59,946 nt of DNA from a virus: positions 1 to 59,946 of the IMG/VR virus record IMGVR_UViG_3300031753_000008; one strand, 5' to 3'. The notes beneath the pieces were generated by a model that was not told where the DNA came from, made no database searches, and worked only from the letters and a program-made list of their open reading frames with translations. Both the position numbers and the translations under genes were made by a program. Below are positions 1 to 59,946 of the stretch, piece after piece (the stretch's first letter is position 1; the number at the start of each line of letters is the position of its first letter).

Positions 1-171
1 CGGCATGGCGCAGGAGCAATACGCGACCCGGCTGATGGGCTCGGGTGCGCGGCCGGGCGGTGTTCTCCAGACCGACCGAAAGTTGTCCGAGGAAGCTTTT
101 GAGAGGCTGCGTGACGGCTTCAACCAGAATTACGCCGGGCTGCGCAATGCCGGCCGTACCGCGATCCTCGA
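1..171. repeat. terminal direct repeat (circular overlap)
   Basis: Positions 1-171 are repeated at 59776-59946 with a single difference (G at 127, A at 59902). The repeat lies inside the portal gene and keeps its frame, so it is the overlap of a circular or circularly permuted assembly rather than a functional terminal repeat. The mismatch suggests minor strain variation or an assembly error. Confidence 0.95.
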
Positions 172-736
172 AGAGGGGCTCAAGTGGCAGCCCTTGGCGA
201 TGACTGCGGAGCAGGCCGAAGCGCTCAAATCGCGCGAGTTCCAGCTCGAGGATGTCGGCCGCGGCTTTGGCGTGCCGCGGCACCGGCTGGGCTTGCCGAT
301 CGAGCGCGGCGACCTCGTGCAATTGCAGCAGCTCTACCTCAACACGACCTTGACCGCCTGGGCCGAGCGCTGGGTCCCGAAATTCGAGGATCTGGGCGAG
401 CTCGACGGCCAGAAACTCTTTGTCGAGTTCGACTATTCGCACTTCCTGAAGGCCGATTTGCAGACGCGCCTTACTGCGATGCGCACCGGCGTCGTGGGGA
501 TGGTCTATACCCCGAACGAGGCGCGGCTCGGCGAGGACTTGGGGGCGGTCGAGGGCGGCGACACGCTCTATCAGCCAGTCAACGTGGCGCCGATCGGCTA
601 TGTCCCGCAATCGGCGGCGAACGGCAACAACGCGCCAAACGGGCCCGGCAGCGACCAGTCGGGCGAAGCCGCCCCGGGCGGCCGAGGCGACGGCTCGCGG
701 CCGGCCGATCTGCCCGACGAAGCGCCGAACGTGTGA
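2..736 (+). CDS. HK97-family portal protein, C-terminal part
   Basis: This is the second part of the portal gene that begins at 59174; the two pieces join in frame through the 171-bp overlap and give a protein of about 445 residues, usual for HK97-type portals. The portal forms the dodecameric ring at the capsid vertex through which TerL pumps DNA and to which the connector attaches. This part holds the stem and wing region. The tail from about residue 395 is rich in Gly, Pro and Asn and looks disordered. The prohead protease and capsid genes follow directly, the usual HK97 order. There is no true start inside this piece. Confidence 0.93.
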   Translation, partial: GMAQEQYATRLMGSGARPGGVLQTDRKLSEEAFERLRDGFNQNYAGLRNAGRTAILEEGLKWQPLAMTAEQAEALKSREFQLEDVGRGFGVPRHRLGLPIERGDLVQLQQLYLNTTLTAWAERWVPKFEDLGELDGQKLFVEFDYSHFLKADLQTRLTAMRTGVVGMVYTPNEARLGEDLGAVEGGDTLYQPVNVAPIGYVPQSAANGNNAPNGPGSDQSGEAAPGGRGDGSRPADLPDEAPNV

Positions 737-740
737 ACCG

Positions 741-770
741 CGCGGTACAACACGGTACAACGAGGTACGC
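741..770. repeat. three 10-bp tandem GGTAC repeats
   Basis: Three consecutive 10-bp units each contain GGTAC (first two GGTACAA, third GGTACGC). They lie between the portal stop and a small gene at 774. A binding site or local duplication is possible; no function can be assigned. Confidence 0.45.
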
Positions 771-773
771 CGA

Positions 774-902
774 ATGTACGTCGATCGCATGCTGCGGCCG
801 GCCTATCGGTCGCGCGAGGAGCGCACCCAGCATTCGAAAGCGCGCGAGAACGCCCGGCGCGCCGCAAAACTACGCGAGCAAGCACAAAAATGCCCGAGCT
901 GA
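774..902 (+). CDS. small basic hypothetical protein
   Basis: A 42-residue Arg- and Lys-rich protein that begins MYVDRMLRPAYRSREE and is mostly predicted helical. The ATG is preceded by the GGTAC repeats rather than a clear Shine-Dalgarno. It overlaps the protease start at 890 by 13 bp, consistent with translational coupling. No family recognised. Small ORFs are easily spurious in GC-rich DNA, so support is only moderate. Confidence 0.4.
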   Translation: MYVDRMLRPAYRSREERTQHSKARENARRAAKLREQAQKCPS

Positions 903-2419
903 TCGACGTTGCGCGGGTCCGCGAGGGATTGCGCGCCGGGCAGAAGCCTGCGGGTGCGGTGTGGCGGCTGGCGACGGTCGAGCCGTTTGCCGATGTCGAC
1001 AGCAGCCGGCGCATCCCATTCTGTCTGTCGGACGGGACGGTCGACCGGATGGGCGACACGATCGCCGCCGACGGCTGGGTCCTCGACGGCTACCAGAAAA
1101 ACCCGGTGGCGCTGTGGGCGCATGACGCTTTCTCGCCGCCGATCGGCCGCGGCATCAATATCCGCGTCTCGGACGGGCGCCTCTTGGGCGACGTCGAATT
1201 CGCTGGCGCCGAGGTCTACGACTTCGCCGACCTGATCTTTCGCCTGGTCAAGGCGAAATACGTCAATGCCGGCTCGGTCGGCTTTATGCCGCTCGACCTC
1301 GAATTCTCGAACGATAAGGACCGGCCCTGGGGCATCGACTTCACCCGCCAGGAATTGCTCGAATTCTCGGTCGTGCCAGTGCCCGCGAACGCCAACGCGC
1401 TCGTCGAGGCGCGCGCCAAAGGCATCGACACTCGGCCGCTTGCCGAATGGGCCGAACGCGTGCTGGACGGCGGCGGGAGGGTCATTGTGCCGAAAACCGA
1501 ATTGGAGCGGCTGCGGCGCCTGGCGCAGGAACCACGACGCCGCGGCGGTGCTGCTGCCGACTGGAAATGCGGGGCGGCGCGCGACCTGGCGCTCGACGAC
1601 AGTGATGCGTGGGATGGCGGTGCGGCCGCGGCCTCGATCTTTGAATATGCCGGCGGCGACGATTTCGACCCGGCAAAGGCCAGGCGCGGCTTCCTCCTCT
1701 ACGACGCGGCCGCTCCCAAGCTGCGCGGGTCGTACAAGGATCCGTTCGCGCACGTGGCGGGCGGCGAATTGAAGGCGGTCAAGGGCGGCATCCGGGCGGC
1801 GGCCTCTCGCCTGCCGCAGACCGATGCCCCGCAGGAAGCGCTCGACGCGGCCGAAACCGTCGTCAAACATTACGAGGAGAAGTTCGGCATGGCCGGAGAC
1901 AAGAATTTGCGCCCGGGCGCTCAGGCTCGCGCGGATGGCGGCGGCATGGGCGAGGGCGACCCCTCGACCGGCGGCTACCTCGCCAATTGCGGGCGCGGGC
2001 TCGACAGCGAATGTGGCCTCAAAAACCCCGAGGAATGCATGATCCACGGCCCGTCGATGGCCGACAAGGCATTGGCGGGTGCGGTGGCGCGCGCGGTCGG
2101 CGCCGAATTGCGCCGCGAGCTCGCACCCCTGGTGGCGCGCGGCATGCCCGATGACGGCGGCGCCGACGACCACCTCGATCGCGCGATGGAGCACGTCCGC
2201 GCGGCGCACGGCCACGCCAAGGACCTCGCCGACGGCGACGGCCCCAAGGGCAAGATGCGCGACGCGGCGATCTGCGCGATGCACGCGCACGTCAAGGCGG
2301 CCGACGGCTACATGGAAAAGTGCCGCAGCCTGATGGCTGACGGCGGCGACGACGGCAAGCGTACGGTTGAGGACATCGAAGCCCGCGCTGCGCGCGTCGC
2401 GGCCCTCGCGGCTGCCTAA
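890..2419 (+). CDS. HK97 prohead protease with C-terminal extension
   Basis: A 509-residue protein. Residues about 25-180 form an HK97-type (peptidase U35, herpesvirus assemblin-like) maturation protease: the catalytic His lies in WAHD (H78) and the Ser in NAGSVGF (S129). It would cleave the delta domain of the capsid protein during maturation. Residues about 185-300 match in pattern a domain often fused to such proteases (AWDG, then YDAAAPKLRGSYKDPFAHV). The rest is Ala/Gly/Asp-rich and may serve as scaffold, an inference from the lack of a separate scaffold gene. Typical HK97 proteases have about 200 residues, so this is a long multidomain form. A terminator follows. Confidence 0.9.
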   Translation: MPELIDVARVREGLRAGQKPAGAVWRLATVEPFADVDSSRRIPFCLSDGTVDRMGDTIAADGWVLDGYQKNPVALWAHDAFSPPIGRGINIRVSDGRLLGDVEFAGAEVYDFADLIFRLVKAKYVNAGSVGFMPLDLEFSNDKDRPWGIDFTRQELLEFSVVPVPANANALVEARAKGIDTRPLAEWAERVLDGGGRVIVPKTELERLRRLAQEPRRRGGAAADWKCGAARDLALDDSDAWDGGAAAASIFEYAGGDDFDPAKARRGFLLYDAAAPKLRGSYKDPFAHVAGGELKAVKGGIRAAASRLPQTDAPQEALDAAETVVKHYEEKFGMAGDKNLRPGAQARADGGGMGEGDPSTGGYLANCGRGLDSECGLKNPEECMIHGPSMADKALAGAVARAVGAELRRELAPLVARGMPDDGGADDHLDRAMEHVRAAHGHAKDLADGDGPKGKMRDAAICAMHAHVKAADGYMEKCRSLMADGGDDGKRTVEDIEARAARVAALAAA

Positions 2420-2459
2420 TCCCCTTTCACCCCGCCCCGGTCTTTCCGGGGCGCCCCGC

Positions 2460-2485
2460 AAGCCCGCACTCCGCGGGCTTTTTTA
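2460..2485 (+). terminator. rho-independent terminator before the capsid gene
   Basis: An AAGCCCGC/GCGGGCTT hairpin with loop ACTCC is followed by a T tract. It separates the protease from the capsid gene, allowing separate control of capsid expression. Confidence 0.75.
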
Positions 2486-2503
2486 TTGACCGGAGCCCGC
2501 TGA

Positions 2504-3763
2504 ATGGACCCGAGACCGAAACTCCACCAGCTGAAGCAACAGCGGGCGGCCGCCTATGACGAGCTGCAAAAGCTGCAGAGCCACCCCGACCAGCGCAAGT
2601 TCGACGCCAAGGCCTCCGAGGTCGAGAGCCTCGACATTGCAATCGCGCGCGCCGAAAAGACGCTCGAGCTCGCCCGCACGGACGCAAAGCTGACGCCGGG
2701 CGGCGAGCTAGTGCCGAACGACGGCTGGAAGAACGCCGGCGAGCAGTTCCAGGCGGTCATGCGCGCCGCCTTCAACGACGGCCGCGGGGTCGACCCGCGG
2801 CTGATCCGGGCGCCGGCGGGGCTGGGCGAAACCGACCCGTCGGGCGGCGGCTTTACGATCGCCCCCGAATTCTCGGCGACGATCCTGACCCGCGCCTACG
2901 ACATGGGCGAGCTCGCCAAGCGCGTCTTCAAGCTGCCGATCGAAGGCCCCGGCATCCGCATCCCGTCGATCGACGAGCAGAGCCGTGTGACCGGCTCGCG
3001 CTGGGGCGGCGTCCAGTCCTACTGGGTCGGCGAAGGCGACACGGTGACCGCGACCAAGCCCAAATTCCGGCTGATCGAGCTCTACCTCAAAAAGCTGATG
3101 AGCCTGTGGTACGTCACCGACGAGATGCTCGCCGACTCGACGGCGCTGACCGGCATCGCCAACCAGGCGTTCGCCGAAGAAATCATGTTCATGATCGAGG
3201 ACGCGATCTTCGAGGGCTCGGGTGCGGGCCAGCCGCAGGGCTACATGAACGCCAACGCGCTCGTGACGGTGCCGGCCGACAAGGGCCAGGCGCCAAAGAC
3301 GCTGACCTACACCAACGTCACCAACATGTGGCAGCACGCCTGGGCGCGGGCACGCAAAAACATGGTGTGGCTGATCAACCAGGACTGCGAGTCGCAGCTC
3401 TTGAGCCTTTCGACCGTGGTCGGGACCGGCGGCCAGCCCGTCTACCTACCGGTCGGCTCGATCGGCTCGCAGGCGGCGAACGCGCCGAACGGCACCCTCT
3501 TGGGGCGCCCGGTGATCCCGATCGAATATGCCAACACCCTCGGCACCACAGGCGACATCACGCTTGTCGACCTGTCGCAGTTCGTCGTCGCCGACCGCAA
3601 CGCGATGCAGCAGATGTCGTCGATCCACGTGCGGTTCACGACCGACGAGATGACCTTTCGGTTGACCTACCGCGTCGACGGCAGCCCGATCTGGCACACG
3701 GGCCTGACCCCGTTCAAGGGCTCGAACACGCTCTCGCCGTTCATCGCGCTGGCGAGCCGCTGA
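2504..3763 (+). CDS. HK97-family major capsid protein
   Basis: A 419-residue major head subunit. Residues about 5-60 form a charged coiled coil (delta/scaffold domain), followed by a linker and, from about residue 105, an HK97 fold region (GLGETDPSGGGFTIAPEF is typical of the mature N-terminus). Later segments such as MSSIHVRFTTDEMTFR fit the family C-terminus. The upstream protease should remove the N-terminal domain. The start follows GGAG about ten bases upstream and a terminator. Length is normal for the family. Confidence 0.95.
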   Translation: MDPRPKLHQLKQQRAAAYDELQKLQSHPDQRKFDAKASEVESLDIAIARAEKTLELARTDAKLTPGGELVPNDGWKNAGEQFQAVMRAAFNDGRGVDPRLIRAPAGLGETDPSGGGFTIAPEFSATILTRAYDMGELAKRVFKLPIEGPGIRIPSIDEQSRVTGSRWGGVQSYWVGEGDTVTATKPKFRLIELYLKKLMSLWYVTDEMLADSTALTGIANQAFAEEIMFMIEDAIFEGSGAGQPQGYMNANALVTVPADKGQAPKTLTYTNVTNMWQHAWARARKNMVWLINQDCESQLLSLSTVVGTGGQPVYLPVGSIGSQAANAPNGTLLGRPVIPIEYANTLGTTGDITLVDLSQFVVADRNAMQQMSSIHVRFTTDEMTFRLTYRVDGSPIWHTGLTPFKGSNTLSPFIALASR

Positions 3764-3822
3764 CTTCTTGATCCGCCGCCTCCGGCGGCTCGCGTCCCGC
3801 CCTAGCTGAAGGTCTCCCTCTG

Positions 3823-4341
3823 ATGGCTACTCCGTTCCGCCTCTGGGAAAACGCCCAGATCGTCAACCTGCTGCCGGCCGCGGCCGACGCCGCCGGCCGC
3901 ATCTCGAGCTACGTCTCGGTCAAATACGGCCACAAGGCGTTCCTCGTCTGCGGCGTCAACCAAGGGAACGCCGCGACCGTCACCTTTACCCCGTTGCAGG
4001 CGACCGACAACCTCGGCACCAACTCGGCCGGGTTGAGCGCCGGCGCGCCGATCGCCGCCGACCTCGACACCTCGACCTCGACCGGGTCGGACCAGTTCAC
4101 GTTCCCCGCGGCGGCGGCGAGCTATACGACCGACGCCGGGCTCAAAAACAAGATCGTGGTCTTCGAGATCGATCCGGTCGAGCAGATGAACCCGAATAAC
4201 CTCGCTTCGGGCAACCCCCTGCCGTTCAGCCATATCGCGATCCAGACCGGGGCCTCGAACGCGGCCAACATCACCTCGGCCTATCTCGTCGTGATGCCGC
4301 TGCGCGACCAGCGGCTCAACCCGCCGACGACTTACGTCTGA
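3823..4341 (+). CDS. virion protein, head decoration candidate
   Basis: A 172-residue protein rich in Ala, Thr and Val with alternating beta-like stretches and no membrane segment. Its place directly after the capsid gene, in an uninterrupted structural operon, suggests a capsid decoration or cement protein; that is positional inference only. Start ATG follows AAGG about ten bases upstream. No family recognised from sequence. Confidence 0.75.
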   Translation: MATPFRLWENAQIVNLLPAAADAAGRISSYVSVKYGHKAFLVCGVNQGNAATVTFTPLQATDNLGTNSAGLSAGAPIAADLDTSTSTGSDQFTFPAAAASYTTDAGLKNKIVVFEIDPVEQMNPNNLASGNPLPFSHIAIQTGASNAANITSAYLVVMPLRDQRLNPPTTYV

Positions 4342-4403
4342 TCGGGCCGGGCCGCTCGCTTGGTTGGGCCCTCTCGTTTGACTGTCAACAAGGAGAGCCG
4401 GCA

Positions 4404-5171
4404 ATGGGCTCGCTGATACAGCTGCGGTCGCGCAACTCGCCGGCCGGCGATCGCCAGGCCGAATACGACTTGGCGACCCAGGAAACGATTTTGCGCGTCA
4501 ATGCGGCGGTGCTCGACGAGGATTTCTGCGGGCCGGGGCACACCACGATCCCGGCGGCTGGGTCGCCGGCGGCCGGATACCCGTGGGTCAAGAACACCGC
4601 GACCGGCTCGGGGACGGTCAGCGTCCTCGCTAATTTTTCCGGCGGCGCGGTCGCCTGCGCGCTCGCCGCGACCTCGGAAGCCGAGGAGGCGACGCTCTAC
4701 GCCAACGACATGCTGAATTGGGACGCCTCGAAGAGCGCGGTTTTCGAGGCGCGCCTGGCGATGAGCGTCCTGCCGACCGGCGTCGCCGAAGCGCTGTTCG
4801 GGCTTCGCGCCGCGCGCAACGCGGTTCCCGACAGCGCCGCGGTCTATATCGATTTCCAGATGCTGGGGAACGGCAACGTCAACGTCCGCATCAAGGACGG
4901 CGTCACCTCGGTCCAATCGGTCGCGACCGGGGTCACCCTCGCCGCCGGCGTGTTTCACAATTTCCGCTTCGACGCATCAGACCCGACCAACGTCCAGTTC
5001 TTCATCGACGGGATCAAGGTCAGCCCGGTGGCGTCGGCGGCGGCGATGACCTTTGCCGCGACCGGCGCCAGCGCGGTGCTGCAGCCCTATTTCGCGGTCT
5101 ACAAAACCGCGACGACCGACGTCGCGACGATGCAGGTCGACTCCTGCCAGATCGGCATGAACCGGTCCTGA
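4404..5171 (+). CDS. virion protein with lectin-like beta domain
   Basis: A 255-residue protein preceded by an AGGAG Shine-Dalgarno. From about residue 65 the pattern of beta strands (AVYIDFQMLGNGNVNVRI, then FHNFRFDASDPTNVQFFIDG) resembles concanavalin A/LamG-type jelly-roll domains found in phage capsid decoration and fibre proteins. Two Cys occur near residues 38 and 95. With its neighbours it may form the outer decoration of the head. The lectin-like fold is inferred from the pattern and not proven. Confidence 0.75.
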   Translation: MGSLIQLRSRNSPAGDRQAEYDLATQETILRVNAAVLDEDFCGPGHTTIPAAGSPAAGYPWVKNTATGSGTVSVLANFSGGAVACALAATSEAEEATLYANDMLNWDASKSAVFEARLAMSVLPTGVAEALFGLRAARNAVPDSAAVYIDFQMLGNGNVNVRIKDGVTSVQSVATGVTLAAGVFHNFRFDASDPTNVQFFIDGIKVSPVASAAAMTFAATGASAVLQPYFAVYKTATTDVATMQVDSCQIGMNRS

Positions 5172-5212
5172 CCTTTCTGCCAGATAGCGCCGTAAAGCGG
5201 GGCCGCCAGTAA

Positions 5213-5554
5213 ATGTCGCTCTTTACCGACATCGAATACTTCACCGCGACGATCCAGTCGGGCCAGACCGTCTCTAACGCGGTCCAGATCGGCAAGAAGA
5301 CCTTGGTCGGGGTCGTAACTCCGTCGGGGTGGACGACCGCAACAATCGCGTTTCAGGCATCACCCGACGCGGCGAATTTCTACCCGGTAAACAATTTTGC
5401 GTTTACCGGCGTCCTCTCGGGCAGCATCACCGCCTCGCAGTTTATCGAGATCGACCCGACTCAGTGGCGCGGTATCGACACCCTAAAGTTGGTTTCCGGC
5501 GCAAGCCAGGGGTCGACCGTAAATGTCACCCTCGTTGTTCGCGGCGTCACCTGA
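5213..5554 (+). CDS. small structural protein
   Basis: A 113-residue beta-rich protein with no membrane segment and no Cys. It lies between the lectin-like protein and the head-tail connector. Similar small proteins occur in this position in alphaproteobacterial siphoviruses, but no named family is recognised. Likely virion-associated by context. Confidence 0.7.
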   Translation: MSLFTDIEYFTATIQSGQTVSNAVQIGKKTLVGVVTPSGWTTATIAFQASPDAANFYPVNNFAFTGVLSGSITASQFIEIDPTQWRGIDTLKLVSGASQGSTVNVTLVVRGVT

Positions 5555-5557
5555 CCC

Positions 5558-6541
5558 ATGGCGTTGCGCCGCGTTGTCGCCGTCACCTCGCCCGCTACGG
5601 CTCCGGACGCGCCCAGCGACAACCTGCCGGCGCCCGGCGCCTATGACCTCGTCGACTTTCCGACCGTGCTCGGCGAGCTCGGCGTCAACGCGTCCGACCC
5701 GAACTTGCCTTTGGCGTGGATGGCGCGCGCGGTGACCGACGTGTCGCTGCGCATCCGGGACTATTGCAACCGCGTCTTCCAGGTCGAAGGGCTGAGCGAG
5801 CTATTGATCCTCGACGGCGGTTCGGGGCTCACCCCCGGCACCGTAGCGCCGTTGACGTTGTCGCGCTGGCCGGTGGCGAATGCCGTCAGCCTCCTCGCCG
5901 CCGCCGAAGCCGACAGCGGCGCGGTGTTGACTTTTACGTCAACCGCCGGGGTTGCAGCCGGCATGCCGGCGAGCCACCGCGCGATCCCGCCCGGGACCAC
6001 AGTGGCGAGCCTAACGCCGACGACGGTCACCCTGTCGGCGCCGCTCAGCACGAATCCCACCGCGGCGTTGGCGACGAAGGTGCTCGCCGGCGACGCCGTC
6101 GTCTTTGGGCTCTCGGTGGCACGCATCCTCGCGACCGGCCAGTCGCCCTATCTACCGGTCAGCCTCGGCTTGCTGAACACCGGGCCGCTGCCGGCGCAGT
6201 CGCTCGGCCCCTATGTCGACTACCTCGTCGACAGCAAGATCGGGCGGCTGATCCGGCTCAACCCGTTCGACGCCGCGCCCTGCACCTGGGACACCTTTCC
6301 GACCTGGGTCAACTACAGCGCCGGCTATCCCGCGATCCCCGACGACATCGCGGGTGCGGCACTCGAGTGGATCAGCTGGCGCTATTACGAGCGCAAGCGC
6401 GGCGACCCGGCGCTGAAAACCCGCACCCAGCCCGAGCTCGGCACCGAAACCTGGTGGGTCGGCGGGCCGCCTTCTTCGGGCGGCGTGCCGGAATCGATCC
6501 GCGGCGTGCTCGACCATTACCGCGTGCCGGTGGCGGGATGA
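5558..6541 (+). CDS. head-tail connector (gp6-like) with inserted beta module
   Basis: A 327-residue protein. The N-terminal helical part (residues about 25-70) and C-terminal helices (ending with WISWRYYERKRGD) fit the gp6-like adaptor that binds the portal. Family members are usually about 100-200 residues. Here residues about 115-200 form an inserted beta-rich module of the pattern GTTVASLTPTTVTLS that resembles modules in phage fibres. The stop overlaps the next ATG (ATGA). The connector call is moderate to good; the insertion is directly visible. Confidence 0.75.
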   Translation: MALRRVVAVTSPATAPDAPSDNLPAPGAYDLVDFPTVLGELGVNASDPNLPLAWMARAVTDVSLRIRDYCNRVFQVEGLSELLILDGGSGLTPGTVAPLTLSRWPVANAVSLLAAAEADSGAVLTFTSTAGVAAGMPASHRAIPPGTTVASLTPTTVTLSAPLSTNPTAALATKVLAGDAVVFGLSVARILATGQSPYLPVSLGLLNTGPLPAQSLGPYVDYLVDSKIGRLIRLNPFDAAPCTWDTFPTWVNYSAGYPAIPDDIAGAALEWISWRYYERKRGDPALKTRTQPELGTETWWVGGPPSSGGVPESIRGVLDHYRVPVAG

Positions 6542-6735
6542 TCGCCGACGACTTTGAGGGGATCGCGGCCGGGCGCAAGCGGCTGGCCGGAGCGCCGGAG
6601 CCGTGGCAGGCACCCTCGAAGCTGCGGCCCTGCGCCAAATGCGGGGCCGACGACCTCGCCAAATGCACCTGCGACAACCCACGCTGCCCGTGCGGCTACA
6701 TGCCGGCCGGGCAATGCGATTGCTGCGGCTGCTGA
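6538..6735 (+). CDS. small Cys-rich zinc-ribbon-like protein
   Basis: A 65-residue protein with ten Cys, all in its second half: CAKC, then CTC, CPC and a final CDCCGC. This pattern fits binding of one or more zinc ions. It overlaps the connector stop by 4 bp and ends 1 bp before the next start, so it is translated inside the head-tail joining cluster. Function unknown; a virion or assembly factor is possible. Confidence 0.65.
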   Translation: MIADDFEGIAAGRKRLAGAPEPWQAPSKLRPCAKCGADDLAKCTCDNPRCPCGYMPAGQCDCCGC

Positions 6736-6736
6736 G

Positions 6737-7237
6737 ATGGTCGAGTTCGATGTGCTGGCGGTCGGCGAGCGCCGCCTGCAGGCGTTTTTTGACGATTTCC
6801 CGGCGCGGCTCGACGCGCGGCTCTATGCCGCGATGGAGCGTATCGCGGGGCGGCTCCTGAGTGCGGTCGAGGCGGCCGAGCCGCAGCGCACCGGCGCCCT
6901 GCGGAGCGAAACGACGAGCTTTGTCACGAAGACCGCCGCCGCGATCACCGCCGGCGTCGCCGTCGAGGCGCCGGCGGGCGACAAGGCGGCGCACGGCAAG
7001 GCGGCAGCCCTCGAATACGGCGCCCACCGATCGGCGACCGTCGCCGAGCATTGGGCGATCCGCGCGAATTTCTGGGGCCGCTACTCGGCACCGCGAGCGG
7101 TGCTGATCGAGGAATACCGCCGCCGCGTCGAGATCGGCGAGGAGCGCTATCTGCGTGGGCCGTTCGCCGCCTTGCGGGGCACGATCCTGGCCGACATCGA
7201 AGCCGCGGTCGGCCAGGCCGCCAACGCGCCCCCATAG
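6737..7237 (+). CDS. HK97 gp10-like tail-completion protein
   Basis: A 166-residue protein with an N-terminal helix pair (AFFDDFPARLDARLYAAMER), the motif PQRTGALRSE near residue 50 and EYGAHRSA near residue 95, both typical of HK97 gp10/Minor_capsid-type head-tail joining proteins. It should sit between connector and tail. An upstream in-frame extension would overlap the Cys-rich gene, so the ATG at 6737 is chosen. Confidence 0.78.
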   Translation: MVEFDVLAVGERRLQAFFDDFPARLDARLYAAMERIAGRLLSAVEAAEPQRTGALRSETTSFVTKTAAAITAGVAVEAPAGDKAAHGKAAALEYGAHRSATVAEHWAIRANFWGRYSAPRAVLIEEYRRRVEIGEERYLRGPFAALRGTILADIEAAVGQAANAPP

Positions 7238-7251
7238 GCGAGGGGAGGCCC

Positions 7252-7683
7252 ATGAACCGCGAAGCGATCATGCAGGCGCTGCTGACCCTGGTCAGCGAGA
7301 GCGCCGGGTTTGTCACGATCGGCCGCCGCCTCGAATGGGTCGCCAAGGTCGCCGGGCTGCCGGCGCTCTATGTGATCGCGACCGACAACGAGTACCAGCA
7401 GCACGGCACGACCTTTCCGCCGCGCCGCACGATCGGCGCCGAGATCTGGGTCTATGCCGCAACCGACCTGCAGCAGCCGCCGGGCGCCCAGCTCAATCCG
7501 CTGATCGATGCGATCGAGGCGGCCTTGGGCGTCATGCCCGGCCAGGCGCAGACCCTGGGCGGCCTCGTCGTCCATTGCTGGATCGGCGGCGACGACGGGC
7601 AAAAGGCGCGGATCGAAATCTTTGAAGGCCATGCTTCGAGCCGTGCCGCCGCCATCATCCCGGTGAGGATCCTCGTGCCATGA
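7252..7683 (+). CDS. tail terminator-like protein
   Basis: A 143-residue protein preceded by an AGGGGAGG ribosome site. Its size, order (after the gp10-like gene and before the tail tube gene) and mixed alpha/beta pattern with an N-terminal helix (IMQALLTLV) fit the tail terminator that caps the tube and joins it to the head. The stop overlaps the next ATG by 4 bp. Function is inferred mainly from position. Confidence 0.65.
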   Translation: MNREAIMQALLTLVSESAGFVTIGRRLEWVAKVAGLPALYVIATDNEYQQHGTTFPPRRTIGAEIWVYAATDLQQPPGAQLNPLIDAIEAALGVMPGQAQTLGGLVVHCWIGGDDGQKARIEIFEGHASSRAAAIIPVRILVP

Positions 7684-7952
7684 GCGAGATCGACCAGAAA
7701 CCGTCTCCAGAGCCCGTGGGCGCGCCATCGGCGGCCCCAGCGCCTGTCGAGCCCGGCAAACCCGAAACCCCCACCGTAGCGGCTCCCCCGTCGGCTCCGA
7801 TCGCCTGGATGGCGATCGACGGCGCGATCGAGGCCTGGTGGAGCGACAACTTCCCCGGGTCGGCGGTGGCGCGCGACACCGCGGCGTGGAACGTCGCCTT
7901 TACCGCCAAAGAGGATTTGAAACGCCGCCTCGCGGCGCTGAGCGGAGTTTGA
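7680..7952 (+). CDS. small Pro-rich protein
   Basis: A 90-residue protein. Residues 5-42 are a Pro/Ala-rich disordered arm, followed by an amphipathic helical part (IEAWWSDNFPGSAVARDTAAW). It overlaps its upstream neighbour by 4 bp and ends 1 bp before the tail tube gene. No family recognised. Probably co-translated with tail genes. Confidence 0.6.
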   Translation: MSEIDQKPSPEPVGAPSAAPAPVEPGKPETPTVAAPPSAPIAWMAIDGAIEAWWSDNFPGSAVARDTAAWNVAFTAKEDLKRRLAALSGV

Positions 7953-7953
7953 A

Positions 7954-8721
7954 ATGCAGCTTTCCTTCGGGTCCGGCGCCTTGTGGGGCGAGCGCGTCGA
8001 CGTGACCGGGTCGGGCATCGGCCCCCACCAGTTTGGCGTCCTCCAGGATATCCAGATCGATTTCGACTGGACCGACAAGGAGCTCTACGGCATGATGCAG
8101 TTCCCGGTCGCGATCGCGCGCGGCCAGGGCAAGATCTCGGGCAAGGCGAAGCTCGCCCAGATCCTCGGCCTCCTCTATACCGACATCTTTTTTGGCCTGG
8201 CGGCGGCGGCGGGCCAGTTCGCGGTCACCCAGCTCGAGGCCGGGAGCGTCCCGGCGGTGTCGACCTACACGATCACGGTCGCGAACTCCGCCAACTACGT
8301 CGACGACCTCGGCGTCGTCTATGCCGCGACCGGCAAGCCGCTCAACCGGGTCACGACGCCCGCGTCGGCGGGCCAGTATTCGGTCAACTTCACGACCGGG
8401 GTCTACACCTTTGCCGCCGCCGACGCCTCGGCGGCGGTGCTGCTGTCCTATACCTACAATATCACCGCCGCCGGCAACAAGGTGACGATCGCCAACCAGC
8501 TGACCGGCACCACCCCGGTCTTCAAGGCGACCTTTTACACGCGCTCGCCCTACAGCCTCGGCGGCAGCGCCGGCGAAGGCTACGCGCTCAGGCTCAACGC
8601 CTGCACCGCCAACAAATTGTCGTTCCCGACCAAGATCGACGACTGGACGATCCAGGAGCTCGATTTCATGGCGTTCGCCGACGCCTCGAACACGATCGGC
8701 TATCTCTCGACCGTCGAATAA
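7954..8721 (+). CDS. major tail tube protein
   Basis: A 255-residue beta-rich protein immediately before the tail assembly chaperone pair and tape measure, the standard position of the tail tube subunit. The pattern includes ISGKAKLAQILGLLYTDIFFG and a C-terminal DDWTIQELDFMAFADAS strand-helix, fitting the tube fold. Residues about 85-180 look like an inserted surface domain (ending TYNITAAGNKV). Hexameric rings of this protein would form the long non-contractile tail. Confidence 0.8.
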   Translation: MQLSFGSGALWGERVDVTGSGIGPHQFGVLQDIQIDFDWTDKELYGMMQFPVAIARGQGKISGKAKLAQILGLLYTDIFFGLAAAAGQFAVTQLEAGSVPAVSTYTITVANSANYVDDLGVVYAATGKPLNRVTTPASAGQYSVNFTTGVYTFAAADASAAVLLSYTYNITAAGNKVTIANQLTGTTPVFKATFYTRSPYSLGGSAGEGYALRLNACTANKLSFPTKIDDWTIQELDFMAFADASNTIGYLSTVE

Positions 8722-8736
8722 GGGCGGAGCGCGCCG

Positions 8737-9120
8737 ATGGCGAAGATCAAGGGCGTCCCGATCGAGATGGGCGGCAGCGAATGGATCGTTGCGCCATTGA
8801 CGATCGCCCAAATCCGGGAGTCGCAAGCGGACCGCGCGACCTGCGAGAGCGAGGAAGCCTCGCTCGAGGCCCGCACCGATGCCGCGGCACGGATCATCCT
8901 GCCGGCATTGCAGCGCAATTACCCCGAGATCACCGCGGCGACGCTCGAGGGCGAGCTGCTCGACGCCGGCAACGTCTTTGAGACCCTGCGCGCGGTCCTG
9001 ACCGGGTCGGGGCTGCGCCCGGCGCAAGCGGGGGAAGCCGCGGCGGCGAGGACTGGGCCGGCCTCTACGGGCTCCTCGCCACCGCCTGCGGCTACCGGCC
9101 CGGAGACATCGACGGGCTGA
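8737..9120 (+). CDS. tail assembly chaperone, short (gpG-like) product
   Basis: A 127-residue protein with a folded N-terminal domain (PIEMGGSEWIVAPLTIAQIRE, then helices to about residue 95). In this frame the last 25 residues are low-complexity Thr/Pro/Ser, typical of reading past a frameshift site. The N-terminal part resembles gpG-type chaperones that coat the tape measure during tail assembly. It should be made as the major product, with the fused form 8737-9410 as the minor one. Confidence 0.75.
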   Translation: MAKIKGVPIEMGGSEWIVAPLTIAQIRESQADRATCESEEASLEARTDAAARIILPALQRNYPEITAATLEGELLDAGNVFETLRAVLTGSGLRPAQAGEAAAARTGPASTGSSPPPAATGPETSTG

Positions 9121-9410
9121 CCCTCCATCAGGTCCAGGACCTTTTCGACTATTGGGAAGACCACCCGCCGGTGCATGTGTTGCTGGCGGCGTTTCTCGGG
9201 GTCGAGCCGCGCCGCGCCGGCCCCAATCGGGAGAACCCGCCGGGGAGCCCCCCGCTTCATGCCCCGATCGCCGACCACGAGGCGGCCGAGCTCGCGTTGT
9301 CGGGCCAGTTCGCGGTCGGCGAGCGCCCGCTGCATGACGGCCTCGGGGCGCCGGGCATCATCGATTTCGCGGTGCTCAAAGAAAAGCACCAGGCGCTAAA
9401 GGCGGGGTAG
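8737..9410 (+). CDS. tail assembly chaperone, -1 frameshift (gpGT-like) product
   Basis: The -1 frame is open from 8982 to 9410 and, after about 9045, reads EDWAGLYGLLATACGYRPGD, then LTLHQVQDLFDYWEDHPPV, a convincing T-domain of tail assembly chaperones with no start codon near its beginning. A GGGGGAA run at 9030-9036 (zero-frame codons GGG GAA) lets the Gly tRNA slip back one base. The fused product would be about 224 residues. The heptamer is weaker than lambda GGGAAAG because the A-site pairing is imperfect. It directly precedes the tape measure, as expected. Confidence 0.75.
9030..9036 (+). promoter_or_regulatory. candidate -1 frameshift slippery site
   Basis: GGGGGAA lies in the overlap of the two chaperone reading frames, downstream of the last -1-frame stop (8979-8981) and before the sequence switches to good coding in the -1 frame. 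Confidence 0.55.
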
Positions 9411-9412
9411 GC

Positions 9413-12400
9413 ATGGCCTCGAACCTGTCGATCGCGGTCCGCGCCGACACCGCCGAGGCGCGCGCCCAGCTCGCCCTCGTCCAGGCCGACGTCAAAGCGC
9501 TCGGCACCGCGTTGCGGCAGGCTGCGGCCGACGCCAGAAGCGGCGGCGGTATCGGCGCCAACGACAATTTGCGCCAGGCGGCAGGGCAATTCGAGGAGGC
9601 CCGCGCCAAGGCCTCGGCCTTGACAAAGGAGCTGAACGGGGCCGCCACCGAGGGCTCGCTCCTCGCCCGCAGCTTTGCCAATGTCAAGGAGGAGGTCGAG
9701 CGCGCCCGCAGCCCGATCGACACCTTCCGCCAAGGGATGGCCGGCATCCTCGAGGTCACCGGGGCCGCCTTTGCCTTCGAGAAGATCTCTGAATGGGTCG
9801 AGGAGATCACCGAGGGCGCGGAGCGGACCAAGATCCTGGCGGAGTCGCTCGGCACCAGCTCGGAACGCCTGTCGGAGTTCCAGAACATCTCGTTGCTCGC
9901 CGGCGGCGAGAGTCAAAACCTGATCCGCATCGTCACCCAGCTCGGGCACCAGCTCGAGCTCGGTCTCAACAAGCCGCTCTCCGACCAGGGCCAGGCGATC
10001 CGCGCCGCCGGCATCGACATGGCCGCGCTGAAAGAAGCGCTGCGGGACCCGATCGACACGATCGAGCTCTTGCGCCAGACCTGGCAGAACATGGCGGGGA
10101 GCGTCAATCGCCTCGACATCTTCCGCAGCCTCGTCGGGCCGCGCGGCATCACCCAGCTCGCACCCGTTCTGAGCCTGACCGCCGAGGAGTTTGAAAAGGT
10201 CAAGCAGGCGGCCGAGGCGAGCGGGGCCAATCTCAACGACGCGCAGATCGAAGCGCTGTCGGACACCTGGGAAAAGGTCCACGAGCTCGAATTGGCCATT
10301 ACCGGCCTCAAATCGCACATCCTTCTCGACTTCAAGGAGCCGATCGACGCCACCACCACGTCGTTGAAGGCGTTTGTCGAGACGATTACGAATTCGGGCG
10401 CTGCCACCGCGGCGTTCAAGAGCTTTTTCGACGCGATCCACGGGACCATCGACGCGACCAAGACCGACATCGACAATCTGAAGACGGTGTGGAACGCGTT
10501 CGCGAGCGGTTGGCAGCAGCTTCAAAATAATACGCTTCTGCAGCATCTCGGGATCGTCCCGCCCGCCAACGCGCCCTCGCTCGTCCCGGGGGCGTCGCCC
10601 CTGGGGTTGACGGATGCGGGGCGCCCCGCGGCACCCGCCGAGGTGAGCCTGCCCGAAGTTTCGGTGACGGCACCTGCCCCGGCCGGGGCCTCGGGGCGCG
10701 AGGGCGCCTCGTTCGCCGGCAACGCGATCGCGAACCTCTCCGGCAACGCCGCGATCGTCGCCGACGCCCTCGCCAAGATCGGCGCGTCCGCCAACACCGT
10801 GGCGGGGGTTCTCGCCAATCTCAAGGCCGAGAGCGGCATCAGCCCGGATGCCGTCAACCCGAGCGGCGCCACCGGGATCGCGCAGTGGACCGGAGACCGG
10901 CTGGCGCAGTTGAAGGCCGCCGAAGGCCCGGCGTGGAACACGCTCCAGGGCCAGGTCGATTTTCTCGTGAAGGAGCTGCAAGGCAAGTTCGCCGGCGTCT
11001 TTCACACCGCGAATAGGGCGGCGGACGCCGCGTCGGCCGCCAAAATCGTCTATTCCGGCTACGAAATCCCGGGGTCAAAGGACACGACGGGGCCGGCCCG
11101 CGAGGCGCTCGCCACCCAGATCGCGGCGGGCGGCGGGGTCGGGTCCGGCACCGGCAGCACCGCCGCGAGGTTCGACCCCGAGGCCGGCCGCGTCGCGCGC
11201 GAGCAGCAATATGCCGAGCTCGAGGCGCAGATCAGGCAGGCCGAGTACCAGCAGGATTTCGCTGCCGCCCGCGCGCTCCTCGACAAGAAGCTCGCGATGC
11301 TCGCCGAGGACAAGGCCAGCACGGCCTCGGTCACCGCCGAAAAGGTGCGCCTCGACCACGAGGAGGTCGCGGCCGCGATCCAGCTCGCCCAGCAGAAATA
11401 CACCTCGCTCAAAAGCGAGGACACCTCCTATCTCGCGGTCTTCAAGGCCAACATGGCGCAGCTCGTCGCCGAGCATAAGATTTCGACGCAGCAGGCGATC
11501 GGCTTTGAGATCGAGTACACCGCCAAGCTCTACGCCGAGGAGCGCCGCCGCCTCGAAATCATGATGGCGGACGACCGGCTGACGACGGCGCAAAAGCAGC
11601 GGCTCTATGACGAGCTCGTCGAGCTCGACGCGAGCTATACCGCCAAGATCAGCGAGGCCCAGGCGAAGACGGCGCAGGACACCGCGAAAAGCTGGCAGGA
11701 AAGCATCAAGCAGGTGTCGGACGCGTTCGCCGCCATGGCGACCGATGTCGTCCTGCGCACGAAGTCGATCGGCCAGGCGTTCGACCAATTGGCGCAAAGC
11801 CTCGTCAAGGACACGCTCAACAGCGCCTTCAAGAGCCTCTTCAGCTCGGCGCTCGGGGTCGGCGGCGGTTCGGGCGGCGGCGTCGGCGGCGGGATTTTCG
11901 ACAGCCTCGGCAAGGACATTTTCGGCGAGGGGCTCGCGGGCGCCGTCGGCAACCCGTTCTCCGCGGGCTCGGGCGGCCTCCTCGGCGGCCTCTTTGGCGG
12001 CGCTTCGGGTGCCGCCGACCAGGACTTCTCGGGCGGCATCGGCGCAGCGGCCGATGTCGGGGGCGGCGGCCTCTTCAGCGGCCTCTTCGGCACCTTGTTC
12101 AAGGGCCTCGGCTCGCTCTTCGCGTTCTCGAAGGGGGGGATCGTGCCGTCGGCGGCGGGCGGCTGGGCCGTGCCGCAGCTCGGGCCGGGAGGCACCCTCG
12201 CACAATTGCACTCGAACGAGATGGTCTTGCCGGCGAATATCAGCCAGGGGCTGCAAGGCATGATCGCCAACGGCGGCGGCGGCGGCGGCAACTCCTTCGG
12301 CATCAACATCAACGCGACCGATGCGGCCTCGGTGCAGCGGCTCTTCATGGCGAACGGCTCGGCGCTGGTCGCGGCATTGAATACTGCGATCCGCCGCGGC

Positions 12401-12421
12401 TCGATGCTGACCCCCGGCTGA
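9413..12421 (+). CDS. tape measure protein with tail-lysozyme domain
   Basis: A 1002-residue tape measure. Residues 1-430 are mostly long helices. Residues about 435-575 form a phage tail-lysozyme-like domain: ESGISPDAVNPSGATGIAQW holds the likely catalytic Glu, followed by LQGQVDFLVKEL. Further coiled coil runs to about 800, then a Gly-rich hydrophobic region (about 810-930) that could insert in the membrane. It sets tail length and probably degrades cell wall during DNA entry. The gene directly follows the chaperones. Confidence 0.93.
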   Translation: MASNLSIAVRADTAEARAQLALVQADVKALGTALRQAAADARSGGGIGANDNLRQAAGQFEEARAKASALTKELNGAATEGSLLARSFANVKEEVERARSPIDTFRQGMAGILEVTGAAFAFEKISEWVEEITEGAERTKILAESLGTSSERLSEFQNISLLAGGESQNLIRIVTQLGHQLELGLNKPLSDQGQAIRAAGIDMAALKEALRDPIDTIELLRQTWQNMAGSVNRLDIFRSLVGPRGITQLAPVLSLTAEEFEKVKQAAEASGANLNDAQIEALSDTWEKVHELELAITGLKSHILLDFKEPIDATTTSLKAFVETITNSGAATAAFKSFFDAIHGTIDATKTDIDNLKTVWNAFASGWQQLQNNTLLQHLGIVPPANAPSLVPGASPLGLTDAGRPAAPAEVSLPEVSVTAPAPAGASGREGASFAGNAIANLSGNAAIVADALAKIGASANTVAGVLANLKAESGISPDAVNPSGATGIAQWTGDRLAQLKAAEGPAWNTLQGQVDFLVKELQGKFAGVFHTANRAADAASAAKIVYSGYEIPGSKDTTGPAREALATQIAAGGGVGSGTGSTAARFDPEAGRVAREQQYAELEAQIRQAEYQQDFAAARALLDKKLAMLAEDKASTASVTAEKVRLDHEEVAAAIQLAQQKYTSLKSEDTSYLAVFKANMAQLVAEHKISTQQAIGFEIEYTAKLYAEERRRLEIMMADDRLTTAQKQRLYDELVELDASYTAKISEAQAKTAQDTAKSWQESIKQVSDAFAAMATDVVLRTKSIGQAFDQLAQSLVKDTLNSAFKSLFSSALGVGGGSGGGVGGGIFDSLGKDIFGEGLAGAVGNPFSAGSGGLLGGLFGGASGAADQDFSGGIGAAADVGGGGLFSGLFGTLFKGLGSLFAFSKGGIVPSAAGGWAVPQLGPGGTLAQLHSNEMVLPANISQGLQGMIANGGGGGGNSFGININATDAASVQRLFMANGSALVAALNTAIRRGSMLTPG

Positions 12422-12434
12422 TGACCCCCAGCTG

Positions 12435-13625
12435 ATGACCGACGTCGGCATCATGGCGATCGCCGCCGGCGGCCTCGCGATCAGCCCGCTGTCCGGCAGC
12501 CCGCTCACGATCCTCCCCGGCATCGGGTGGAGCGTCACCAAAGCGCCGACGATGCAGACGCGCATCCAGCGCGCGGTCTCCGGCCGCGAGCTGCGGCTGC
12601 AGGATTACCCCTACCCGCTGTGGCAGTTCTCGCTGACCTTCGAGGTGCTGCGCGACCGTTGGGACAGCCGCGGCCGGGGTTTTGGGGCCGTCGGCAACTA
12701 CGACGAGCTGCGCACACTCTTCGGGTTCTACCTCGCCTGCGGCGCTGCCTTTCGCACGTTTCTGTTCGACGACCCGAGCGACGACCAGGTCACGGGGCAG
12801 CCGTTGCCGCTGGCGACGAGCTATGTCTCGGCCTCGTTCCCGGCCGCGGGCGGGAGCGGCTACAACATCGGCGACCAGCTCTCGCCCACCGGCGGCTCGC
12901 CGCCGCTTGCCGCCTCGCTGATCGTCAACAGCGTCGGCGGCGGTGGCGCGATCACCAATCTCGGGCCGAGCCTCGGCGGCATCTATTACACCGTGCCCGG
13001 CACGAGCGGCGTGCCGTTGACGACGGTGACGGGCGGCGGCTCGGGCGCCACCGTAAACCTCACCTGGGTGACGAGCGTCCAATTGCAGCGCGGGCTTGGT
13101 GTCGGCCCGTTTTTCAACGAGCCGATCACCGCCCCCAACAAGGTCGCCGCGCTTTATTTCGCCGGTGTGCCGCAGGTCACATTGATCAACACCGGGATCG
13201 TCGCGGGCGGGAGCGGCTACAACATCGGCGACCAGCTCTCGCCGACGATCGCAGGACCGCCGCTCGCCGCCTCGCTCTTTGTCCAGAGTGTGAGCGGCGG
13301 CGCCGTCACCTCGCTCGGCGTCTCGAATGGCGGGCTCTATCTCGGGACCCCACCCTCCGCCGCAGTGCCGTTCACCAGCGTCACCGGCAGCGGCTCGGGG
13401 TGCACCGCGAACCTGTTGTGGAGCAATGTCGCCGGCTGGCCGGTCGATCCCGCAACCGGCCTCGTGTCGCTGCCGCAGCCCTTTGTCGGCAGCCAGCCGG
13501 CGCTATCGGCGGATTTCTCGTATTTCTTCCGATGCCGCTTTGCCGATGACAGCATCAGCTTTGAGAACTTCATGCTGCAATTGTGGGCGCTAAAAAAGTT
13601 GGCGTTTATTTCGGTGCCGCCGTGA
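12435..13625 (+). CDS. DUF2460-like distal tail protein with duplicated module
   Basis: A 396-residue protein. Residues 1-120 match the DUF2460/distal tail pattern of gene-transfer-agent-type tails (QTRIQRAVSGRELRLQDYPY, then FRTFLFDDPSDDQV); the last 70 residues resume this domain. Between them two copies of a Gly-rich module (each with GSGYNIGDQLSP) are inserted, at about residues 136-215 and 252-335. The DNA has a 42-bp identical repeat (12845-12886, 13202-13243). It would form the hub at the tail tip. The stop overlaps the next GTG. Confidence 0.85.
   Translation: MTDVGIMAIAAGGLAISPLSGSPLTILPGIGWSVTKAPTMQTRIQRAVSGRELRLQDYPYPLWQFSLTFEVLRDRWDSRGRGFGAVGNYDELRTLFGFYLACGAAFRTFLFDDPSDDQVTGQPLPLATSYVSASFPAAGGSGYNIGDQLSPTGGSPPLAASLIVNSVGGGGAITNLGPSLGGIYYTVPGTSGVPLTTVTGGGSGATVNLTWVTSVQLQRGLGVGPFFNEPITAPNKVAALYFAGVPQVTLINTGIVAGGSGYNIGDQLSPTIAGPPLAASLFVQSVSGGAVTSLGVSNGGLYLGTPPSAAVPFTSVTGSGSGCTANLLWSNVAGWPVDPATGLVSLPQPFVGSQPALSADFSYFFRCRFADDSISFENFMLQLWALKKLAFISVPP
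12845..12886. repeat. 42-bp direct repeat, copy 1
   Basis: Identical to 13202-13243, 357 bp away, within the distal tail gene. It encodes the conserved start of the duplicated GSGYNIGDQLSP module. Confidence 0.9.
13202..13243. repeat. 42-bp direct repeat, copy 2
   Basis: Second identical copy of the repeat at 12845-12886. Identity at DNA level points to a recent duplication or gene conversion. Confidence 0.9.
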
Positions 13626-14482
13626 AGCAAGCGTCCTCGACCCTGATTGCACTGCTGAACGGCGGCGCCCAGTTCCAGATGGCCGACCTCTACACCTTCA
13701 CGCTTCAGGGCGGCACGGTCCTGCGCTATTCGGGCGCGCTGACCCAAATCGTCGATTTCGCCACCGGGCGGGTCTTTCCGCTCGGCCCCAAATTCGAGCG
13801 CTCGCTGATCAATACCGTCATCGGGACCCAGGTCGACCAGCTCGACGTCAAGATTTACCCGACCGCAACCGACACGATCGGCGCCACGCCGTTTTTGGAG
13901 GCGGCATGGACCGGCGCGCTCGACGGCGCGCTCCTACAGGTCGAGCGCGCGTTTTTCGCCGCCGGCTGGGGCGACACCAGCCCGGGAACGGTGGTGCTCT
14001 TCGCCGGCCGGGTGTCGGACCTCGACTGCACCCGCTCCGGCATCGACATGAAATGCCGCTCGCACCTCGAATTGCTCAACATCCCGATGCCGCGACGGCT
14101 CTACCAGGCGGCGTGCAACCACGTCTTTGGCGACGCGATGTGCCAGTTCTCGCGGCCGAACCTGGCGCTGACGTTTGGCGCCGGCGCCGGCTCGTCGCAG
14201 ACCTCGATCAATGGCGCGCCGGTGACGACGACCCCCTTCGCGCAAGGATCGATCAGCGGCAAGAGCGGCGCCAATTCCGGGCAGACGCGCACGATCTTCG
14301 GGTTTCAGTCGGGGGGCAGCATCAGCGTCAAGCTCGCCTTTTTGTCGCCGGTCGGCACCGGCGACCAGTTCGAGATCCTGCCGGGCTGCGACCACATGCT
14401 CGCGACCTGCACCAACACCTTCAACAATGCCGTCCATTTCGGCGGCATGCCGTTCATCCCGCCTCCGGAGACCGCCGTATGA
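13622..14482 (+). CDS. DUF2163-family tail-tip protein
   Basis: About 286 residues from a GTG that overlaps the upstream stop (GTGA). The sequence carries DUF2163/gene-transfer-agent signatures: YTFTLQGGTVLRYSG near the start, PRRLYQAACNHVFGDAMCQF in the middle, and the C-terminal FNNAVHFGGMPFIPPP. Paired with the DUF2460 and NlpC/P60 proteins it forms the tail-tip baseplate hub. A longer in-frame start at 13583 would overlap the upstream gene, so the GTG is preferred. The stop overlaps the glycosyltransferase ATG. Confidence 0.88.
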   Translation: MKQASSTLIALLNGGAQFQMADLYTFTLQGGTVLRYSGALTQIVDFATGRVFPLGPKFERSLINTVIGTQVDQLDVKIYPTATDTIGATPFLEAAWTGALDGALLQVERAFFAAGWGDTSPGTVVLFAGRVSDLDCTRSGIDMKCRSHLELLNIPMPRRLYQAACNHVFGDAMCQFSRPNLALTFGAGAGSSQTSINGAPVTTTPFAQGSISGKSGANSGQTRTIFGFQSGGSISVKLAFLSPVGTGDQFEILPGCDHMLATCTNTFNNAVHFGGMPFIPPPETAV

Positions 14483-15555
14483 CGACCCCGGTGCTGCATG
14501 TCTTTACGGCGCGGTTCAACCCGCTGCGCTGGCGCCAGCCGCAGCGGCACTATCTCGACTGGGCCCATCGCATGCGCGAGCTCGGCGCCGAGGTCACGGT
14601 CGTCGAATGCGCCTATGGCGAGGCGCCGTGGGTCTGCGCAATTCCCGGCGTCGTCCACCACATCGGGGTCCGCGCCGATTCCTGGGCGTGGGCCAAAGAG
14701 TGCCTCCTCAACCTCGGCATCCAGCGCCGCCCGGAGGCGCAATACGTCTGCTGGGCGGACAGCGACGTCTTCCCGCGCCGCAACGACTGGGTCGAGGCCA
14801 CGCTCGACGCATTGCAGCACTACCACGTGGTGCAGCCGTGGGAGACCTGCTACGACCTCGGCCCCGGCGACAGTCACGCGCATGTCTGGCGCTCGTTCGC
14901 CCGCCAATACCTGCACGGCCACCCGATCGTCGTCGGCGAGGGCGAGGACTTTCACAAATTTTGGGGCGGGGAGCACGACTACCCGCATACCGGCTATTGC
15001 TGGGCGGCCAAGCGCTCGGTGCTGAACGAGGTCGGCGGGCTCTTCGAATACGGCGGGATGGGTGCCGCCGACCACCACCAGGCGGTGGCGATGCTGGGCC
15101 GCGTCAAGAGCTCGTTCCCGAAGACGATCTCGCCCGCTTACCGCGTCCTCCTCGAGGCCTGGGAAAAGCGTGCTACGCACGCGGTCAACGGCCGGATCGG
15201 CTATGTGCCCGGCACGATCGAGCACCGCTTTCACGGTGCGAAGCAAAACCGCCAATATTGGGACCGCTGGCAGATGTTTCTGCGCCACGGGTTCGACCCG
15301 ATGACGGATCTGAAGCGCAACACCTGGGGTGTGCTCGAATTCGCCGGCAACAAGCCGGCACTCGAGCTCGAATGGGACCAGTATCTGCGGATGCGCTGGG
15401 AAGACGACAATGGCGAGGGGTTCGCCGCGTTTCACCGGCCGGGCCACCCGCCGGCACCCCCGCCGCGCGACCCGCCGGTGTCGCATCCCCATCATCCGCC
15501 ACACCGCCATCATCACCCCGAGCCGCCGCATCGCCGCCATCCCGGCCGTGACTGA
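14479..15555 (+). CDS. glycosyltransferase-like protein with His/Pro-rich tail
   Basis: A 358-residue protein. The first about 290 residues look like a GT-A-type glycosyltransferase: RHYLDWAHRMRELGAEVTVV at the start, a DSD metal/sugar-nucleotide motif in YVCWADSDVFP (residues 94-96) and an acceptor-type GGMGAADHHQAVAMLG. The last 40 residues are almost only His, Pro and Arg and may bind metal. It is nested between tail-tip genes with overlapping starts and stops, so it is expressed with virion parts. It might modify a tail protein or host surface glycan; substrate unknown. Confidence 0.75.
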   Translation: MTTPVLHVFTARFNPLRWRQPQRHYLDWAHRMRELGAEVTVVECAYGEAPWVCAIPGVVHHIGVRADSWAWAKECLLNLGIQRRPEAQYVCWADSDVFPRRNDWVEATLDALQHYHVVQPWETCYDLGPGDSHAHVWRSFARQYLHGHPIVVGEGEDFHKFWGGEHDYPHTGYCWAAKRSVLNEVGGLFEYGGMGAADHHQAVAMLGRVKSSFPKTISPAYRVLLEAWEKRATHAVNGRIGYVPGTIEHRFHGAKQNRQYWDRWQMFLRHGFDPMTDLKRNTWGVLEFAGNKPALELEWDQYLRMRWEDDNGEGFAAFHRPGHPPAPPPRDPPVSHPHHPPHRHHHPEPPHRRHPGRD

Positions 15556-15973
15556 CCAGCGCCGCGCCGCGGTCGTTGCCGAGGCCCGAACCTGGCTCAA
15601 GACACCCTATCACCACATGGGCCGGGTGAAGGGTGCCGGTGCGGACTGCCTCACACTCCTCGCCGAAGTCTATGAGCGCGCCGGGGTGCTGCCGCATATC
15701 GAGCTGCCGTACTATCCGCCCGATTGGCACCTGCACCGCGGCGAGGAGCGTTACGCCGACGGCCTCCTCGCCTATGCGCGCGAGATCGACCCGCCGCCGC
15801 AGCCGGCCGACATCGCGCTGTGGCGCTATGGGCGCTGTTTTGCCCATGCCGCGATCGTCGTCCTCTGGCCCAGGATCGTCCACGCCCAGGCCGACGCGCG
15901 GCTCGTCTGTTGGGGGGACGCCACACAGGGCTCGCTCGCCTGCCGCGCGGTGCGGTTTTTCGACCCGTTTTAG
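15548..15973 (+). CDS. NlpC/P60-family tail peptidase
   Basis: About 141 residues from a GTG overlapping the upstream stop by 8 bp. NlpC/P60 cysteine peptidase pattern: GAGADCLTLL holds the nucleophile Cys and FAHAAIVV the catalytic His, with a second His in IVHAQ. In gene-transfer-agent-like tails this protein sits at the tip and cuts peptidoglycan peptide bonds at entry. The next gene starts at the base after its stop. Confidence 0.85.
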   Translation: MTDQRRAAVVAEARTWLKTPYHHMGRVKGAGADCLTLLAEVYERAGVLPHIELPYYPPDWHLHRGEERYADGLLAYAREIDPPPQPADIALWRYGRCFAHAAIVVLWPRIVHAQADARLVCWGDATQGSLACRAVRFFDPF

Positions 15974-17689
15974 ATGACCAACATCCTGGGGATCGGCCCC
16001 AACGCCAAGCAGCAGCAGCTCGCGGGCTCGCTGCGGTTCCAGACCTCGCAAGCGGGCAGCGTCATCCCGCTCGTCTATGGCACCACCCGCATCAGCCCGA
16101 ACGTCCTCGACTACCAGGATTTCGAGGCCGTGGGCGGCAGCGCCGGAAAGGGTAAGGGCGGCGCTGCCGGCAGCGCCGGGAAGGCCGGCAAGTCGTCGCA
16201 GACGATGTACTCGGCCTCGGTCATCCTCGGCCTCTGCCAGGGGCCGATAACCCAGTTCGGGGAGGTCTGGTACAACAAGAGCGTCGGAGCACTCCTCGAC
16301 CTCTTGGGGTTGTCGACCAAAAATCTCGGCGCCGACGGGCAGCCGGCCGACCCCTATTGGGTGACCAACCACGCGCCCAATGCCATCGGCTATTCCGGCA
16401 CCGCCAACATCACGCTCGACAAGTACAACCTCGGCGCCTCGGCCTCGCTGCCGAATTTCACGTTCGAGGTCTATGGCATCGGCTCGTCGACCTGGCTCAA
16501 TGGCGCCGACGCCAACCCGGCCTTTATCGTCAGCGATTTTCTGACCAATGCGCGTTACGGCGCCGGGTTTCCGGCGGCGAACCTCGACAGCCTGACGAGC
16601 TATTCGGAGTATTGCACGGCCTTGGGGGTGGCGCTGTCGCCGTCGATCGACACCCAGATACCGGCACAGCAGCAGCTCGCCGACATCGCAAAAATCACCA
16701 ACTCGGCGATCGTGTGGTCGGGGGGCCTGCTAAAGATCATCCCCTATGGGGACATGCCGCTCAGCACGTCGTTCACGCTGATCACGGTCGCCGGGGCCGT
16801 CGCCGGCGGCGACACGATCACCGCGACCTTTACCGGCGCCGGTCTCGGCTCGCCGGTCGCGGTCTCCTACACGGCCGGCGCCGCCAACGTCAACGCCGAC
16901 ACCCTGTACATGAGCTCGTTCACCGGCGCGCTCGCCGGCCAGATCAACGCGAGCGGCCTGCAGGCGTTCGGCGTGCACGCCGGCGTGGCACCGAACGGGC
17001 TGATGATCTTCGACAATTCCGGCACCGGCACATTGGCGGTCGGGGTCACCTTTTCCGGCGCCGGCGGCGAAACCGCCACGATCAGCCCGCTCGGGACCTA
17101 TTCCTGGCAGCCCTACACGACCCCGGTCTACAGCCTCGACGACGACGATTTCATCGTCCAGGAATCGACCGTCGGCTCGTATCTCGGGGTTACCCCCGGG
17201 ACCGCGGCATTGCGCCAAGGGGCGACCCCGGTCACCGGCGGCTTTACCGACGACCCGGTGCACGTGCAGCGCTCCTCGCCGGCCGACGCCGCGAACTGGG
17301 TCGAGATCGAGTGCGTCGACCGCTCGAACTCGTACAACAAATGGCCGGTCGTCGCCTTCGATCAGGGGGCGATCGACCTCTACGGGGTCCGCAAAGACAG
17401 CAGCGTCAAGGGCAACGCGATCGTCGACGTGCAGCATGTCGGCCCGGTCGTGGCCCAGCTGGTGCTGCAGCGCAATCTCTATTACCGCAATACCTACACC
17501 TTCAATCTCGGTTGGAAATTCTGCCTCCTCGAACCGATGGATTTGGTGCAGCTGAGCGACCCCTACCTCGGCCTCGACAATCTGACGGTGCGGATCACCG
17601 GGGTGAGCGAGGACGAGGAGGGCACCTTGGCCATCACCGCGGAGGATTTTTTCGGCGTGCCGGCGGCCGTGCAATACCCGCAGGCCTGA
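15974..17689 (+). CDS. tail-tip host-interaction protein (gpJ/GTA hub-like)
   Basis: A 571-residue protein. The N-terminus (AGSVIPLVYGTTRISPNVLDY) and middle (LADIAKITNSAIVWSGGLLKIIPYGD) match central tail-hub proteins of lambdoid and GTA-type tails, and the C-terminus has CLLEPMDLVQLSDPYLGL and a fibronectin-like end. Residues about 265-380 are an inserted Gly/Ala/Thr-rich beta module rarely seen in this family. It probably forms the tail-tip cone. The following gene at 17697 continues the protein's usual C-terminal part as a separate ORF. Confidence 0.8.
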   Translation: MTNILGIGPNAKQQQLAGSLRFQTSQAGSVIPLVYGTTRISPNVLDYQDFEAVGGSAGKGKGGAAGSAGKAGKSSQTMYSASVILGLCQGPITQFGEVWYNKSVGALLDLLGLSTKNLGADGQPADPYWVTNHAPNAIGYSGTANITLDKYNLGASASLPNFTFEVYGIGSSTWLNGADANPAFIVSDFLTNARYGAGFPAANLDSLTSYSEYCTALGVALSPSIDTQIPAQQQLADIAKITNSAIVWSGGLLKIIPYGDMPLSTSFTLITVAGAVAGGDTITATFTGAGLGSPVAVSYTAGAANVNADTLYMSSFTGALAGQINASGLQAFGVHAGVAPNGLMIFDNSGTGTLAVGVTFSGAGGETATISPLGTYSWQPYTTPVYSLDDDDFIVQESTVGSYLGVTPGTAALRQGATPVTGGFTDDPVHVQRSSPADAANWVEIECVDRSNSYNKWPVVAFDQGAIDLYGVRKDSSVKGNAIVDVQHVGPVVAQLVLQRNLYYRNTYTFNLGWKFCLLEPMDLVQLSDPYLGLDNLTVRITGVSEDEEGTLAITAEDFFGVPAAVQYPQA

Positions 17690-17696
17690 CCCCATA

Positions 17697-18518
17697 ATGG
17701 GTGTCAAGAGCCTCGGCGCCGGCATCGGCACGCCCGCGTTCTTCGCGCGCCAGGCGGCCGCACCCACCACCTCGGTTCCGGCCTACAATGCCGCCGCACC
17801 GAGCGTGAACCCGCCCTTTTTTGTCGAGCCGACGCAGCAATTGCTGGCAGCGCTCGGCGTCGCCGGGCCGGCATTGATCGTCGGGCTCAGCGGCGGCCCC
17901 GCCGGCGCCTACAGCCCGTTGTGGGGCGGGGCCGAGGTGTGGGCATCGCTCGACGGCACGAATTACGGCCAGCCTTTTGCCGACGACGCCTTTTTCGGGG
18001 TGTCGGCGATGGGGCTCACCACCGCGGCACTCGCGGCCTATGGCGGGGTCAACCCCGACACCGCCGACACGCTCGCGGTCGACCTCAGCCAGTCGAGGGG
18101 CACGCTCGCGAGCGTCAGCCCGACGAGCGCCGCCGCCTTTGTCAGCTTGTGCGCGGTGCAGGCGAGCGGCGGCCCAATCGAGTTTCTGGCGTTCGAGACC
18201 GCGAGCCTCGTCGGCGCCAGCGCCTACCACCTGACGACCCTCTATCGCGGTCTCTACGGGACGGATGCCGCGAGCCACGCGCTGGGCGCGCAGTTCGTCT
18301 ATCTCGGCAGCGGCGAATATTTCGCGCAGCCCTTGCCGGCGCAATACACGGGGGTGCCGTTGGAATTCAAGTTCCCGTCGTTCAATTCGACCGGCGGCGG
18401 CCTGCAATCGCTTGCCGCGGCGACGGCCTATCCCTACACCCCGGCCGGGTCCGGCAGCCTGCCGGGGCCGGGCTTCCAAACCGACGTCATCACCACCAAC
18501 ACGAATATCAGCCTGTGA
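17697..18518 (+). CDS. tail-tip protein, C-terminal hub part
   Basis: A 273-residue protein. It carries the pattern TLYRGLYGTDAASHALGAQF, which in GTA-type host-specificity proteins lies in the C-terminal half after the hub domain. It starts 7 bp after the upstream gene, so the two ORFs likely represent a split hub protein. No frameshift evidence was seen; the ATG looks genuine. Confidence 0.75.
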   Translation: MGVKSLGAGIGTPAFFARQAAAPTTSVPAYNAAAPSVNPPFFVEPTQQLLAALGVAGPALIVGLSGGPAGAYSPLWGGAEVWASLDGTNYGQPFADDAFFGVSAMGLTTAALAAYGGVNPDTADTLAVDLSQSRGTLASVSPTSAAAFVSLCAVQASGGPIEFLAFETASLVGASAYHLTTLYRGLYGTDAASHALGAQFVYLGSGEYFAQPLPAQYTGVPLEFKFPSFNSTGGGLQSLAAATAYPYTPAGSGSLPGPGFQTDVITTNTNISL

Positions 18519-18527
18519 CGTGATGAT

Positions 18528-18788
18528 GTGGCGGCGAATGCGTTCTTACGGATCTTCGAGCCCGCGGGCGGCGGGAGCTTCAACGCCATCTTACGGCCCC
18601 GGCCGCAAGATGGGGAGACTTGGCGCTTTACGCTGATTGGCGCCAATGCGGCCCAAGTCGTCGTGACGCTGACCCCCAATACCGGGCAGACGATAAACCT
18701 CGGCTCCGCCGGGATGCCGCTCACCGGGCACGGGGCGACCCGCACCCTCGTGTGGAACGCGCAGTTATCAACCTGGGTCGGCGGGTGA
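18528..18788 (+). CDS. small tail-associated protein
   Basis: An 86-residue beta-rich protein without signal peptide or membrane segment (WRFTLIGANAAQVVVTLTPN). It starts with GTG 9 bp after the tail-tip gene. The pattern GANAAQVVVTLTPNTGQTI resembles the recurring carbohydrate-binding-like module of the fibre proteins downstream. Function unknown. Confidence 0.6.
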   Translation: MAANAFLRIFEPAGGGSFNAILRPRPQDGETWRFTLIGANAAQVVVTLTPNTGQTINLGSAGMPLTGHGATRTLVWNAQLSTWVGG

Positions 18789-18791
18789 CCG

Positions 18792-19676
18792 ATGATCAGG
18801 CTCCTCCTCGCCATCGTGCTGTCGCTCGCGGCGGCGGGTGCGGCATGCGCGCAACAGGTGCCATTCGACCGCACCTGGCTCTATCCCGGCGGCGCCAGCT
18901 ATGCCGCCGGGCTCGGCGACGACAACAAGGTCATCTCGGCGCTCAACGCCGGCGGCGCTCTGACCGTCACCCTGCCCTCGACGACGGCCATGGCGGCGAG
19001 CGGCTGGCAGATCGCTGTCGAGAACGACGCGGCGCATACCGTCACGGTCCAGGTCAACGGCACCGCGGGCGGCCATATCCTCTACCCGACGACATCAGGC
19101 GGGGCCTCGGCGACCTCGTTTTCGACCGCCGCCGGGAACAACGAGATCGCGGTCGTCGAATATGACGGCAACGGCAATTTCCGGATCGTCGCGGCGACCC
19201 CGGCTACCGCATTGGCGCTGGGCTTCTTCTCGGGCGGCAGCGTTCCGGCGGCGGCCGATCTCTTGGGCAGCAACGGGTCTGCTTTTGGCGGGGTGACGGT
19301 CGGCACCGGGTTGTCGCTGAGCGGGGCGTTTGGCGCGCAGACATTGTCGGCGACGGGCGGCGGGGTCGCGTGGTCGACCTCGGTCTACACGCTGACGACG
19401 ACCCCCCTCGTCCTGCCGGCGACCAACTACCTGATCGAAATCGTCAGGCAGAGCGTCGCCGCCCCGATCACGGTCGATCTCGCCGCCGCGCCGCCGGCGA
19501 ATTTCGTGCAGTGCGTAAAGGACGGCGGCAACAACTTCCAGGCCAACGCCGCCACCATCAAGACCACCGACGGCACCGCGATCGACGCCGTCGCCGGCTC
19601 GACCGGCTACGTGATGAACCAGGCCCGGCAATTCGGATGCTTCATCTTCGATGGAACGCAATGGGATATAATCTGA
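18792..19676 (+). CDS. fibre-like protein with Sec signal peptide
   Basis: A 294-residue protein. Residues 1-21 form a textbook signal peptide (MIRLLLAIVLSLAAAGAACA, cut before QQ). The mature part is Gly/Thr/Ala-rich beta sequence typical of fibres; residues about 50-110 contain a module with TVQVNGTAGGHI that recurs in the spike at 23394. The C-terminus (FQANAATIKTTDGTAIDA, then FDGTQWDII) resembles phage fibre ends. A secreted tail-fibre protein is unusual. Confidence 0.75.
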   Translation: MIRLLLAIVLSLAAAGAACAQQVPFDRTWLYPGGASYAAGLGDDNKVISALNAGGALTVTLPSTTAMAASGWQIAVENDAAHTVTVQVNGTAGGHILYPTTSGGASATSFSTAAGNNEIAVVEYDGNGNFRIVAATPATALALGFFSGGSVPAAADLLGSNGSAFGGVTVGTGLSLSGAFGAQTLSATGGGVAWSTSVYTLTTTPLVLPATNYLIEIVRQSVAAPITVDLAAAPPANFVQCVKDGGNNFQANAATIKTTDGTAIDAVAGSTGYVMNQARQFGCFIFDGTQWDII

Positions 19677-20005
19677 GGCTCGCTTGGGCCGCGTCCGCAA
19701 TTTCGTTGCTCGCGCTCACTCCGGCCGCGCGTGCCGGCGCCGCGGCCGAGTTTCCGCCGCCGATGTGCGCGCCCGGCACCGCGACCGTGATCTGCCAGCT
19801 GATGATCGAGCGCAACAGCGTCTCCGACGAGTTGGCGCTGAGCGAGACCCGGCGCGTCGACGAGTCCAAATCGGCGCAGGCGAGTGCGGCCGCACTCGCC
19901 GATTACTGGCGGCATTACGTCATCGGCGCCGCGGCCAAGGCCGATTACTGGGGCCGCCTCTGGGACTGGCTCGCCGAGCATTTCCACCATCGCCGGGGCC
20001 GCTGA
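19661..20005 (+). CDS. small exported protein
   Basis: A 114-residue protein that overlaps the upstream gene by 16 bp. Residues 1-25 form a signal peptide (RLAWAASAISLLALTPAARA). The mature part has two Cys (MCAPGTATVICQL) and a helical, Trp/Tyr-rich C-terminus (ADYWRHYVIG, ADYWGRLWDWLAEHFHHRR). It might be an exported chaperone or membrane-associated partner of the neighbouring fibres. No family recognised. Confidence 0.6.
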   Translation: MGYNLRLAWAASAISLLALTPAARAGAAAEFPPPMCAPGTATVICQLMIERNSVSDELALSETRRVDESKSAQASAAALADYWRHYVIGAAAKADYWGRLWDWLAEHFHHRRGR

Positions 20006-20008
20006 GCC

Positions 20009-21076
20009 ATGCGCACCGGACGGCACCTCGTAGCGGCGGCGCTGATCGGGTCGCTGATCAGCACCGCCACAACCCCGGCCGCGGCGTCCTATATGGGGAC
20101 GCCCCCGCTGCTCGTCGTCAACGGCGGCTCGGGCTTGACGACGGCGACGGCACACGCGGTCTTGACCGGCGAAGGAACCTCGGCCTTTGGCCAGGTCGGC
20201 CCCGGCGGGGCCGGCACCTTGCTCGCCGGTGTGGCGAGCGCCGACCCGACCTTCACCTCGACCCCGACCCTGGGGGCCAACGGCGGCACCGGCGGCACCT
20301 TGACGCTCGAGGGCTCGACGAGCGGCTCCGGCGTCATCCAGGTCGCCGCCGCGGCCGGCGCCGGCATCGTCTTCCAGCTGCCCTCGGCAAACGGCTCCTC
20401 CGGCAACGCGCTCACCACCAACGGCGCCGGCATCACGAGCTGGAGCCCGGTCGGCACGCTGACCTCGGTCACCTGCGGCACCGGGCTCAGCGGCGGCACG
20501 ATCACCACGACCGGCACCTGCTCGATTACCGCCCCGGTTACGGTAGCGCTCGGCGGCACCGGCTCGATATCGGCCTCGGGGACGGCGCTCGACAACATCA
20601 CCGGGTTTTCCGGGACCGGCCTCGTCAACCGCACCGGCGCCGGCACCTATTCGTTCATGGCGACCAACGCCGTCGCGTTTACCGGGGGCACGATCGACGG
20701 CGTCACGATCGGCGGCACCACGCCGGCGGCGGCCCACTTCACGACCCTGAGCACGAGCGGGATCACGACCTTTGGCTCGGGCGAGGTCGGGCCGGTCCGG
20801 GTCGTCACCGCGTCCGGAGCGGTGACGATGGCGACCACCGACAACACGATCGAGGTCGACAAGACGACCGGGGCCGCGACCACCGTAAACCTGGTGTCGT
20901 CGCCGACCCCGGGCACCCGGCTCTGCGTCAAGGATGGGAAAGGCGACGCATCCGCCAACAACATCACGCTCTCGCCCGCCGCGGGGAATATCGACGGCGG
21001 CGCCACTTTCATCATGAACCAGAATTACCAGAGCACCTGCATCCAGTACGACGGAACGAAGTGGATCATCTCGTAG
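20009..21076 (+). CDS. exported fibre-like protein
   Basis: A 355-residue protein. The N-terminus (RHLVAAALIGSLISTATTPA) is a signal peptide cut near residue 28. The rest is Gly/Thr/Ser-rich beta sequence with repeats such as ANGGTGGTLTLEGSTSG and TVALGGTGSISASGTALDN, common in phage fibre shafts. The C-terminal KDGKGDASANNITLSPAAG, then FIMNQNYQSTCIQYDGTKW parallels the C-terminus of the protein at 18792, so the two are paralogues there. Confidence 0.72.
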   Translation: MRTGRHLVAAALIGSLISTATTPAAASYMGTPPLLVVNGGSGLTTATAHAVLTGEGTSAFGQVGPGGAGTLLAGVASADPTFTSTPTLGANGGTGGTLTLEGSTSGSGVIQVAAAAGAGIVFQLPSANGSSGNALTTNGAGITSWSPVGTLTSVTCGTGLSGGTITTTGTCSITAPVTVALGGTGSISASGTALDNITGFSGTGLVNRTGAGTYSFMATNAVAFTGGTIDGVTIGGTTPAAAHFTTLSTSGITTFGSGEVGPVRVVTASGAVTMATTDNTIEVDKTTGAATTVNLVSSPTPGTRLCVKDGKGDASANNITLSPAAGNIDGGATFIMNQNYQSTCIQYDGTKWIIS

Positions 21077-21094
21077 TGCCTGCGGCATGAGCTT

Positions 21095-23383
21095 ATGCGC
21101 TATGTATTCGCGGCACTGGTGGCGCTCGTCGCTGGCGCACAAGCGGCGCGCGCCGAATTCGACGGCATCGTAAGGGTCCCCAACAACGCGGCGCTCGCCG
21201 CCCTCAAATCGACGCAGGCGGCATGGGTCGAGCGGCTCGGCTTTACGACGATCGGGGACGCCGAAAAGGTCCTCTACGCCTCGAGCAATTCGGCCTGCTC
21301 GCTCAATGCCGGCGCCGGCGACAACGGCTCGCAGGTCGCCAGCGCCGACAGCAAGTGCTGGATCGCCACCTTCCCCGCAGTGGGCGCCTCTGTGGGCGAA
21401 TGGGGGGCCGTCGATCTCGGCAGCGGCAACGTCACCGGCACCGACAGCTCGACCGCCCTCGACGCCGCGGCGGCGTGGTGTGGAAGGGTGACGGGCGGCG
21501 GGCGCCTCTTAATCGGCAACCACCGCTACGCGCACGACTCGGCCGCCAACTGGGTGGTGCCGCAGGGCTGCACGGTCGCCAGCTCGGGGCCGGTCGCCGG
21601 CGATCCCGCGACCAACCCCGTCAACTGGGCGTCGACGACGGGTGGTGCGATCTTGATAAACCCGACCAAGACGGTTTCGTTGTCGGGGAACCTCGACGGC
21701 GTTCTTGTGGCGCCCTATGGGATGGGGCCTGCGGCCTCGGGGCAAGCCTACTATCAGCAGGTTTTGACCTTTGCTGGGACCGGCATAACGATCGGCGCCG
21801 ATCATGCGGTCATTACACACAGCGGCGTCGTCGGGTTTGCGCAAGGTATTTCGTCGACCGGATTTGCGCGCCTGATAATGGACGACGTGCTGATCGACGA
21901 CACTGCCGGCCTGTTGTTGGCGAACAGTTATGACGTCGCCCACATCTCAAAGGTCCACGGCTGGTCTTGGACCGGCGGCAACGTCAACAACATCCCCTTC
22001 GACGTAGAGGCGATCACCGGCGTCGCGAATAACGGCTCTGGGTTAGTAAGGCTGACGGTCACCTCTACCACGGACCTCGCCACCGGTAATAACGTCTCCA
22101 TCGAGGGAGTCGGGGGCGCGGTCGGCGCCAATGGCGACACATGGACGATCACCGTCATCGACTCGACTCACGTCGATCTTCAAGGATCGGCGTTCGCCGG
22201 CCTAACGCATACCTGCTCATGGGGCAGCACGGATAACGCGATATCCTGCACTACAATTCAGGGGATCAATCCTGGAGGTGCTGTTAGCGGGACGAATATT
22301 CAGTCCGGGACAACCGTCATGGCGGTTGATCCGATCAATAATCGGGTCTGGCTGAGCAACTACCCGACCGCAGCCGGCAGTAGCGTTACCCTCACCTTTG
22401 CGTTGGGAACCTACACCTCGGGCGGCGATTTGGTGCTTAATGGCACGCGACGCTCAGGCGCGTTTGTCAAGGTTACGGGGGGCACCCAAAACGATTTTCA
22501 CGACATGTTCGAGTATGGCTATAAGAAGGGTTATTACGTTTCGACGAATTCATTGTGGAATTTCTTTCACGACGCGTCATGCGATGCCTTGATCGAAGGC
22601 AATTTCGTCACTACTGACAGCTGCATTTACTTAGACGCCAATGCGCATGAAAACGAATTCATCGGAGGCCAAATAGGCGGGTCGACGATCGGGGTCGACG
22701 AGCAAACCACCGGGGGCAATACCGTAAATCAGGTCATCGGCCTTAATTTCCGAAACCAGGCGAGCGATTTGTCAGTCATTGTTGCCGGGGTCGGCACCGA
22801 CTTTTTGCGACTGGACGGGATCGCGACCAACCTTGGCACTGGCTACGTCGCGGGATATTTCGGGCAGAACTTCACGCTCGATGGGTTGGGCGCAGTCGCC
22901 GGATTGTTGTTGGTCGAGGAGCAGGACGGCACGGCTGGCGTTGCCGTTCCTGCGGCGACGCTCTCGGGAACTTGGACGCCGACGGTCTTGCTGAACGGCG
23001 TGCCGAGTTCTGGCATGACCTTCTCGACCTCGCCGACCGGCCATTTTCGGATCGACCAATACGGCTACATGATGGTCGATTTCGGGTTTCAGTTGTCCGC
23101 TCTGGGCAGTGGGACCGGCAACCTGCAGCTCGGCAACATGCCATTGAACTGCGTGCCGGGAATCGACGATTTCGGGCTGGCGCCGGTTTTCCATTTCGGC
23201 AATGGCACGACGCCTACCACGGGGCTTACTGGTCCGGTGTGGGGGTCAGCCACCGGCAATGCAAACTATTTTGCGTTCACCGAGTCGGACACAGCGATCA
23301 ATGCCAATTCTCAGCCTGTGACCAATGCGAACATCACCAGCTCTCTTCAAACTGGTGGCACCTTCGCCTGCCGCACCCGATAA
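21095..23383 (+). CDS. exported tailspike-like protein, beta-helix type
   Basis: A 762-residue protein. Residues 1-20 form a signal peptide (MRYVFAALVALVAGAQAARA). Residues about 100-200 and 380-510 look like a right-handed beta-helix with pectate-lyase-type pattern (GGGRLLIGNHRYAHD, then DASCDALIEGN). An inserted module at about 305-450 contains GTNIQSGTTVMAV. The 22.0-22.8 kb part is visibly less GC-rich than its surroundings, which suggests acquisition from elsewhere. It could bind or cut host glycans. Confidence 0.75.
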   Translation: MRYVFAALVALVAGAQAARAEFDGIVRVPNNAALAALKSTQAAWVERLGFTTIGDAEKVLYASSNSACSLNAGAGDNGSQVASADSKCWIATFPAVGASVGEWGAVDLGSGNVTGTDSSTALDAAAAWCGRVTGGGRLLIGNHRYAHDSAANWVVPQGCTVASSGPVAGDPATNPVNWASTTGGAILINPTKTVSLSGNLDGVLVAPYGMGPAASGQAYYQQVLTFAGTGITIGADHAVITHSGVVGFAQGISSTGFARLIMDDVLIDDTAGLLLANSYDVAHISKVHGWSWTGGNVNNIPFDVEAITGVANNGSGLVRLTVTSTTDLATGNNVSIEGVGGAVGANGDTWTITVIDSTHVDLQGSAFAGLTHTCSWGSTDNAISCTTIQGINPGGAVSGTNIQSGTTVMAVDPINNRVWLSNYPTAAGSSVTLTFALGTYTSGGDLVLNGTRRSGAFVKVTGGTQNDFHDMFEYGYKKGYYVSTNSLWNFFHDASCDALIEGNFVTTDSCIYLDANAHENEFIGGQIGGSTIGVDEQTTGGNTVNQVIGLNFRNQASDLSVIVAGVGTDFLRLDGIATNLGTGYVAGYFGQNFTLDGLGAVAGLLLVEEQDGTAGVAVPAATLSGTWTPTVLLNGVPSSGMTFSTSPTGHFRIDQYGYMMVDFGFQLSALGSGTGNLQLGNMPLNCVPGIDDFGLAPVFHFGNGTTPTTGLTGPVWGSATGNANYFAFTESDTAINANSQPVTNANITSSLQTGGTFACRTR

Positions 23384-23393
23384 AAGGTAGCGC

Positions 23394-26300
23394 ATGAAAC
23401 ATCGTCTACTGGCCGGCGTGCTAGCCTCGGGTCATGCCCTGAGTTTCGCTGCGGCGCTGGCGCTGGGGCTGCTGCCGTTCATCGTCCCGCTGTCGGCGCG
23501 AGCCGCGCTGCAAAACAACAGCTATCCGTCGACCGGCGCGGTGCTGTCCTGCCAAGGGCGGCCGTGGATCGACGTGATGTGCTATAGCGCCGATCCGACC
23601 GATACCAGCGACTCGACCACGGCCTTTACTACGGCGATCGCCGACGCGCTCACCAACGACGTGCCAATCCACATCCCGGCCGGCAAGTACAAGATCAGCA
23701 GCACGCTGACAATTGATACCTCGGGTTTCGGCGCCGCCGGGGTTCGCCTGATCGCCGACAACGCGACGCTCGATGGCGCCGCCGTATCGAGCGGCCCGGT
23801 GTTGCTGGTCCAGCGCTCCGGTGGGACGACCGGATCGCCGGCGGTCGACCAAAATTTCACAATCGAAGGATCTCTGTCGGTCCTATCGAGCGCAGCCGCC
23901 TACGCGGTCGCGATCGGCAAAGCCGACTTCTCCGACAAGTTTCAAGGGCTGCGTATCGAGCACCTGACCGCGGCCAACGCATCGAGCGCCGCTGGCGCCG
24001 GCGGCATCAAGGTCAACTATGTCGTCGGCGCCCGGCTGTGGCTCGGCGGCACCACCGCGGGCGGCTCGGCGGCGGCGGCCGCGGTCGCGGTCGAACAGGC
24101 TCAGGATTCGCAGATCGCCGGCGCCGGCGCGGCGAGCGGGGCGAGTGCTGCCTCGCTCCTCGTTGAGAACGGCATCTCGACCGGCAACACCTTTTCCGGC
24201 TTCAACTACGGCACCACGTCGAACACCTGCCTGTCGATCACCGCCGCCGGGGCCGCGCTGAACGCGTTTGTCGCCCCCAATTTCGGCTGCACTACCGCGG
24301 TCAACGCCACCGCCTCGGGCGCCGGCAACGTCCTGGTGCCGCCGGTTTTTGCCGGGGCCAACCGCGGCCCGATCTCGGGCGGCATCACGATCGTCGGCCG
24401 CGGCGCCTTGAGCCGCTACGTCGCCCCGGCCGCGAGCACCTATACCGCACTGTGCAGCGACGACGGCACGATGTTCAGCTCGGCCGCCGCAACCGGCTCG
24501 GGGGCGGGAACCTGGGCGGCGTCGAGCTTGCCGGTCACCCTGCCCAACCCCGCGACCTGCGGCGCCGGCTATTCGATCGGGTTCGCCACCGACGCGTCAA
24601 AGGCGGTCGTCCTGACTGCGTCGGCGGGCGCAATTCTCGCCGGCACCAGGTCGCTGGCGGCAATGACCCTCGGCCCCGGCAATTACGAATTTGTCGTATT
24701 GCGCTCCGACGGCACCAATTTCCGGGTGACGCAGGGCTCTTCCGGCAGCCTCGTCTACAATGGGGCCGCTGCCCCCGGCATCCCGTCGCGCTACGAATTT
24801 CCGGGCGGCCCCGGCTACCAGGCGACGCAGGGCGACAATGCCGGGGTCTTGTCGAGCTCGCTCACCTCCTCGGGTCTCGCGGTGACCCTGCCGTCGACGA
24901 CCTCGGTCGCGGCCGGCTGGACGATCGGGCTCGCGGCCGACGCGATGCCGCTCGCGGTCCAGGTCAACGGCACCGCCGGCGGCCATATCCTGCTGCCGGC
25001 GGGAACCTCGCTATCCACCGCACACGTGCCGATCGACTACATGGCCTATGTCCAGTTCGACGGCGCCAATTTCCGCTTCCTGCCGCTGTGGAGCACGCCG
25101 GCGATCGGCAACGACGTGCGCATCTTTGGGGCCGTGGGCGACGGCTCGACCAACGACACGGCCCCGATCCAGACCGCCTGGGACCTCGGCCCGGTCTACC
25201 TGCCGCCCGGCAACTGGCACGTCACCGACGAGCTCGCCTGCAATGGCGGCAACGCGATGAGCGGGGCCGGCAATTACGTGTCGGTTTTGACGGTGGGGAG
25301 CGCCGGCGGCAACGATTTCAACATGAACGCCAACGGGGTAGTGCAGACCGGCGCCATCGTCGGCGGCCCGTGCTCGCTGACCAATTTCGAGATCGGCTTT
25401 TACCAGCCCGATACGGGCGGCATGACGCTCGCGAACATCATCCATTACCCCAAAGCCCTCGATGGCGACTTTGTCCATTACGGCACAATCGACAAGGTCC
25501 GCATCAATGCCGCGTGGGAGTGCTTTGGCGCGGCGGGCGGAATGAGCGGCACCCCCGGCGGGACCCATCTCGGCACGATCGATTGCAGCTCGTTCAACAC
25601 CGGGCTCTACCTCCAGGGCAACGATGCCTTTTTCAGTGTCGACACCTGGGACCAGGAAACCGGCGGTCTCACCGCCAACCAGGGGGCGGTCTACGAGGCG
25701 GCCGGGGAAGCCGGCGCGGCGCAGTGCATCCATCTCGCCGGCGACGTGCAGGGGCCGGCCTTTGGCAAGGCCATGTGCTTTGCCCAGGGTGTGACCCTCG
25801 ACAACGGCACCGCCTACAACATCCCGACCTCGTTCAATACCCTCGACCTCGACGGCGACGGCGCGCTGCTCAAGGTCAATGGCGGCGGCCAGGGCAACGC
25901 GGTGCGCGTCGGAACCCTCTATTCGACCAAGAGTGCCGCCGACACGCTCGGGACACTGAATATCGACGGCGCCCTGACCTCGGTCGAGATCAGCAACTGC
26001 CGGGTCTCGGCGGCGCAGACCTCGGCCCCCGACATCCTGGTCAATGGCGGCAGCACGATCCTCAATGGCTGCTACTATTTCTATTCGTCGCCGAACGAGA
26101 CCCCGGTCGTGGTCACCGGCGGCCTGCTCAAATTCGCCAATGACCGGTTTGTCCTGCCGACCCCCGCGACCGCGACAATGATGAGCGTCGCCGGCGGCGC
26201 CAGCGGCACTCTCGAGCTCGTCGGCAACAATTTCTCCGAGCCCAACGTCGCCCGCGCCAGCGGCAACCCGCTGATCCACGTCAACACGGCGCTGTCGGCG

Positions 26301-27095
26301 CCGGCGCGCCTCATCATGACCGGCAACACCTTTCTTGGCGCCAATGTCGTCGGCAACATCCTCGAGATCGACCAGGACAACCCGGGCAACAACGTCCAGG
26401 GCAACTTTCTGAACGGCTGGCAGGTCGATCTCGGGTTCAATACGTCGGTTGGCTATTACGACTTCCCCGACGTACCGCTGCCGGTTACGAGCACGCCGCA
26501 ATTCGCGACCAACGGCGATTTCGCACCGACCGGCGGTACTACCGACGCCACCTTTACCGGCAACATTTTGGGCCCGGCCCTGACCGTCGTCAGCGGGCTC
26601 TCCGGCACGATCGCGCACGGCGAAGAGGTCACCTGCGGCGGCTGCGCCCCGAACACCGTGATCCAGACCGGATCGGGGTTCAACTGGACGGTGTTGCCGG
26701 CGCAGACCGTCGCGAACACCGCGATGACCGTCGTCACCCCGGCGGTCGTCGGCAGCTATTTCCGGCGCGGCGACTTTGTCGATTTTCACCTGCGCGACAC
26801 CTTCAACACCAATGCCTATACGACCGCCTCGGGGAATTTCGAGTTGCAGACCAACATGCCCGGCGCCCAGCCGTTCGAGGACCCGACCGGGATCCCGCTG
26901 TCGATCGGTTTTATCCAGAACATCACCTTCCTCTCGGGCCAAATCCCGTCCTCCGCCTATATCAACGGCCTCGGTCTCATCGTGCTCGGCTACTACCAGT
27001 CGGCCGCGATCCCGCTGCCGTTCAACACGAGCAACATTCTGCCGAGCACGGCGAACGTGTCGGTGAATGTCGCCGGCCGCTATCGGATCAGGTGA
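23394..27095 (+). CDS. large exported tailspike-like protein
   Basis: A 1233-residue protein, the largest in the genome. An N-terminal signal peptide ends near ARA (residue about 37). Two pectate-lyase-type entries are seen: one at about residue 60-110 (STTAFTTAIADALTNDVP, then IHIPAGKYKISSTLTID) and one at about 575-620 (FGAVGDGSTNDTAPIQTAW, then VYLPPGNWHVTDEL). Between them lie modules like VQVNGTAGGHILLPAG shared with the protein at 18792. The C-terminus is a beta-rich trimer-like tip. Likely a glycan-binding or depolymerising spike. The stop overlaps the next ATG. Confidence 0.78.
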   Translation: MKHRLLAGVLASGHALSFAAALALGLLPFIVPLSARAALQNNSYPSTGAVLSCQGRPWIDVMCYSADPTDTSDSTTAFTTAIADALTNDVPIHIPAGKYKISSTLTIDTSGFGAAGVRLIADNATLDGAAVSSGPVLLVQRSGGTTGSPAVDQNFTIEGSLSVLSSAAAYAVAIGKADFSDKFQGLRIEHLTAANASSAAGAGGIKVNYVVGARLWLGGTTAGGSAAAAAVAVEQAQDSQIAGAGAASGASAASLLVENGISTGNTFSGFNYGTTSNTCLSITAAGAALNAFVAPNFGCTTAVNATASGAGNVLVPPVFAGANRGPISGGITIVGRGALSRYVAPAASTYTALCSDDGTMFSSAAATGSGAGTWAASSLPVTLPNPATCGAGYSIGFATDASKAVVLTASAGAILAGTRSLAAMTLGPGNYEFVVLRSDGTNFRVTQGSSGSLVYNGAAAPGIPSRYEFPGGPGYQATQGDNAGVLSSSLTSSGLAVTLPSTTSVAAGWTIGLAADAMPLAVQVNGTAGGHILLPAGTSLSTAHVPIDYMAYVQFDGANFRFLPLWSTPAIGNDVRIFGAVGDGSTNDTAPIQTAWDLGPVYLPPGNWHVTDELACNGGNAMSGAGNYVSVLTVGSAGGNDFNMNANGVVQTGAIVGGPCSLTNFEIGFYQPDTGGMTLANIIHYPKALDGDFVHYGTIDKVRINAAWECFGAAGGMSGTPGGTHLGTIDCSSFNTGLYLQGNDAFFSVDTWDQETGGLTANQGAVYEAAGEAGAAQCIHLAGDVQGPAFGKAMCFAQGVTLDNGTAYNIPTSFNTLDLDGDGALLKVNGGGQGNAVRVGTLYSTKSAADTLGTLNIDGALTSVEISNCRVSAAQTSAPDILVNGGSTILNGCYYFYSSPNETPVVVTGGLLKFANDRFVLPTPATATMMSVAGGASGTLELVGNNFSEPNVARASGNPLIHVNTALSAPARLIMTGNTFLGANVVGNILEIDQDNPGNNVQGNFLNGWQVDLGFNTSVGYYDFPDVPLPVTSTPQFATNGDFAPTGGTTDATFTGNILGPALTVVSGLSGTIAHGEEVTCGGCAPNTVIQTGSGFNWTVLPAQTVANTAMTVVTPAVVGSYFRRGDFVDFHLRDTFNTNAYTTASGNFELQTNMPGAQPFEDPTGIPLSIGFIQNITFLSGQIPSSAYINGLGLIVLGYYQSAAIPLPFNTSNILPSTANVSVNVAGRYRIR

Positions 27096-27592
27096 TGGCC
27101 GAAGACGCGCAGCTCGCCGCGGCGGCGGCGACGATCGCCGAATTGCGCCGCGAGCTCGCGGCGACCGAACTACGGCTCACCCGCGCCGATGCCGCCCTGG
27201 GCGAGGTTGCCGCCCAGTGCGATCAAACGAAAGCAGCGCTCGGCGATGGGCAGCGGGCATTGGCGAGCGAGCGAGAGCAGCATCAGCGCGATTTGACAGC
27301 AGCAGCTGCCGCACTCGCCGCGGCCAATACCGCGACCGCTGCGGCGCGGGCGGCCTATGTCGCGGTGTCGATGAAATTCGACCGGATGTTCGGCGAGCCG
27401 GTCGAGGACGGCATTGCCGCATTGCGCAAGTACCGTACGCTCGACAATGTCGAGCACGCCTCGCTCGAGGCCGCGCGGCTGCACATGGCGGCGGCGGCAC
27501 TGGGGTTGACGGACGCGGCGGCAAAGGACCTCGCGGCCCGCGCCGCGGCAAACCCCGCCGCAATGGCGGCACTCGTCGAGATCGCCCCTTAA
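27095..27592 (+). CDS. coiled-coil protein
   Basis: About 165 residues, with a GTG 3 bp upstream as alternative start. Residues 1-85 are a heptad-rich Ala/Glu/Arg coiled coil; the C-terminal 70 residues form helices (KFDRMFGEPVEDGIAALRKY). No signal peptide. The ATG overlaps the spike stop (GTGATG). It could be a chaperone for the long spike, as small coiled-coil proteins often follow fibres; that is inferred from position. Confidence 0.7.
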   Translation: MAEDAQLAAAAATIAELRRELAATELRLTRADAALGEVAAQCDQTKAALGDGQRALASEREQHQRDLTAAAAALAAANTATAAARAAYVAVSMKFDRMFGEPVEDGIAALRKYRTLDNVEHASLEAARLHMAAAALGLTDAAAKDLAARAAANPAAMAALVEIAP

Positions 27593-27606
27593 AAGAGGAG
27601 CCGGCA

Positions 27607-27942
27607 ATGACACGGACACTGGCGCTCGTGGCGCTCGTGGCGATGGCGCTCGCTTCTTCCGGCTGCGCCCAGATCACCGGCTTCACCGAGGCGGACGCCG
27701 CAAGTGCGGCCGCACTCGCGGCCGCGACCGGCGACACTGCCAACGCCGCCTGCTATGCCGACATCGGCAAGATCACGGTGGCGATCGAGGGTGCGGCTCA
27801 GGGACAGGCCGGCCTGCTGACCAAGATCGAGGCGAAGCGCGCCGTCCAGGGCATCCTCGCCGACCCGAGCTGCGCCTCGCTGTGGCTGGGCCTCGTCGGC
27901 ACCGCGCTCAAGGGGACGCCGCTCGGCCCCTTCGTCCCCTAA
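27607..27942 (+). CDS. small lipoprotein
   Basis: A 111-residue protein with a strong AAGAGGAG ribosome site. The N-terminus is a lipoprotein signal (LALVALVAMALASSGC, Cys about residue 20). The mature part is Ala-rich and helical with two more Cys. A terminator follows at 27986, so this ends a transcription unit. Phage lipoproteins act as outer spanins or as superinfection exclusion factors; a spanin pair is found elsewhere, so exclusion or fibre anchoring is more likely here, but untested. Confidence 0.72.
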   Translation: MTRTLALVALVAMALASSGCAQITGFTEADAASAAALAAATGDTANAACYADIGKITVAIEGAAQGQAGLLTKIEAKRAVQGILADPSCASLWLGLVGTALKGTPLGPFVP

Positions 27943-27985
27943 CCCTCCGCGCCAGCCTCTGCGCGTATGAGGCATCGCGAACCCT

Positions 27986-28016
27986 GGGCTCCGAAAGTCG
28001 GAGCCCTTTTCTTTTC
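27986..28016 (+). terminator. strong rho-independent terminator
   Basis: Nine-base stem GGGCTCCGA/TCGGAGCCC with loop AAG, followed by TTTTCTTTT. It closes the fibre/spike unit after the lipoprotein gene. Confidence 0.9.
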
Positions 28017-28041
28017 CGCCCTACGATTATGAGGCAACCCG

Positions 28042-29394
28042 ATGAGCGTGCTCCCGAACGACCTCGTCGCCTACGGCTCGGCCAACATGCCCGAGGCCGA
28101 TGGGGTGGCGGTCGGCGGTGCGGTCGATTTCGCGCGCCGCGTCGCGTTTTACGACGTCAGCCCCGCCGGCACGATCGACTTTGTCTCGTCGAACGCTGCG
28201 GACACCACGGTCTACATCCAGGTGGCGGGGCGCGACTCGACGGGTGTGATCCAAACCCCAGCGGCGGTGGCCCTGAACGGCACCACCAAGGTCAACGGAT
28301 CGCAGAGCTTTGAGCGGCTGCTTTATGGCGTCGTCTCGGGCGGCTCGCCAAATGGCCCGTTGGCCGGCCCGACCGCGGGCACCAACACGACGACATCGGG
28401 GACGATGACCAATGTCACGACCTCGATGACGGTCGCCGCGCATGCCGGCTTTCCCGGCTCCGGCAACTATTACGTCGCGGTCGACACCGGGGCGAATTTC
28501 GAGATCATGCAGGTGACGGGCGGCCAGGGCACCAACACCTGGACCGTGGCCCGCGGTGTCTCCGGCTTTCAGGGCGGGGTGGCGCACGGCTCGGGGGTCG
28601 CGGTCTATTTGATGCCGCTGGGCGATGTCGCGGCGCTGGCACATACCGCCACGGTCTCGGCCCATACCGCCCAAGTGGGCTCCGCCAACCATAGCGGCAC
28701 CACCCCGCCGCTCTTCAAACTGCAATCCGGGGACGGCGCCAGTGTCGCGGCCGGCCAGATCATCCAGACGACCGGCGGCACCGGCCCCAACCAGTTGCGC
28801 ATGATCATCGCGACCTCGGGCTACGGCACGGACATCGTCGCCGTCAACCGCGACTGGTCGACGGTGCCCGACGCCACCACGACCTATAACGTCAGCCAGG
28901 GCATCCTCTTCGAGACCGGGTTCGCGAGCTCGGGCGCCACCTATGGCGACCCCAACCCGGTGACCTCGGTGCTGCGCTCGTTTTCGACCGCGGCGGCCGA
29001 CGTGCCGGCGGGCTCGGCCCGGTACTTTTACGAAAAGGTGTTTGTCGTCAACAACAACACCGCGACCGCCCTGACCGGGGCGCAGGTCGAGATCGCGAGC
29101 GAAACCCCGTCCTTGCCGTCGGGCGCATTGCTCGATATCGGCCTCACGACCGCGCTCAACGACACCAACACCTGCAACCCGCGCCAGCAGGCCTCGTCGT
29201 TTCTGCCGACCGGGCTCGCCTCGTTCACCACCCAGCCAGCCTTTGTCAACGTGCCGTCGCCAGGCAACCTGCCGTCGGGTGCCGCCCCCAACGCCGCCGG
29301 CGCGCAAGGCGTGTGGCTGCGGCTGACCCTGCCGGCCGGCACCGCCGCCTACAAGGGGAGCGCCGATTTGCGCACCCAGGGAACCACGACGTGA
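28042..29394 (+). CDS. virion surface protein, no signal peptide
   Basis: A 450-residue protein starting MSVLPNDLVAYGSANMPEAD. Beta-rich, with one region about residues 125-200 (FPGSGNYYVAVDTGANFEIM, then NTWTVARGVSGFQGGVAHGSG) that looks like a receptor or capsid-associated module. Unlike the neighbouring fibre genes it has no signal peptide. It starts 25 bp after a terminator, so it has its own upstream start of transcription or depends on read-through. Probably virion-associated. Confidence 0.68.
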   Translation: MSVLPNDLVAYGSANMPEADGVAVGGAVDFARRVAFYDVSPAGTIDFVSSNAADTTVYIQVAGRDSTGVIQTPAAVALNGTTKVNGSQSFERLLYGVVSGGSPNGPLAGPTAGTNTTTSGTMTNVTTSMTVAAHAGFPGSGNYYVAVDTGANFEIMQVTGGQGTNTWTVARGVSGFQGGVAHGSGVAVYLMPLGDVAALAHTATVSAHTAQVGSANHSGTTPPLFKLQSGDGASVAAGQIIQTTGGTGPNQLRMIIATSGYGTDIVAVNRDWSTVPDATTTYNVSQGILFETGFASSGATYGDPNPVTSVLRSFSTAAADVPAGSARYFYEKVFVVNNNTATALTGAQVEIASETPSLPSGALLDIGLTTALNDTNTCNPRQQASSFLPTGLASFTTQPAFVNVPSPGNLPSGAAPNAAGAQGVWLRLTLPAGTAAYKGSADLRTQGTTT

Positions 29395-29477
29395 GCGATG
29401 GGGCGCTGGCGTTGCAGATCTTCTGCATCGCCGCGGCGCTCGCGGTGGCGCTGATGATCCTGATCCCCAAAGGTTGA
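29391..29477 (+). CDS. tiny single-pass membrane protein
   Basis: A 28-residue protein whose GTG overlaps the upstream stop (GTGA). Nearly all of it is one hydrophobic helix (IFCIAAALAVALMILIP). It is shorter than most annotation cutoffs but has the coupled start typical of this genome. Confidence 0.5.
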   Translation: MSDGALALQIFCIAAALAVALMILIPKG

Positions 29478-29502
29478 TTTTTAAGAAAAGGAGCCTGACA
29501 CC

Positions 29503-29889
29503 ATGAAGTTCCCCCGCCTCTTTCTCGCCGCAACGCTGTTCGCCGGCGCTGCGATGCCGGCCTTCGCCGGCTCGCTCGTCTCCGGTGACCTCCACATCGT
29601 CGTCACGCCTCCGGCCCTGGGCCTGGTGCTGCCCAACGGGACGCTGCAATGCCCGGTTCCGGGCGGCACGGTCGTGGCCACGGTGTCGACCTTCGGCGGC
29701 GACGGCACTGCCGTTACCTATTCGATGGGTGCGGGCTCGACCGGGACCGACGACCTCACCGACTTCGTGATCGGCCCGGCCACGGGCGTGGTCTCGGTGG
29801 CGGCGGCTGGCCTCACGACCTCGTCGCCCATGTGCGCGCCGGGTGCCGGGACGCACATCGTGAACGGCATCACAGCGTCGCAGAATTAA
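29503..29889 (+). CDS. small exported protein
   Basis: A 128-residue protein with an AAAAGGAG ribosome site. Residues 1-22 form a signal peptide (LFLAATLFAGAAMPAFA, cut before GS). The mature part is beta-rich with two Cys (LQCPVPGGTV, SPMCAPGAG) that could form a disulfide in the periplasm. No family recognised. It directly precedes the 990-residue exported protein. Confidence 0.65.
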   Translation: MKFPRLFLAATLFAGAAMPAFAGSLVSGDLHIVVTPPALGLVLPNGTLQCPVPGGTVVATVSTFGGDGTAVTYSMGAGSTGTDDLTDFVIGPATGVVSVAAAGLTTSSPMCAPGAGTHIVNGITASQN

Positions 29890-29893
29890 GCCA

Positions 29894-32866
29894 ATGCGCA
29901 CCCTGGCTGCCGGCGCCCTGCTGACCGCGGGGTTCGCTGTTCAGTCGCCGCCAGCGCCTGCGACCGGCGATCTGACGATCACCGTCACGGGGCCGCCCGC
30001 CAGCGGCGCCGGAACGCTGTCGCTCGCCATCGGCCCGGTCGGCGGCCCCTACACCGCCGTGCCGATACAGATGGACGAGGTTGGCACCTACGGATTCAAC
30101 GGCGAGCCTGCCAGCAACGGTGTCCGCACGGCGAATTTCTCGACCCGCGTGCCCTCGGTCCCGGTCGGCGGCACCTTCCAGGTGCAGATTTCCTACAATG
30201 GCGTCCCGATCGCGACCCGGACGGAGCAGAATGCCGGCGCGGCCGGAACCGACGTGCCCTTCACGTTTGGCGCGGCGTTCCAGCGCGGCACGATCCCGAG
30301 CTACAGCTACACGCCCGGCACTGGCCTGCCGTTCTCCGCGGCGGCCTCCGCGCACGATATCAAAGTCGTGTTCGGTTCGTCCACGATCCCGGTGCGCGAC
30401 GGCAACGGGGTCACGATCGGCTCCGGCGTGTGGGTGTGCGATGCCAACGCGCTCGCGGCACTCGGCGCCTACACCAAGAACGGCGGTTACAGGATCACCA
30501 GCAACGGCGCGCTGATGACCAGTTACGCCGTCGACGGCCCCTGCGTCGACCGGGCCAACGGCTCCCCGGCGGGCGCGCAGCTCTGGGCGCACTTTCCGGC
30601 GATCCAGCTCTGGCAGACCGCGCCCAACTCAGGCGTGCTCGGCGAGGTGCGGGTCGAAGACCCGTGGGTGGCGAACGGCCCTTGGCTCAACGTCGCGGCC
30701 AATGCCACGGCCGTGTACACCGGCGACATGGCGCTCTATGACGGGGCGGCGCTGATCGCCCAGCGCTCGACCGGCCTCGGCAGCGCCGAAGGGCCGTTCG
30801 CGATCCAGCCTGCCGCAGTGACGACCGGGATCAATGGGACTTGCGGCGCCGGAACCATCTCGACCAATTTCCAACTGCCGACCACGCTCCAAGACGGTGA
30901 GCCCGTGCTGTACAACGGGCCTGCTGCGGGCGGCACCGCGATCGGCGGCATGACGCCCGGCCGTGTCTACTTTTATGGCTCCTCCGTGGTCGGCAGCGGC
31001 AAGGGCAATCTTGTCCTCAGCCCCGCCAGCCAGAACGGCGGTGCCAACCCGCTCACCTGCCCCAACATCACCAGTCCTGGTGTAGGACCGCAGAATTTCA
31101 CGCCCGTCGCCTCAGCCAACTATCGCGCCGTGGCGATAATCGGCCCAGACGAGGTTGGCAGCCCGCTCTGGCTTGCCGCGGCCAACCGTGCCCCGGCGGT
31201 CCATCTCAACCCGGCCCTGACCACGGCCGAGATTTCCTACCTCGAAGTGGCCGGGGTCATCCCGTCCTACTACACCAACCTTGCGGTTCTCCCGCTCTAT
31301 AAGGCGCAGGGCAACAAAGGCGGTCCTGTCTATCGGCCGAACTCGACCGGGCTTGGCGATGTCGACGATGGCGCCGGCGGCGACCATGACGGGCTCGGCC
31401 CGCTCTCCGAATGGGAAGCCCGTGCCCTGCTCAGCGAAAATTCCGCGGCGTGGGACGGCGTGCGCGCCACCGCTCTGAGCGTCATGAACATTCCGACGCT
31501 GATGACCCTCAACGAGGCGACCGGCTACCTGCCCGCCCTCAACAACAAGACCTATCCCCAGCTCGGGGCCGGCCTGCCCAACGTGTTCTGGACCTATACT
31601 GGCAATGGGGTCTCCGGCGGCATGGAAATCCCGCCGACCGCGACCGGCGATACCTGCCCATCGTGCTTTCTCGGCGGGATGATGGCCGGTGTCGATGGGA
31701 TGCATTGGGAGGATTACGGGCAGTGGCTGATGGCGCTGCTGACCGGCGACCGCAGCATGATCGACGTGCAGTATTTCGCGGCTAATGCACAGCTCATGAA
31801 TATGAACGTCGACACGTTTGGCGTCGGCTCCCGCAACTTCGCGATGAACGGCACCCCCTACGTCGCTCGCATCTCATTTACGGACAGTATGCGGCGGACG
31901 GCGTGGGAGCTGCGCGAGTTCATGCGCGGATCGGTCATTGGCTCCGACAGCAACCCGGAGAAGCAATACGAATTCGACGTGCTGGCCGGCGATGTGGATA
32001 ATTTCTACACCGTGACGCATCACTACGCCGACCCCGGCATGGCTGCCATCGGCGCGACGGAAGGGATTTCGGACTTCCTGGCCAATTTCATGCACTACTA
32101 CGAGGAGACTTCATATTGTGCACAGAAGGGCTTGATCCGCTACACCAGCCCGATCACCGGAGGCAGCACGGCGGCCGAGTGCGACTACATGACCGTGTGG
32201 CCCGAACTCCTATGGGCATCGTCGTGGCCGACCTATTGGGCAGTGACGGAGCAGGTCACGGACACCTTCCCGTCGGCGTTCATGGCGGCGCCGGACCAGC
32301 TCCCGCACGCCAACGGCCCGAGCGAGATATTCACCCACTCAAATGCCGGCTTCCTCAGCGTCGATGCGACGGGTCTGTTCACGGCTAATGGCGGGTTATT
32401 TCCACAACTACAAAATGGCGACGCGGGGGTGATTTGGGACCTGAATCCCAACAACGACTTCGGGCCGACGACCAAGTATTTTACTTACAACGTCACCCAG
32501 CCGGCGGAAATGTTCCGGCTCTCGACGACCTGCACCGCGGCGACGGCCCTCAACCCCTGTCCAAGCCCGACCATAACCCCGTTCGTCCCGGCCCATGGCC
32601 CCTACTCCGCCGGTACGAATTTCAGCATGGCGTTCCAGTTTGCCTACGATCCCCCGAGCGGGCCGGCGGCGAACGGGCAGGGTGGCAACAGCAGCTCGGA
32701 CTATGACGTGTGGGCACGGTCGGGCATGGCGGCCGCCCTAAACAATGGCGCGACCACGCCTTCCCTTGCGACTGCGTTCGCCAATGCCGACGCGCGGTTC
32801 GTCTACACCCCGCGCTGGGGTGACGCAGAGCGCTGGGCGATCGACCCGACCGTCAGGGTGCACTGA
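29894..32866 (+). CDS. large exported polysaccharide-enzyme-like protein
   Basis: A 990-residue protein with a short N-terminal signal-like segment (TLAAGALLTAGFAVQSP). Residues about 45-140 resemble the N-terminal beta domain of exo-rhamnogalacturonan-lyase/YetA-like enzymes (VPFTFGAAFQRGTIPS). Residues about 440-760 are helical, rich in aromatic residues, and look like an alpha/alpha-barrel catalytic region (GGDHDGLGPLSEWEARALLS, MHWEDYGQWLMALLTGDRSM). Many Cys pairs fit an extracytoplasmic protein. Likely a glycan-degrading virion enzyme; enzyme class not certain. Confidence 0.65.
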   Translation: MRTLAAGALLTAGFAVQSPPAPATGDLTITVTGPPASGAGTLSLAIGPVGGPYTAVPIQMDEVGTYGFNGEPASNGVRTANFSTRVPSVPVGGTFQVQISYNGVPIATRTEQNAGAAGTDVPFTFGAAFQRGTIPSYSYTPGTGLPFSAAASAHDIKVVFGSSTIPVRDGNGVTIGSGVWVCDANALAALGAYTKNGGYRITSNGALMTSYAVDGPCVDRANGSPAGAQLWAHFPAIQLWQTAPNSGVLGEVRVEDPWVANGPWLNVAANATAVYTGDMALYDGAALIAQRSTGLGSAEGPFAIQPAAVTTGINGTCGAGTISTNFQLPTTLQDGEPVLYNGPAAGGTAIGGMTPGRVYFYGSSVVGSGKGNLVLSPASQNGGANPLTCPNITSPGVGPQNFTPVASANYRAVAIIGPDEVGSPLWLAAANRAPAVHLNPALTTAEISYLEVAGVIPSYYTNLAVLPLYKAQGNKGGPVYRPNSTGLGDVDDGAGGDHDGLGPLSEWEARALLSENSAAWDGVRATALSVMNIPTLMTLNEATGYLPALNNKTYPQLGAGLPNVFWTYTGNGVSGGMEIPPTATGDTCPSCFLGGMMAGVDGMHWEDYGQWLMALLTGDRSMIDVQYFAANAQLMNMNVDTFGVGSRNFAMNGTPYVARISFTDSMRRTAWELREFMRGSVIGSDSNPEKQYEFDVLAGDVDNFYTVTHHYADPGMAAIGATEGISDFLANFMHYYEETSYCAQKGLIRYTSPITGGSTAAECDYMTVWPELLWASSWPTYWAVTEQVTDTFPSAFMAAPDQLPHANGPSEIFTHSNAGFLSVDATGLFTANGGLFPQLQNGDAGVIWDLNPNNDFGPTTKYFTYNVTQPAEMFRLSTTCTAATALNPCPSPTITPFVPAHGPYSAGTNFSMAFQFAYDPPSGPAANGQGGNSSSDYDVWARSGMAAALNNGATTPSLATAFANADARFVYTPRWGDAERWAIDPTVRVH

Positions 32867-32901
32867 CCCGCCGTGCGGCGGGTCCCTTTCCGGAGAGAGA
32901 A

Positions 32902-33105
32902 ATGCCGCCACGCAAGCTGACTGCCATTGATCCGGAGCGAGCGCGCTACAAGATCGTGCGCCGCGACAACTTTGTCGACGTGCCGGGTCTGATCATGGCG
33001 GCCAACGTCGACACCGGGCTGTGCCTATTGAGGGATGCCAATGGCGTCTCGCAAGAGCACAAATTCGAACCCGATGGGTTCGCGATCGTGGCGGCCCGTC
33101 GATGA
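32902..33105 (+). CDS. small hypothetical protein
   Basis: A 67-residue protein with GGAGAGAG ribosome site. Compact mixed alpha/beta pattern (YKIVRRDNFVDVPGLIMAAN), no signal peptide. Its stop overlaps the endolysin ATG, suggesting coupling with lysis. Function unknown. Confidence 0.6.
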   Translation: MPPRKLTAIDPERARYKIVRRDNFVDVPGLIMAANVDTGLCLLRDANGVSQEHKFEPDGFAIVAARR

Positions 33106-33794
33106 CCGCCCTCGCAGTGACCGCGATGCCCGGCGCCCAGTGCTTCGACACCGACACCAAGCTCGACCTGGTGGCGGCACGGTCTCTCGCCCTCCGGGGC
33201 TATGCCGCGGCGATCCGCTATGTCAGCCGCGCCGTGCCGAACGGCCCCGGCGACATCGGCGCCGAGGAGGCCGCAACGATCATGACGGCGGGTCTGGGGC
33301 TGATGCTGGTGCAGCATTGCCCGCCGGCCTACTGGACGCCGTCGTCCGGGCTCGGCACGGCCTATGGCGGTGCGGCGGCGCAGAACGCCGCCGCGGTCGG
33401 CTACCCGGCGGGCGCGACATTGGCGGTCGACCTCGAAAACATGCGGCCCGGCTGCGGCAATCCGGCGATCGTCGCCTATGTCAACTCGTGGTCGCGCGCG
33501 GTCATTGCCGCCGGTTACGTGCCGTGCCTCTATTACAGCGCCGACTGCCCGCTCTCCCCCGAAGAGCTCTATCTCGATCTGGTCGTGACGCTCTATTGGC
33601 GCGCGCTGAGCCGCGACACGCCCCAGGTCGCGGTGTGCGGGCCCTGCATCCAGCAATTCGCGCAAATGGGCCAGGTCGCGGGGATCGACATCGACCGCGA
33701 CGTGGTCATGGCCGACGCGTTCGGGCGCTTGCCGAGCTGGATGACCTCGCCGCCGGCGGTAGGGCCGATCGCGAACCCGGCCGGCGCATTATAA
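33102..33794 (+). CDS. endolysin candidate, DUF1906 glycoside-hydrolase-like
   Basis: A 230-residue protein. The pattern CFDTDTKLDL, IRYVSR, EEAATIMTAGLGLMLVQH, ATLAVDLENM and YVPCLYYSADCPLS fits the DUF1906 (Rv2525c-like) TIM-barrel family, related to GH25 lysozymes, with acidic residues in the FDTD and VDLE positions as likely catalytic or binding groups. Such domains serve as phage endolysins. It has no signal peptide, so it would need the holin candidate downstream. Confidence 0.75.
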   Translation: MTALAVTAMPGAQCFDTDTKLDLVAARSLALRGYAAAIRYVSRAVPNGPGDIGAEEAATIMTAGLGLMLVQHCPPAYWTPSSGLGTAYGGAAAQNAAAVGYPAGATLAVDLENMRPGCGNPAIVAYVNSWSRAVIAAGYVPCLYYSADCPLSPEELYLDLVVTLYWRALSRDTPQVAVCGPCIQQFAQMGQVAGIDIDRDVVMADAFGRLPSWMTSPPAVGPIANPAGAL

Positions 33795-33816
33795 CCGCAC
33801 CCATCAGGGCACCGCG

Positions 33817-35886
33817 TTGACGGTAGTCTATCTTACGAAGTCGTCGTCATCGCCGTGGACGGTTCCGAGCGATTGGACTTCGGCCGGCAGCACGATTGAG
33901 GTTCTCGGCGCCGGCGGCGGTGGCGCAACCGCGACCCTGGCCAACGGCATTGGTTCCGGCGGCGGGGGCGGTGGCTATTCAAAGACCACCAGCCTGGCGC
34001 TGACAGCTGGCGGAAGTGTTCAATTCAGCGTCGGCGCTGGCGGCACGCCGGGCGTTGCGGGCGGCGGAACTTATTTTAACGGCACCAGTGTCGCGTCGTC
34101 ATCGGTCAGCGCCAACGGCGGCGGTTTTGGGCTTGTTGCGAGCACCGGGGGCGCTGGCGGCACCGCAGTCAACGGCACCGGGCATACCGGCGGTGCCGGT
34201 GGTAATGGAGCGGGTGCGCCGGGCGGCGGCTCAGGGGGTGGCGCTGCGGCTGGCCCTTCGGGCCCCGGTGGGGCCGGCGGCACGTCAACCGTCTCGTCAG
34301 CGGTCAACGCAGGCGCGTCCGGCGGCGGTGCCGACAATGGCGGCAACGGCGCCAGCGCCGCAACCAGCTCGCTCATAGGCGCCACTGGCGGCAATAGTGG
34401 CCCCGGCGGGGCCGGCGCTGGCGGCGCTGGCGGGGCCGCATTTACCGCAGGATCAGCCGGGACCAATGGCGGTGGCGGTGGTGGTGGCGGCAGCAACCAA
34501 GGCACCACCGGGACCCCGGCGGGTGCCGGGGGCGCCGGCGGCAACGGCACCGAATGGGATGCCTCACACGGCTGCGGTGGCGGTGGCGGCGGTGGCGGCG
34601 GCAACCAAGGCGGCCCGAACGCCGGAGCGGGTGGCAACGGCGGGCAATACGGCGGCGGTGGTGGCGGCGGCGGCTATGCGACGGGCGGCACCGGCGGGAC
34701 CGGCGGCGACGGTCTCATCGTCATCACCTATACGCCGAGCGCTGGAACAACCGTCACCATCGATGCCACGATCGCGACGGAGGCGCTTGCACGCCTCAAA
34801 GCCGACCCGGCAGCACTCGGCGAGATCATCGCCAGGCTCATCGCCGATGGCATCTTCTTCGCCGAGAGCACCGTTGCCGTGCGCAGCGATCCGGTTGCTC
34901 CAATCGAGGGAGCAGCCGGACAGCGCGCCGATGCCGCACTGCCGTTCGAGCCGGGCGCTACCGCGCGCGGCGACCCGGCAACCCCGAGCGAGGCCGCCGC
35001 GACGCAGCGGGCCGACCCGCCGATCCCGATCGAGGCGCCGTCCGGCGCCGCGCGCCGCGGCCCCGCGGCGCTCGAAGACCTCGGCGCCGTCGCGGCTGAC
35101 GGCACGACACCCGACGAGATCGTCGCGCGCCAGCGGAACGACACCCCGCTCCCGGCCGAGGACCCGGGCGGTCAGCGGGGCGCGGCCGGCGCCCCGGCCG
35201 AGGCGTCGGCGGCGGCCCGCGGCGATACGACTGCCGCGACCGAAACCCTGATCGCGGCTTTGCGCGGGCACGGCCTGGCGCTCGAAACGACCGGGCTCGT
35301 CGCCATTATCGCCGACGCGCTGCTGCGGATCGAGCTCGCGGCGGGGCTGCGCGGCGACGCCAACCCGATGATCGAGGCGACCGGAACCGCGTCGACCGCG
35401 GTCATCGGCGACAGCAGCCCCACGATCGAGTGGACCGCACTTCTCAGCGCCGACACCCCCGCGACAGCCGAAGCCGCCGCCGCGGTCGCGACGGATTTGC
35501 GCGCGCTCGGCGAAATTCTGGTCATGGCGCGCGCCGACCGCGCCGGCACGGTCGAATGGCTGAACCTCGCACGGCTCGACGCCGGGCTCCCGGACGAAGC
35601 GCTGGGCCAGGCGCTGGCGTTCGTCGACACGCTGCTTCAGCTCGAGGGCGCGGCCTCGGCAATCCATGATCACGCCGCCGTGATCGAGGCCACGGCGAGA
35701 GTGACGCCGTCGAGCGCCTCGCCCGCCGAATGGCAGGCGATCGTTTTCCATGTGCTGGGCGACGGCGACCTCGCGGTCGAAATACAGCAGCTCGCGATGG
35801 TCCCGCTTCTTTCGCTCGGCCGGGTGCTGCGGTCGCTCGGCAAACGCCGGGTGCTGCGGTCGCTCGGCAAACGCCGGGTGCTGTAA
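33817..35886 (+). CDS. polyglycine adhesin with about 20 short tandem repeats
   Basis: A 689-residue protein from a TTG start. Residues about 1-25 form a beta start (VVYLTKSSSSPWTVPSDW) typical of glycine-rich tail adhesins. Residues about 30-305 are Gly-rich with runs up to ten Gly, suited to a polyglycine-II sandwich like T-even-type receptor tips. Residues about 330-650 form some 20 degenerate repeats of about 15 residues with consensus RxDxxxPxE. The C-terminus ends in a 27-bp DNA tandem repeat. Likely a receptor-binding or surface adhesin. The start codon is uncertain. Confidence 0.72.
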   Translation: MTVVYLTKSSSSPWTVPSDWTSAGSTIEVLGAGGGGATATLANGIGSGGGGGGYSKTTSLALTAGGSVQFSVGAGGTPGVAGGGTYFNGTSVASSSVSANGGGFGLVASTGGAGGTAVNGTGHTGGAGGNGAGAPGGGSGGGAAAGPSGPGGAGGTSTVSSAVNAGASGGGADNGGNGASAATSSLIGATGGNSGPGGAGAGGAGGAAFTAGSAGTNGGGGGGGGSNQGTTGTPAGAGGAGGNGTEWDASHGCGGGGGGGGGNQGGPNAGAGGNGGQYGGGGGGGGYATGGTGGTGGDGLIVITYTPSAGTTVTIDATIATEALARLKADPAALGEIIARLIADGIFFAESTVAVRSDPVAPIEGAAGQRADAALPFEPGATARGDPATPSEAAATQRADPPIPIEAPSGAARRGPAALEDLGAVAADGTTPDEIVARQRNDTPLPAEDPGGQRGAAGAPAEASAAARGDTTAATETLIAALRGHGLALETTGLVAIIADALLRIELAAGLRGDANPMIEATGTASTAVIGDSSPTIEWTALLSADTPATAEAAAAVATDLRALGEILVMARADRAGTVEWLNLARLDAGLPDEALGQALAFVDTLLQLEGAASAIHDHAAVIEATARVTPSSASPAEWQAIVFHVLGDGDLAVEIQQLAMVPLLSLGRVLRSLGKRRVLRSLGKRRVL
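35821..35883. repeat. 27-bp tandem repeat, 2.3 copies
   Basis: Perfect 27-bp units at 35821-35847 and 35848-35874, plus a 9-bp partial copy just before the stop. They encode VLRSLGKRR units at the C-terminus of the polyglycine adhesin. Replication slippage would extend or shorten the basic tail. Confidence 0.92.
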
Positions 35887-35917
35887 GCGCCGTAATCCCA
35901 AAATCGAGGCCGCGAGC

Positions 35918-36304
35918 ATGCGCCTGACCACCCCGTTCGACCCGATCGAGCCGGGCGAGACCGACAATTTCGCCTTTGACTTCACTGCCGACATGGGCGC
36001 GGCGACGCTTGCCGGCACCACCTGGACCTGCGCGCTGGCACCCTACCAGACCGCGAGCGACCCCGCGGCCGGCTCACGCATCATCGCGACCTCGACGGCG
36101 ACGACGATCGCGGTGCGTGACCCGCTCACCGGCAATCTCGCCGTGAAGACCGGGTTCTTTTCGGTGGCGCTGGTCGGCGGCATGCCAACTTCGGCGATCG
36201 GCGCCACCTATGTCCTGAGCGCCACGGTCACGACCTCGGACGGCCGCACCCTGGTGCTGAGCTCGACCGTGCTGTGCTCGCCCAATTCGGCGTCGCCGGG
36301 CTGA
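35918..36304 (+). CDS. small beta-rich virion protein
   Basis: A 128-residue protein (MRLTTPFDPIEPGETDNFAF) with immunoglobulin-like strand pattern ending TTSDGRTLVLSSTVLCS. No signal peptide. Lies between the adhesin and the lysis genes. Such small proteins follow fibres in many alphaproteobacterial phages; function unknown. Confidence 0.65.
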   Translation: MRLTTPFDPIEPGETDNFAFDFTADMGAATLAGTTWTCALAPYQTASDPAAGSRIIATSTATTIAVRDPLTGNLAVKTGFFSVALVGGMPTSAIGATYVLSATVTTSDGRTLVLSSTVLCSPNSASPG

Positions 36305-36309
36305 ATGCG

Positions 36310-36663
36310 ATGCCCGAATATTCGCCGCGCGTCGAGCTCGGCCACATCCTTCAGGGCGGCCTCTTTTTTGTCGGCGTCATCAGCGTCGTGTTGACGATCA
36401 TCTTCGCCGTGGCGCCGGCGTGGAATGCGCTCTCGGCGCGCCAGGCCGAGATCGACGCGCGCCAGGCGGCGCTGACCGCAGCGATGGGTGCCATGGAAGC
36501 CGCGATCAGCCTGCGGGTCACCGCCGACGAGCAGCGCATGGACCGCTCCGATCAGCGCATGGACCGCTCCGATCAGGAGCGTCGCGATTTCGAGGTCGAG
36601 GAGCGCGCCGCCGTGCAGAAAGTGCTCGACGCGATCGCGCTCATCGCCAGGAGAATCAAATGA
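36310..36663 (+). CDS. inner-membrane spanin candidate (Rz-like)
   Basis: A 117-residue protein. One membrane helix at residues about 14-36 (LFFVGVISVVLTIIFAVAPA) is followed by a long charged coiled coil with two perfect QRMDRSD repeats (21-bp DNA repeats near 36535-36576). Such N-terminal anchor plus periplasmic coiled coil fits an i-spanin. The next gene is a Pro-rich lipoprotein whose ATG overlaps this stop, the classic pairing for Rz/Rz1. Confidence 0.68.
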   Translation: MPEYSPRVELGHILQGGLFFVGVISVVLTIIFAVAPAWNALSARQAEIDARQAALTAAMGAMEAAISLRVTADEQRMDRSDQRMDRSDQERRDFEVEERAAVQKVLDAIALIARRIK

Positions 36664-36917
36664 AATACGTGCTTGTCGCGGCATTGGCGGCAGCACTCTC
36701 GGGCTGCAGCCCGTCGGGTGCGGTGCCCTTGCCACCGGCAGCCCCCGAACCGCCAGAGGCGAGGGCGCCCTTGCCGCCGCATCACGCTGGCCGCGCCGAA
36801 ATCAACCGCCTGGTCGATCGCCTGCTCCGGCGCCTGACCGAGATGCGCGACCAGGAGGTGCGCCACGATGCAACCGAGAGCGTTGCCGCGCCGCCGGCGC
36901 CGCCGGCGGGGCCCTGA
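36660..36917 (+). CDS. outer-membrane spanin candidate (Rz1-like lipoprotein)
   Basis: An 85-residue lipoprotein. Lipobox ALSGC places the lipidated Cys at residue 16; the mature part is Pro-rich (VPLPPAAPEPPEARAPLPPH), typical of Rz1. It overlaps the i-spanin candidate by 4 bp. Together they would bridge the periplasm and fuse the two membranes at lysis, which requires a Gram-negative host. Confidence 0.7.
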   Translation: MKYVLVAALAAALSGCSPSGAVPLPPAAPEPPEARAPLPPHHAGRAEINRLVDRLLRRLTEMRDQEVRHDATESVAAPPAPPAGP

Positions 36918-36919
36918 AA

Positions 36920-37123
36920 ATGGACAAGGTGTTGCACCTCGCCGTGATGGTGCTGATAGGGCTCGTCATCGTCGCGGTCAATTTCGAGCCCGACGTTCCG
37001 TCATGGGCAGCGCCGTGGCTCAAGGACGCGGTCAACGCCGCGATCATGCTGGCTGCGTTTTTGATGAACCCGACCGCGGTCATCGGCCGGATGATCGGGC
37101 CGCGGCCGGCCCCTACGCCGTGA
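36920..37123 (+). CDS. holin candidate, two membrane helices
   Basis: A 67-residue protein with two hydrophobic helices (LHLAVMVLIGLVIVAVNF and DAVNAAIMLAAFLMNPTAVI) separated by a short loop. Size, topology and location after the spanin genes fit a class II holin releasing the endolysin at 33102. No direct family match is claimed. Confidence 0.68.
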   Translation: MDKVLHLAVMVLIGLVIVAVNFEPDVPSWAAPWLKDAVNAAIMLAAFLMNPTAVIGRMIGPRPAPTP

Positions 37124-37127
37124 TGTC

Positions 37128-37244
37128 GTGACGACGCTCGCTTCCGACATGCGCGGCCGGACCGACCGCCACGTGATCCTTAGTGCGGCCGGCGCGCTGC
37201 TGCTCGCGGTCGTCGGCGCGGTCCTGATGCACGCCAAATTTTAA
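37128..37244 (+). CDS. small single-pass membrane protein
   Basis: A 38-residue protein from a GTG 4 bp after the holin candidate stop. Basic N-terminus and one membrane helix (VILSAAGALLLAVVGAVLMH). May be a holin regulator or pinholin-like partner; inferred from context. Confidence 0.5.
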   Translation: MTTLASDMRGRTDRHVILSAAGALLLAVVGAVLMHAKF

Positions 37245-37291
37245 CCAAGCCGAGACGGCGCCTTACCCCGGAACGAATCGAGGACGATGCA

Positions 37292-37486
37292 ATGCGCGAC
37301 GAGCCCGGCGACAGCGCCGAGATCCTCGACTTCCCCGGGCGCGAGAGCACCCGCGGCGCAAGTGCGGTGCGGCTGGCGATGGCGATCGTGGTGATTCGCG
37401 GCCTCGGCCGCGTGCTGCGCGACGGGGCCGCCCTCGCGATCCTGCTGCTCGCCGCGGTCGGGCTCGTCAGCCTCTTCGGGCGCTGA
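37292..37486 (+). CDS. small membrane protein at the end of the rightward block
   Basis: A 64-residue protein with a soluble charged N-terminus and one C-terminal membrane helix (ALAILLLAAVGLVSLF). Its stop abuts the stop of the leftward gene at 37487, so this is the convergent end of the late block. No terminator hairpin with T run is seen between them. Function unknown. Confidence 0.6.
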   Translation: MRDEPGDSAEILDFPGRESTRGASAVRLAMAIVVIRGLGRVLRDGAALAILLLAAVGLVSLFGR

Positions 37487-37888
37487 TCAGGCCGCGACGG
37501 ACTCCGCCGGCGCTGCCGCCTTCGCCGTCCTCGCGACCGGCGCCGGGATCTCCACCGCGCGGTACAGCCCGGCCTCGACGGTCACCCGCCCGGTCCTCGC
37601 CAGCCGGTTCAGGTTGGCCGCGACCAGCCCCGGCGGCCAGCCCAGCGCCTTGATCAGCGCCTCGCGCCTGATGCCGGTCGCATTGTGCCGGCGCAGCACA
37701 TCGACGATGCCGGGCTTCGCCGCCGCCGAAGCGGCCCCTGTCGTGCGCGGCACGCCGATCAGCGCCTCGGCGTCGTCGATAAGCTTCCTCGCCGCCGCGA
37801 TGTGCCCCGGCGCCTCGCCGATCGCACCCTTGGTCGCGGCCTCGAGCTTCGCCCGGCAGCCGCGCAGCAATTCGATAATTCCCGCCAT
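37487..37888 (-). CDS. winged-helix DNA-binding-like protein
   Basis: About 133 residues from an ATG at 37888. The segment IVDVLRRHNATGIRREALIK followed by ALGWPPGLVAANLNRLARTG and a beta-turn RVTVEAGLYR reads as a winged helix-turn-helix. The C-terminus is Ala/Pro-rich. It is the last gene of the leftward transcript and lies on the far side of attP from int. A longer start at 37966 is possible. Likely a regulator. Confidence 0.65.
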   Translation of the reverse strand: MAGIIELLRGCRAKLEAATKGAIGEAPGHIAAARKLIDDAEALIGVPRTTGAASAAAKPGIVDVLRRHNATGIRREALIKALGWPPGLVAANLNRLARTGRVTVEAGLYRAVEIPAPVARTAKAAAPAESVAA

Positions 37889-37962
37889 TGCCCTACTCCT
37901 GCGCCTCGCACCCCCGCGCGAGGGTTTACCATGCCGGCGCCGATCGCTCCTAGCCGATACCT

Positions 37963-38139
37963 TCAATGCGGCGGCGACGCCGCCAGGCTGGCGGCCGCGA
38001 GCGCGACGACGCGCGGGATCGGCGACCGGCCGCCCTCGAAGCGCACGATCTGGTCGCGGCTCATATCGAGCGCCTCGGCGAGCTGCGCCTGGGTCAATCC
38101 GAGGCGCTTGCGCAGCGACCGAAGCTCGTCTGGACGCAT
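37963..38139 (-). CDS. XRE-family helix-turn-helix protein
   Basis: A 58-residue protein, almost a bare HTH: LRSLRKRLGLTQAQLAEALD, then MSRDQIVRFEGGRSPIPRVV. The pattern LGLTQAQLAEAL followed by the recognition helix is diagnostic. A longer in-frame start at 38274 adds a basic low-complexity segment. It could be a transcription regulator for lysogeny or an antitoxin; no toxin-like partner is obvious. Confidence 0.78.
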   Translation of the reverse strand: MRPDELRSLRKRLGLTQAQLAEALDMSRDQIVRFEGGRSPIPRVVALAAASLAASPPH

Positions 38140-38266
38140 CGCGGGAATAACGGTAGCATCGTCCGGTCGCCGGGCTTGCTTGGCGCGGATAGAAACATTG
38201 CTACGCACGGGGATGTGCGGGTTCCGATCGCTCCCCGCTCCTGGTGAGCGGGGAGCGCGCCCGATG

Positions 38267-38671
38267 CTACCCATGGATCATGTCGTAATCAGCGCCGGGG
38301 TAGGCTGCCAGCACCTCGGCCCGCAGATCGCTCGGGCAGTTGGCAAGCGTCTGATATCCCGCCGCGGCCAAGGCGCGCTGCATCTCGGCCCCGCCCCAAA
38401 GCACGACGGCATGCTTGATTGCCGCGACCTCGCGCCCTGGGCGGCAGTCGCGATTGACCATCGCCAGGAAATCGCCGGGACGATAGGCCACATCCCATGC
38501 CGCCTCGGTTGCTGCGCCATTCCTAGCTGGTGTCGGGCGGATCAGAACAGGTAGGCCGTAGCTGCTCATCGGGTGGGCCGTCGATGCCCAACATCCGTAG
38601 GTGCCTGCGTCGGTCACGACTTGCACACGCGGCCCCAGATCGGGGTGATCGTCTGGACGTGTTGCGCTCAT
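38267..38671 (-). CDS. hypothetical protein
   Basis: A 134-residue protein preceded by a strong GAAGGGAGAG ribosome site. Mixed alpha/beta, no membrane segment (PGDFLAMVNRDCRPGREVAA, KHAVVLWGGAEMQRALAAAG). No family recognised. It belongs to the four leftward genes beyond attP. Confidence 0.65.
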   Translation of the reverse strand: MSATRPDDHPDLGPRVQVVTDAGTYGCWASTAHPMSSYGLPVLIRPTPARNGAATEAAWDVAYRPGDFLAMVNRDCRPGREVAAIKHAVVLWGGAEMQRALAAAGYQTLANCPSDLRAEVLAAYPGADYDMIHG

Positions 38672-38692
38672 CTGCGCTCTCCCTTCTGCACT

Positions 38693-39025
38693 CTACCTGT
38701 AGCTCTTTGCCGAGCCGTGGCGGTACGGGTTATAGCCTTCGCCGCCCTCGTTATAGCCGCGGTCGTATGCGCGCTCTTTCGAGACCCGCGATGCGTTCGG
38801 CCGAGCGCCCCGTGCTCCGGCCCAGCTCTTGGGAGCTGCTTGCCGGGCTGCCCGGATCGCGGCCTCTTCCGCCCGAAGTGCGGCGACTTGCCCGGCGGCC
38901 AGCGTCACGATCACGGTGGAGGTTGAGTCGACCACCGAAACCCCGTCCCGGCCGAGGTAGAGAGGGCGCCCATCGATCTTGATGTTGAGGCCGTCCTTTG
39001 TGACTTCCTGGCCGTTGATCTGCAT
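38693..39025 (-). CDS. hypothetical protein with basic Tyr/Gly-rich tail
   Basis: About 110 residues from an ATG at 39025, chosen because GGGAG lies about 6 bases upstream; an ATG at 39079 would add 18 residues. The N-terminal half is a beta-rich domain (IDGRPLYLGRDGVSVVDS), then a helix and an Arg/Gly/Tyr-rich tail (YDRGYNEGGEGYNPYRHGS). It is the first gene past attP in the leftward direction. Confidence 0.62.
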   Translation of the reverse strand: MQINGQEVTKDGLNIKIDGRPLYLGRDGVSVVDSTSTVIVTLAAGQVAALRAEEAAIRAARQAAPKSWAGARGARPNASRVSKERAYDRGYNEGGEGYNPYRHGSAKSYR

Positions 39026-39332
39026 TTCCGTGCTCCCGTCTGACACTCGTAATGTAGGATTTTGCAGCATCGTATGCAAGCAGAAAATGCGGCTTTACGC
39101 AGCTTTTTTGGGGCGGGAGCGAGGGTGGCGGGGCGGCGAACGCCTCGGCAACCGCCGTGCCGGCCCCGTGCCAGCCGGCCGCGCGCGTTCGCGTCGCGGG
39201 CGCTCACGTCGCTCGCAGACGCGGCAGCGGCGTTTCCGACTGTGCCGGGTTCTGTGCGGACGCCGGCACCCCCTTTGCCGATCCTGCCGCGCCGCTTCAT
39301 GCGAAAAACCTCAGGAAGACTGCGGCGTTGGT
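39026..39332. other. non-coding stretch beside attP
   Basis: About 300 bp without a convincing gene on either strand; reading frames here are Arg/Pro-rich shadows. It contains one of two near-identical 17-bp repeats (39241-39257) that flank attP, so it is probably an integrase arm-binding region. Confidence 0.5.
39241..39257. repeat. 17-bp repeat flanking attP, copy 1
   Basis: TGTGCCGGGTTCTGTGC; 16 of 17 bases match 39440-39456. The two copies lie on either side of the attP core in the same orientation, as expected for integrase arm-type sites. Confidence 0.5.
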
Positions 39333-39380
39333 TGGCTGGGGGACTAGGATTCGAACCTAGACTGGCGGAGTCAGAGTCCC
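39333..39380 (-). other. attP core in 3' half of a tRNA-Gln(CTG) sequence
   Basis: Read on the minus strand this is the 3' half of a tRNA: anticodon loop CTCTGAC with anticodon CTG, variable region, T-arm with GGTTCGAATCC, acceptor end CCCCCAGCCA. No 5' half exists upstream; the phage sequence there breaks the anticodon stem. It lies 6 bp past the int stop codon. Integration into a host tRNA-Gln gene would restore the tRNA with this copy. This is an attachment core rather than a tRNA gene. Confidence 0.88.
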
Positions 39381-39385
39381 GCGGC

Positions 39386-40546
39386 CTAGCACCGAAAGGG
39401 GCGGCTTTCCTTGGCTTTTGGGCCGCTATCCGCTGTCCCTGTGCCGGGTTTTGTGCCGGTGACCGCCGCCTGCAGGTGCTCATTTTCCAAAAACGCGTAA
39501 ATCTGCTCGGTCACCAGGACCGACGAATGCCCGAGCCACCGGCCGACTTTCTCCATGCTCATGCCGTGCTCTTGCAACAGCCGACAGCCGCAGGTTCGGC
39601 GCAGATCGTGCCAGGTCAGCGGCGGGATCTTGGCGCGCCTTGCGGCGCCGGCGAGGCCCTTGTTCATCGCCTTGTAGCGCTCGCCGGTGTCGCCGTTGAT
39701 CAACACATAATCCGAGCGTAGCTGCGCCGGCTTTTGTGCCAGGATCGCGCGCGTCCGGGGCAACAGCGGCACCTCGCGGGCGCGGCTGTTCTTGCTGGTG
39801 TCCTCGCTGACTTCGATCGCGTTTTTGTCGAGGCGGAGAACCGGGCCAGAAGCGGCCAATCGACCCCGGCGCAGCGTGAATTGTTCCCCCCGCCGCAACC
39901 CGGTATCGATGGCGATGGCGATCGCGTCGGCAAGGTCCTGCGATCCGTGACGATCGGCCGCCGCCGCAAGCAGCTTTGCTTCTTCCTCGATCGACAGATA
40001 CCGCCGGCGCGGCGCCGCCTCGCGCAGCCCGCGCTTCTTTGCCCGCTTGAGATAGCCCGCCACCGGGTTGAAATCGCACCATTCGAGCTCAATCGCGAAC
40101 CCAAACATGCTCGATAGACAGGCGAAGTCGCGGCGTATGCCGCCGGCCGATATTGCCTTCGGGCGCCGCTTGCCTCTCATCCCCTCGGGGATACGCACGC
40201 CCTCGCGCCTTCGCCCGGTCTCGAATTCACTGAGCTTGGCGCTGGTGATTTGGTCGAGGTAAAGGCCCTCGAAGCCATCGGTCAGCGCGTCAAGCGAGAC
40301 GGCGTAGCGTTTGGCGCTGCTTGGCTTTAGCCGGGGCAGATGCTCGTCGATAAACCGAACCCCGAGATCGTCGAAGGTGCGGCGAGGGCGCTCACCAAAG
40401 GCGACGCGGTCCAGTTCTTCGAGCCAGGACCTCAGGCGCCGGCGCGCAACTTCTTTAGCCGTTGTCTTAAGGGACCGGCGGAGATCACGGCCTTTACGCT
40501 GGACACGTCCCCACCAGACCCCGCCGCGCTGATAGAGGCCCGCCAT
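39386..40546 (-). CDS. int: tyrosine-recombinase integrase
   Basis: A 386-residue integrase (ATG at 40546; an upstream start at 40573 adds 9 residues). N-terminal arm-binding domain, core-binding SAM-like domain about 55-160, catalytic domain about 185-360 with R218 (TGLRRGE), H313 and R316 (HDLRRT), H340 (GHSS) and nucleophile Y350 (EQIYAFL). It recombines attP at 39333-39380 with attB in a host tRNA-Gln gene. Its 5' end overlaps the Xis-like gene. The C-terminal end is low complexity. Confidence 0.95.
   Translation of the reverse strand: MAGLYQRGGVWWGRVQRKGRDLRRSLKTTAKEVARRRLRSWLEELDRVAFGERPRRTFDDLGVRFIDEHLPRLKPSSAKRYAVSLDALTDGFEGLYLDQITSAKLSEFETGRRREGVRIPEGMRGKRRPKAISAGGIRRDFACLSSMFGFAIELEWCDFNPVAGYLKRAKKRGLREAAPRRRYLSIEEEAKLLAAAADRHGSQDLADAIAIAIDTGLRRGEQFTLRRGRLAASGPVLRLDKNAIEVSEDTSKNSRAREVPLLPRTRAILAQKPAQLRSDYVLINGDTGERYKAMNKGLAGAARRAKIPPLTWHDLRRTCGCRLLQEHGMSMEKVGRWLGHSSVLVTEQIYAFLENEHLQAAVTGTKPGTGTADSGPKAKESRPFRC
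39440..39456. repeat. 17-bp repeat flanking attP, copy 2
   Basis: Differs from the copy at 39241-39257 at one base. It lies in the 3' coding end of int. Confidence 0.5.
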
Positions 40547-40734
40547 TCTTTCGTCCTCTGTCCATCCCACCATCGCCAGAACAGCGCTTCGTCAAAGCGC
40601 CACGCCCCGCCTTCGCCCGCTGGCTGGTAGGCGCCCGGTATCTTGCCCGCCGCCGCCATCGCGGTAAACCAGCGGCGCGAGAGCCCCGTGGCGCGCGCCA
40701 GCGACGCGCTGCTGACGTGGCCGCGATCAGGCAT
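40432..40734 (-). CDS. excisionase-like small HTH protein
   Basis: About 100 residues from an ATG at 40734. The N-terminal part (HVSSASLARATGLSRRWFTA, then GKIPGAYQPAGEGGAWRFDE) fits the winged MerR/Xis-like fold that reads as helix-turn-helix plus wing. It lies directly upstream of int and overlaps its start by more than 110 bp, typical for Xis. It would direct excision. Confidence 0.7.
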   Translation of the reverse strand: MPDRGHVSSASLARATGLSRRWFTAMAAAGKIPGAYQPAGEGGAWRFDEALFWRWWDGQRTKEWRASISAAGSGGDVSSVKAVISAGPLRQRLKKLRAGA

Positions 40735-40915
40735 CGCCGGCCACGCGCAACCAGGCATCCCGCAGAAATTTATGCCAGGCTCTCGCCGCTGCCCTCTTTG
40801 CTCCGGCGATCGAAGCATAGGGGCGGTCCCGCAAGTAATACTGCCCGCTGACGCTCAGCATGGAGCCCGAATAGGCGCGCTGCCAACCCCGATCGACCTG
40901 CCAGCTTAGCGCCAT
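40727..40915 (-). CDS. small hypothetical protein
   Basis: About 62 residues, basic, with aromatic residues (SWQVDRGWQRAYSGS, YYLRDRPYASIAGAKRAA). Its ATG overlaps the stop of the J-domain gene and its stop overlaps the Xis-like start. No family recognised. Confidence 0.6.
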   Translation of the reverse strand: MALSWQVDRGWQRAYSGSMLSVSGQYYLRDRPYASIAGAKRAAARAWHKFLRDAWLRVAGDA

Positions 40916-41505
40916 CACCCGCGCTCCTTGCGCGCCTGATCCATCGCCTCATTGAGCCGCGCGGCGGCGCCGGGATCACCGCCGCGGTCGGGGTGCGCCT
41001 TTTCGAGCTTGGTGCGCCACACCGCCTCGATGGCGGCCAACGGCCAGTCGCGCTCGACGCCGATCACCTGCCACCACGGCGGCTCGCTGCTGGCCGGCGG
41101 CGGGAGCATCGGGCGCGCTCCTTCGACCGCCTGCTCGCGGGTGTAGGTGCCGTAGCGTTCAAAGGCCCGTAGCCCGGTTAAGGTCAGCGCAATCGCGTGC
41201 AAATTGTCCGCCCGCTCGCCATAGCTGTCGCAGGCCAGCACGCGCAAGTCGGAGCCGGCGGCGCTCCGAGGCATCGCCCACCACACCGCAACGGCGGGAT
41301 CGATCCGGCCTTGACGATAGGCCGGCGCCATCGAGATCACATGGCCGCGCGCACCCCAGCGCTGCATTTCCTCGGCTATTTCCTTGTGCGCCTTCGCCAG
41401 CGAAGTCCGAAACGGCGAGCGCTGGCGCTCGGCCGCGCGCGGCTTGCCCTCCGGCCAGCACAGCGGAAACTCGGTCACCTCGTCGAGCGAGCGATATTCG
41501 ACCAT
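40915..41505 (-). CDS. J-domain protein
   Basis: About 196 residues. The last 55 form a DnaJ-type J-domain: WWQVIGVERDWPLAAIEAVW, then KLEKAHPDRGGD with the HPD loop at 171-173, and a closing helix. The N-terminal 140 residues are a separate unknown domain. J-domains stimulate host DnaK, and phages use this in replication (lambda P/DnaJ). The start overlaps the upstream stop. A zinc-finger protein with CxxCxGxG motifs lies at 42824, as if DnaJ functions were split. Confidence 0.8.
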   Translation of the reverse strand: MVEYRSLDEVTEFPLCWPEGKPRAAERQRSPFRTSLAKAHKEIAEEMQRWGARGHVISMAPAYRQGRIDPAVAVWWAMPRSAAGSDLRVLACDSYGERADNLHAIALTLTGLRAFERYGTYTREQAVEGARPMLPPPASSEPPWWQVIGVERDWPLAAIEAVWRTKLEKAHPDRGGDPGAAARLNEAMDQARKERG

Positions 41506-41723
41506 CACCCGCCCCTCGCGCATTGCGCCAGAGTCTTGCCGCGGCCTGACACCATCCACTCGTCGACCGCCAGCATCGTCGCCAGCACGGCGCGCATTGT
41601 GGTCAGCTCGCGATCGGCCGCCTCCTGCTTCATCCGGCCGCCGGCAACCCACTTCGGATAGACGCGCTCGCGCAGCGCGATCTCGCGCTTGACGCAGGCG
41701 ATCTGGGCAGCGGAGTCGGTCAT
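41505..41723 (-). CDS. small helical protein
   Basis: A 72-residue protein (IACVKREIALRERVYPKWVAG) with predicted coiled helices. This pattern is common among small accessory genes near phage recombination genes, usually without a known function. Both ends overlap neighbours by 4 bp. Confidence 0.7.
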   Translation of the reverse strand: MTDSAAQIACVKREIALRERVYPKWVAGGRMKQEAADRELTTMRAVLATMLAVDEWMVSGRGKTLAQCARGG

Positions 41724-42088
41724 TCCGCGGCCTCGGCGATGGGCTGTCGCGGCGGCCTGCGAGCCTCGTGCAATGCCTCATCTCGAGTGCAGCCCTTGCG
41801 GCGAAGCGTTTTGTAGACCTGGAGCTGCGCCGGGGTGAGCCCGCGCAAGTCAACGTTTTTTGCGGCCAACGCCGCCTTGCGGGCGGCCGACATGCGGGCG
41901 CGCACCTCGGGATCGGCCAACGCCGCCTTGCGGGCGGCCGACATGCGGGCGCGCACCTCGGGATCGGCCAACGCCGCCTTGCTGGCGGCCGACATGCGGG
42001 CGCGCACCTCGGGATCGGCCCACGCCGCCTTGCTGGCGGCCGACATGCGGGCGCGCACCTCGGCCGAGCGCTTATAGGTCCGGCTCAC
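41720..42088 (-). CDS. NUMOD3-like repeat protein
   Basis: About 122 residues from a GTG overlapping the upstream stop. Four tandem 17-residue units, each like ADPEVRARMSAARKAAL, match the NUMOD3 DNA-binding motif normally attached to GIY-YIG or HNH homing endonucleases. No nuclease domain is present; the C-terminus (LTPAQLQVYKTLRRKGCTRD) is a helix-turn-helix-like segment. The DNA units are 51 bp and nearly identical. Likely DNA-binding; exact role unknown. Confidence 0.7.
   Translation of the reverse strand: MSRTYKRSAEVRARMSAASKAAWADPEVRARMSAASKAALADPEVRARMSAARKAALADPEVRARMSAARKAALAAKNVDLRGLTPAQLQVYKTLRRKGCTRDEALHEARRPPRQPIAEAAE
41865..42068. repeat. 51-bp tandem repeat, four copies
   Basis: Units begin at 41865, 41916, 41967 and 42018 and differ at only a few bases. 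They encode the NUMOD3-like repeats. Copy number could change by slippage or recombination. Confidence 0.92.
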
Positions 42089-42786
42089 GCCATCTCTCCC
42101 GGCAGCAGCGGCCCGAGATCGGCGCCATCGGCGAGGCCGTCGATCGCAGTCGCGAGGCGGCGGCGCTCGGCGAAGAGGCCGTGGCGGCGGGCGCGTTCCA
42201 AAATCTCGTCGCGCATGTCGAGGAAATCGGCGAGGGCCTGGCCGAGCATCTTTTGCTGCGCGTCGTCGCGGAAAGTGCGCGCCAGCACCGGAGGCATCGC
42301 CGGGTGATACGAATAGCGCACGACGAAGTCGAACTCGCCGACGAAGATCTGCCCTTGCGCCTGCGGCAGGTAGTCGGGGCCGAACCCGTCGATCAGGTAT
42401 TGCAGGTGCGTCCATGGGGCCGGGCATTTCAGCTCCAGCGCCGCGGGCTTTCCGACAATGAGCCGATCGGGCGTCGCGCCGACTCGCCCGTCGTCGGTCG
42501 TCAGAAAGCCGACCGCGGCCGTCGCGACCTCTTGCTCGAACTCGTACATGCGCAGGGCCGCGGGCTCGAGCTCCTGGCCGCGCTCCATCCACTCGATACC
42601 CTCGATCGACTCGGTGACCTGGTTGAGCAGCAATTCGGCGGCGAGCCGAAAGGCGTAGCCGCGCGCCTGCTTCGAGAGCTGCCATTTCGCCGGCGTCACG
42701 ATGCGGTGAAATTGCGAGGCGGTCGGGATGCCTAAACGAGCGCGGAGCCATGCCGCGCTTCCCTGTTCGCAATCGATGATCTTCAC
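42085..42786 (-). CDS. YqaJ/lambda-exonuclease-family recombination nuclease
   Basis: A 233-residue protein. Family signatures: GSAAWLRARLGIPTASQF at the N-terminus and the PD-(D/E)XK core VGATPDRLIV followed by ALELKCPAPWTHLQYL, where D, E and K are catalytic. It degrades one strand of dsDNA ends 5'-3' and loads the annealing protein, here ERF at 43675, for homologous recombination. Confidence 0.93.
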   Translation of the reverse strand: MKIIDCEQGSAAWLRARLGIPTASQFHRIVTPAKWQLSKQARGYAFRLAAELLLNQVTESIEGIEWMERGQELEPAALRMYEFEQEVATAAVGFLTTDDGRVGATPDRLIVGKPAALELKCPAPWTHLQYLIDGFGPDYLPQAQGQIFVGEFDFVVRYSYHPAMPPVLARTFRDDAQQKMLGQALADFLDMRDEILERARRHGLFAERRRLATAIDGLADGADLGPLLPGEMA

Positions 42787-42823
42787 GGGGGCGCCTGCGT
42801 GCAGCCGTGTAGCTGATGGTGGA

Positions 42824-43225
42824 TCATGGCGCGCCCTCCGCGACCGGCTCGTCGCCGAGCAAATGGCAGCACGAGCACAGCCACAGGGTTTTGTCGCCGC
42901 GCCGATAGCGACGGAGGCGGTGCGTGCACTGGCATTCGCCGACCCGGTGCACGACGAAGGGCAGCTCGGTTACGGAATCGTAAAGCTCCGGTATTATCGG
43001 CGGGCCCACCACGTCATCGGGACACTCGCATCGCGGCGCCTCGATCGTCTTTTCTGTCGCCGCGGGCTGCGCCTGGTCGCCTTCGCAGCAATGCGCGATC
43101 CCCGAGCCGCCGCAGTCGGGGCAGGGAAGCTGACCGCGCACCGTCGCGCATTTGCCGCTCCGCACGCGCAAACTCGTGGTCCTGGCCGATATCTGGCCGC
43201 GGCCGTGACAGCGTTCGCATCGCAT
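42824..43225 (-). CDS. CxxCxGxG zinc-finger protein (DnaJ-like)
   Basis: About 133 residues from an ATG at 43225 that overlaps the stop of the upstream gene. The N-terminus has CERCHGRG and CPDCGGSG, the DnaJ cysteine-rich type zinc motif, then CECPDD, CQCTHRLRRY and CSCCHLLG. Such proteins bind zinc and may bind peptides or nucleic acids. It sits between the recombination genes. Confidence 0.7.
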   Translation of the reverse strand: MRCERCHGRGQISARTTSLRVRSGKCATVRGQLPCPDCGGSGIAHCCEGDQAQPAATEKTIEAPRCECPDDVVGPPIIPELYDSVTELPFVVHRVGECQCTHRLRRYRRGDKTLWLCSCCHLLGDEPVAEGAP

Positions 43226-43678
43226 CACAGCCCCCATCCGCTTGACGACGAGCACCCGCCGGCGAGCGAGGCCGGGCCGGCCAGGCGCGCCGGCCCGTAG
43301 CGGCGCCGCGGCACGTCGTCGGCAAAGGGCTTGGCCGTCGCCATCTCGGCCGGCCATTCGCCGGCGGGGGCCGCGAGCCGGGGTGCTGCGTGGTTGGCGG
43401 CGACCTTGCGGCGCAGCTCGGTTATGCAGCGCTCGGCGCCGCAGGTCGGGGCGGTGCCGCGCCCAGCGCATCCGGGTAAACCCGACAGCGCGCAGGCAGG
43501 CGGCGATCGCCGCGAAGTCGTCGGGGCTCGGCCCCGTCGCCGCCAGCGCCTTCAGGGTCGCGACATCCTCGTCGCCGACGATGCCGAGCGCATATTTGAA
43601 CGGCGCGCCAAACCCGGCGCCGGGGCCGAACACCCGCAGGATGCCCGAGGTGACCTCGAGGTGGACGGGCGGGCTCAC
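43225..43678 (-). pseudogene. probably frameshifted gene
   Basis: From a GTG at 43678 (overlapping the ERF stop) one frame reads a good protein, HLEVTSGILRVFGPGAGFGA to RAVGFTRMRWARHRP, then turns into Arg-rich shadow sequence. The +1 frame then reads convincingly, TCGAERCITELRRKVAANHA to PRRRYGPARLAGP, and ends exactly at the next gene's start. That second frame has no start codon. One extra base near 43445 would explain it: sequencing error, true mutation, or programmed shift. The joined product would be about 149 residues; family unknown. Confidence 0.6.
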
Positions 43679-44448
43679 GACTGCCCCTCCCGCCTGGCCT
43701 TGCGCGCCATCAGCAGGTTGATCGCCACCGGGTAGGCAGCCTGCTGAATGTCGGGCAGCGCCTCGACATTCAGGGTGCGGCAGAAATCGTCGAGATTGAC
43801 CGCCAGCTCGCGCATCAGGTCGGACAATTCCTTGACCTGCTCGGCGCTGATGTACTCGGCCCCGCCCTTGGCGCCGTCGTCGTCCTCGCCCTCGAAGACG
43901 AGGTTGAGCAGCATGCGCGTCGTGTAGCGCTGCCCGTAGGAAGCGGCCGACCCGCCGGCCTGCAGGTTGTTCTTGCCGCCCGAGGTATCGAGCGGCAGCG
44001 GGATCGAGGCCGAGCGGCTGTGCCCGTCGACATGCAAGAGGGTGCCCGAGCACAACAGCCGCCCGTCGCCGCCCGACGGGCTGTCGAAGATCAGCGAGAA
44101 GCCCTCCGCGATCAGCAGCGGGCGGATCGCCGCGTCGATGTCTTCCCAGCGCGCGAATGGGATCGATGAGCCCTTGCCGCCGCTCTTGCCCGGATACGCG
44201 ATCTTGCCGCGCCTCGTGATCCGGGGCAGCCGAGCCTGCAACCGGGCATAGGCGGCGTTGAAGGCGGCGCGCGCCTGGTCGGCCTCCAATTCGCGCTGCA
44301 TGCGCAGGAGCGCCTCCATCTTGGCGACGTCGACCGCCGGGTCGGTCGCCGCCCGCGCGATCAACGCCAGCATCGTCGCCGGCGTGGCGCGCCCCTCGGC
44401 GGGCGCGAGGTCGCGCCCGGCTTCGATCAAATCAGCCGTCTCTGCCAT
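43675..44448 (-). CDS. ERF-family ssDNA annealing protein
   Basis: A 257-residue protein with an AGGGGAAGA ribosome site before the ATG at 44448. Signatures of ERF recombinases: QRELEADQARAAFNAAYARL, then IPFARWEDIDAAIRPLLIAE, and QAGGSAASYGQRYTTRMLLN. It anneals complementary strands after resection by the exonuclease at 42085. Together they form the phage recombination system. Confidence 0.93.
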   Translation of the reverse strand: MAETADLIEAGRDLAPAEGRATPATMLALIARAATDPAVDVAKMEALLRMQRELEADQARAAFNAAYARLQARLPRITRRGKIAYPGKSGGKGSSIPFARWEDIDAAIRPLLIAEGFSLIFDSPSGGDGRLLCSGTLLHVDGHSRSASIPLPLDTSGGKNNLQAGGSAASYGQRYTTRMLLNLVFEGEDDDGAKGGAEYISAEQVKELSDLMRELAVNLDDFCRTLNVEALPDIQQAAYPVAINLLMARKARREGQS

Positions 44449-44644
44449 CGTCTTCCCCCTTCTCCTCGAACAGCGGGCCGGCCTCGACCGCATGCGTCGC
44501 GTCCCACGCGTCGAGCACGGTCAGCCAGCGCCGCAATTCCGCACCGGTGGCGCTCTGCCTCCCGTGCGTCTTGACCGTCGCCTCGGCATGCGCGGCGGCG
44601 GCGCGCGCGATGCGCCGCAGGATCGCGTGCTCGGTGAACCTCAC
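44432..44644 (-). CDS. small helical protein
   Basis: A 70-residue protein from a GTG at 44644 (RFTEHAILRRIARAAAAHAE), overlapping ERF by 17 bp. Mostly helix, acidic C-terminus. No family recognised. Confidence 0.6.
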   Translation of the reverse strand: MRFTEHAILRRIARAAAAHAEATVKTHGRQSATGAELRRWLTVLDAWDATHAVEAGPLFEEKGEDDGRDG

Positions 44645-44811
44645 GGGTGACAGCTCGGATCGCCGGCGTGCTGGGCGCACCAGGCCTCGTGCGCGTCCCT
44701 TTGCGCCATCTGGTAGCCGACATAGCCGCCGATCATCAGCGGCACGCAGCCGCCCAACCCCCACATCAACAGAGCCGCCAGCAGCAAGCCGCGCGCAAAT
44801 TTCCCAATCAT
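44641..44811 (-). CDS. small lipoprotein
   Basis: A 56-residue protein. N-terminal hydrophobic segment LLLAALLMWGLGGC ends in a lipobox with Cys at residue 22; a Gly-rich helix and short Cys-containing tail follow. It is made early or in the leftward operon and could act in superinfection exclusion. Overlaps both neighbours. Confidence 0.62.
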   Translation of the reverse strand: MIGKFARGLLLAALLMWGLGGCVPLMIGGYVGYQMAQRDAHEAWCAQHAGDPSCHP

Positions 44812-45014
44812 GGCGCGGTCTCCTCCTCGAGCGTCGGCTGGACGTGAGTGCAATCGAGGCACAGCGCATAGCCGCGCGGTTTGGGCGCCACCTCGGCGGT
44901 GAGGTCGATCCGCTCGAACTCGCCGTCGCGGTATTCGGCCCAGGCGATGACCTGGACCGCGAGCCGCCCCGAGCCGCAGCGCCGGCACCCGGCCCGGACG
45001 GTGTGGCGCATCAT
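44808..45014 (-). CDS. small zinc-ribbon protein
   Basis: A 68-residue protein with two Cys pairs, CRRCG and CLDC, 40 residues apart, a zinc-ribbon pattern. No catalytic domain. Overlapping starts and stops place it in the leftward operon. Confidence 0.62.
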   Translation of the reverse strand: MMRHTVRAGCRRCGSGRLAVQVIAWAEYRDGEFERIDLTAEVAPKPRGYALCLDCTHVQPTLEEETAP

Positions 45015-45142
45015 CCGATGGCCGCGAGAAAAAACGCGAGCAGCAGCCAGATGACCGAGAGCGCCATGACGGCGCCCATCGCCAGGCGCAGCGTCCGCAG
45101 GCGCTCGCCCCGCCGTTGCGCTTGCCCGGCATCCCAACTCAT
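45011..45142 (-). CDS. small membrane protein
   Basis: A 43-residue protein with a charged N-terminus and one C-terminal membrane helix (AMGAVMALSVIWLLLAFFLA). Overlaps both neighbours by 4 bp. Function unknown. Confidence 0.55.
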   Translation of the reverse strand: MSWDAGQAQRRGERLRTLRLAMGAVMALSVIWLLLAFFLAAIG

Positions 45143-45330
45143 TGCCGGCTCCCCAAGTGCCAGCCGCCGCAATGCGGGCAGCGATAGGCCGCGCGAGGGC
45201 GCTCGCCGCGGCGGCGGGCCGCCTTGCTGGCGCGCACCTGCACGCGGTGCGCGAGGGCCGGGCTGGGAAACCGCTTCTTGCCGGCGCACCCCGCCTGGCG
45301 GTGCCAGGCTTCTCCGGTAGAGCGGCTCAC
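45139..45330 (-). CDS. small basic zinc-finger-like protein
   Basis: A 63-residue protein from a GTG. Strongly basic, with a CxxC near its end (YRCPHCGGWHLG) and another Cys near residue 15, a pattern frequent in small phage proteins of actinobacterial and proteobacterial phages. Probably nucleic-acid-binding. Confidence 0.62.
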   Translation of the reverse strand: MSRSTGEAWHRQAGCAGKKRFPSPALAHRVQVRASKAARRRGERPRAAYRCPHCGGWHLGSRQ

Positions 45331-45632
45331 CGGTGCGTCTCCGGCACCGGCTCGATCATCAGCCGGTAGGTCTTCCCCGTGCCGAGCAGCTCGAAGACGA
45401 GCGTATGCCGGCCGCTCGCGACATAATCGGTCGGGACCGATACATCGGCGCGGCGGGCGAACCGCAGCCCCTCGACCTCGAACACGCCCGCGCGCCGGAT
45501 CGCGGCGGCAAAGGCGTCGGCGTAGCTGGTGATCCCGGCCAGTCGCCGCTGGTAGGCCTCGTGATCGCGCTGGCGCGCTTCGGGCGTGCCGTAGAGTGCC
45601 GCTTCCGCCGGCGACAGCCGCAGGTCGCTCAC
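45327..45632 (-). CDS. hypothetical protein
   Basis: A 101-residue protein from a GTG (SDLRLSPAEAALYGTPEARQ) with helical first half and beta-rich second half (VFEVEGLRFARRADVSVPTD). No family recognised. Overlaps both neighbours, so co-translated. Confidence 0.65.
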   Translation of the reverse strand: MSDLRLSPAEAALYGTPEARQRDHEAYQRRLAGITSYADAFAAAIRRAGVFEVEGLRFARRADVSVPTDYVASGRHTLVFELLGTGKTYRLMIEPVPETHR

Positions 45633-45958
45633 GACGCCACCTCGTGGCGCAACAGCGTTTCGACCCGCGCCGAGAGGAGCGCCATCGTCTGGGAGGCGCC
45701 GTGGAGCTCGCCGATCTCGGCGGCGACCGCTTGCGCCAAGGCGGGCTCGCCGGCGAGCCGCAACGCCGCGGCCGCCTGGTCCAAGACCTGGTTGCGCAGA
45801 TACCCGATGCGGGGCTCCTCGCTCGCGGCATAGAGCCGGGCCGCCGCCGTCGTCAGGTGCCACTCGCGGGTGTCGGGCAGCGCGCGTCTCAGCGCCGGCA
45901 GCACCGCCGGCGCCGCGTCGCTCTCAACTTCGGCCGCTGTCGGTTTTTTCGATGCCAT
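45629..45958 (-). CDS. first gene of the leftward operon
   Basis: A 109-residue helical protein (EPRIGYLRNQVLDQAAAALR) with an excellent GGGGGAGAG ribosome site. It is the first gene behind the leftward promoter and its operator. In lambda this position holds N, but no Arg-rich antiterminator motif is visible here. Function unknown. Confidence 0.68.
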   Translation of the reverse strand: MASKKPTAAEVESDAAPAVLPALRRALPDTREWHLTTAAARLYAASEEPRIGYLRNQVLDQAAAALRLAGEPALAQAVAAEIGELHGASQTMALLSARVETLLRHEVAS

Positions 45959-45996
45959 CGCACTCTCCCCCTGCCCGCGTGGTTGCGTTCGATGTC

Positions 45997-46025
45997 GTCA
46001 TACGGAAATACCGTACGATGGTCAA
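45997..46025 (-). promoter_or_regulatory. leftward early promoter (PL-like)
   Basis: On the minus strand: -35 TTGACC (46025-46020), 17-bp spacer, -10 TATGAC (46002-45997). The spacer contains the 13-bp operator. The same layout recurs at the rightward promoter 48049-48077. It would drive the leftward operon from 45958. Confidence 0.75.
46001..46015. promoter_or_regulatory. repressor operator OL
   Basis: Perfect palindrome TACGGAAATACCGTA apart from the central three bases. The 13-bp core ACGGAAATACCGT is identical to the operator at 48060-48072. It lies in the promoter spacer and over the -10 edge, so bound repressor would block transcription. A related half-site TTTCCCGTATGG follows at 46031-46042. 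Confidence 0.78.
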
Positions 46026-46091
46026 CCCATTTTCCCGTATGGCGGCAGAAATAAAAGTTCCCCCAGACTTTTCGAGAAAGGGGGAAAGCCG

Positions 46092-47216
46092 ATGGCGGGG
46101 GATCCGATTTGGGTGGGGTTCGGCGCCGCCGCTCTGGCTGCGGCCGGTCTCTATTTCGCCCGAAGAGCGCGCCGCGCCGCGCCGAAGCCCGGGGAGACGC
46201 CCACAATTCCCCGCTCGACCGAGGCGCCGGCGGAAAGCGAGCGTCCACACGCGAGCGTGGGGGAAGAGCCAAGCTGGCTCGTCGCGATGCCTCGCTACGT
46301 GCTCGCTCTCGACGTGGAAACCACCGGGCTCGAGGACTCGGACCGGATTGTCAGCGCCGGGTTTATCTTGCTTAACACTCGATCGCTGGCGACCGAATTC
46401 GTAGACTTAAAAATCAACCACCTGATTTTTGACCCGGGCAGGCGCAGCCATCCGGTTGCGGAGCGTATCCATGGCTACCGCGCCTCGGTCCTGGCTCACC
46501 AAGAGGCCTTTTCGGCCGAGCTGGCTGAGGTTTGCGAGCTGATCGACGCCAGCGACCTCATCGTTGCCCACAACGCCGATTTCGACATCCGCTTTCTCGA
46601 CCGCGAGCTCACGATGGCCGGTCGCCCGCTTATCGCCAAGCCGCGTTTTTGCACGATGACCGAATGGCGCGAGCGGGCGCTCACGGATTCTGCCTCGCTC
46701 CAGGCGGTTGCGCGATATCTCGGTCTCGCGCGGCGCGGCGGCACCCACAACGCGATCGAGGACGCGTGGCTGGCGTTGCGAGTCTACCTGCTGCTACGCG
46801 GGTGTCCGATCGCGGTGGGCTTTGGCCCAATTGCGGCGGCGGCGGGCGATCCGCTAAACTTTCATCCCGTTCCAGATGATGAAGCGCCAATCTCCGGGCA
46901 GCATCTTGCCGACGTGATGGCTGCCGCCAGACGCAGCGGAGACTATGCCGCCGCCGAGCAGTTTCTTTTGGAGCGAATAACCAGAACAGAAGGGGCGGCC
47001 CGTAGCTCGCATGTGGCAGTGCCCTTTCGGGCCTATGGCGTTATGGCGAGTATTCAGCGGCGGCAGAGGCGGTATGCGGCCGAGATCGAGGTGCTGACGC
47101 GATATTGCGACATTCAGGGCGAGCTCGGCTACCCGCCAGCTTTGACGGCAACGCAACGGCTGAGCCGAGCTCGCACGCTCGCCGAGCGCGCCGGGGTGAC
47201 GCCTTTGAGGCTGTAG
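46092..47216 (+). CDS. membrane-anchored DnaQ-like 3'-5' exonuclease
   Basis: A 374-residue protein with a GGGGGAAAG ribosome site. Residues about 5-23 form one membrane helix. Residues about 68-235 are a DEDDh exonuclease of the DnaQ/RNase T type: D74 and E76 (LDVETTG), D163/D165 after AHNADFD, H219 and D224 (HNAIEDAW). The C-terminal 130 residues are helical (TPR-like pattern RRYAAEIEVLTRY). It lies between the leftward promoter and the repressor gene, on the opposite strand to both units, an accessory (moron) position. It could be a lysogen-expressed defence or DNA-metabolism factor. Confidence 0.8.
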   Translation: MAGDPIWVGFGAAALAAAGLYFARRARRAAPKPGETPTIPRSTEAPAESERPHASVGEEPSWLVAMPRYVLALDVETTGLEDSDRIVSAGFILLNTRSLATEFVDLKINHLIFDPGRRSHPVAERIHGYRASVLAHQEAFSAELAEVCELIDASDLIVAHNADFDIRFLDRELTMAGRPLIAKPRFCTMTEWRERALTDSASLQAVARYLGLARRGGTHNAIEDAWLALRVYLLLRGCPIAVGFGPIAAAAGDPLNFHPVPDDEAPISGQHLADVMAAARRSGDYAAAEQFLLERITRTEGAARSSHVAVPFRAYGVMASIQRRQRRYAAEIEVLTRYCDIQGELGYPPALTATQRLSRARTLAERAGVTPLRL

Positions 47217-47306
47217 GGCGGCGTGACGCTCCACTTGCCTGAAGGCGATAGGCGCTGAACCCAAACGCGTAGCGCGCACCAGCAGGTCGTGCGCCGGCCG
47301 TTGCCT
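47217..47306. other. convergent intergenic gap
   Basis: About 90 bp between the convergent exonuclease and repressor genes. No strong hairpin followed by a T run is seen. Confidence 0.4.
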
Positions 47307-47999
47307 TCATACCCATTGCCACTTTCCAAGAACGCGGCCCTCGATGCCGGCTTCGTCGAGAGCGGACTCGTAAACGCTGTAGCGCGGGTTGTCGGCGCTG
47401 ATGCGCACTCGCGGCGGGTTCGAGCCGACGACCAGCTCGACGCGCTTGACGACGTGGCCGACGCCGTCGAACAGCACAAAAATTCCGGGCGGGCTCGGTT
47501 GGCGGTCGCTGACATCGACCATGATGCGTTCATACGGGCGAAACGTGGTCTCCATCGAATCCCCGACCACGGTCATGATGCGGATTTGCCCCTCGGCCGC
47601 GTCGGTTGCCGCGCGCAAGAAGTCCTTTGGCATCTGCCACGCGTTCCCGCCACCGCCGCTTGGTTCTTCTAGGCCGTTTTCCGCGAGCTCGCGCGGCCTT
47701 TGCTCGCGAATTATTGCCATCCCGACCGACGTTAACGAAATCGGAAAATCGCCGCCTAAGGCAAGAACCCGGTCGCGGGGGATTCCCCGCTGCTCGAAGA
47801 TCGGCACCAGCTCCTCTACGAGCTTTAGCGGCAAGCGCTCTTCCTTGAATTCGTCTTCGTAATATTGATAGCTGCTTTTCGGGCGTCCTAATTTGTCCGC
47901 GACTTGCTGTACGCTCAGGCCCGCCTCCCTCGCCAGCGCCTTGAGCGCTGGTCCGGCGCCGCCGCGCCGGGGACGGTTATTTAATTTGCTGTCCGCCAT
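47307..47999 (-). CDS. S24-family CI-like repressor
   Basis: A 230-residue lysogeny repressor. Residues about 15-60 form an HTH (LKALAREAGLSVQQVADKLG, then RPKSSYQYYEDEF). Residues about 135-225 are a LexA/S24 peptidase domain with Ser148 in VVGDSMETT and Lys185 in HVVKRVE. No clear Ala-Gly cleavage pair is seen in the linker (85-130), so induction may not rely on self-cleavage. It faces the Cro-like gene across the operators and should bind ACGGAAATACCGT sites at both early promoters. Confidence 0.9.
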   Translation of the reverse strand: MADSKLNNRPRRGGAGPALKALAREAGLSVQQVADKLGRPKSSYQYYEDEFKEERLPLKLVEELVPIFEQRGIPRDRVLALGGDFPISLTSVGMAIIREQRPRELAENGLEEPSGGGGNAWQMPKDFLRAATDAAEGQIRIMTVVGDSMETTFRPYERIMVDVSDRQPSPPGIFVLFDGVGHVVKRVELVVGSNPPRVRISADNPRYSVYESALDEAGIEGRVLGKWQWV

Positions 48000-48035
48000 C
48001 GCCGAATTTGACCAGCCTCGCCGAGAGCGCGCCGT

Positions 48036-48048
48036 ACGAAATTACCGT
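48036..48048. promoter_or_regulatory. second, variant operator
   Basis: ACGAAATTACCGT matches 11 of 13 bases of the operator core. It lies between the repressor start and the rightward -35, as a secondary site like lambda OR2/OR3 would. Confidence 0.55.
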
Positions 48049-48077
48049 TTGACGACCGGACGGAAATACCGTATGGC
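48049..48077 (+). promoter_or_regulatory. rightward early promoter (PR-like)
   Basis: -35 TTGACG, 17-bp spacer, -10 TATGGC (48072-48077), just upstream of the Cro-like ATG at 48087. The operator fills the spacer and overlaps the -10. Same layout as the leftward promoter. Confidence 0.75.
48060..48072. promoter_or_regulatory. repressor operator OR
   Basis: ACGGAAATACCGT, identical to the core at 46002-46014. Binding here would shut the rightward early promoter in the lysogen. Confidence 0.78.
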
Positions 48078-48086
48078 CCTTCGCCC

Positions 48087-48311
48087 ATGAATGTCGCTCA
48101 AAAAATCGCCGCGCGTTTTGGCGGGCTGAACGCGATGGCGCGCGCCGGCGGCTGGCCGGTCACGACGGTGCAGCATTGGTGCAGCACTGGCTTTATCCCG
48201 GCCCAGCGCCAGTACGAGGTCTTGCAGGCAGGCGCGTCGCTCGACCCGCCGCTGAGCCCGGCTGATCTGATCTCTGGCGAGGTCCGTGTCGCCGAGGATG
48301 CGCCGCGATGA
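48087..48311 (+). CDS. Cro/YdaS-like HTH protein
   Basis: A 74-residue protein. IAARFGGLNAMARAGGWPVT followed by TVQHWCSTGFIPAQRQYEVL is the YdaS/Cro-type helix-turn-helix found as Cro-like antirepressors opposite CI genes. It is the first rightward early gene and would repress the repressor promoter. The next ATG overlaps its stop. Confidence 0.83.
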   Translation: MNVAQKIAARFGGLNAMARAGGWPVTTVQHWCSTGFIPAQRQYEVLQAGASLDPPLSPADLISGEVRVAEDAPR

Positions 48312-48529
48312 CGGCGAGCCCGCAAGAGAGCGCGCTGCGGCTGGACTGTCTGCGGCTGGCGGTGGAATCGGGGCGCTATTACCTCGCCGATGATCGGGCG
48401 TCCGCATCGGGCGAGATCGTGGCGCGGGCGCAGGCGTTTTACGATTTTGCGGTCAGGGGTGCTGCAACGGCCCCGGTGGCCGGCAAGGCCCCCGAGACAG
48501 CGGCTGCCGGACATTCTCGAAGTGATTGA
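48308..48529 (+). CDS. small early protein
   Basis: A 73-residue helical protein (ALRLDCLRLAVESGRYYLAD). Overlaps the Cro-like stop by 4 bp. No family recognised; often a CII-position gene, but no HTH is clear. Confidence 0.6.
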   Translation: MTASPQESALRLDCLRLAVESGRYYLADDRASASGEIVARAQAFYDFAVRGAATAPVAGKAPETAAAGHSRSD

Positions 48530-49305
48530 CGATCCCGCCCGACGGCATGGGGCCGCTCGACCGGGCGGCGAGGATCGCGTCGAGGCGCCGTGGCGCCAAA
48601 GTCATGCCGGCCGCTCTCGCAAAGCGGCCGGCAGCACAGCTCGAGCGAGCGTTGGGGGAAGGTGGGCGCGCGGGCACCGTGCTCGAGCGGGCGGCTGGCC
48701 GAAGGGGGAATTTCGGCCGCCGGCAGGCCCGCGCGCCACATCGTCGGTCTTGTTTTGGCTTGGTCAACTCCTTTGCTGCGCTGTGGTTCCACGCCCTGAA
48801 ACTGGCGTGGAAAGATTCCGTGCGCGCAGAATTTTCACCCGCGAGCGCGGAATTTTCGTCCGCGAGCGCGGAATCCCCGCTGCCGCCGTCAGCGGAGCCT
48901 GCCGTGGCGTTTACCGCTGAGGTCTTCACCCCCGAGGCGGTGCGGGCCGAGCTGTCGGCCCGGATCCGTGAACTCGTCGAGGCTTCCCCCGGCCTGACCG
49001 TCAAGGCGCGGCTGCGCGCGGCGGCCCGTGCGCTGGGTCTGCCGCCGGGGCGCGTCACCCGCTTTTTTTATCGCGAGGTGCGCCGGGTTGAAGCCCACGA
49101 AGCCGACTGGATCCGCTATCGCGCCGCCGCGGCCAAGCGCCGGCGGCTCGCGGCACTCGAAAACGAATACGCCGCACTCGTCGCCGAGCTGGTGGCCGAG
49201 GCTCCTCTTGGCCTGGCTCATCTGGTGCCGCCTCGCCTGGGGACGCCGACGGCGGGCGCGGCAGAGGGCGCGCCGCGCGCGCAACAGAAGGAGGGGGAGC
49301 GATGA
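48526..49305 (+). CDS. DNA-binding-like early protein, start uncertain
   Basis: Up to 259 residues from a TTG overlapping the upstream stop. The first about 95 residues read as Arg/Ala-rich low complexity and may be non-coding; a GTG at 48820, preceded by GGAAAG, would give about 162 residues. The reliable part has tandem SAEFS repeats, then a helical domain with HTH-like segment (GLTVKARLRAAARALGLPPG, then RVTRFFYREVRRVEAHEADW) and an Arg-rich coiled region. Likely a regulator or replication accessory. Confidence 0.6.
   Translation: MTIPPDGMGPLDRAARIASRRRGAKVMPAALAKRPAAQLERALGEGGRAGTVLERAAGRRGNFGRRQARAPHRRSCFGLVNSFAALWFHALKLAWKDSVRAEFSPASAEFSSASAESPLPPSAEPAVAFTAEVFTPEAVRAELSARIRELVEASPGLTVKARLRAAARALGLPPGRVTRFFYREVRRVEAHEADWIRYRAAAAKRRRLAALENEYAALVAELVAEAPLGLAHLVPPRLGTPTAGAAEGAPRAQQKEGER
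48826..48885. repeat. near-identical 20-bp repeats GCGGAATTTTC
   Basis: Three units of about 20 bp begin with CGC(A/G)GAATT or CGCGGAATC, encoding the SAEFS-type repeats of the early protein. They might double as a binding site; evidence is weak. Confidence 0.4.
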
Positions 49306-50066
49306 CGATAAGCGCCGCTGCGCGCGGCGAATCGGGATTGCTCGAAATTCGGCTGCGCCGCGACCCCGAAGGGCTGGGCGCGGGCGCCGGCCCCGCAGCT
49401 CGTGCCGACGAGGGGGATCGGCGCTGCGGGGCCGCTACCTTTTTGCCCGCTCGGGGGGAAGAGCGGGCGTCGACTGAAAGGAAGTCAGTCATGGCGGAAA
49501 TGGGAGACGGCTCGGCCGCCGTCAACATCGGCAAGCTTTCCGGCCTGGTGCAGCGCATCGAAGCGAAGAAACAGAACGCCGACGACGTGCGCAGCGACTT
49601 GGGCAACCTCTACCAGGAGGCCGAGGATTACGGCTTCAACCGGGCGGCGCTCAAGATGGCGCTCAAGCTCAAGCACATGGAGGACGACAAGCGCAACGAC
49701 TTCCTCGCCTGCCTCGCGACCTATTGCGACGTGCTGGGCGTGTGGGCGCAGGGCGACCTCTTCGGCGATCAGCCGCGCACTCCGCAGCCCCGCGACCCCG
49801 GCCTCGTCGAGCTTACGCCCTATAGCGAGGGGGTGATCGCCGGCCGCGCCGGCGAAGCCGCCTCGCGCAACCCCTACCCGGAGGGTGGGGCGCAGAACGA
49901 GGCGTGGCGCGACGGCTGGACCGCGGCATTCGCGGCGCAGTGCGAGCGCCCGCCCGACGCCGCCGAGCCCGAGCCCGATCCGCCAAAGCGCGGGCGCGGC
50001 CGCCCGCGCAAGGCGGCGAACGGCGCGGCAAACCTGCGCGACGCAAGCCCGGGCGGCTCGGCATGA
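49302..50066 (+). CDS. GapR-like (DUF2312) nucleoid-associated protein
   Basis: 254 residues from an ATG with strong AAGGAGG site and ATGA overlap; an inner ATG at 49491 with GGAAG upstream gives 191 residues. The conserved part is LSGLVQRIEAKKQNADDVRS, then LYQEAEDYGFNRAALKMALK, then LKHMEDDKRNDFLACLATYC, which is the GapR/DUF2312 core. GapR binds overtwisted DNA and guides topoisomerases in Alphaproteobacteria. The C-terminus is Pro/Lys/Arg-rich. The N-terminal extension, if translated, has no known counterpart. Phage copies may organise phage DNA. Confidence 0.78.
   Translation: MTISAAARGESGLLEIRLRRDPEGLGAGAGPAARADEGDRRCGAATFLPARGEERASTERKSVMAEMGDGSAAVNIGKLSGLVQRIEAKKQNADDVRSDLGNLYQEAEDYGFNRAALKMALKLKHMEDDKRNDFLACLATYCDVLGVWAQGDLFGDQPRTPQPRDPGLVELTPYSEGVIAGRAGEAASRNPYPEGGAQNEAWRDGWTAAFAAQCERPPDAAEPEPDPPKRGRGRPRKAANGAANLRDASPGGSA
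49389..49468 (+). other. two hairpins before the inner gapR-like start
   Basis: A 10-bp stem GGCCCCGCAG/CTGCGGGGCC (49389-49398, 49424-49433) followed by CTACCTTTTTG, then an 8-bp stem GCCCGCTC/GAGCGGGC (49445-49468). The first could terminate transcription; both lie in front of the inner start at 49491 and may control GapR-like synthesis. Confidence 0.5.
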
Positions 50067-50245
50067 GGCCGATGGGCTTCTACCGGCGCGGCAAAGTGCG
50101 GGCGCGGCCGAGCGCGCAGCAATTGGCGGCAGCGGCCGCGCTATTCGGGCCGCGACCGAGCAAGCCGATTTCGGAGCAACCTGCGGCCGATGACCCGGGC
50201 GGGCCGGCAGTGCCCACGCCTCCGGATGGGGAGGAGGCCGCATGA
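50063..50245 (+). CDS. small basic protein
   Basis: A 60-residue protein (MRPMGFYRRGKVRARPSAQQ) with Pro-rich acidic tail. Overlaps the gapR-like stop and the next ATG. No family recognised. Confidence 0.6.
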   Translation: MRPMGFYRRGKVRARPSAQQLAAAAALFGPRPSKPISEQPAADDPGGPAVPTPPDGEEAA

Positions 50246-50619
50246 GCGACGAAATCCGAGAGAGCGAGACGATCCCGGCACGGGAAGGCGAGGAGGCAGG
50301 CAGGGGCGCGCCTTATTGGGCCGTCATCGAAATCTTCGGCCATCGCCGGCATGTCGGTGTCATCTCCGAGGCTGAGCAATTTGGCGTGAAAATGTTGCGC
50401 ATCGACGTACCCGGCCCGGCTCAGCAAGACCTACTAGCTCCACAGCCGGCGATCAAAGCAACGTACTTTTACGGCGGCGCATCGGTCTTTGGCATCACGC
50501 CGATTACCGAAGAGCGAGGCCGCGCCGAGCTGGCGCGCATGTGCGATGTCGCAGCGCCAGCTCGGCTGGGTGTGCGCCTCGACTTCGACGACGACTTTGA
50601 TCCGGGCGACGATCCGTGA
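50242..50619 (+). CDS. hypothetical early protein
   Basis: A 125-residue protein ([40 protein letters not shown]) with an acidic C-terminus ([10 protein letters not shown]). Similar proteins occur near early genes of many Hyphomicrobiales phages, without assigned function. Overlaps both neighbours. Confidence 0.7.
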
Positions 50620-50942
50620 CCGCCGTGCGACGCATGGCCAGACCGCTGGCGCTCGACCTGTTTTGTGGCGGCGGCGGGGCAAGCATGGGCCTTCATCGCG
50701 CCGGCTTCGACGTGACGGGAATCGATATCCGGCCACAGCCTCACTATCCCTTCCGCTTCATCCAAGCTGACGCGTGTGAGCGGGCAGCCCGAGGCCAACG
50801 AATGCGCGAGGTACAGCGGCTTCGCGAGACGAGGTCGGCTGTCGCTGCGTCGAACAGACGAAGAGCGCTGCCAAAGGGGGAAAAACGTAATCGCCTCCGA
50901 GAGAAATGGAGGCGCCAGCGGATAAGCCGAGTCGCGCCATGA
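50616..50942 (+). pseudogene. truncated cytosine-C5 DNA methyltransferase
   Basis: A 108-residue ORF from a GTG. Residues about 8-55 match the start of C5 methyltransferases or phage SAM enzymes: [20 protein letters not shown], then [18 protein letters not shown] and IQAD, the SAM-binding motif I and II region. After that the sequence turns into unrelated Arg-rich stretches and stops; the catalytic PC motif and target-recognition region are absent. Full enzymes have over 150 residues more. A deletion has removed them. Confidence 0.75.
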
Positions 50943-51334
50943 CCATTCAAGCGGAACGTACCCTTCAGCAAGAGGTTCTATGGCGCCTGAAAGGCTACCC
51001 GATCTTGGCCGTCCCTATCCCTAATGGGATTTGGATACCAGCCCGGTCGGAGGCCGAGAAGGCCGTAGTGGCCAGGCTTATTAACCGATTAAAGGGCGAC
51101 GGTTTCCTTTTGCCAGGCGCCCCCGACATCATCCTCGCTTGGGCAACCGGCTGTGCAGCGGTCGAGCTGAAGCGCCCGGCGTTTCGCGACGTGTTCGGCC
51201 ATCACGCCGCGGGCCAAGCCTCGGAGGACCAGCGCGAGTTCGCCCGCCGCTGCGCGGCACTCGGGGTTCACCACGCGTTTGTCCGCTCCTGGGAGGGGCT
51301 GAAAGAGCGGCTCGGCGAATGGGGGGCGCTATGA
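50939..51334 (+). CDS. VRR-NUC domain nuclease
   Basis: About 131 residues from an ATG overlapping the upstream stop. PD-(D/E)XK pattern of [16 protein letters not shown], then CAAVELKRP with the catalytic D, E and K, then [20 protein letters not shown]. Stand-alone VRR-NUC proteins are structure-specific nucleases or Holliday junction resolvases in phages. A start at 50906 within a small hairpin is possible. Confidence 0.85.
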
Positions 51335-51555
51335 ATGCCGAGATCGAGCGTTCTGTGCGTGTCGAGGTCAGCGCCATTGGCGACGGCCGGGTCGTTGTCG
51401 CCATCTGTTTTTCCTGCGGCCACCAGGCGCGCATTTGCGACGGCGCCGACGAGTTGCGCGTTCTCGCGCACCTGATCCTGCGGACCTGCGACACCGCCGA
51501 TGCGCTGAAAGCCGCACCCGAAGCGCTTCAGGGCCAGGTCAAGGGCCGGGCATGA
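51331..51555 (+). CDS. small hypothetical protein
   Basis: A 74-residue protein (VVVAICFSCGHQARICDGAD) with two or three Cys and a helical C-terminus. Overlaps the VRR-NUC stop. No family recognised. Confidence 0.6.
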   Translation: MNAEIERSVRVEVSAIGDGRVVVAICFSCGHQARICDGADELRVLAHLILRTCDTADALKAAPEALQGQVKGRA

Positions 51556-51668
51556 ACGGGTTTGTCTGGGGATTTGTCGCCGGGGTCGCCGCGTGGCCGC
51601 TCGTCGTGCTCCTCGCGGCCTGGTTCCTCGCGAGCCGCCTGCCGGTCGACTACGGCGGTTGCGAATGA
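51552..51668 (+). CDS. tiny membrane protein
   Basis: A 38-residue protein with one membrane helix (FVAGVAAWPLVVLLAAWFLA). Overlaps the upstream stop. Function unknown. Confidence 0.5.
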   Translation: MNGFVWGFVAGVAAWPLVVLLAAWFLASRLPVDYGGCE

Positions 51669-51720
51669 GGGGGGAGCGCCTGCGCAGGGCGCTAAGTTTT
51701 TTCGTTGGGGGAAAGCAACG

Positions 51721-52479
51721 ATGTTCTGGGGGAAGCATCACGTCGGCATGATCACCGACGACAAGCTGGTGACGGCGGCTGATATGGCCGGCGCTTCGCC
51801 GCTTCTGGGGCCGGTCGTGTTCGGCGCATTGTTCGAGCGCACGATCGAAAATGGCGATGGAACGTTCCGCGGTTTTCAGCCGCGCGTGCTGGCGTACAAA
51901 TTCCGAGTCAAGGTGGAGGAGGTCGAGCGCCTCATCGCCGCCTTTGTAGAGCTCGGGATCGTCGCCGGCGAGCGCTTGGTCAACTGGGCTAAGCGCCAGG
52001 GCGCCGCCGCCATCGAGGCTGGCCTAGCCGCGGCCAAATCCGTCGACCGCGCGATCACGAAATCGGCCGAGCGGATGCGGCGAAAGCGCGAGCGCGACGC
52101 CGCCGCGCACCGGCAGGGGGAGCTCTTTACGGCCGCCGCCAAAGAGGCGTCACACCGCCCCGTCACAGCGTCACATCCGGGCGTCACATGTGACGCTACC
52201 GCGTCCCTTCCCCCTGCACCCCCTACCAGAGATATATATAAAAATACCCCCCAAAAGCCCCCCCAAGGGGGAGCGCGCAGCGCCCGGATGCAAATCGCCG
52301 AGAGGGAAGGCGAGGGGGTTCAGGGCGAGATCCTGATGCCGCTCGACGGCGGCCGGCGTCGGCCAGTGTTAGACAGGCCGCCGCGGATGACGGAACGCGA
52401 GCGGCGCAGGATCGCCTACCATGCCATGCTCGCGAACTGGGTGGCTCGGGTGGAGGCGGCCGGTGGCCTCGCCGCCTGA
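51721..52479 (+). CDS. replication initiator (lambda O-like arrangement)
   Basis: About 252 residues from an ATG after GGGGAAAG. N-terminal part (ADMAGASPLLGPVVFGALFE, then KVEEVERLIAAFVELGIVAG) reads as a winged helix typical of phage initiators; a central basic helix region (SAERMRRKRERDAAAHR) follows. Residues about 140-190 are a linker encoded by DNA with five GTCACA iterons and an AT-rich tract, as in lambda O. It should bind those iterons and start replication. A loader candidate follows. Confidence 0.72.
   Translation: MFWGKHHVGMITDDKLVTAADMAGASPLLGPVVFGALFERTIENGDGTFRGFQPRVLAYKFRVKVEEVERLIAAFVELGIVAGERLVNWAKRQGAAAIEAGLAAAKSVDRAITKSAERMRRKRERDAAAHRQGELFTAAAKEASHRPVTASHPGVTCDATASLPPAPPTRDIYKNTPQKPPQGGARSARMQIAEREGEGVQGEILMPLDGGRRRPVLDRPPRMTERERRRIAYHAMLANWVARVEAAGGLAA
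52147..52246. other. candidate replication origin
   Basis: Five GTCACA iterons: 52147-52154, 52160-52167, 52168-52175, 52181-52188 and an inverted copy 52189-52196, the last two forming a perfect 16-bp palindrome. An AT-rich tract (GATATATATAAAAATA, 52231-52246) follows in very GC-rich DNA, suited to strand opening. All of it lies within the initiator gene, like lambda ori in gene O. Confidence 0.72.
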
Positions 52480-53008
52480 GGTCGCCGTCGCGGTGGCGAT
52501 GCTGGCCGAGATATTCCACGACGGCCCGAGCGAGAGAGGCGTGAACCTCTACGCCCGGGCCCTGGCCGACCTGCCGACGGTTGCGCTGACGGATGCGGTC
52601 GACCGGCTGATCCGCGACCACGAACGCTTTTTCCCGACCCCGGCCGAGATCCGCGCCGCCGCGGGGTTTGCCGGCGACGATGCCGCTTCCGGTGCACTGC
52701 CGCTGTTTCCCCCCGACCCGCGCAGCCTCGACCAGATAGCCGACACCCGTCGGCGGCTGGCGCCGCTGTGGGGCGAGGTGCGGCGCGTGTTCAACGGGGG
52801 CGAGCTGCGCCCGTTCGCCGAGGTTATGGCCGATCTCGATGCCGGCAGGCTCGGCACGGCGTCCTTGCCGGCGCCGGCCGCGCCGCGCCGCCCGGCGCCG
52901 TGCTATGTCGCCGACGGGCCGGACGACGACCGGTTGGCGACCGGTTGGCGACCGCTGGGCGACGCTCTCGGGCCGATGCCGGCTATCGCAGAGGAGGAGA
53001 GGTCATGA
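52463..53008 (+). CDS. helicase-loader candidate
   Basis: About 181 residues from a GTG inside the end of the upstream gene. Helical N-terminal part (YARALADLPTVALTDAVDRL, then RDHERFFPTPAEIRAAA) is a pattern seen in proteins downstream of phage initiators and believed to load or interact with DnaB helicase. The C-terminus is Pro/Asp-rich. The call rests on position and pattern, not on a specific motif. Confidence 0.55.
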   Translation: MASPPEVAVAVAMLAEIFHDGPSERGVNLYARALADLPTVALTDAVDRLIRDHERFFPTPAEIRAAAGFAGDDAASGALPLFPPDPRSLDQIADTRRRLAPLWGEVRRVFNGGELRPFAEVMADLDAGRLGTASLPAPAAPRRPAPCYVADGPDDDRLATGWRPLGDALGPMPAIAEEERS

Positions 53009-53313
53009 ATTTCGAGGATCTGGTGGACCGAGTGACGCAGCGTCTGGCCTGGCCGACAGCAAAAACGACGGTGCGCGAGGTGTTGCGCGCGGAGTTCGCG
53101 ATTATCGGCGAGGCGTTGGCGACCGAGAGCGAGGTGGTCCTGCCCGAGCTCGGGCGGTTCAAGGTCGAGCATGTCGGCTCGCGCACTGGGCGGCATCCGC
53201 GCACCGGCGAGCCGATCGCGATCCCGGCGCGCCGACGGGTCAAGTTCGCCCCCACACTGCGGGTCAAGCGCAGGCTGCAGCCCTGGTGGCGGAATGGCTC
53301 GCCAGGGAGTTGA
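53005..53313 (+). CDS. HU/IHF-like DNA-binding protein
   Basis: A 102-residue protein with strong GAGGAGGAGAG site. N-terminal helices (DLVDRVTQRLAWPTAKTTVR), LPELGRFKVEHVGSRTGRHP and RTGEPIAIPARRRVKFAP match HU/IHF; the arm carries RHPRTGEPI. It bends DNA and may assist origin firing, integration or packaging. Confidence 0.9.
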   Translation: MNFEDLVDRVTQRLAWPTAKTTVREVLRAEFAIIGEALATESEVVLPELGRFKVEHVGSRTGRHPRTGEPIAIPARRRVKFAPTLRVKRRLQPWWRNGSPGS

Positions 53314-53314
53314 T

Positions 53315-53566
53315 TTGAAATTGGCGTGCGTCACGGTGACGGTAATGGGGCCAACGGGGTCCGGTAAGTCCCGAATTCTCGGCGAGATTGAGATCGCGCT
53401 CAAGGCGATCGGCGTCTCGGTTCGGTGGGCTGACGCGGACGACCGGCGTTCAGTCAACAGCGAGCATTGGGCCGAGGCGACAGGCGGTTGGCAGCCGGAT
53501 TTCCCCGTGGTCGTGCTCAAGGAGATTAATGTGCCGATCAGTCCGAAAAAGCCGTGCGCGCGCTAA
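53315..53566 (+). CDS. mini P-loop protein
   Basis: About 83 residues from a TTG (GTG at 53327 possible). A Walker A motif GPTGSGKS is followed by a helix and then WADADDRRS; the end has VVVLKEINVP. Only half of a usual P-loop NTPase fold fits. Such mini P-loop ORFs occur in many phages; function is not known to me. Confidence 0.65.
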   Translation: MKLACVTVTVMGPTGSGKSRILGEIEIALKAIGVSVRWADADDRRSVNSEHWAEATGGWQPDFPVVVLKEINVPISPKKPCAR

Positions 53567-53856
53567 CGGTTTGCGTGTTTGTAATCCCAGTAGCAGCCGC
53601 CTTCGGAGGCGGGTTATGTACGGCGGCGGCGCTCTATTTTATTGCCTTGGAAGCGATCGGTGGTTGGTGTATCTCACACCAACTTACTTGGGCGCTCTGT
53701 TCAGCGTCGGTCGTCGCCGCCTCGTCACTGATGACGGTGGCCGTCAGGTCACAAATAAGGCCATGCCCGCCGCGACCTAGCCCTTCAACCGACCCAGGCC
53801 GAGCAGTCGATCCCTCGTGGCACAAGCTGACGCGGCGTATTAAACATCCTATTTAA
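53554..53856 (+). CDS. possible two-helix membrane protein
   Basis: 100 residues from a GTG overlapping the upstream gene. Two hydrophobic segments (VCVFVIPVAAAFGGGLCTAA and LTWALCSASVVAASSLMTVA) followed by a Pro-rich tail. No ribosome site is clear. If not real, 53567-53911 would be a 345-bp non-coding stretch. Confidence 0.4.
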   Translation: MRALTVCVFVIPVAAAFGGGLCTAAALYFIALEAIGGWCISHQLTWALCSASVVAASSLMTVAVRSQIRPCPPRPSPSTDPGRAVDPSWHKLTRRIKHPI

Positions 53857-53870
53857 GTGTTAAGTGCGGT
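53838..53870. promoter_or_regulatory. AT-rich regulatory candidate
   Basis: An AT-rich island, including tandem TTAAGTG repeats (53853-53866), stands out in GC-rich DNA just upstream of the HTH gene at 53912. It could hold a promoter or binding site for late regulation. Confidence 0.4.
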
Positions 53871-53911
53871 ATCGCCTGTCTTGGGGGAAAGCACTTGTCG
53901 CATGAGGCGGC

Positions 53912-54250
53912 ATGCTCGGCTGGCGGGGGCGGATGCACATGGCTGGACTGCGCCAGCGCACGATCGCGCGGCTCCTCGGCTGGAGCGAGGGCGGTGTATC
54001 GAAAGGGCTGCGCCGCGATCCGGTGCCGGGGCCGATCCGGGCTGTGATCAGCGCGTGGGAAGTGATGCCGCCTCAGCAGCGCGCCGATTGGCTCGCGGCG
54101 CACGGCCTGCGCCACCGATTGCCGCGGCAGCGGCTGGTCTCGCCCGGGTTGCCGGCGAAGAGTGCACCGCGCGCCGCCGGGCAAAAAACAACCAAACTGC
54201 AACCGGGTTGCATTTTACCGCCGCACTCGGATCGGAACTTTCCGGCATGA
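53912..54250 (+). CDS. HTH protein, possible late regulator
   Basis: A 112-residue protein with GAGGCGG site. LRQRTIARLLGWSEGGVSKG is a helix-turn-helix, followed by a helical part (IRAVISAWEVMPPQQRADWL) and a basic tail. It sits at the early/late junction of the rightward strand. Role as regulator is inferred. Start could be at a later ATG (53939). Confidence 0.65.
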   Translation: MLGWRGRMHMAGLRQRTIARLLGWSEGGVSKGLRRDPVPGPIRAVISAWEVMPPQQRADWLAAHGLRHRLPRQRLVSPGLPAKSAPRAAGQKTTKLQPGCILPPHSDRNFPA

Positions 54251-54302
54251 TTCCGGCTACCCTGGGATAATTCGACCTTGGGCGCAGCGGGGCGTCACGA
54301 AT

Positions 54303-54839
54303 GTGAGCAAAAAAACTCGCAGCGCCCATGGCGCTCGCCTGGTCTCCCCCCTGCCAGGCGAGCGTTTTACGCACGGCCCGGTCGAGCTCTGCCCAAATCC
54401 GATCGCCGATGACGCGGGGGTGATCTCGCGCCCCTACCGCGCGATCAACATCCTCGCCGCGATGGAGCGCCGCGGTGCGATCACCGCCCGGATGCGCACC
54501 GCCGGCGACGACTTCAACGAGCTTTTTCGGCGAGCCGCGCTCGACCCGCTGCGCGCCGCTCCGCTTGTGCGCCAGAGTCGCGGCCGGAACGAGCCGAGCC
54601 TGGCGCTCGAAGTGGCGCGCGAGCGGGTGTGGCGCGCCATCACCGCGGTCGGAGGGGTCGGCTCGCCCGGCGGGTCCTGCCTGTGGCATGTCGTCGGCTG
54701 GGAAACCTCGCTGAAGGAATGGGCGCTGGGCCAGGGCTGGAACGGCCGCCGCGTCAGCCAGGAAGCGGCCTCGGGCATCCTGATCGCCGCGCTGGGCGCG
54801 CTGCATCAGCATTTTCAGGGCGTCGCCCGCGCCGCCTGA
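54303..54839 (+). CDS. DUF6456-like regulator
   Basis: About 178 residues from a GTG. The part AITARMRTAGDDFNELFRRA, then EVARERVWRAITAVGGVGSP, then LGQGWNGRRVSQEAASGILI fits DUF6456, seen in alphaproteobacterial regulators and phage proteins next to late genes. It may act on transcription of the late block; the role is inferred from location. Confidence 0.68.
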   Translation: MSKKTRSAHGARLVSPLPGERFTHGPVELCPNPIADDAGVISRPYRAINILAAMERRGAITARMRTAGDDFNELFRRAALDPLRAAPLVRQSRGRNEPSLALEVARERVWRAITAVGGVGSPGGSCLWHVVGWETSLKEWALGQGWNGRRVSQEAASGILIAALGALHQHFQGVARAA

Positions 54840-54873
54840 AACCCTCACACCACCGACAAACCGACGTTTTAGT

Positions 54874-54901
54874 CTGTGACGCGCTCGGAACGGCGTTACA
54901 G
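54874..54901. repeat. inverted repeat at the serine recombinase start
   Basis: CTGTGACGC (54874-54882) and GCGTTACAG (54893-54901) form an imperfect inverted repeat with one mismatch, spanning the recombinase GTG. It might be the recombinase's own site or an operator. Its left arm contains the iteron motif GTCACA in inverse. Confidence 0.45.
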
Positions 54902-55622
54902 GTGCGCAAGAAGCTTGTCGGCGCCCCCGGTTTCGGGGCCGCGCTTTGTCGCCTATTTCCGGGTTTCGACCGATAAGCAGGGCGCCTCGGGGCTGGGGCT
55001 TGAAGCGCAACGCGAGGCCGTCTCCCGCCATGTAGGTGCTGCGGGCGGGCTCGTCGTCGCCGAGTTCACCGAGGTCGAGACCGGCACCCGAAAACGCCAC
55101 CGGCCGCAGATGATGGCGGCGCTGGCGGCATGCCGGCTGAGGCGCGCCGTCTTGGTCATCGCCAAGCTCGATCGGCTGGCGCGCAACGTCCATTTCGTCT
55201 CGGGGCTGATGGAAGCCGGCGTCGAGTTCGTCGCATGCGACAACCCGCATGCGACGCGCGTCCTGGTCCACATCATGGCGGCCTTTGCCGAGTACGAGGC
55301 CGAGGCGATCTCGCGCCGCACCAAGGAAGCCTTGGCCGCCGCCAAGGCGCGCGGCGTCAGGCTCGGCAACCCGCATTTGAAGCCCGGCGACCGTTTCGGC
55401 CTGGCGCGTGCGGCGCGGCGTGCCCGTGCGGTGCGGGCGCAGGAGCGCGCCGCCGACGTGATGCACTTCATCGCTGCGGCGCAAGCCGCGGGCTGCGCCA
55501 GCCTCGGCGAGATCGCGCGCGCTTTGACCGCGCGCGGCATCGACACCCCGGGCGGCGGCCATGAGTGGCGCGCCGAGCAGGTCAAGCGAGTCATTCAACG
55601 CGCGGGGGATGCGAACCGGTGA
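54876..55622 (+). CDS. serine recombinase (resolvase/invertase type)
   Basis: About 248 residues. Catalytic Ser31 in FVAYFRVSTDKQG, then LVIAKLDRLARN with the conserved Arg residues, VLVHIMAAFAEYEAEAISRR and the linker helix; a C-terminal HTH (SLGEIARALTARGIDTPGGG, then EWRAEQVKRVIQRA) binds DNA. Small serine recombinases invert or resolve DNA. The phage already has a tyrosine integrase, so this one may control a switch or resolve multimers. No inverted crossover pair was identified. Confidence 0.9.
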   Translation: MTRSERRYRCARSLSAPPVSGPRFVAYFRVSTDKQGASGLGLEAQREAVSRHVGAAGGLVVAEFTEVETGTRKRHRPQMMAALAACRLRRAVLVIAKLDRLARNVHFVSGLMEAGVEFVACDNPHATRVLVHIMAAFAEYEAEAISRRTKEALAAAKARGVRLGNPHLKPGDRFGLARAARRARAVRAQERAADVMHFIAAAQAAGCASLGEIARALTARGIDTPGGGHEWRAEQVKRVIQRAGDANR

Positions 55623-55936
55623 ACATCGAAGCCGAGATCATCGATTTCGGTTGCGCCTATCCCCTCGACGATGCGCCGATCCGCTATTGCGGCTGCCGGC
55701 GGCGGGTCGGATCGAGCTATTGCGAGGCGCACCATGCGCTGTGCTACCTGCCGCGCGGCTCGCGCGCCGAAGAACGCCTGCTAGGCTATCACCGATGGCT
55801 GGCGCGCGTCGGGCAGCGGACGATCCGCGATTGCCTGTGGGCGCAGCGTGAAGACGCTCGCCGCGCGGCTGCGGCTGTTGCCGGCGCGGGTCAATCTCCC
55901 TCAGAAGAAAGCTGCCCCGCTCTACGCCTCGCCTGA
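55619..55936 (+). CDS. GcrA C-terminal-like zinc protein
   Basis: About 105 residues from a GTG overlapping the recombinase stop. Segment IRYCGCRRRVGSSYCEAHHA, then LCYLPRG, resembles the C-terminal zinc-like part of GcrA, the alphaproteobacterial cell-cycle regulator that binds sigma70 at methylated promoters. The N-terminal GcrA DNA-binding part is absent. It may interact with host RNA polymerase or mimic GcrA. Confidence 0.62.
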   Translation: MNIEAEIIDFGCAYPLDDAPIRYCGCRRRVGSSYCEAHHALCYLPRGSRAEERLLGYHRWLARVGQRTIRDCLWAQREDARRAAAAVAGAGQSPSEESCPALRLA

Positions 55937-56195
55937 ATGGCGCTCGCTGATCGCGTCGATCATCGCCGAGCGCGGCCGGCGTTGTGAAGACCCGGCCCAT
56001 GATCCGGGGCGTCCGCGCGCCGGGGTGCGTCTCTTTGGCGACCACATCAAGGAACTCGCCGACGGCGGGGCGCTCCTCGACCGGCGCAACATCATGCTGC
56101 TCTGCGGCGCGTGCCATTCGCGCAAGACCGCGGCCGCCCGCGCAAGGCGCCAGGGGGATGGGGGTTTCCCGTCGCCGTCGCCGACGCACGAGTAA
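55848..56195 (+). CDS. HNH endonuclease
   Basis: About 115 residues from a GTG, overlapping the previous gene. HNH pattern: LYASPEWRSLIASIIAERGR, then GDHIKELADGGALLDRRNIM with the catalytic His, and LLCGACHSRKT. Such HNH proteins beside terminase genes are needed for cohesive-end cleavage in HK97-like phages, so this supports a cos-type packaging system. Confidence 0.85.
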   Translation: MKTLAARLRLLPARVNLPQKKAAPLYASPEWRSLIASIIAERGRRCEDPAHDPGRPRAGVRLFGDHIKELADGGALLDRRNIMLLCGACHSRKTAAARARRQGDGGFPSPSPTHE

Positions 56196-56258
56196 CCGCG
56201 TGGGACCGCACGCGCAGAGTTTTTTTGGCGTCTTGAGAATTTTGGGGAAATCCTCGAT

Positions 56259-56657
56259 TTGACCGAAAAAGTCACCGGCCGGCCGCCATTCAAGCCGACG
56301 GCGAAGCTGCGGCGCGCGGTCGAGGAGATGCGCGCCTGTGGCGAGGCGCAGGAGACGATCGCGCGGGCGATCGGGTGCAGCGACGAGACCTTGCGCAAGC
56401 ATTTTGCCAACGAGCTGGCGACCGGCCATGCGGTGCGCCGGCGCGAGGTCATCGGGCTCCTGTTCCAGAGCGCGCGCGGCGGCAACGTCTCGGCCCAGCG
56501 CAAGCTCGACGACATGACACGGCCCGGCGCGGCGCGACCGGAAGGCGAAAGGGCGCCCCCACTCGGCAAAAAGGAAGAGGCGCAGGAAGCAGCCCTCCAT
56601 CCCGATGCCGCGACTGACATGGGCGAGCTGATGGCGCGTCGCGCGCGGATGCACTGA
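56259..56657 (+). CDS. terminase small subunit-like HTH protein
   Basis: About 132 residues from a TTG. TGRPPFKPTAKLRRAVEEMR, then GEAQETIARAIGCSDETLRK is a helix-turn-helix seen in small proteins directly upstream of TerL in related phages, used to recognise packaging DNA. Acidic C-terminus (EEAQEAALHPDAATD). The stop overlaps the methyltransferase remnant ATG. Confidence 0.75.
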   Translation: MTEKVTGRPPFKPTAKLRRAVEEMRACGEAQETIARAIGCSDETLRKHFANELATGHAVRRREVIGLLFQSARGGNVSAQRKLDDMTRPGAARPEGERAPPLGKKEEAQEAALHPDAATDMGELMARRARMH

Positions 56658-56809
56658 TGGCGGTCGAAACCGTCGCGATCGGCGACGCGCGCCTCATCCT
56701 CGGCGACTGCCGCGAGATATTGCCGGGGATCGAGCGGCACTGGTTCGACATTGCCTGCCGCCGCATCGAAGAAGCGCAGGCAAAGGTGACGGCCGCCGCC
56801 GCGGCGTAA
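56657..56809 (+). pseudogene. internally deleted DNA methyltransferase remnant
   Basis: A 50-residue ORF. Residues 1-24 (VAIGDARLILGDCREILPGI) match the N-terminus of phage adenine or N4-cytosine methyltransferases; residues 25-43 (RHWFDIACRRIEEAQAK) match their C-terminus. The catalytic DPPY motif and SAM-binding core, about 150-200 residues, are missing, and the ends are joined in frame. It starts 1 bp inside the small-terminase-like stop. Confidence 0.75.
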
Positions 56810-56824
56810 GCCCGAATTCGCAAA

Positions 56825-58513
56825 ATGTGGGACCTGTCGTGCCGGGACTGGGAAGAGCGGATACGGCAGGGCCGCCCGCTGGTGCCCGAGCTGCCGCTGT
56901 GGCGCGAGGAAGCCGACATCGCGGTCGAGTTCTTCGACCGGTTGCGGCTGCCCGACGTCGTCGGCAATCCGACAATGGCCGAGGCTTGCGGCGAGTGGTG
57001 GCGCGACATCATCCGCGCGTTGTTCGGTTCGCTCGACCCGGTCGCGATGACGCGCTGGATCGAGGAAATATTCGCGCTAGTTGCGAAAAAGAATTCGAAG
57101 ACCACCTACGGCGCCGGGCTAATGCTGACGGCGCTCTTCATGAACCGGCGGCCGCTCGCCGAATTTCTGTTTATCGCCGTTACTCACTCGATCGCCGACC
57201 TCGCCTTCAGCCAGGCGGCGGGCATGATCGAGCTTGATCCCGAGCTGAAGCGGCGCTACCGGGTGCGCGAGCACATCAAGGAAATCCGCGACCGGATCAC
57301 CGGGGCCCGGCTCAAGATTAAGACCTTCGATTTGAACGTGCTGACCGGGCCGCGGCCGGCGGGTGTGTTTCTCGACGAATTGCACCTGCTCGGCGGCGTC
57401 GCCGCGGCATCGAAAATCATTCGGCAATTGCGCGGCGGTCGCGAGGCGATCCCGGAAGGGTTTCTGGTTTTTTGCACGACCCAGTCGGAGGACGCGCCGG
57501 CCGGGGCCTTTGCCGAGGAGTTGGGAACCGCGCGTGCGATCCGCGACGGCCATCGCTCGGGCAAGATGCTGCCGGCGCTTTATGAATTCCCGCGGGAATT
57601 GCAGAAGTTGTCGGTCGCAGGAGAGCCGGCGCCGTGGGAGAATCCCGCAGCGTGGCCGATGGTTACGCCCAATCTCGGGCGCTCATTGCGGCTCGATAGC
57701 CTGATCGAGAAGTTCGGCGAGGCCAAGGAAAAGGGCGACGCCTCGTTGCGTGGATGGGCCTCGCAGCATTTGAATGTCGAGATCGGCCTCGCCTTGCATT
57801 CGGCGCGGTGGGCCGGCGCTGATTTCTGGGAAGGGGCGGCCGACCCGAGCCTGTCATTGCTGGCGCTATTGGCGCGCAGCGAAGTCGTGTGCATCGGGAT
57901 CGACGGCGGCGGCCTCGACGACCTATTGGGGCTGGCGGTATTGGGCCGCGAGAGCGGCAGCGAGCGCTGGCTGCATTGGGGCCGCGCGTGGGCGCACACC
58001 TCGGTATTGGAGCGGCGCAAGAGCGAGGCAGCGCGGCTGCGCGACCTCGCCGCAGCCGAGGAATTGGTCATCGTCGAGCGGCTCGGCGACGACATCGACG
58101 AGTTGGCCCAGATCTGCGAGCACGTGCTCAACACCGGTCTTTTGGCGCAGATCGGTCTCGACCCGGTCGGGATCGGCGTCGTGGTCGACGCCTTGGCGCA
58201 GCGCGAGATGACCGGAGAGAGCGGCCATGTCATCGGGATCAGCCAGGGCTGGAAGCTCTCGGGTGCGATCAAGACAGCCGAGCGCAAGCTCGCCGAGGGC
58301 AGCCTCGCGCATTGCGGCCAGGCGCTGATGGCGTGGGCGGTCGGCAACGCCAAGGTCGAGCCACGCGGCAACGCGATCACGATCACCAAGCAAGCCGCCG
58401 GCTACGCCAAGATCGACCCTGTAATGGCGCTCTTCGACGCGGTCGCGTGCCTGTCACAGAACCCGCCGTCGCGGCGCTCGGTCTACGAGAAGCGCGGGCT
58501 GTTGGTCATTTGA
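56825..58513 (+). CDS. terL: terminase large subunit
   Basis: A 562-residue packaging motor and nuclease of the HK97 type. Walker A VAKKNSKTT (residues 86-94), Walker B VFLDELHLL (181-189), and an RNase H-like nuclease with VCIGIDGGGLDDLLGLAVLG (D360, D365) and a later acidic site. It follows the small-terminase-like gene and precedes the portal. It cuts packaged DNA, with the HNH protein as likely partner. Confidence 0.95.
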   Translation: MWDLSCRDWEERIRQGRPLVPELPLWREEADIAVEFFDRLRLPDVVGNPTMAEACGEWWRDIIRALFGSLDPVAMTRWIEEIFALVAKKNSKTTYGAGLMLTALFMNRRPLAEFLFIAVTHSIADLAFSQAAGMIELDPELKRRYRVREHIKEIRDRITGARLKIKTFDLNVLTGPRPAGVFLDELHLLGGVAAASKIIRQLRGGREAIPEGFLVFCTTQSEDAPAGAFAEELGTARAIRDGHRSGKMLPALYEFPRELQKLSVAGEPAPWENPAAWPMVTPNLGRSLRLDSLIEKFGEAKEKGDASLRGWASQHLNVEIGLALHSARWAGADFWEGAADPSLSLLALLARSEVVCIGIDGGGLDDLLGLAVLGRESGSERWLHWGRAWAHTSVLERRKSEAARLRDLAAAEELVIVERLGDDIDELAQICEHVLNTGLLAQIGLDPVGIGVVVDALAQREMTGESGHVIGISQGWKLSGAIKTAERKLAEGSLAHCGQALMAWAVGNAKVEPRGNAITITKQAAGYAKIDPVMALFDAVACLSQNPPSRRSVYEKRGLLVI

Positions 58514-58794
58514 AAATAACGGTCCTCGGGAAGAAATCCGGGGACGCGCTGGAGTTTGGCAAAGTCCTCGCGGCTGCGCACGACGAGCGCCTCGCCCCAA
58601 AGCGCATCGAGAATGATCGTGGCGGCTTCGGGGCGCATATCTGAGGATCTGGGAGCGCCCAGGACAGACACGTTCTCGATGACCAGCAGACTGAGCGTAG
58701 GGCTGTCGGGCGATAAACGACCGATCCCATGCAGTTCGCCGATGACCGCGCCATCGAAGACGACCGGGTAAATCTCCATCGCGGTCAGAAGCAT
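58483..58794 (-). CDS. reverse-strand gene in the late block
   Basis: About 103 residues on the minus strand (ATG at 58794; 58779 possible), overlapping the terL 3' end by 31 bp. The sequence looks coding: IYPVVFDGAVIGELHGIGRL, SLLVIENVSVLGAP, RSREDFAKLQRVPGFLPEDR. No ribosome site is clear. As the only leftward gene inside the packaging genes it may be an accessory gene expressed in the lysogen. No family recognised. Confidence 0.6.
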   Translation of the reverse strand: MLLTAMEIYPVVFDGAVIGELHGIGRLSPDSPTLSLLVIENVSVLGAPRSSDMRPEAATIILDALWGEALVVRSREDFAKLQRVPGFLPEDRYFQMTNSPRFS

Positions 58795-58811
58795 AACAGG
58801 CGAGGGGGCGG

Positions 58812-58907
58812 ATGGAAAAGCTCGACGCCCGGCCGCTGTGGCGGCTCGACCTCGCGGCACTCGCCGCTGCGGTCATCACCTTCGCGATCGTCTGTGGCTT
58901 CGGCTGA
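58812..58907 (+). CDS. tiny membrane protein
   Basis: A 31-residue protein with GAGGGGG site and one membrane helix (LAALAAAVITFAIVCGF). It lies between terL and the portal. Function unknown. Confidence 0.5.
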   Translation: MEKLDARPLWRLDLAALAAAVITFAIVCGFG

Positions 58908-58910
58908 ATT

Positions 58911-59174
58911 GTGTTCGGGTTTCGCCGGCGCTGGCGGCCGCGGCTGCGGGTGACCGCGCTCAACCACGACTTCGCCGCCGCCCAGCCGCATTACGCGATC
59001 GTCGCCGACCATGAACTGACCCCGGCGCAGATGCACCTCGTGTCGCGCGCCTGGCACGCGCTGGCGCCCGGAGGATCGGCGCTGATCATCGACGGCAACG
59101 CCGAGATCCTGTCGCATCGCCTCGAAGCCGCCATTGCTGAGCTGCAGGGCGGCACCGAATTGCTGGACTCCTGA
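58911..59174 (+). CDS. small protein before the portal
   Basis: An 87-residue protein from a GTG (MFGFRRRWRPRLRVTALNHD), with a basic N-terminus and a helix-strand pattern (DHELTPAQMHLVSRAWHALA, GGSALIIDGNAEIL). Its stop overlaps the portal ATG. Unknown function, possibly a head-assembly accessory. Confidence 0.65.
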   Translation: MFGFRRRWRPRLRVTALNHDFAAAQPHYAIVADHELTPAQMHLVSRAWHALAPGGSALIIDGNAEILSHRLEAAIAELQGGTELLDS

Positions 59175-59946
59175 TGGCCGGCCTCTTTCGCCGGCTCGCC
59201 ACTGCGTTTCGCAAGGACGCGGTGGTCGGGTCCGAGCTCGTCCACGCCTTCAACGAATGGGGCTTGTCGACCGCCGGCATCGCGGTCAACGACGTGACGG
59301 CGCTGCGCTACGTCGCGGTCATGACCTGTGTCGCGATCCTCGCCGAGGACATCGCGAAATTGCCGGTCAGGATGATGCGCCGGCTGCCCAACGGCGGCAA
59401 GGAGCAGGTCGCCAACCATTTCCTCGCCCGGCTGTTGCGCCATCCCAATGCGTGGCAGACCCGGTTCGAGTTCATGGAAATGATGATGGCCTCGGTGGTG
59501 CTGCGCGGCAACGCCTGGGCGGTCATCCTGCGCGACGCGAACGGGTTTCCGACGCAATTGGTGCCGCTGCACCCCGACCGGGTGACCCTGTTCGAGGCGC
59601 CCGGCGGCGAATGGTTCTGGGTCGTGACGCGCCAAGGGCTGCACGAAATGGCAGTCCTTCGCGACATGCCGGTCATGATCCATTCCGACGACATGCTGCA
59701 CATCCGCTGGCTGCAAACCTGGCATAGCCTCTTGGGCACGCATCGCGTGGCGCTGATGCGCGAGACGATCGGCCTCGGCATGGCGCAGGAGCAATACGCG
59801 ACCCGGCTGATGGGCTCGGGTGCGCGGCCGGGCGGTGTTCTCCAGACCGACCGAAAGTTGTCCGAGGAAGCTTTTGAGAGGCTGCGTGACGGCTTCAACC
59901 AAAATTACGCCGGGCTGCGCAATGCCGGCCGTACCGCGATCCTCGA
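59174..59946 (+). CDS. HK97-family portal protein, N-terminal part
   Basis: First part of the portal gene, running off the window end and continuing at position 2. MAGLFRRLATAFRKD, then LRYVAVMTCVAILAEDIAKL, then MMRRLPNGGKEQ and MASVVLRGNAWAVILRDANG, then PLHPDRVTLFEAPG are typical HK97-portal segments. The ATG overlaps the upstream stop (TGATG). Together with 2-736 the protein has about 445 residues. Confidence 0.95.
   Translation, partial: MAGLFRRLATAFRKDAVVGSELVHAFNEWGLSTAGIAVNDVTALRYVAVMTCVAILAEDIAKLPVRMMRRLPNGGKEQVANHFLARLLRHPNAWQTRFEFMEMMMASVVLRGNAWAVILRDANGFPTQLVPLHPDRVTLFEAPGGEWFWVVTRQGLHEMAVLRDMPVMIHSDDMLHIRWLQTWHSLLGTHRVALMRETIGLGMAQEQYATRLMGSGARPGGVLQTDRKLSEEAFERLRDGFNQNYAGLRNAGRTAIL
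59776..59946. repeat. terminal direct repeat, second copy
   Basis: Copy of 1-171 with one mismatch; see the entry at position 1. Confidence 0.95.

Follow-up and report, generated by a model that had tools for sequence, protein, structure and literature searches.

The stretch of viral DNA analysed here, hereafter the window (59,946 nucleotides), very probably carries the immunity cassette of a temperate tailed phage, in which a repressor would act on a 13-bp operator lying in both early promoters, in the manner of the CI/Cro switch of phage lambda. Its sequence largely supports the assignment of a new immunity group with a new operator sequence. The architecture of the cassette is textbook lambda. 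The operator sequence, the clade-wide form of this operator and the natural exchange of the cassette between two close phages appear to be unreported; six of the 13-mers were sought in open-literature text, a scope that leaves aside most subscription journals and figure-only sequences, and none was found. A sequence-only reading of the window had proposed a complete CI switch with a new operator. The CI-type switch and the new operator are well supported by the divergent genes, the exchanged cassette of a sister virus and the operator form shared by a repressor clade, whereas the word complete overstated the case, as no third operator was found at either OR or OL.

The 13-mer ACGGAAATACCGT occurs in two exact copies in the window, OL1 (46002–46014) and OR1 (48060–48072), each located between a TTGAC −35 element and a −10 element, on opposite strands. 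Both copies were recovered by a promoter-anchored blind scan, and OL1 also fits the operator form of the repressor clade discussed below. The putative leftward early promoter, pL (45997–46025, minus strand), is composed of TTGACC (46025–46020), a 17-nt spacer and TATGAC (46002–45997). Its putative rightward counterpart, pR (48049–48077, plus strand), is composed of TTGACG (48049–48054), a 17-nt spacer and TATGGC (48072–48077). These hexamers, spacers and positions match the sequence-only reading base for base. That reading had also placed a 13-bp palindrome inside both spacers; the sites are indeed present, but only 12 of the 13 bases fall within the spacer, the final T being the first base of each −10, and the palindrome is gapped (ACGG-N5-CCGT), with a core that is not self-complementary. 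The variant it had noticed at 48036 was borne out as ACGAAATTACCGT (OR2, 48036–48048), which differs from the 13-mer at two positions and adjoins the rightward −35, 24 bp from OR1; sequence, copy count and a scan for paired layouts all point to this site. No further copy with up to two mismatches exists elsewhere in the whole window. At the left end, the paired-layout scan gave a weak candidate for a degenerate OL2, ACGGGAAAATGGG (46027–46039, minus strand), which adjoins the pL −35, lies 24 bp from OL1 and retains a single good half-site. Because the −10 hexamers are weak (TATGAC and TATGGC agree with TATAAT at 4/6 and 3/6 positions, respectively), pL and pR are missed by a standard sigma-70 scan.

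The CI-type repressor (47307–47999, minus strand) is a protein of 230 amino acids with an N-terminal XRE helix-turn-helix (HTH) and a C-terminal S24 domain. Its S24 match reaches 24.2 bits against a Pfam cut-off of 23.3, its N-terminal HTH stays below the cut-off, and it matches the phrog_4 transcriptional repressor (5.9e-15). Alignment with homologues and lambda CI indicates that the Ser-Lys catalytic dyad is kept, with Ser148 in GDSM and Lys185 in VVKRV. At the Ala-Gly position preceding S24, most homologues have a sequence of the A-[SGA]-A-G type, whereas the window repressor has AENG, within a linker whose alignment is uncertain. SOS induction and cleavage of this repressor may be weak or absent, because the dyad is kept but the Ala-Gly motif at which cleavage usually occurs seems to be lacking. 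Protein scans of viral and genome contigs with the repressor confirmed no relative, and a PDB sequence search gave no match. A single-sequence structure model of the repressor was discarded as unusable (pLDDT 45.5).

As had been proposed, the repressor and Cro-like genes flank the rightward set of sites, the XRE-S24 repressor and a Cro-fold protein diverging around OR. The latter protein (48087–48311, plus strand; 74 amino acids) has weak P22_Cro and YdaS matches and a predicted model (pLDDT 84) whose top PDB structure matches are the Cro proteins of Xfaso 1 and N15; P22 Cro is also among the structure matches, with modest E-values. On the basis of predicted fold and position, it is probably Cro-like. 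The pR −10 is so close to the cro ATG as to suggest that the cro message has almost no leader. First in the leftward operon is a gene for a protein of 109 amino acids (p109; 45629–45958, minus strand), located just outside the exchanged cassette and without a family match among Pfam and PHROG profiles; recombination genes of the ERF and YqaJ types follow. The cassette also holds, between OL and the repressor, a cargo gene for a DEDDh (DnaQ-like) exonuclease (46092–47216, plus strand; Pfam RNase_T 5.4e-13, phrog_192 4.1e-30, PADLOC DEDDh). This gene occupies the rex position of lambda, diverges from pL and bears a weak likeness to PADLOC candidate PDC-S48; it may serve the lysogen in defence or exclusion. 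Elsewhere in the record, a 254-aa ORF (49302–50066) combines a GapR-like DNA-binding domain, a ribosome modulation factor domain and a weak AT-hook, and a tyrosine integrase and a serine resolvase/recombinase are encoded (39386–40573 and 54876–55622).

In a lysogen, the repressor, presumably dimeric, would bind the 13-bp operator and occupy O1 in the pR spacer and O2 beside the −35 at OR, and O1 in the pL spacer, perhaps together with the degenerate O2, at OL. RNA polymerase would thereby be excluded from pL and pR, so that neither cro and the other rightward genes nor the leftward p109-ERF-YqaJ genes would be expressed. Upon loss of the repressor, both promoters would fire and the Cro-like protein would take over. 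The sites and their positions, the genes, the exchange of the cassette and the agreement with the clade operator form can be seen in the sequences themselves; repressor binding, cooperativity, promoter activity, the action of Cro on the same sites and the specificity of immunity are inferred. Cooperative pairing of O1 and O2 is plausible because their 24-bp spacing is that of lambda OR1 and OR2 (37998 and 37974, compared with 48060 and 48036 in the window). In lambda (NC_001416, OL-rexB-rexA-cI-OR-cro), cI and cro likewise diverge around an OR that overlaps pR, the operator recurs in a second region, OL, located at the leftward early promoter, accessory genes separate OL from cI, and the repressor is of the HTH plus S24 type. 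In contrast to the three 17-bp operators at each of lambda OR and OL, an arrangement particular to lambda, the window's operators are 13 bp long and differ in sequence, with two at OR and, at OL, one clear and one doubtful; its repressor also seems to be without the usual Ala-Gly motif. The telomere phages N15 and phiKO2 (immB) have a lambda-like layout with three operators at OR and two at OL, and PY54 has one such site (PMC4488713). Although N15 Cro resembles the predicted Cro-like protein in structure, no sequence relation of N15 or phiKO2 to the window repressor or operator was seen.

A sister virus, L003 (IMGVR_UViG_3300031823_000015), carries a different cassette in the same place. By blastn, its DNA is about 90% identical to the window over 43665–45991 and 48288–50108, and nothing aligns between 45991 and 48288, which shows that the whole immunity cassette (45992–48287) has been replaced as a unit. 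The flanking proteins are nearly the same (98% identity for p109, 93% for p73 and 96% for YqaJ). The left breakpoint falls just past pL, 6 bp downstream of its −10 and close to where transcription would be expected to start, and the right one at the 3' end of cro. In L003, the repressor place is taken by a 258-aa protein whose N-terminus is HTH-like and the Cro position by a different small protein (phrog_7669). The L003 operator, TGCGGA-N6-TCCGCA in its best copies, is present at five sites (four with an exact GCGGA-N6-TCCGC core and one with a mismatch in one arm), three of them between the divergent repressor and Cro-position genes and two before p109. TTGACC and TTGACG (the latter with its 17-nt spacing) occupy the same places as in the window's pL and pR, and two of the L003 operators follow them, in the spacers, as the 13-mer does in the window. 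The window operator is absent from the L003 cassette at up to two mismatches, with one three-mismatch match at 7442, and the L003 operator is absent from the window. Judged by sequence, the cassette is exchangeable as a unit with its own operators, as in a lambda-type switch; the two viruses would represent a natural heteroimmune swap and are expected to be heteroimmune. The cargo differs too: directly downstream of the L003 repressor, at a site equivalent to that of the DEDDh gene, L003:6299–6757 matches phrog_1039, immunity to superinfection. Both viruses also share a 51-bp tandem repeat (41863–42063 in the window; 3.9 copies, 98% match) with an internal inverted repeat in each unit.

The scan of relatives for the 13-mer that the sequence-only reading had proposed did not recover the same operator. 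The same layout with other operators was seen in L003 and in two further loci. When the blind scan was applied to viral loci carrying related ERF or YqaJ genes, it returned one pair from L005 (GATGGGA-N4-TCCCATC) and one from L040 (TGCGA-N3-TCGCA); both pairs flank a gene for a small HTH protein and a small divergent gene. In both L003 and L005, a second, imperfect operator can be read adjoining the pR −35, as in the window. The signature was not seen in most other ERF- or YqaJ-related loci, which may use other layouts or may not include the region in the stretch compared. Protein scans with the repressor and a search with the promoter-anchored operator pattern found no same-operator relative in viral and genome contigs; the pattern had no other match in viral contigs, and a nucleotide search of phage records returned nothing. 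Exact 16-mer matches in viral contigs L041 and L042, where no relative of the repressor is present, were set aside as chance.

The form of the operator follows the HTH of the repressor. The window repressor HTH was searched against alphaproteobacterial genomes, and the ACG-N7-CGT form, with the A/T core seen in the first loci, was set down before later loci were fetched. Each locus was scored by its best-matching 13-mer within 330 bp upstream of the repressor gene, with at least 10 of 11 pattern positions required. The form ACG-N-W5-N-CGT, where W5 is (A/T)5, lies upstream in 31/45 HTH-clade loci, the window included, compared with 62/575 control segments (11%); the clade loci are partly related to each other, which makes p-values optimistic. 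When one locus was kept per HTH cluster, 15/21 had the form, as did 19 of the 26 loci fetched after it was fixed (L107–L132). Where a related S24 domain was joined to a different HTH, 3/27 repressors had it. By our own definition of the clade, the window belongs to it, having both the clade HTH and an upstream 13-mer of this form. The paired layout, operator-TTGAC-operator with starts 22–25 bp apart, was found 16 times near clade repressors (16 kb), in every case on the strand that diverges from the repressor, and once in 120 kb elsewhere. Outside this clade, three loci (L051–L053) illustrate domain shuffling, in which the S24 closest to that of the window repressor (54–59% identical) is combined with an L003-type HTH (47–48% identical to that of L003); their upstream DNA, as read, has a GGATA/TATCC-type site beside TTGAC and not the ACG form.

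This dependence on the HTH bears on the alternative that the Cro-like protein is the main or sole reader of the 13-mer while the S24 repressor acts elsewhere. In lambda-type phages, Cro and CI bind to shared operators (PMC4488713), and the cassette swap, which exchanges repressor and Cro together, cannot by itself separate the two. However, the operator form is enriched with the clade HTH and not with related S24 domains joined to another HTH, which makes this alternative improbable. Many of the loci are bacterial chromosomes, where a neighbouring Cro may or may not occur.

Less probable still, the sites might be genuine regulatory elements that belong to a host regulator or to a LexA-like box shared with the host. 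A regulator with the clade HTH was present in 17/17 sampled genomes of one alphaproteobacterial order (L099–L102 and L120–L132), which suggests that a host regulator of this class is conserved and makes host cross-talk conceivable. Against this, L003 combines the same promoters with a different operator and a different phage repressor, which a host regulator would not predict, and the 13-mer is confined to the immunity cassette within the window.

The blind scan also weighs the arrangement against chance. It sought TTGAC with a gapped palindrome in the spacer, repeated with the same arms on opposite strands 0.3–6 kb apart, and its single pair in the 60-kb window is OL1/OR1. Some repeated 13-mer arises in 45/300 shuffles of the cassette, and repetition alone was consequently dropped as a sign of significance; palindrome counts without a promoter anchor, swamped by GC-rich noise, were also abandoned. 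The signature was found in 4/37 real sequences (the window and related loci), against 0.05 expected from shuffles. A palindrome repeated by accident near TTGAC words, as the cassette shuffles might suggest, is hardly credible when any pair in the full arrangement appears in 1/300 whole-window shuffles and the sister-cassette and clade comparisons stand independently of that result.

Repressor recognition of the 13-mer, the preferred reading, might be extended, tentatively, to individual operator positions. The locus closest to the window in operator form, L119, has ACGGAATTTCCGC and GCGGGAATTCCGC upstream, 24 bp apart. Its recognition helix reads YAFYE and that of the window YQYYE, compared with the common YQHYE. 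A Y or F before 'YE' accompanies G at operator position 4 (the window and L119, the two cases from which this link is drawn), and H mostly accompanies T or C. Azospirillum phage Cd (CU468217) encodes a repressor (gene 04) whose HTH is 41% identical to that of the window repressor and which has three ACG-N7-CGT 13-mers around its start; it differs in its inner bases and in its size (183 amino acids as annotated, as a hypothetical protein/HTH regulator), and the match is limited to the HTH. For Caulobacter XRE factors, ChIP motifs have been published as a figure (PMC10688885). A broader proposal, in which an alphaproteobacterial clade of phage and chromosomal XRE regulators shares one operator grammar, with position 4 set by the residue before 'YE', and in which the window repressor has additionally lost its self-cleavage site and is released other than by SOS, is tentative and, taken as a whole, rather doubtful. 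If true, it would make immunity groups predictable from sequence.

The window would add a new immunity specificity that comes with a clean natural control, namely two close phages with different immunity cassettes, and it ties one class of repressor HTH to a defined form of operator in many bacteria. For the poorly studied alphaproteobacterial prophages, it would thereby become possible to predict and test both the targets of repressors and the superinfection groups, and the repressors and their operators are candidate orthogonal pairs.
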